Positions 1 through 18,154 of a stretch of DNA of 18,154 nt are shown here, piece by piece. The stretch comes from Deltaproteobacteria bacterium (lineage in GTDB: Bacteria > JAUYMQ01), in NCBI GenBank assembly GCA_030698575.1, contig JAUYMQ010000645.1, forward strand, positions 1 through 18,154, given 5' to 3'. The stretch's first letter is position 1; every line of letters starts with the position of its first letter. Under the pieces are notes generated by a model that worked only from the letters and a program-made list of their open reading frames with translations, did not search any database and was not told the origin of the DNA. A program made the translations under genes and the position numbers.

Positions 1-742
1 CGGCGGGCGGCGGCTCGGCGATGTGCTTCCCCACGATCTGCTGCGACGAGTCGCCGTCGAACGGCGGGGCGCCGGTCACCATCTGAAAGAGCACGGCGCC
101 GAGTGAGTAGAGGTCCGAGCGGCGATCGAGGTTGGGGTCGCCGAGGGCCTGCTCGGGCGACATGTAGTGCGGCGTCCCGATCACCAGGCCCGTCTGCGTG
201 AGGCCGGCGCCCGCCGCGCCGTCGAGCCGCCGCGCGATGCCAAAGTCCACGAGCAGCGGCCGGCCACGCGCGACGTCGAGCATGATGTTGTCGGGCTTGA
301 TGTCGCGGTGCAGCAGCCCCGCCTTGTGCGCGTGATCGAGCGCGTCGAGGATCGGGATGATGATGGCGAGCGCACGCTCGGGCGGCAGCGCGCCCCCCCC
401 TCCCCCGGAGCGCTTGAGCAGCTCGCCCAGCGACATCCCGTCCACGAACGGCATCGCGTAGTAGGCGAGCCCTTGGCCTTCGCCCACGAAGTGGATCGGG
501 AGGATGTTGGCGTGCTCGAGCCGGGCGGCGGCGCGCGTTTCGCGCTGAAAGCGCTCGATCATCCCGGCGGTCCAGGCGACGTCGGGCCGCAGGACTTTGA
601 CCGCCAGGCGGCGCTCCAGCTCCTTGTCCCAGACTTCGTAGACCTCGGCGAAGCCGCCCGAGCCGACGACGCGGCGGACTTCGTACTTCTCGCCCAGGGC
701 GGCGGCGAGGCGGGAGAGGGCGGGGGTATTGGGGTCGGACAT
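1..742 (-). CDS. Hanks-type serine/threonine protein kinase, N-terminal part (runs off the window)
   Basis: The minus strand reads open from an ATG at 740-742 to the window edge, giving 247 residues of an STPK (PknB-like) catalytic domain. All key elements are visible: glycine loop GSGGFAEV (27-34), ATP-anchoring Lys in AVKV (K49), alpha-C Glu in RFQRET (E68), catalytic HRDIKPDN (145-152), metal-binding DFG (166-168), activation segment [10 protein letters not shown], and the RRSDLYSLG helix. It should be an active cytoplasmic kinase that phosphorylates Ser/Thr on partner proteins. Any sensor or membrane segment would lie downstream, outside the window. A glycine run (about 113-117) comes from a poly-C tract that is slippage-prone but in frame here. 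No strong Shine-Dalgarno precedes the ATG. It follows the DUF1697 gene on the same strand by 56 bp, so the two may be co-transcribed. The family call is secure; substrate and total length are unknown. Confidence 0.95.
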
Positions 743-798
743 CGGCGCTACTATGGGGAGTTCACGCCGGCGAAGCAATCGGTCGTCGGGCCGCCCCT

Positions 799-1314
799 TC
801 AGCGCGCCACCATCGCGATGGTCTCCCACGTGCGGGTCGTTTGCTCCTTGCCGAATGTCTTCTCGAGGAGTGTCATGAAGTCGGGGCCGTGCCGGGGGTT
901 CGGGACGTAGACCGTGAACACCTCACTCCCTTTCATGGCGAGGATGCGAGCGTCCTCGAACGTGATCGGCAGCTTCAGCCGCGATTTGTGGGGGTCGCGC
1001 AGGAACGTGACGATGCGCTTGGTGCCGGGCTTCAGGCGGAACCCACCGAACGGATCGGTGTCGAGGATTTTGCGCAGCGCGTCGATGGAGCGCACGATCG
1101 TGAGGAACGTCTTGCCGAGGTGCTGCTGCATCGCGGCTTCGGCGGTGCGGGCGAGCGAGACGTCAGATCCTGGCTTGGCGCTGAAGACGACATTGCCGCT
1201 CGAGCGCACGGTCTTGACGTCGCCGAAGCCGGCCGATTCGAAGGCCTGTCGCAGCTCGGCCATCCTGGCGTTCATGGGCATCACGCCGCGGAGAAATGCC
1301 GCGTAACGTTTCAT
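799..1314 (-). CDS. DUF1697 family protein
   Basis: The 171-residue protein begins [11 protein letters not shown] and shows the DUF1697 pattern: an N-terminal FLRGV strand, [19 protein letters not shown], then SSGNVVF, a middle alpha/beta region, and a C-terminal TTRTWETI near the end. The family's biochemical role is unknown to me and I do not assign one. An upstream in-frame extension to 1554 exists, but it reads through the 33-nt dispersed repeat and has low-quality composition, so the start at 1314 is chosen from the family's usual N-terminus. No clear ribosome binding site is visible. It is upstream of and co-directional with the kinase gene. It is probably a soluble cytoplasmic protein, as no signal peptide or membrane segment is seen. 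Confidence 0.85.
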
Positions 1315-1375
1315 AGGTGCGGGAAAGGTACAGCAGCTAACGGATTCTTCGCGCCTGGCGCCCCCACTCCTCAGC

Positions 1376-1408
1376 AGATCCTTCGCGCCTGCGGGGCTCA
1401 GGATGACA
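1376..1408 (+). repeat. 33-nt dispersed repeat, copy 1
   Basis: This segment (AGATCCTTCGCGCCTG followed by CGGGGCTCAGGATGACA) matches 4085-4117 at 28 of 33 positions with no gaps. Its inner part CTTCGCGCCTG (1381-1391) also occurs as a direct repeat at 1347-1357. It lies in the 115-bp spacer between two divergent genes and looks like a dispersed intergenic element. It may form part of the leader of the gene starting at 1430. Confidence 0.7.
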
Positions 1409-1429
1409 CGCTCGCTGCAGTGTATCCTC

Positions 1430-2029
1430 ATGAAAACTCTACTGCCATTCCTGGCATTCGTGCTCGCAGCGGGCTCGGGCGGCGCCCAGACGCCCGCTCG
1501 ACGCAGCGGCGAACAGATCGATTCGTCGTTCAACGCGCACAAGGGCGAGTTCAACTACCTGCTCGGCGACTGGGAATTCAGGGCCACGAGCATGCAGTGG
1601 GGTGAGTTCCGGGGGTACTGGAGCGCGGTGCAGCTCGACGAAGGGCAGATCCTGGATGAGTACCGGGTGGTAGGCGACAGCGGCGAGACCTACTACGTCA
1701 CCACCACGCTGCGCAATTACAACGGCGCGGCGGACCGCTGGGAGCTGATCGGCGCCGACGCCGGACGGGGCCTCCTGGACTTCGGCACCGCCCGGAAGGT
1801 CGGGAGCGAGATGCACATCGAGCAGCGCTTCGGCGTGGCCGCCGGCGACTCGGCGCTGTCGCGGATACGCTATCACAACATCCAGCCGGACCGGTTCTCG
1901 TGGACTTTGGACCGCTCGGTGGACGGCGGCAAGACGTGGATCGTGGCCGCTCAGACCATCGAGGCTCGGCGCATCGGGCCCGCGCGGAGCATCGGCGCCC
2001 TGGCACCGGCGCGGAACAAGAAGCCATGA
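1430..2029 (+). CDS. Secreted DUF1579-like protein
   Basis: A 199-residue protein with a typical Sec signal peptide: MKTLLPFLAFVLAAGSGGAQ, with probable signal peptidase I cleavage around residues 18-20. The mature part contains FNYLLGDWEFRA, LDEGQILDEYRV and repeated beta-strand-like segments with a late SWTLDRSVDGGKTW. This resembles the DUF1579/lipocalin-like proteins that start with a GxW motif after a short linker, so a periplasmic or exported beta-barrel binding protein is likely; the ligand cannot be read. The ATG at 1430 was preferred over an in-frame ATG at 1403 because it gives a well-formed signal peptide directly at the N-terminus, although neither start has a strong Shine-Dalgarno. 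It is divergent from the DUF1697 gene and convergent with the DUF4384 gene. Confidence 0.75.
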   Translation: MKTLLPFLAFVLAAGSGGAQTPARRSGEQIDSSFNAHKGEFNYLLGDWEFRATSMQWGEFRGYWSAVQLDEGQILDEYRVVGDSGETYYVTTTLRNYNGAADRWELIGADAGRGLLDFGTARKVGSEMHIEQRFGVAAGDSALSRIRYHNIQPDRFSWTLDRSVDGGKTWIVAAQTIEARRIGPARSIGALAPARNKKP

Positions 2030-2108
2030 GTTGCTCTCACGCTCGGGCCTAGGCTTTATCCGGGAGCAAGTCGACGGCACCCCCAAGCGCTTGCGCGGAA
2101 TTCAATGG

Positions 2109-3140
2109 TTACGGACGACGGCCGCGCCCGCTCCCGCCCCCATCGCGCCGCCCGCCGCTCGACGGCCGCGCCGCCGGGCGCGATCCACCATTGCCGCCAC
2201 GCGTCACACTCGGTCTGCCGCGCGGCGAACTGGGCCGCTCACGCGTTATGCTCGGCCGGTCGCGCGTGACGCGCGGCTTGCCGCGCGACGTGCCAGCGTC
2301 GCGCGTCCGAGGAGCGATGGTCGGGTTCGTCGTCGAGCCGCTGCGCTGACGGACTTCTGCCGGTGTATACCGCACGCGGTCGCGCGGAATCACGAAGCGC
2401 GAGCCACCGCCGCCCGTATGCCCGCCTCCCACAAACGTCGTGCCGAAGCGGCCGAAGCCGAACCCGAAGCGGGAGCGGTATCCGTAGTAGCAGCTCGCGC
2501 TCCAACCCCAGAAGGCATCGTAGCAGAACGGGTCATAGAACGGATCGTGGAAATACGACGATCGATACGGATAACCGAACGACAGGCCCAGACGGAACCG
2601 GTTGTGATAGCCATATCCGTATCCGTCGTGTCCGTAACGCCCGGCAATCTGGCGGCCGACCACGTAGCTGGCGGCGTCGTACTCGAAGCGCTGCTCGCCG
2701 CTCATCTGTCGCACGATGTCGAGCAGCCCCGCGAGCGGGTCCGCGCGCACCGTCCCGGCGCCGAGGGAGCGGTAGTCCCAGTGATCGTTGCGGACGAAGC
2801 CATCGTAAGTGAAGGGATCGGCTGAGACGGCGGCGAGCACCGTACCCGCGCCGTCCGCGGCGTCCACGAAAATCGCGTCGCGATCCGAGCGGCCGCGCAG
2901 CTCCTGGCGCCGGCCGCCGCGCACGAAGGCATCGTCGGTGGGATCGAGCGGGAACAGGACGCGGACGCGGCCCTGAGGATCAGCGTGGAGAACGACGAGG
3001 AAGCCGTCCTGCGCGGTCTGGACGTAGACGCGGGCGCGATCGCCGCGAGAGAATTGCTCGTGATCGAGCCGGACCGTGATGGGGGCCGGGATGTCCTGAG
3101 CGACAGCGGGTGCAAGGGCGAGCAGCACAGCGAGCAGCAT
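2109..3140 (-). CDS. Secreted DUF4384-domain protein with Tyr/Gly-rich and Arg-rich tail
   Basis: The 343-residue protein starts with a short hydrophobic signal (MLLAVLLALAPAVAQ) and is preceded by GAGGAG six bases before the ATG, which fixes the start at 3140. Residues about 20-100 carry a DUF4384 domain pattern (RGDRARVYVQTAQDGFLVVLHADPQG, then VLFPLDPTDD). Residues about 165-240 are extremely rich in Tyr, Phe and Gly (GYGYGYHNRFRLGLSFGYPYRSSYFHDPFYDPF), and the last 100 residues are a basic low-complexity tail with degenerate 8-residue units such as TRDRPSIT/RERPSSPR. DUF4384 is known in surface or regulatory proteins associated with peptidoglycan or kinases. Here an exported, possibly cell-envelope-associated role is inferred. 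A TATATT at 3162-3167 could be a -10 box, but no good -35 is seen. Confidence 0.8.
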   Translation of the reverse strand: MLLAVLLALAPAVAQDIPAPITVRLDHEQFSRGDRARVYVQTAQDGFLVVLHADPQGRVRVLFPLDPTDDAFVRGGRRQELRGRSDRDAIFVDAADGAGTVLAAVSADPFTYDGFVRNDHWDYRSLGAGTVRADPLAGLLDIVRQMSGEQRFEYDAASYVVGRQIAGRYGHDGYGYGYHNRFRLGLSFGYPYRSSYFHDPFYDPFCYDAFWGWSASCYYGYRSRFGFGFGRFGTTFVGGGHTGGGGSRFVIPRDRVRYTPAEVRQRSGSTTNPTIAPRTRDAGTSRGKPRVTRDRPSITRERPSSPRGRPSVTRGGNGGSRPAARPSSGGRRDGGGSGRGRRP

Positions 3141-3212
3141 GGGCGTCTCCTCGTGTCTTTCAATATACCCCAGGCTTGCGCCGATGGATTTGCGTTCGCC
3201 GTCGCGGTGGAC

Positions 3213-3668
3213 CTAGCGCAACCGCCTGACCTCTTCGAGGGCTTCGATGTCCGCGGCGTCTTGCAGCCGTCCCGTGCGCTTGGTCTCGATGAGGTCGTCG
3301 ATTCCAATCAGGGGAATCTTGACCCCGTCTACATCCACGGTACCTGCGTTGGGTGCCGCCTGCTCGTATTTGACCTTCCACGCGACCGTGAACACGTCGA
3401 CTCGCGGGTCGTCGCCGATGACCGTGATCGGACGCTTCAGGACCTCAGCTGCGGTCCACTCGCGGGCGAAGCCATAGCCAAGTGTCGTCAGTGCTTTAAG
3501 GACGCGCGCGGCGTTCGCTTCAGTGCGCTCGATCAGGATATCGATGTCTTCGGTCGCGCGCGCGTATCCATGCAGAATGCAGGCGACACCTCCGATGACG
3601 AGGTATTTCGCCTTGCCGCGATTCAGCGCCGCGCAGACCGGTGTTATCCGCGATTGGCTCTTTTCCAT
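3213..3668 (-). CDS. MNT/AbiEii-type nucleotidyltransferase (likely toxin-antitoxin component)
   Basis: The 151-residue protein is a minimal nucleotidyltransferase: KYLVIGGVACILHGY (GG at 26-27), then RATEDIDIL with the metal-binding Asp pair (D41, D43) and a third candidate Asp in PRVDVF (D91). The C-terminal part IDDLIETKRTGRLQDAADIEAL is typical of DUF6036/AbiEii-like NTases. Members of this group often act as one half of a toxin-antitoxin pair by transferring nucleotides to tRNA or protein. The reading frame starts inside the end of the upstream ribbon-helix-helix gene (25-nt overlap), and GAGG lies about 10 bases ahead of the ATG within that gene, so the two are translationally linked. 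Which partner is toxin and which is antitoxin cannot be decided from sequence alone. Confidence 0.8.
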   Translation of the reverse strand: MEKSQSRITPVCAALNRGKAKYLVIGGVACILHGYARATEDIDILIERTEANAARVLKALTTLGYGFAREWTAAEVLKRPITVIGDDPRVDVFTVAWKVKYEQAAPNAGTVDVDGVKIPLIGIDDLIETKRTGRLQDAADIEALEEVRRLR

Positions 3669-4009
3669 TCGTAGAAGTCCTCGTAGGAATCGAAGCCGAT
3701 GATTTGCTGCACCGCGCCACGCCGCCGGCGCCGGCTCTGGGCGAGCCGCGACGTTGCCTCGGCCACTCGGAGCCGTTCGGCAGGCGAACGCGCGAGATCG
3801 CGCTCGAGCTGCTCGCGTCGAGCGACACCGACAGCGTCGGATCCGTAGGCGGGTTGTGGCGACTCGCGGACTGCGCTCGGACCTGTCAGGTATGCGCGCA
3901 GCGCATCGACAATCACCCGGCTGCGCGAGCGGTCGAGCTGCTTCGCGCGGCGGTCGGCAGCCGCGAGAACGCTTTTCGGCAGGGTAATGGCGATGCGAGC
4001 GTAGGCCAT
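3644..4009 (-). CDS. Ribbon-helix-helix (CopG-like) DNA-binding protein
   Basis: The 121-residue protein begins MAYARIAITLPKSVLAAADRR, followed by RSRSRVIVDALRAYL. This is a complete RHH fold in residues 3-41: the short beta strand ARIAITL, then two helices. The rest is charged and helical and ends with FDSYEDFYEWKRANRG. The start at 4009 places the beta strand at the N-terminus as in the family; a longer upstream reading frame runs through a repeat element and is rejected. It is the first gene of a two-gene unit with the nucleotidyltransferase, the usual layout in which the RHH protein represses its own promoter. A dyad at 4020-4046, directly ahead of the start, is the probable operator. Confidence 0.8.
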   Translation of the reverse strand: MAYARIAITLPKSVLAAADRRAKQLDRSRSRVIVDALRAYLTGPSAVRESPQPAYGSDAVGVARREQLERDLARSPAERLRVAEATSRLAQSRRRRRGAVQQIIGFDSYEDFYEWKRANRG

Positions 4010-4019
4010 GGGCGTACCT

Positions 4020-4046
4020 AGTATTACTGGGTATGAGTAAAATACT
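4020..4046. promoter_or_regulatory. Dyad operator candidate of the RHH/nucleotidyltransferase cassette
   Basis: AGTATTACT (4020-4028) and AGTAAAATACT (4036-4046) are inverted copies, differing by a 2-base insertion, around GGGTATG. The dyad ends 11 bases before the RHH start codon and is AT-rich in a GC-rich setting. On the minus strand it contains -10-like TAATAC. RHH repressors normally bind such dyads in their own promoter, so autoregulation is inferred. Confidence 0.5.
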
Positions 4047-4084
4047 TCAGGGGAGGGAAAGAGAGAAGGGGGGTGGTCAAAAGC

Positions 4085-4117
4085 AGATCGGTCGCGCCTG
4101 TGGCGCTCGGGATGACA
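4085..4117 (+). repeat. 33-nt dispersed repeat, copy 2
   Basis: AGATCGGTCGCGCCTG followed by TGGCGCTCGGGATGACA aligns without gaps to 1376-1408 with 28 of 33 identities. Both copies are intergenic and in the same orientation on the plus strand. Confidence 0.7.
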
Positions 4118-4167
4118 GCCCGCTGGGCGCATGTAAAGCAAGAAGAAGCGTGGTTGGTTGGGTCCGT

Positions 4168-4212
4168 GCGCTGAAGCGCCGGCTCGGCTACTGCGCACGC
4201 CCTGAAGGGCGT
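4168..4212. repeat. Twin small hairpins with a CTGAAG core
   Basis: GCGCT-GA-AGCGC (4168-4179) and ACGCCCT-GA-AGGGCGT (4197-4212) are two perfect inverted repeats sharing the central CTGAAG, with their centres about 30 bp apart. They look like small REP-type units. No T-tract follows, so they are not simple intrinsic terminators. Confidence 0.5.
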
Positions 4213-4247
4213 CGATTGCCACCGCGCGCGTCCTCATTGTCAGCGCG

Positions 4248-4669
4248 CGTTGTCCTCGATCCAGCTCGAGTGTCCTCCGATCCCCCTAACGCACACTTCG
4301 ATCAGTCGCGCGCGGACCGCGACCTGGCTGCAGCGCATCCCGATCGAACGTACGGGCGTGGCGATCGATTGTGCGCCCACCGCGACCCGACTCGCGCCGA
4401 CTCGGGCCGACCGAAGGCGGATCCCGACCGAGCTGCAGAGCCTGCCGATGAGACTTTCGTGGACCCCGATCGAGTGCGCGGGCGTGCCGAGCGGTTTTCA
4501 CCGCATCCCGATCGATCGCGAGCGAACGTCGATCGCACTCGAGCGCACTGCGATCGGGCGAGCGCGGGCTCCGTGTCGAAATGCGTGGACAGCGATCGTG
4601 GCGCGGGGCTTTGCGTTTCAGCGAGCGCGCGTTGCGCGGCTCGCGCAGTGTCTCCGCCCGAGGACAACG
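4248..4669. repeat. 11-bp inverted repeat bounding the 21-bp array
   Basis: CGTTGTCCTCG at 4248-4258 is the exact reverse complement of CGAGGACAACG at 4659-4669, 400 bp apart on either side of the 21-bp array. A direct repeat AGCGCGCGTTG (4242-4252 and 4624-4634) lies next to the ends as well. The pair could mark the ends of an element or be chance in GC-rich DNA. Confidence 0.4.
4258..4614. repeat. Array of about 17 degenerate 21-bp tandem units
   Basis: Cutting the sequence every 21 bases from 4258 gives 17 units approximating GATCGANCTCGAGCGCACNCC. Position 1 is G in 17 of 17, position 2 is A in 15, position 4 is C in 15, position 13 is G in 16 and position 21 is C in 16 (counted by eye). 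Weaker units continue to about 4656. The period is two turns of B-DNA, so conserved bases face the same side. Because 21 is a multiple of 3, heptad-like peptides appear in several frames on both strands, but no ribosome binding site supports translation. Confidence 0.75.
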
Positions 4670-4753
4670 GCGAGTGGACGTGAGCACGAATCCGCGTGGC
4701 CCGATTTATCCAAAGCTGCACGTGGCGTCGGAGAGGATGGTCGTCACCTATGG

Positions 4754-4775
4754 CTCCTCTCTGTTCCGGAGAGGG
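4754..4775. repeat. Partial REP-like hairpin
   Basis: CCTCTC (4756-4761) and GAGAGG (4769-4774) form a stem. The right half TTCCGGAGAGGG is identical to that of the complete element that follows at 4781, so this looks like a shortened tandem copy. Confidence 0.5.
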
Positions 4776-4780
4776 TCGTC

Positions 4781-4826
4781 CTCACCCCCGGGCCCCCTCT
4801 CCGTTCCGGAGAGGGGGAACTCAAGG
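4781..4826. repeat. REP-like hairpin element, copy A
   Basis: The perfect 11-bp stem CCCCCTCTCCG / CGGAGAGGGGG (4793-4803 and 4807-4817) with loop TTC is flanked by CTCACCCCCGGG and AACTCAAGG. The 46-bp unit matches 9239-9284 at 41 of 46 positions, and two of the differences (positions 23 and 27) are a compensatory swap of the loop-closing pair. The element ends in the Shine-Dalgarno of the gene at 4834. Confidence 0.75.
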
Positions 4827-4833
4827 AGGGGTT

Positions 4834-5517
4834 ATGAACGCCCTATTACGCAGGCGGCTGGAGATGGCCGCGCGGGTCCGCGATTTTATGCGGGCCCACA
4901 AGACGGACGCCGTTGGTGAGGGACTCGGGCTCGCGAAGTTCGAGGAGCTGATCCAGCGCGCGGAGGTACTGGTGGCGCAGCAGCGCGGTGGCGTCGTGGT
5001 GACGCGAGCGGCCACCCAGCAGCGCGCCAAGCTTCGTCGAGCGCTGCAGAGCAAGCTGCTGCTCTATCTGCGCGCGGTTGGCGCGGTGGCGGCGAAGGAG
5101 AACGCGGAGTTGGCGGTGCAGTTCCAGCTGCCGCCCACGAACGCCAGCCACCAGGCGTTGCTCACCGTGGCGCGCGGGATGCTGGAGAAGGCGACCGCGC
5201 AGAAGGAGCTGCTGGTGAGCCGCGGCATGTCCCCGACGTTGCTCGATGCTCTCGCGGGCGCGTTGGGGGAGTTCGAGAAGACGCTGGAGGCTTCGCGCGA
5301 AGGCCGGCGCAATCATGTAGGTGCAAGCGCCGATCTCAAGGCCGTGGCGGCCGAGATCAAAGAGCAGGTCCGCGTGCTCGATGGGCTCGTGCGGTTCCGG
5401 TTTGGGGAGAACGCGGAGCTGATGGGGGCGTGGGCCAGTGCCCGCAACGTGCTGGGTCCGTTCAAATCCAAGGGCGGACCGGAGGCGGGCGGTGGTGAAG
5501 CGCCGAAGGCGGCGTGA
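4834..5517 (+). CDS. Hypothetical alpha-helical protein
   Basis: The 227-residue protein starts MNALLRRRLEMAARVRDFMRAH. The ATG at 4834 has an excellent Shine-Dalgarno (AAGGAGGGG at 4823-4831, very close to the ATG), which rules out the longer in-frame start at 4696. The sequence is almost wholly helical and rich in Ala, Leu, Arg and Glu, with heptad-like stretches (QQRAKLRRALQSKLLLYLRAV; LDALAGALGEFEKTLEASREG) and a flexible Gly/Pro/Ala C-terminus. There is no signal peptide, membrane segment or catalytic motif. I do not recognise a characterised family. It appears to be a single-gene unit; the REP-like hairpin ends directly before its ribosome binding site and could influence translation. 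Confidence 0.75.
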   Translation: MNALLRRRLEMAARVRDFMRAHKTDAVGEGLGLAKFEELIQRAEVLVAQQRGGVVVTRAATQQRAKLRRALQSKLLLYLRAVGAVAAKENAELAVQFQLPPTNASHQALLTVARGMLEKATAQKELLVSRGMSPTLLDALAGALGEFEKTLEASREGRRNHVGASADLKAVAAEIKEQVRVLDGLVRFRFGENAELMGAWASARNVLGPFKSKGGPEAGGGEAPKAA

Positions 5518-5530
5518 AGGCGGCGCCGAA

Positions 5531-5544
5531 GCCTGGGCCCAGGC
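5531..5544. repeat. 14-bp perfect palindrome after the helical hypothetical gene
   Basis: GCCTGGGCCCAGGC lies 14 bases after the stop codon of the preceding gene. It could form a hairpin at the transcript end, but no T-run follows, so a terminator role is only possible. The rest of the 145-bp spacer to 5662 holds a TGGGCA-N6-TGCCCA dyad at 5619-5636 ahead of the Panacea gene. Confidence 0.3.
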
Positions 5545-5662
5545 GGCGAGGCGCGGTGGGTGGATGATCGCCTGCCGCGCGTTGTGCTTGTGCGGCTTAG
5601 ACTTGGCTAACGCCCTCGTGGGCAATTCGATGCCCATTGAGGGTAACATTGTATTGACGCTG

Positions 5663-6247
5663 ATGATGAAAACCGAGACATTGCAGCCGATGCCCCTCCG
5701 CTATCGAGAGGACAGGGCGACCCAAGCCGCGGCCAGGTTGCTGCGCCTGCGGGGCGGTACCATGTCCTACCTTAAGTTGATGAAACTCTTGTATTTCGCC
5801 GATCGGCGGGCCTTGGCAGAGCTAGGCAGGCCCATCAGCTACGACATGTACGTCTCCATGCCCCAAGGGCCGGTGCTCAGTCGCACGCTGGACCTCATGA
5901 CGGAAGAGCCAGAGCCCCATGCTGACCAGCTCTCGTATTGGCGCTCTTTTATTTCGGAGCCACACGACTGGGAAGTCAGTCTGCTGCGTGCCGAGATTCC
6001 AAACGACCAATTGTCGCGCGCCGAGGAAGAGATCCTGGATCGTGTCTTTGAGAAGTACGGGCGATTGTCGCGTTGGGAAATTCGCGATCTCTCGCACAAG
6101 CTTCCCGAGTGGCACGATCCGCACGGATCATGTGTGCCGATCAGCATTAAGGAAATTCTTCTGCACCAAGGCATGAGCGAGGAGGATGCTCAAGCGGTCG
6201 TCGAGGCCCTGGGCGCGGAAAGCTATGCGGACCAGCTAGCGAGTTGA
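5663..6247 (+). CDS. Panacea-domain (SocA-like, DUF4065) antitoxin
   Basis: The 194-residue protein contains the Panacea domain signature: MSYLKLMKLLYFADRRALAELGRPI, followed by SYDMYVSMPQGPVLSRTLDLM, then a helical C-terminal half (LSRAEEEILDRVFEKYGRLSRWEIRDLSH...PEWHDP). Panacea proteins are known antitoxins that neutralise unrelated small toxins encoded next to them (PanAT systems). It is followed after 16 bp by a small gene on the same strand, the expected layout. The start is uncertain: ATG at 5663 or 5666 is most compatible with the domain, while a start at 5630 overlaps a TGGGCA-N6-TGCCCA dyad, and none has a strong ribosome binding site. The composition is less GC-biased than the flanks, suggesting acquisition by transfer. 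Confidence 0.85.
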   Translation: MMKTETLQPMPLRYREDRATQAAARLLRLRGGTMSYLKLMKLLYFADRRALAELGRPISYDMYVSMPQGPVLSRTLDLMTEEPEPHADQLSYWRSFISEPHDWEVSLLRAEIPNDQLSRAEEEILDRVFEKYGRLSRWEIRDLSHKLPEWHDPHGSCVPISIKEILLHQGMSEEDAQAVVEALGAESYADQLAS

Positions 6248-6263
6248 TCGGACTCTTTGTCCG

Positions 6264-6674
6264 ATGGAGTTCTTCAAGGCCGGAAGCGCCATTATCCTTT
6301 CAGGCTATCCGGTTGGCTCTCCTCACCTGTGGTTCGTTTTGACGGATCCTGATTCCGAATCCGATCAGGTTGTGGCCGTTATGGTCGTGACGGTACGCGG
6401 GCACACCGATAGAACAGTGACTCTATCCGCTGGCGACCATCCATTTATCAGGCATGATTCGTCGCTCGACTTCGGCGGTACGAAGCGCTTTCAGACGGCT
6501 CGACTCAACGCCGCCTTGCGCAGCGGTCGGTGTGAACTTTCCGAGAACATGACTGCGGCATTGTTGGGAAAGGTCCGGGCCGGGCTCTTAGCATCGCCCC
6601 GAACGCCCCATCACATTATCGATTACTGTCGCGACCGTTTTCCGAAGGACTTCACCCCTGAAGGACAGGCGTAG
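6264..6674 (+). CDS. Putative toxin of the Panacea pair (PemK/MazF-like)
   Basis: The 136-residue protein has strands such as GSAIILSGYPVGSPHLWFVLTDP and QVVAVMVVTVRGHTDRTVTL, then GDHPFIRHDSSLDFGGTKRF and a C-terminal helix. The succession of strands with an HPFIRHDSSL motif resembles small SH3-barrel PemK/MazF-like proteins that cleave RNA, but the match is by pattern only and catalytic residues are not certain. Its position 16 bp after a Panacea antitoxin is the strongest argument that it is the toxin. Its last 23 bases overlap, tail to tail, the 3' end of the nuclease-helicase gene on the other strand, leaving no room for a terminator between the two convergent units. Confidence 0.65.
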   Translation: MEFFKAGSAIILSGYPVGSPHLWFVLTDPDSESDQVVAVMVVTVRGHTDRTVTLSAGDHPFIRHDSSLDFGGTKRFQTARLNAALRSGRCELSENMTAALLGKVRAGLLASPRTPHHIIDYCRDRFPKDFTPEGQA

Positions 6675-9600
6675 TTTCGAGCTCCCGTGCGTAGTACCGC
6701 AGGCGACAGTACAGGTTGAACAGCTCCATCTCCTCCACGCTGTTCGGCCTCGTCCGGACCAGCTTCGACGACGCGACTACGATGGCCAAGCACCGCGCTC
6801 GCGACAACGTCACGTTCAGGCGGTTGGGATTGAGCAAGAACGCGGGACCCCGTGCTGTCTCCTCGAGCGATGAGGCGCACATGGAGACGATCACGACGGT
6901 GGCTTCCTGGCCCTGGAACTTGTCGACCGACGCGATACGGATCTTGGGATCGTTCATCCGTTCCTTAAGACAGCGCACCTGGGCGTTGTAGGGTGCCACA
7001 ATCAGCAGATCTTTTGCGACATCGAAACCGTGCTCCTTCCCATCGTCCTCGCGCACGGTGGCCCGGCGCAGGTCCGCGACGTACTCGGCGATCCGATTGG
7101 CCTCCTCCGCGCTCGACTGGGTGTTTCCCTCGTGCTCGATCTCGTCGAGGATGATCCCGGTGCCGCGTGAAAGCACGTGCGCATCGGGTGGTAGCTTGAT
7201 GCAACGCCTCGCGGTATTCGGACTGGGATGCAGCCGCCCTTCGTAGGCCGTATCCGAAATGAACCGGCAGATGTCGGGATGCAGGCGCCACGTGTCCGGC
7301 AGCAACACGCCCATGTCCGGCGGCACGGTGGCGTGCCCTTCCAGGAGATAGTGCAGGCATGACCAACCGCTGCGACCCGGATGCACGGCCTGGGCAGGCT
7401 GGGAGAGCTGCATCTGGTCGCCGATCAGCACGATGTTCTTGGCCGACAGGCCCATCGCGACGGCGTTGGCGAGGCAGACCTGGCCTGCTTCATCGATGAA
7501 GAGATAATCGAAGCACTGATCCAGTTCCGGCCGAGCGAACAGCCACGCGGAGCCGCCCACGACGATACCGTCAGCGAGGAGACCAGAGACCTCCTTAGTG
7601 TCACACTGACTGATCCGCCGTTCGGGATCGTCGGCAGCGTCGTCTTCACCACCGGCTTTGTAGATCGCCAGCGGTTTCGCCAAGGTCCGCGATGCGTTGC
7701 TGACGTCGGTCAGGAGATTGTTGATCGCCTTGTGGCTGTTCGATGCGACGCCAATGCGCTTGCCGCCGCTCGCCAACGCCACGATCACGGCCGCCGCGTT
7801 GTAGGTCTTGCCGGCACCGGGCGGCCCTTGAATGCAGAGCGTCGTGCGGTCGAGCCCGCGAATCAAGTCTATGAGATCGCCTGGGAATGTTGCCGCGTCC
7901 GGCAGCAACGCCCCGCCGGCTCTGTCGGTCAGCCTGGGCGTGCGGCGATGCAGGAGGTCGTCTACAGCGCGATACGCGTCGCGGTCACCGCTCGCCCAGT
8001 GTTCACCAAATCGGGTGACGGCCTCTCGCAGCGGGTCGGACGGGACGTGTTCGTTCGGAATGATGTGACAGAGATCGGGGATGGTGCGCTTGGGTCCGAA
8101 CTTGATGGTGAGCCGTCCGGTATCGAGATCCAATGACTCGATCTTGTGCTTCTCGACCTCGCTCCCGAACAGCAGGTAGACGCGGTCGCCCGCCTCGACT
8201 TTGGTATCCTGATCGGGATTGAACGCGTACTCCACAAGCTGCGATTTCTTGACCGGGACGGGGGGCGTCTCCGTGCGCGTCACGTACGCGATGCAATCGG
8301 CATCATCGTACAAATCCTCCGGCGGAGACTCGAGCCGATCGAAATACCGCCACCACATCGGCTTGTCCTCGCGCCGGTGGTAGCCGAGGAGCCACGCCAC
8401 CAGGCGAGTGACGTCGTCCTGGGCATTCGAAAGCATCGCCTCGGCCAGCTCGTCCTCGGGCCGTGGCTCATCCGGTTGCTCCGCCTCCGGCGGAGGCTGC
8501 GGGATATAGACGATGCCCGCTTCGCGTTGCCGCTCGCGCAGCCACGTGGCGAGATGCCAGGTATTCTCGCAGTCCTCGCGGTTGTAATCGCGGATGGCCT
8601 TGAGGATCGGTGATGCACGCCAGTCGGGTGGCTCGCCGCTGGCAAGCCAGTTGTTGTATTCGACGACGGAGCTGGCCGCGCTGGTGACGAGGGCCGTGCG
8701 CGCGGGCGAGAAGAGCACCTCGATGTCCTTGAGCGAGTAGCCCCTCGTCCCGATCGCGACGCCGTTCTTGGTGACGGCGTAGAGATCCACGAACACATCG
8801 CCGCGCAGCAGGTCATCCACCGCGTTCTCGCGGGTCGCGTACTTCCCCATGAGTCGCTGCAGCGCCGCCACTTCGTAATTGGCGTAGTGGTAGACGTGCA
8901 TGTTCGGATCTGTGCGCAGCCGCTCGTGGATCCAGTCCACGGTCCGCTCGAAGGCCGCCTTTTCCTGCTCCGCGTCGTGCGCCCATTCGTCCTTGAAGAG
9001 GGGCTTTCCGTCTTCGACCGTGATCGCGCCGAACAAATACTCGAGGCCGCTCTCGGCGAGGGGGTTGCCTTCGAGATCGAAGAAGACATCGCCGGGGGAA
9101 GCGGGCGGCAGCATGGCGAGCCCGATGCGTTTGCCGGTCTCGTGGGGCAGGGGCTCGAACGTGGGCTTCGCTTTGCCGCGAGACTCCATTTGGAGCCGGG
9201 CCTGGCGTCGCAGCCGCGCGAGGACGTCGTCCGAGATTCTCACCCCCTGGCCCCCTCTCCCTTTGGGAGAGGGGGAACTCGAGGCGAGCGCCGTCATGGT
9301 CGCGATACCGGCGGCGCGCAGGCGTTTGATCTGGCTGCGGGTGATGCGGGCGACGAGACGCAGGTCGTCGCGCTCTTCTAGGGTCTTTTGAGCCGCGGTC
9401 TCCCATCGCCCCCAGCTCCGCTCGAGGGCGGGGTCGGGCTGCGCGCCGGGATCGAAGGCTTCCTGGATTTCGAGGAAGGTGTCCCGCAGGTGGCGATAGA
9501 AGTAAAAGGAGCGGTCGGTCTCGAACCAGCGTTCTTCACCCGTGCCGAGGACGAAGCCAAGCTGCGGCGGGCGAGTGTCCTGGAGTGCTTCGAGGTACTC

Positions 9601-10062
9601 GGCGTAGGCGCAGAGCTGGATCAGGAAGTAGGGCTTGGCCGAGCGGGCGAGCTTTGAGTCGAGCGGCCGGTAGGACCAGGGGCCGAGGCGGCTCGGCGTT
9701 TCGGTGCGGACCAGGAAGTCGGGGTAGCCGTGCCAGACGCCGTGGTCGAGGCGGCCCTGGTAGATGAGCCTCTTCCCGGTCTGGAGCGCGGCGAGCGTGT
9801 TGGCGCCATCCTTCTCGTGCTCGAAGCGGACCGCGGGGCCGTGCTGGAGTTCGAGCTTGGCGAGGACGGCGGCCTCGTGCTGCATTCCCTTATCTCGGAC
9901 CAGGGCCATCTCGGGGTCGGCGTCGTCAGGGGAAGGGAAGCTCGGGTCTTTGCGTCCGCGCTCGGCGTAGGCGCGTTCCATCCAGGCGGCGAACTCACCG
10001 GAGAGGAAGGTGATGAGGTCGGAGGGGGAGAATTGGAGCGAGTGGCCAGCCGAATGTCTCAT
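6652..10062 (-). CDS. TM0106-type RecB-like nuclease, DEDD exonuclease and SF1B helicase
   Basis: A 1136-residue three-part enzyme. N-terminal RecB/Cas4-like nuclease: His62 in the MQHEAAVL segment, GYPDFL (112-117), LDSK (134-137), and the QLCAYAEYLE motif (149-158). Middle RNase H-like DEDD exonuclease: DVFFDLEGNP (325-334) and YNREDCENTWHLATWL (493-508). C-terminal Dna2/SMUBP2-like SF1B helicase: Walker A GPPGAGKT (746-753), Walker B LFIDEAG (854-860), LIGDQMQLSQP (879-889), VDKFQGQEATVV (1046-1057) and NVTLSRAR (1083-1090). It probably unwinds and degrades nucleic acid in the cytoplasm, and such proteins are common in defence islands. Residues about 263-271 (SPSPKGRGG) are encoded by a REP-like hairpin embedded in frame. 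It lies 65 bp downstream of the GGCT-like gene and may be the last gene of a six-gene minus-strand unit. No good Shine-Dalgarno is seen at the ATG. Confidence 0.9.
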   Translation of the reverse strand: MRHSAGHSLQFSPSDLITFLSGEFAAWMERAYAERGRKDPSFPSPDDADPEMALVRDKGMQHEAAVLAKLELQHGPAVRFEHEKDGANTLAALQTGKRLIYQGRLDHGVWHGYPDFLVRTETPSRLGPWSYRPLDSKLARSAKPYFLIQLCAYAEYLEALQDTRPPQLGFVLGTGEERWFETDRSFYFYRHLRDTFLEIQEAFDPGAQPDPALERSWGRWETAAQKTLEERDDLRLVARITRSQIKRLRAAGIATMTALASSSPSPKGRGGQGVRISDDVLARLRRQARLQMESRGKAKPTFEPLPHETGKRIGLAMLPPASPGDVFFDLEGNPLAESGLEYLFGAITVEDGKPLFKDEWAHDAEQEKAAFERTVDWIHERLRTDPNMHVYHYANYEVAALQRLMGKYATRENAVDDLLRGDVFVDLYAVTKNGVAIGTRGYSLKDIEVLFSPARTALVTSAASSVVEYNNWLASGEPPDWRASPILKAIRDYNREDCENTWHLATWLRERQREAGIVYIPQPPPEAEQPDEPRPEDELAEAMLSNAQDDVTRLVAWLLGYHRREDKPMWWRYFDRLESPPEDLYDDADCIAYVTRTETPPVPVKKSQLVEYAFNPDQDTKVEAGDRVYLLFGSEVEKHKIESLDLDTGRLTIKFGPKRTIPDLCHIIPNEHVPSDPLREAVTRFGEHWASGDRDAYRAVDDLLHRRTPRLTDRAGGALLPDAATFPGDLIDLIRGLDRTTLCIQGPPGAGKTYNAAAVIVALASGGKRIGVASNSHKAINNLLTDVSNASRTLAKPLAIYKAGGEDDAADDPERRISQCDTKEVSGLLADGIVVGGSAWLFARPELDQCFDYLFIDEAGQVCLANAVAMGLSAKNIVLIGDQMQLSQPAQAVHPGRSGWSCLHYLLEGHATVPPDMGVLLPDTWRLHPDICRFISDTAYEGRLHPSPNTARRCIKLPPDAHVLSRGTGIILDEIEHEGNTQSSAEEANRIAEYVADLRRATVREDDGKEHGFDVAKDLLIVAPYNAQVRCLKERMNDPKIRIASVDKFQGQEATVVIVSMCASSLEETARGPAFLLNPNRLNVTLSRARCLAIVVASSKLVRTRPNSVEEMELFNLYCRLRYYARELETTPVLQG
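9239..9284. repeat. REP-like hairpin element, copy B, inside a coding sequence
   Basis: CCCCCTCTCCC (9251-9261), loop TTT, GGGAGAGGGGG (9265-9275) is a perfect 11-bp stem within a 46-bp unit matching 4781-4826 at 41 positions. It keeps the helicase frame open and adds a short Ser/Pro/Lys/Gly linker between the nuclease and exonuclease parts. Confidence 0.8.
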
Positions 10063-10127
10063 GGATCAGGCAACGTATGGCGGGGGTGGGACAGGGTATA
10101 GGAGGCCAGCGGCAGAGCAGCAACGTG

Positions 10128-10670
10128 TCACATCGGCGACCACCCCAGTGCTTCTTCAATCTTCCGACGATATTGCGTGTCGATCTGGCGCGGGGCTCGT
10201 CGAATGTAGCGCTCGGCGACGTATCGCCGCTGGCCGGTAAGGGGCGTCAAATATTCAATGATCTGACCCACGGATGGTGAGGCTATTTCGTCTAGTTTGG
10301 GTCCGAGGGCCGTCCAAATCACGGCATCAACGCTGTGAGCCTTCGTCCACGTTGGCAGATCAGGAATTTCACCTGGCCCCTCGTCCCCGGTCTGCCAAAC
10401 CCCAACGTCCTTCTCCCAGTTCTTGCTCGTGAGCCGCTCGCGACGGCGGAGCGCCTCCTTCGCTGGCTGAATCGTGCTTGGCAGCATGAGAGCCCAGAGG
10501 ACACGAACTTGCGCGGCTGACGTATCGATTACGAGAGTGATACTGCCGTCCGATGACTTGCGCTTGAACTCAATGGGCGCTAGTGGCCCGACAGGGAACC
10601 ACTCACTTCGCAGGGGGAGGTCGCGTGGATCCCACACAAGCGAGCCCCAACCGAGACAGGCGATGTCCAT
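10128..10670 (-). CDS. Gamma-glutamylcyclotransferase-like (GGCT-fold) protein
   Basis: The 180-residue protein opens with MDIACLGWGSLVWDPRDLPL, a GWGSL motif at the position where the GGCT family carries its substrate-binding xGSL loop, followed by PVGPLAPIEFKRKSSDGSITLVID, typical of the GGCT-like fold. The catalytic Glu of true cyclotransferases cannot be placed with confidence, so the reaction is not assigned. The ATG at 10670 begins directly with the first strand. It starts 29 bp after the PIN gene on the same strand, so it is probably part of the TAC-led transcription unit. Related proteins occur as uncharacterised passengers in defence islands. Alternative reading: a GGCT-fold protein without enzyme activity. 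Confidence 0.55.
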   Translation of the reverse strand: MDIACLGWGSLVWDPRDLPLRSEWFPVGPLAPIEFKRKSSDGSITLVIDTSAAQVRVLWALMLPSTIQPAKEALRRRERLTSKNWEKDVGVWQTGDEGPGEIPDLPTWTKAHSVDAVIWTALGPKLDEIASPSVGQIIEYLTPLTGQRRYVAERYIRRAPRQIDTQYRRKIEEALGWSPM

Positions 10671-10699
10671 TTCGTGCTAGCGAACGGTTTCTGCACGGG

Positions 10700-11563
10700 T
10701 CAGCACTGAGACGCTCGGAATTCGGACCACGTCAGAACCCGTGTCATGGCATAGCGACCGTCCAGGACTGCTCGCGCTGCCCGACGAAGGGGGCGGTCCT
10801 CAGTCACAAGGAGGGCCTTGCGACCACTAGACAGATACAACAGTTGGAGAAGATCTGCATGCTGAACGCGTTTGGGTTGTTCAGCTACAACCGTTCGCTC
10901 AAATACGGCGATTCCTTCAAGCTCTATGAGAAGACGCCACACCGGATGTACGAGAAGTGCTTCGACAGGGGCATCTCCCTGAAGTCCTAGCTTCGTCCAA
11001 ATGCCGCGAAGAAAGTCATCTTGCTGTAGCGCCTTGGTCCATTGACCATCCAAGAATTCTGCTGCCGAACCCCATCTGTCCGCTCCTGATTGCCTCTTCA
11101 AGAACCCTCGAATAACGGGCCGTGCTCTCCGGTGCATTGCGTCGAACCGCTCTTCGAGGTCTTGGCGAAACTTCGCGGCCGCGCGTCGAACCTCTTCGCT
11201 CACGTTGCCTGGGTGTTCGAGCATCGGTTCGAGCCCAGAGCGACCACTCCAGAAGCCGGGTTGGCCTTGAACAATTGCCTGTCCAGCCTTCCTCAGTATG
11301 TGCTCAGGGAGCGGTAATAAGCCCTTTTCGCCGGCAAGGGCTGAGAGGATGGTTAGGGCGCGGCGTCGGATGTCAGGATTTTGGTTACTCGCTATCTCGA
11401 TTGCGTTGATAGCAGTCGGCCATATCTCAAAGTCCACGGCGGCGAGGCTCCGCGTGATCATCGCCCGTTCGGATCGATCCTCTAGGAACTTCAGGCAGTT
11501 TGTATCGAATACAACGATGCCAGAGGGTTGGTTCGATGCGCGCACGTGCCACGGGCTCTTCAT
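10700..11563 (-). CDS. PIN-domain protein (putative RNase) downstream of the TAC module
   Basis: The 287-residue protein shows PIN-fold features: VVFDTNCLKFLED (D20 and N22), PTAINAIEIA with Glu56, and at the C-terminus VQHADLLQLLYLS (D237) followed by ALLVTEDRPLRRAA (E255, D256). These acidic residues would bind the metal ions for RNA cleavage. A helical insert of about 170 residues (60-230) separates the conserved acidic clusters, making it much longer than VapC toxins. The ATG at 11563 is preferred over a GTG three bases upstream. It starts 7 bp after the SecB-like gene, so it is most likely translated from the same mRNA. No separate antitoxin is adjacent, so a toxin role is unproven; it may be an effector of the module. 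Confidence 0.7.
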   Translation of the reverse strand: MKSPWHVRASNQPSGIVVFDTNCLKFLEDRSERAMITRSLAAVDFEIWPTAINAIEIASNQNPDIRRRALTILSALAGEKGLLPLPEHILRKAGQAIVQGQPGFWSGRSGLEPMLEHPGNVSEEVRRAAAKFRQDLEERFDAMHRRARPVIRGFLKRQSGADRWGSAAEFLDGQWTKALQQDDFLRGIWTKLGLQGDAPVEALLVHPVWRLLIELEGIAVFERTVVAEQPKRVQHADLLQLLYLSSGRKALLVTEDRPLRRAARAVLDGRYAMTRVLTWSEFRASQC

Positions 11564-11570
11564 CACGCCG

Positions 11571-12005
11571 CTACGCTTTTTGCTTTCTTCGAGTCCCAGT
11601 CTGCGCCTTGAGATTGAATGGGCTGAGCCACACGGGACCGAATCGCCCCCGACCAGTGATGTTGGCGATCGCCTCTCGAATGAATGGAAAGACCAGAGTC
11701 CAGCCGGCCAATGAGACGTAGTTATCGAGGGGCATGTTCGGAGCGGTCTGCTCGCGCTCCAGGAGCGCAGTCATCGTCACGTCGAACTCGTAGACAGCCT
11801 CCGTTTTTGGCTTTGTTCGTACTCTAGTCCGAATCAATGCAGCGGAGCCGTCGCTCGTGAGTCCAGTTTCGAGAGCTACAAGGAGCTCTCGAACATCCGC
11901 AGGCTTTTCGGCGGGAAGGTCTAAGAACCCTGGTCGGTGCTTGAACGTCGCTTTCTCCAAGAAAACTTGGACTAGGCGAATCCCAGGCTGTTTCGTCTCA
12001 TCCAT
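11571..12005 (-). CDS. SecB-like chaperone of a toxin-antitoxin-chaperone module
   Basis: The 144-residue protein carries the SecB fold: an N-terminal strand IRLVQVFLEKATFKH, a central YEFDVTMTALLERE, and the conserved C-terminal segment LVFPFIREAIANITGRGRFGPVWLSPFNL (104-132). Canonical SecB guides proteins to SecA, but solitary SecB-like proteins next to HigBA or MqsRA systems are known chaperones of the antitoxin (as in M. tuberculosis HigBA-Rv1957). Its ATG overlaps the antitoxin stop codon (TGATG), indicating translational coupling, and GAGG lies 7 bases ahead. The gene order toxin-antitoxin-chaperone is that of TAC modules. A TTG three bases upstream is an alternative start. The basic C-terminal tail TGTRRKQKA is unlike canonical acidic SecB. 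The family call is confident; binding of the adjacent antitoxin is inferred. Confidence 0.9.
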   Translation of the reverse strand: MDETKQPGIRLVQVFLEKATFKHRPGFLDLPAEKPADVRELLVALETGLTSDGSAALIRTRVRTKPKTEAVYEFDVTMTALLEREQTAPNMPLDNYVSLAGWTLVFPFIREAIANITGRGRFGPVWLSPFNLKAQTGTRRKQKA

Positions 12006-12670
12006 CAAGCCACCTCAATTGCACAATCATCAGGCGCAGAACCTGTGCTCCGTTTGGTTCCGGAGTGCGCGGTTGATGTCGTCTTGCCAGATGTCGACTT
12101 AGCAATCAAACGAAACCGTCCATACTGCTTGCGTCGCACCGAGGCACCAACGTGCACAACCATCGTAAAAATCTTTGACGACGATTTCGAAAAATCGTGA
12201 ATCAAAGACTGCCGGACTTCAGTGCCGGCGCCTTCCGAACGATGAACGGCCTCCACGCCGTTCCGCCGCGCGACGGCTTCAAAGACTCCCGGGAAGTCCC
12301 GTGCGATGAGCAGCAGATTGTCAACAGCTTTGCTCTGGCACACACTTCCGCGTTCCCACCGCACGACTGTCTTCGCTCCAAGCCCCAATGCCTTCTCAAG
12401 CTGCGCTTGCGAAAGACCGTACGCTGCCCGGATTTCTCTGATCTCCAGGGGCGACAGGAGACCGGCATGAGTGCGAAGGACCGCTGCTCGCGCCCGGCTC
12501 GAGGCAAGGGACTGTTCGGGGGTGTAGAATGCCTCGCCACACGTCGAGCACGTGGTAAGCTCGTCTTCGTAGTTCAGGACACCACCGTCAGGCGCGCGGA
12601 CACTTTGAGCAGTCCGCGTCGGCACGAGCGTCGCTTGTTTACAGCTAGGGCACACAGGGAAACCAGTCAT
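12005..12670 (-). CDS. mqsA: MqsA-like antitoxin with C-terminal chaperone-addiction tail
   Basis: The 221-residue protein begins with a zinc-ribbon of the MqsA/YgiT type (Cys7 and Cys10 in CPSC; Cys41 and Cys44 in CSTC) and continues with an XRE-type helix-turn-helix (about 73-129: LEIREIRAAYGLSQAQLEKAL, then RWERG). E. coli MqsA ends soon after this, at about 131 residues. Here roughly 80 extra residues follow (140-221), with a hydrophobic stretch SSSKIFTMVVHVGASV and a Ser/Thr/Lys-rich end. In known TAC systems such tails make the antitoxin depend on the SecB-like chaperone, and this tail is read as that element by analogy. The gene starts 13 bp after mqsR and its stop overlaps the chaperone start. 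The HTH makes it the natural autoregulator of this operon, and perhaps of the divergent BREX promoter. Confidence 0.88.
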   Translation of the reverse strand: MTGFPVCPSCKQATLVPTRTAQSVRAPDGGVLNYEDELTTCSTCGEAFYTPEQSLASSRARAAVLRTHAGLLSPLEIREIRAAYGLSQAQLEKALGLGAKTVVRWERGSVCQSKAVDNLLLIARDFPGVFEAVARRNGVEAVHRSEGAGTEVRQSLIHDFSKSSSKIFTMVVHVGASVRRKQYGRFRLIAKSTSGKTTSTAHSGTKRSTGSAPDDCAIEVA

Positions 12671-12683
12671 GGGATCGCTCTGA

Positions 12684-13007
12684 TCACTTCGAACTCTTGA
12701 ATGACAGCACCTTGAGATCGTGGTCCTTGGGCAGGCGGATTGACACTTTCACGTAGAGTAACCTCTCCTGATAGCGTTTTCGGAATACGTAAACCTCCTT
12801 ACCTGGAATAGTCTCGTCCGGTTCTTCCTCACGAATCTCACCCACCGTGAGACTGCACAAACACTCGAGAACATCCTCAGCATCCAGGTCCAAATCGCCT
12901 AACGACGACTGCACTCTCGCTTCGATTCTCACCTGCCGCGCGTGTGCCAACATCCGAATCAGACGGACAGCTTCCACCCGGCGCGCATCCGCCCCGGCGT
13001 CACTCAT
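12684..13007 (-). CDS. mqsR: MqsR-like toxin (mRNA interferase family)
   Basis: The 107-residue protein resembles MqsR in length and in its C-terminal half: GKEVYVFRKRYQERLLYVKVSIRLPKDHDLKVLSFK aligns in pattern with E. coli MqsR, in which a WQDVYRPR-like segment precedes VYLKITV and a terminal VSFK. The N-terminal half (VRIEARVQSSLGDLDLDAEDVLECLCSL) also matches the MqsR helix arrangement. MqsR is a RelE-fold ribonuclease that cleaves mRNA at GCU-type sites; catalytic residues in this divergent copy are not assigned. It is the first gene of the minus-strand operon, toxin before antitoxin as in mqsRA. A stop lies 9 codons upstream with no alternative start, so the ATG at 13007 is firm, although no Shine-Dalgarno precedes it. 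A promoter with TTGACA lies about 150 bp upstream. Confidence 0.8.
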   Translation of the reverse strand: MSDAGADARRVEAVRLIRMLAHARQVRIEARVQSSLGDLDLDAEDVLECLCSLTVGEIREEEPDETIPGKEVYVFRKRYQERLLYVKVSIRLPKDHDLKVLSFKSSK

Positions 13008-13136
13008 CGGACGCGCAGTGTAACGGGAACGGTATCAGGGTGCTACCATAGCCGCAAGACTTAAACCACGGTACAAACACGGCTGTCGCTCCTTACCTGC
13101 TCTGGCCAGCTGCGCTTAGATGGCTCGGACGCTCAA

Positions 13137-13165
13137 GGTGTAGCACCATCATAGCGTATTGTCAA
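13137..13165 (-). promoter_or_regulatory. Sigma70-type promoter of the TAC operon
   Basis: On the minus strand, a perfect -35 TTGACA (13160-13165) is followed after 17 bp by TACACC (13137-13142). A GGTGTAGCACC dyad (13137-13147) overlaps the -10, and a GGTGCTACC near-copy occurs at 13039-13047. A better -10-like TATGAT at 13148-13153 lacks a well-spaced -35. The leader to mqsR would be about 120 nt. Confidence 0.5.
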
Positions 13166-13170
13166 CTGTA

Positions 13171-13190
13171 CGCCGGCAAGTTTGCCGGCG
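13171..13190. promoter_or_regulatory. Perfect palindrome, candidate shared operator between TAC and BREX
   Basis: CGCCGGCAAGTTTGCCGGCG has 9-base arms around GT. Its centre (13180.5) coincides with the centre of the two outward-facing TTGACA boxes, each 5 bp away from the palindrome. A dimeric regulator bound here would sit symmetrically against both promoters. Confidence 0.6.
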
Positions 13191-13195
13191 GGGAC

Positions 13196-13223
13196 TTGAC
13201 ATACCTGCGACACCGGATAGCAT
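13196..13223 (+). promoter_or_regulatory. Sigma70-type promoter of the BREX operon
   Basis: TTGACA at 13196-13201, 16-bp spacer, TAGCAT at 13218-13223. It lies about 65 bp ahead of the chosen start of the first BREX gene and directly after the palindrome at 13171-13190. Confidence 0.6.
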
Positions 13224-13287
13224 TCCAGCGCGACCGGGACATGCCCTTGACCGTCGGACGGAAACGCCGAGCCGGAGACTTGGAACG

Positions 13288-14094
13288 GTGACCAGCTACC
13301 AGTTCGCTTGGCCTGGACCTAGCCCTCATTGGCGGGAGGAAGACGCCCAACAGGTGGGGCTCAAGTTCGGCGACAAGGGCACGCACACGAGCCGTACGAT
13401 GATGCTCGAGGAGCTCGCGACGGTATTGTCCGCGGTCCCCGAGCTCGGCACACGAGAGGATTACGAACATGCGATCGTTTCCGACAACTGCCTCGGCAAA
13501 CCCACCGGCTCCACACGTCGGCTGAGCCGCCAACGTCTCGCCGAGCTTTACGCCCTCGATCCGACGGTTCCTCTCTTTAGGGTGCTGCGGCGACTCTGGC
13601 GGGTCGAGGATTCAGGACGACCCCTGCTTGCCCTCTTGTCCGCCATGGCGCGCGATCCATTACTCCGCGCCACAGCGCCCTCGGTGCTGTCCCTCACGGA
13701 GGGTGAGGAGTTCCGGCGAGTCGGAGTACGAGACACTCTCCGTGAGGCGGTGGGAGATCGACTCAATGACAGCACCCTCGACAAGGTCGTCCGCAACGCC
13801 GCGAGTTCATGGAGTCAAGCGGGGCACCTGAGCGGGCGCACGTTCAAGGTCCGTCGGCGTGTGCACCCAACACCTGCGACCGTCGCATACGCGCTCTATC
13901 TTGGCGTCAAGACCGGATTCAGCGGAATCGACTTGTTCACGAGCGGTTGGATAGCATCGCTTGACGCGGACCCATCGACGGCGCGCGAGGTCGCGTTGAC
14001 TGCCAAACGACTCGGACTCATCGACCTTCGCTTGTCCGATGACATTTTCCAATTGAACGTCGACCGCCTGGACCCTTGGGCGGGGAAGGCTTGA
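13288..14094 (+). CDS. BrxA-like first gene of the BREX operon
   Basis: The 268-residue protein is chosen from GTG 13288 (GTG ACC AGC TAC), with GGAG 11 bases upstream; the longer frame from a TTG at 13159 would start inside the promoter region. The middle part (EHAIVSDNCLGKPTGSTRRL, then SRQRLAELYALDPTVPLFRVLRRLW) resembles the BrxA/DUF1819 pattern in which a conserved Asn-Leu helix is followed by a thread of helices, but the N-terminal 50 residues and the C-terminal GIDLFTSGWIASLDAD region are unlike E. coli BrxA. It ends 3 bp before brxB, the usual place of brxA. BrxA is a small DNA-binding protein of BREX; its exact role is unsettled. The functional equivalence is inferred from position and weak similarity. 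Confidence 0.6.
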   Translation: MTSYQFAWPGPSPHWREEDAQQVGLKFGDKGTHTSRTMMLEELATVLSAVPELGTREDYEHAIVSDNCLGKPTGSTRRLSRQRLAELYALDPTVPLFRVLRRLWRVEDSGRPLLALLSAMARDPLLRATAPSVLSLTEGEEFRRVGVRDTLREAVGDRLNDSTLDKVVRNAASSWSQAGHLSGRTFKVRRRVHPTPATVAYALYLGVKTGFSGIDLFTSGWIASLDADPSTAREVALTAKRLGLIDLRLSDDIFQLNVDRLDPWAGKA

Positions 14095-14097
14095 ATA

Positions 14098-14661
14098 ATG
14101 GGCCGCATTGAGGATCTCGCAGAGCGATACGGGCGGGATATCGCGACGCCCTGGCAACGCACCGTCGCCGGTGCGCAGCGGGTCGTCATGGTGGTATACG
14201 ACAAGGATCTGGAGCGCACGCTCCGCGCCCGGCGGCAAGCGTTCGAGCTTGAGACGCAAAAGGCCTTGCACGACTGGTTCGAGGTGGACGTTACAGATGC
14301 ATTCGGCCGCTGGATGGCGTCCAGCGAATACCGCGAGGCGTACTTCGAGTCTCCGGAAGATCTCGAGCTCAAACTCGAGGCCGAGTTCGCCGAAGTCGTT
14401 GCCGAACGGATTCGAGCCACGCTCGCTCGTCCCGACGTCACGGCGAATTCTGTGGTCGCGGTGCTCGGCGTTGGATCGCTATACGGGCTAACGCGCGTGT
14501 CGAAAGTGCTGAAGCTGGTGGAGGGAGATATCAAGGGACGGCTGGTCGTCTTTTTTCCCGGCCAGTACGAGCAGAACAACTATCGCCTGCTGGATGCGCG
14601 GGATGGATGGAACTACATGGCAGTGCCGATCAGTCTGCACGGCACAGGAGAAACGCAATGA
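14098..14661 (+). CDS. brxB: BrxB (DUF1788), BREX component
   Basis: The 187-residue protein matches the DUF1788/BrxB pattern: an N-terminal helical domain (RQAFELETQKALHDWFEVDVTDAF), then VVAVLGVGSLYGLTRVSKVLKLVEGDIKGRLVVFFPGQYEQNNYRLLDARDGWNYMAVPI, the conserved C-terminal block of the family. BrxB is required for BREX activity but has no defined enzymatic function; it is thought to act within the BREX complex. The ATG at 14098 is preceded by GGGGAAGG eight bases upstream, and the gene begins 3 bp after the BrxA-like stop. Its stop TGA overlaps the ATG of brxC (ATGA), so translation is coupled. Identification is confident. Confidence 0.93.
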   Translation: MGRIEDLAERYGRDIATPWQRTVAGAQRVVMVVYDKDLERTLRARRQAFELETQKALHDWFEVDVTDAFGRWMASSEYREAYFESPEDLELKLEAEFAEVVAERIRATLARPDVTANSVVAVLGVGSLYGLTRVSKVLKLVEGDIKGRLVVFFPGQYEQNNYRLLDARDGWNYMAVPISLHGTGETQ

Positions 14662-17600
14662 AGATTACCGAGATCCTACAGCGCGATCCGAAGACGAACC
14701 CTCTCGTCAACCAGGGGCAGGCGCGCATCGTGGATCGTACCACGGCGCGAGAGGTGGCAGAACTGAAGGCGGAACTGGGCACATTCGTGTGTGAGGGTGA
14801 GTACTCCGAAGCGATCCAGCGGATTCTGTCGTCGTACCTCGCGAACCTGCAACACACCAGCCAAAAGGCCGCCTGGGTGAGTGGGTTCTTCGGCAGTGGC
14901 AAGTCGCATCTCCTCAAGATGCTCTGCCACCTGTGGCAGGATACCGCCTTTGATGACGGGTCCACCGCCCGGAGCCTGGTGCCGGCACTGCCGCAAGAGA
15001 TTCGCGCGCTATTGCGCGAACTGGACACGGCTGGCAAGCGGGCCGGGGGCCTGCTAGCAGCGGCGGGGTCGTTGCCGGGCGGTACCACCGATAACGTGCG
15101 GCTGACCGTGCTGGGCGTCCTTCTGCGCGGCGCGGATCTTCCGGAGCAATACGCCCAGGCGCGTTTTTGCCTGTGGCTACACGAGCGTGGGTTCTACGAC
15201 CGCGTGCGTGAGGCCGTAACCTCAGCGGGCAAGTCTTGGGACTCAGAGCTCAACAACTTGTACGTGAGCGATGTGCTCGCGAAATCTCTGCTCGGTTGTG
15301 ATCCCGCGTTTGCTCCCAACGAGGTCGAAGCCCGCAAGACGATCCGGGCCCAGTTCGATCAACCGAAGACGGACATTCCGACAAACGAGTTCCTACGAAT
15401 CGCCAAACAAGCCCTCGCACTCCGGGGGCGCGACGGGCGCCTGCCATGCACGCTGCTCGTTCTGGACGAGGTACAGCAGTATATCGGCGGGTCCGTCGAG
15501 CGTTCCACGCTCGTCACGGAAGTCGTCGAAGCGATCTCGAAACAACTCGATGGCCACGTGATGGTGGTCGGCGCCGGCCAGAGCGCACTATCTGAGCAGC
15601 AACTGTTTCACAAGATGCTCGACCGGTTCACGATTCGCGCCCAGCTCTCCGACACGGACGTCGAGGCGGTGACGCGCAAGGTGCTCCTCCAAAAGAAGCC
15701 GGCAGCAGTCGCAAAGATCCGAGAGTTCCTCAAGCAGCACGACGGGGAGATCTCCCGCCAGCTCCACGGGTCGCGTGTCGGCGCGTCGATGGAAGACGAC
15801 GCCGTAATCGTCGATGACTACCCTTTGCTTCCGGTGCGGCGCCGCTTTTGGGAGCACGTCTTCCGGGCCGTGGACTTAGCAGGAACGCACAGTCAGTTAC
15901 GTTCGCAGCTGCGCATCATCCACGATGCGGTGAGCAAGCTGTCGGATCGCGAGCTGGGAGCAGTTGTGGCCGCCGACGAGCTCTATGAGGCGCTGGCTCC
16001 CGAAATGGTCAACACCGGCGCCCTCCTCAGGGAGATCAATGAGCGGATCATCAAGCTCTCGGAAAGCGGGACGAAGGAAGCCAAACTTGCGCGCCGTATC
16101 GCGGGGCTCGTTTTCCTGATCGGCAGGTTGCCGCGCGAGGGGGGCGCCGACATCGGGGTCCGCGCCACCAAGGACCACTTGGCGGACCTATTGGTCGATG
16201 ACCTGCGCGGGGACAACGGGAAGCTGAGAAGCGAAGTGGAGGCGACCCTGGCCAGTCTCGCCCAGGACGGTGTGCTCATGCAGGTCGGCGACGAGTACCG
16301 ACTGCAAACCCGCGAGGGAAGTGAGTGGGATCGCGAGTACCGTAACCGCCTTACTCGTGTCACAGGTGACGAAGTCGCAATCACAACCGAGCGCGAGCGT
16401 CTGCTCTACGGGGAGATCGGCCGTGTGCTGGGCAGTATCCGCCTCCAGCACGGCAAGGCAAAGGAGACGCGACAGCTGGCGGTCCACCGAGATCAGACGC
16501 CACCGCCGCCCGCCACCGATGCGATCCCCGTTTGGATTCGCGACGGGTGGTCAGGGCAGGAAAAGGACATGGTGGACGCCGCGCGTCGCGCCGGAGCCGA
16601 TGGCGCCGTCGTGTATACGTTTCTGGCGCGGCAAGCCCCGGAGGACTTCCGCGAGGCCATCGTTGAATCACTCGCCGCGCAGCAAGCCCTTGATGCGAGG
16701 GGCCACCCGACTACGCCGGAAGGGCAGGAAGCCCGCCGCAGCATGGAGAGTCGCGTAGCGCTCGCTACGAAGCGCCGAGACGATTTGGTGCGTCAAATCG
16801 TCGCCAATGCCAAGGTCTTCCAGGGTGGAGGTAGCGAGGTACTCGATAACGTCCTCGACGAGCGACTGCGCTCGGCGGCTAGCGCTTCCATTACCCGACT
16901 ATACCCGCAGTTCGACGAGGCTGATGCACTGGCCACTGCGTGGGACAGTGCTATCAAACGCGCCCGCGACGGCGCTGACCACCCGCTCCAACCGGTGGGG
17001 CACACGGGACCGATCGAGGATCATCCTGTATGCCGGCAGGTGCGGCAGACGATCGGGGCCGGCGCGACAGGAACGACGGTGCGGAAGGCTCTCCGGGCGG
17101 CTCCCTATGGTTGGCCGCAGGATGCGATTGACGCGGCGCTCATCGCCCTCCACCGCACGCAGCACGTGACCGTCGTCCTGAACGGCGTGCCGGTGCAGCT
17201 TGGTCAGCTCGACCAGAACAAAATTGCGAAAGCGGAGTTCAAGGCCGAGAAAATCACGCTAAACGCGACCGACCGTATTGCGATTCGGTCAGTCTTCAGC
17301 TCGGCCGGCGTGAATTGCAAGTCCAACGAAGAAGGCCTGCGTGCCGGCGAGTTCCTCGCGGCACTCGGGCGGTTGGCCGACGCAGCCGGCGGTGACGCGC
17401 CCCTGCCGCAACCGCCGTCCCAGGCCGTCATCCAAGAGCTGCGAGCGCTGGTGGGCAACGAGCAACTGGTGGCGATTCGGAATCGTGCGGAGGATCTAAA
17501 GAAGGAGATCGAGAGCTGGAAGAAGACCGCGGATCTCGCCGCGCAGCGTCGTCCCACCTGGGCGCTCGTGGAGCACCTTACGCGCCACGCGGCGAGCATT

Positions 17601-18122
17601 CCCGCCGCGCGCGAGGCGATCTCGCAGGCCGAGGCTATCTGGGCTGGCCGCATGCTCTTGGAGCCGAATGACCCGGCGACGCCGGTTCGGGCGGCGCTGG
17701 CTGGGATGCTGCGTCAGGCAGTGACCGAGGCAAACTCCGAACGACAACGCGCGTATACCGCTGGCACGGCGCGTCTCGAGAGCAGCAGTGTTTGGAAGCG
17801 GCTTCCGGGCCCCGATCAGACGAAGATTCTGTCGGACGTCGCGCTCGTGAAGCCCGGGACAGAAGATGTTCGGACCGATGAGGCGCTGCTCGCTGCTCTC
17901 GACCGCCACACTCTTGAGGCACGCCGCTCGGAGGCCGACGCCGTGGCGGGAAGGGTCGAGCGGGCGCTCGAGCTGGCCGCCCGGGCTCTCGAACCCAAGG
18001 TGCAGATGGTGAGCCTCGAGCGTGCGACGCTCCGGACAGAGGCCGAGGTTGGTGAATGGCTCGATCGGCAGAAAGTAAGGCTGACCGAGGCGCTGAAGCA
18101 TGGCCCGGTGTTCGTAAGCTGA
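14658..18122 (+). CDS. brxC: BrxC (PglY-type) P-loop ATPase of BREX
   Basis: The 1154-residue protein has the BrxC start MKITEILQRDPKTNPLVNQGQ, a Walker A GFFGSGKS (76-83) in the context SGFFGSGKSHLLKML, and a Walker B LLVLDEV (266-272). The length (about 1150-1200) is normal for BrxC. Long helical, basic stretches follow in the C-terminal two thirds. BrxC is an AAA+-like ATPase that works with PglX and PglZ to modify host DNA and block phage replication. The start at 14658 (AGGAGAAACGC ahead of the ATG) is chosen over an upstream ATG at 14607 because of that ribosome binding site and the ATGA overlap with brxB. No frameshift or missing motif is apparent, so the gene looks intact. Confidence 0.96.
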   Translation: MKITEILQRDPKTNPLVNQGQARIVDRTTAREVAELKAELGTFVCEGEYSEAIQRILSSYLANLQHTSQKAAWVSGFFGSGKSHLLKMLCHLWQDTAFDDGSTARSLVPALPQEIRALLRELDTAGKRAGGLLAAAGSLPGGTTDNVRLTVLGVLLRGADLPEQYAQARFCLWLHERGFYDRVREAVTSAGKSWDSELNNLYVSDVLAKSLLGCDPAFAPNEVEARKTIRAQFDQPKTDIPTNEFLRIAKQALALRGRDGRLPCTLLVLDEVQQYIGGSVERSTLVTEVVEAISKQLDGHVMVVGAGQSALSEQQLFHKMLDRFTIRAQLSDTDVEAVTRKVLLQKKPAAVAKIREFLKQHDGEISRQLHGSRVGASMEDDAVIVDDYPLLPVRRRFWEHVFRAVDLAGTHSQLRSQLRIIHDAVSKLSDRELGAVVAADELYEALAPEMVNTGALLREINERIIKLSESGTKEAKLARRIAGLVFLIGRLPREGGADIGVRATKDHLADLLVDDLRGDNGKLRSEVEATLASLAQDGVLMQVGDEYRLQTREGSEWDREYRNRLTRVTGDEVAITTERERLLYGEIGRVLGSIRLQHGKAKETRQLAVHRDQTPPPPATDAIPVWIRDGWSGQEKDMVDAARRAGADGAVVYTFLARQAPEDFREAIVESLAAQQALDARGHPTTPEGQEARRSMESRVALATKRRDDLVRQIVANAKVFQGGGSEVLDNVLDERLRSAASASITRLYPQFDEADALATAWDSAIKRARDGADHPLQPVGHTGPIEDHPVCRQVRQTIGAGATGTTVRKALRAAPYGWPQDAIDAALIALHRTQHVTVVLNGVPVQLGQLDQNKIAKAEFKAEKITLNATDRIAIRSVFSSAGVNCKSNEEGLRAGEFLAALGRLADAAGGDAPLPQPPSQAVIQELRALVGNEQLVAIRNRAEDLKKEIESWKKTADLAAQRRPTWALVEHLTRHAASIPAAREAISQAEAIWAGRMLLEPNDPATPVRAALAGMLRQAVTEANSERQRAYTAGTARLESSSVWKRLPGPDQTKILSDVALVKPGTEDVRTDEALLAALDRHTLEARRSEADAVAGRVERALELAARALEPKVQMVSLERATLRTEAEVGEWLDRQKVRLTEALKHGPVFVS

Positions 18123-18134
18123 GGTAAGCGACGG

Positions 18135-18154
18135 ATGCCCACATTAGCGAAGGA
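18135..18154 (+). CDS. Start of the next BREX gene (truncated by the window)
   Basis: Twelve bases after the brxC stop, an ATG at 18135 opens a frame reading MPTLAK to the window end, with GAGG at 18121-18124 ten bases upstream. In the common BREX order brxA-brxB-brxC-pglX this would be the adenine methyltransferase pglX, but six codons cannot confirm that. Confidence 0.4.

Follow-up and report, generated by a model that had tools for sequence, protein, structure and literature searches.

A putative palindromic operator precedes brxA in a widespread clade of type-1-like BREX systems, with BrxA as its candidate reader

We find that a palindrome lying upstream of brxA in an 18,154-nt stretch of deltaproteobacterial DNA (the whole stretch analysed, hereafter the window) recurs as exact GCCGGC-N6-GCCGGC in 41 BREX loci, each time just ahead of brxA, and that these loci span at least seven phyla. 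The comparison of loci gives good support to its reading as an operator intrinsic to BREX. The site would probably be read by BrxA, which the first gene of the operon encodes; BrxA would thereby hold its own operon low (autorepression).

In the window, TGTCAA (13160-13165), the palindrome CGCCGGCAAGTTTGCCGGCG (13171-13190) and TTGACA (13196-13201) are separated by 5 nt on either side and share a common centre at 13180.5. The preliminary description of this DNA had the coordinates and letters of all three elements right. The palindrome, which it called perfect, is however composed of CGCCGGCAA-GT-TTGCCGGCG, with 9-bp arms and a central GT that is not self-complementary. It is more than a chance occurrence, because no further exact copy exists in the 4.13-Mb assembly and because, at up to three mismatches, it is seen once in the window against 0.04 times in shuffled versions of the window. 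A plausible -10 box (TAGCAT, 16-bp spacing, score 10/12) accompanies the right TTGACA, and this pair is the sole promoter-like site in the 10-18 kb part of the window, where shuffles also yield about one. Transcription of brxA would be expected to start near 13230, with the operator centre near -50 (for coordinates of the features, see Table 1).

The left TTGACA differs from the right one: its best -10, TACACC, matches at three of six positions at a distance of 17 bp, and no promoter is called. Out of the two divergent promoters that had been proposed here, the right one is thus plausible and the left one weak or absent, its spacing not being conserved. When about 40 other loci are compared, a mirrored TTGAC at 6-bp spacing is found in the window only. 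Mirrored minus-strand TTGAC occurs to the left of the core in three loci including the window (16 bp away in L028, 17 bp in L041, and 6 bp in the window), against one expected by chance. The two-sided symmetry of the -35 boxes is therefore a weak observation, since the mirrored TTGAC is rare among loci and near its chance expectation; the palindrome together with the right promoter is the strong one. The left spacings in these three loci fall within the spacing bins seen on the brxA side (below), and the operator may now and then serve a divergent gene.

Table 1. Positions of the features in the window (strand and supporting matches as available; helices in residues of the window's BrxA)
Feature	Position	Strand	Details
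SecB-like chaperone	11571..12008	-	PF02556, E 2e-8
MqsA-type antitoxin	12005..12670	-	TIGR03830, E 6e-26; HTH and C-terminal extension
Left-unit small gene, toxin position	12684..13007	-	no family match; outside the conserved BREX unit
Mirrored TTGACA	13160..13165	-	weak or no promoter; best -10 TACACC, 3/6
Putative BREX operator	13168..13193	.	core GCCGGC-AAGTTT-GCCGGC at 13172-13189, plus flanks
brxA promoter	13196..13223	+	TTGACA 13196-13201, 16-bp spacer, TAGCAT 13218-13223
brxA	13288..14094	+	GTG start; GGAG upstream at 13274-13277; PADLOC BrxA, E 1.6e-92
brxB	14098..14661	+	family profile matches
brxC	14655..18122	+	NF033441, 762 bits; contig ends 32 nt after
Candidate recognition helices of BrxA	residues 74-88 and 161-178		K166, R169

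To the right of the palindrome, brxA, brxB and brxC follow one another in that order, and matches to PADLOC, Pfam and NCBIfam profiles bear out the brxA-like-brxB-brxC unit that had been described. The unit appears to be a type-1-like BREX system, of which the window contig shows brxA to brxC only and ends after brxC. The genes pglX, pglZ and brxL would be expected beyond the contig end, because the palindrome-bearing relatives have all six BREX genes, by length and by order. To the left, on the minus strand (11571-13007), is a toxin-antitoxin-chaperone (TAC)-like unit of a 107-aa protein, a 221-aa MqsA-type antitoxin and a SecB-like protein; the antitoxin, with its C-terminal extension, and the chaperone form one operon. 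This unit had been read as mqsR-mqsA-secB: the second and third assignments stand on their family matches, whereas the 107-aa protein in the toxin position has no Pfam match up to E 5, and a low-confidence single-sequence model of it gives no clear fold match.

Several further gene groups lie on the left side of the window. At 6652-10062 (minus strand) is a 1136-aa fusion of a TM0106-type RecB-like nuclease with an SF1 helicase. Between it and the TAC unit lie an orphan of 180 aa and a PIN-like protein (10700-11566); this region is probably a defence island. A Panacea/SocA-type antitoxin-domain protein (5438-6247, plus strand; E 8.5e-24) and the small orphan that follows it (6264-6674) are a probable toxin-antitoxin pair. 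A possible pair of the same kind is formed at 3213-4237 on the minus strand by a ribbon-helix-helix protein (3644-4237) and then a nucleotidyltransferase-like protein (3213-3668).

The closest annotated relative is found on the Azospirillum lipoferum plasmid AZO_p1, whose BrxA is 55% identical and which carries AAGCCGGCAAACTTGCCGGCTT upstream of brxA, with TAC genes absent beside it. Scanning with an alignment of BrxC turned up 80 loci in genomes and 11 in viral contigs; 23 loci, the window counted, belong to a single BrxC clade and carry GCCGGC-N6-GCCGGC ahead of brxA. A motif scan allowing up to two mismatches in 1.44 Mb gave 33 matches, compared with one for the reversed control. In the 41 exact loci, the GCCGGC arms are invariant and the central letters vary; to these we added locus L169, which has the symmetric variant ACCGGC..GCCGGT, a double change. 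A search of genome contigs with BrxA alone gave no matches, and the window's own phylum is represented by this genome only.

The site is also nearly exclusive to this position. In 20 genomes or records of the clade (~86 Mb), exact copies of GCCGGCAANNTTGCCGGC are confined to brxA; there are one or two operator copies per genome, all of them there. Seven exact copies of GCCGGCAANNTTGCCGGC occur in 385 other genomes, six in long ORFs and one with a T-run (terminator-like). In IMG/VR, the exact AAGTTT form is present in eight stretches, two of them upstream of brxA and six inside ORFs. An exact-string search for the motif in a library of papers gave no match. Through many phyla, the operator accompanies a single large clade of type-1-like BREX (brxA-B-C-pglX-pglZ-brxL).

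Across the 39 distinct sites, the consensus spans 24 bp, YTC-GCCGGC-AARYTT-GCCGGC-GAR, and conservation drops beyond ~3 bp outside the core. Of the 42 sites, 18 have a TTGAC no more than 20 nt downstream of the core, where 0.9 would be expected, and in 17 of these 18 the gap is either 4-7 or 15-17 bp (P ~ 1e-5 for 10.5-bp phasing against random phases, sites taken as independent). Since the two bins are about one helical turn apart, the gaps argue for a protein operator. Elsewhere in the clade, the site is 1-7 bp downstream of the -10 (L026, L028, L031, L046, L093, L105, and L181) or over it (L167-L169). Two copies bracket the brxA promoter in L026 (6530-6616; cores 69 bp apart, start to start) and in L105 (6544-6625; 64 bp), an arrangement like that of repression from paired sites. 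The site adjoins or overlaps the brxA promoter, and its layout is that of a protein operator.

Outside the core, the outer two flanking pairs are complementary in 24 and 32 of the 39 sites, compared with 16.5 and 22.6 expected from re-paired flanks; deeper pairs are not complementary above re-paired flanks. Two loci, L026 and L044, have 7-bp stem extensions of unique sequence. A plain protein operator does not account for the flank covariation and these extensions, and the covariation hints at stem-like evolution, through either hairpin selection or palindrome-extending mutation.

Beyond the core genes of BREX, the palindrome loci have no gene family in common. The Carboxydocella locus consists of exactly six contiguous genes in canonical order, with no regulator among them. 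BrxR, or another WYL protein, was rejected as an unseen reader: no such gene lies upstream of brxA in any of the 19 palindrome loci with at least 1.2 kb upstream (window included), against eight of 56 nonpalindrome loci, and the WYL matches in the palindrome-clade genomes are far from the BREX loci. A global regulator with a regulon was also rejected, since the clade genomes hold no second exact site.

BrxA is a dsDNA-binding protein with two HTH elements (PMC9240713), encoded by the first gene of the right unit; contrary to what had been stated, the MqsA-type antitoxin is therefore not the only nearby DNA-binding protein. A 2026 paper calls BrxA "of unknown recognition specificity" and reports that it binds BrxC (PMC13326643), and a regulatory role has been called possible (PMC12839542). 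The Escherichia fergusonii protein is a monomer, and the binding shown for it is to bulk lambda DNA at 250-500 nM (PMC9240713). The AF2 model of the window's BrxA (pLDDT 94.3) has the two-HTH, all-helical BrxA fold, aligning with 7ZGE over 184 residues (Z 15.1, rmsd 3.0) and with 3BHW at Z 14.5; in sequence searches of the PDB, BrxA alone has no match and the BrxA profile finds 7ZGE weakly. The model also aligns with SspB of the Ssp defence system (6lb9, 6juf; Z 10.7, 230 residues) over its full length, including the C-terminal part that is absent from 7ZGE.

Residue K166 of the window's BrxA, in the second of the two candidate recognition helices, corresponds in the alignment to K147 of 7ZGE, which has been proposed to contact DNA (PMC9240713). 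Both K166 and R169 are invariant in all 42 palindrome loci. Among 111 scorable loci, the signature [DEA]-K-x-x-R is present in 42/42 with the site and in 3/69 without it (L048, L052, and L078); with Q/T82-R/K83 added, the counts are 41/42 and 0/69. The rule for residue 165 was at first D/E, and A was added after L167 and L168, which have the palindrome and A165; counts are given for both versions. Palindrome-clade-specific residues of BrxA are enriched in the two helices (six of 11, P = 0.001). Loci L039 and L043 branch within the palindrome clade, yet the palindrome is missing there and their BrxA no longer has recognition-helix residues 165 and 169; being sister rows, they count as one event, a suggestive case of co-loss of site and helix residues in that lineage.

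For a held-out set, a BrxA profile made from the first loci (A5) was run on ~1,175 genomes from the phyla of three clade members, a Verrucomicrobiota, a Planctomycetota, and an Acidobacteriota. This gave 30 new scorable loci, 18 of which have the exact site, with the L169 variant in addition. The original signature, [DE]165-K166-x-x-R169, is accompanied by the site in 17/17 held-out loci (16 exact and the L169 variant), compared with 2/13 of those lacking [DE]-K-x-x-R, both of which have A165. On a BrxA tree built without the two helices, the site changes about three times, leaving two to three independent contrasts between site and signature; none runs in the opposite direction, and they are too few for significance. 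The association between signature and site is thus clade-level and confounded with phylogeny.

We favour BrxA as the reader because there is no other shared regulator and because its clade-specific recognition helix predicts the site. The GCCGGC half sites would be contacted through its two HTH elements; once bound, BrxA would keep its own operon transcribed at a low, standby rate. Autorepression is suggested by the sites that, in several loci, cover the -10 or the start region, where a bound protein blocks polymerase. We infer repression rather than activation from position alone, and sites near -50 and -61 also suit an activator. More speculatively, titration of BrxA by BrxC or by phage DNA might raise expression on infection. 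The complete scheme, in which BrxA is a sequence-specific autoregulator at the 24-bp operator and infection turns the operon up by drawing BrxA off to phage DNA or into BREX complexes, is offered tentatively, as plausible but short of probable.

With so few changes of site and signature along the BrxA tree, the same association would be expected for every core BREX protein that came down together with the clade, and the phylogenetic evidence does not separate BrxA from the other core genes. Also against BrxA stand the three loci with [DEA]-K-x-x-R and no palindrome, the A165 of L167 and L168, and the monomeric state and bulk-DNA binding of the E. fergusonii protein. It is possible, if rather unlikely, that the same operator is read by another core protein or complex (the BrxC wHTH, BrxL, or PglX) or by an unlinked host regulator, possibly an activator, which the sites near -50 and -61 would fit. 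In favour of this, BrxC binds DNA and carries a wHTH (PMC13326643). However, the clade-specific residues concentrate in the HTH helices of BrxA, and a host regulator would have to keep one specificity across at least seven phyla while the clade genomes offer it no second exact site.

The covariation of the two outer pairs beyond the consensus would also fit an RNA or DNA hairpin, acting as an insulating terminator or as a leader hairpin ahead of BREX, and the BREX system of Salmonella is indeed flanked by terminators (PMC9009780). We consider this very improbable. An intrinsic terminator was rejected since the T-run after the site is absent in the listed loci, and a hairpin acting as RNA only was rejected since many sites are upstream of the -35: 18 lie there and hence are not transcribed from that promoter. 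The helical phasing and the sharp 24-bp window of conservation fit a protein site.

The preliminary description had made the MqsA-type antitoxin the reader, binding the palindrome and coupling BREX to the state of the antitoxin and chaperone, and in this one window the dyad symmetry, the divergent arrangement of the two units and the presence of an HTH antitoxin at a distance of 0.5 kb do suggest it. The comparison of loci leads us to reject it as owner of the site, and we regard it as very improbable. The palindrome precedes brxA in 40 other loci, and no relatives of the window's MqsA, SecB, or toxin-position protein are found within ~6 kb upstream in the first-round palindrome loci, the window excepted. 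Matches to PF15731 in 19 palindrome genomes or records are on other contigs or, on the Azospirillum plasmid, ~268 kb away. When the proposed co-occurrence was checked, the palindrome went with brxA and not with mqsRA-secB. The left promoter is weak, and the Escherichia coli MqsA operator, AACCT-N3-AGGTT, is unlike the palindrome and not enriched in the window. Of the single symmetric regulator that had been proposed, the dyad operator of the BREX promoter is retained, and control of both units through MqsA is not; the TAC-like module appears incidental to BREX and peculiar to this one neighbourhood. Least probable of all is a nonregulatory recombination or mobile-element site (REP, att): BREX is mobile and an integrase-like gene lies near the Azospirillum copy, but a REP-like or mobile repeat was rejected because the one or two copies per genome are all at the brxA promoter, with phased spacing, and not at island ends; loci in unrelated integration sites keep this tie to the promoter.

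The preferred reading, a BREX operator bound by BrxA, bears both on how most BREX systems without BrxR stay safe and ready and on the DNA target of BrxA. A near-invariant operator shared by distant phyla provides a concrete candidate sequence for BrxA binding and a bioinformatic tag for this BREX clade, and it suggests that the defence machine may sense its own state through one of its parts.

The controller (C) proteins of restriction-modification systems are small HTH proteins that regulate their own promoter via a palindrome; they are dedicated regulators, whereas BrxA belongs to the core of the defence machinery itself. MqsRA-SecB loci are toxin-antitoxin-chaperone modules, and the window's left neighbours resemble one, but they are not conserved with the palindrome and are not its likely owner. 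The known BrxA proteins (7ZGE, 3BHW; PMC9240713) share the fold and the first-gene position of the window's BrxA; no sequence specificity or promoter role is reported for them. A parallel in layout is given by the R-boxes of BrxR (WYL) in the Acinetobacter and E. fergusonii pEFER BREX systems (PMC9122589, PMC9122601), likewise dyads by a type 1 promoter and sometimes present as two sites, as in L026 and L105. BrxR keeps BREX on standby in systems that have brxR, a gene that the palindrome clade is without. The boxes differ as well: those of BrxR have 10-11-bp half-sites with a 5-bp spacer, whereas here a 6-bp spacer separates GCCGGC half-sites, whose conservation extends across phyla.
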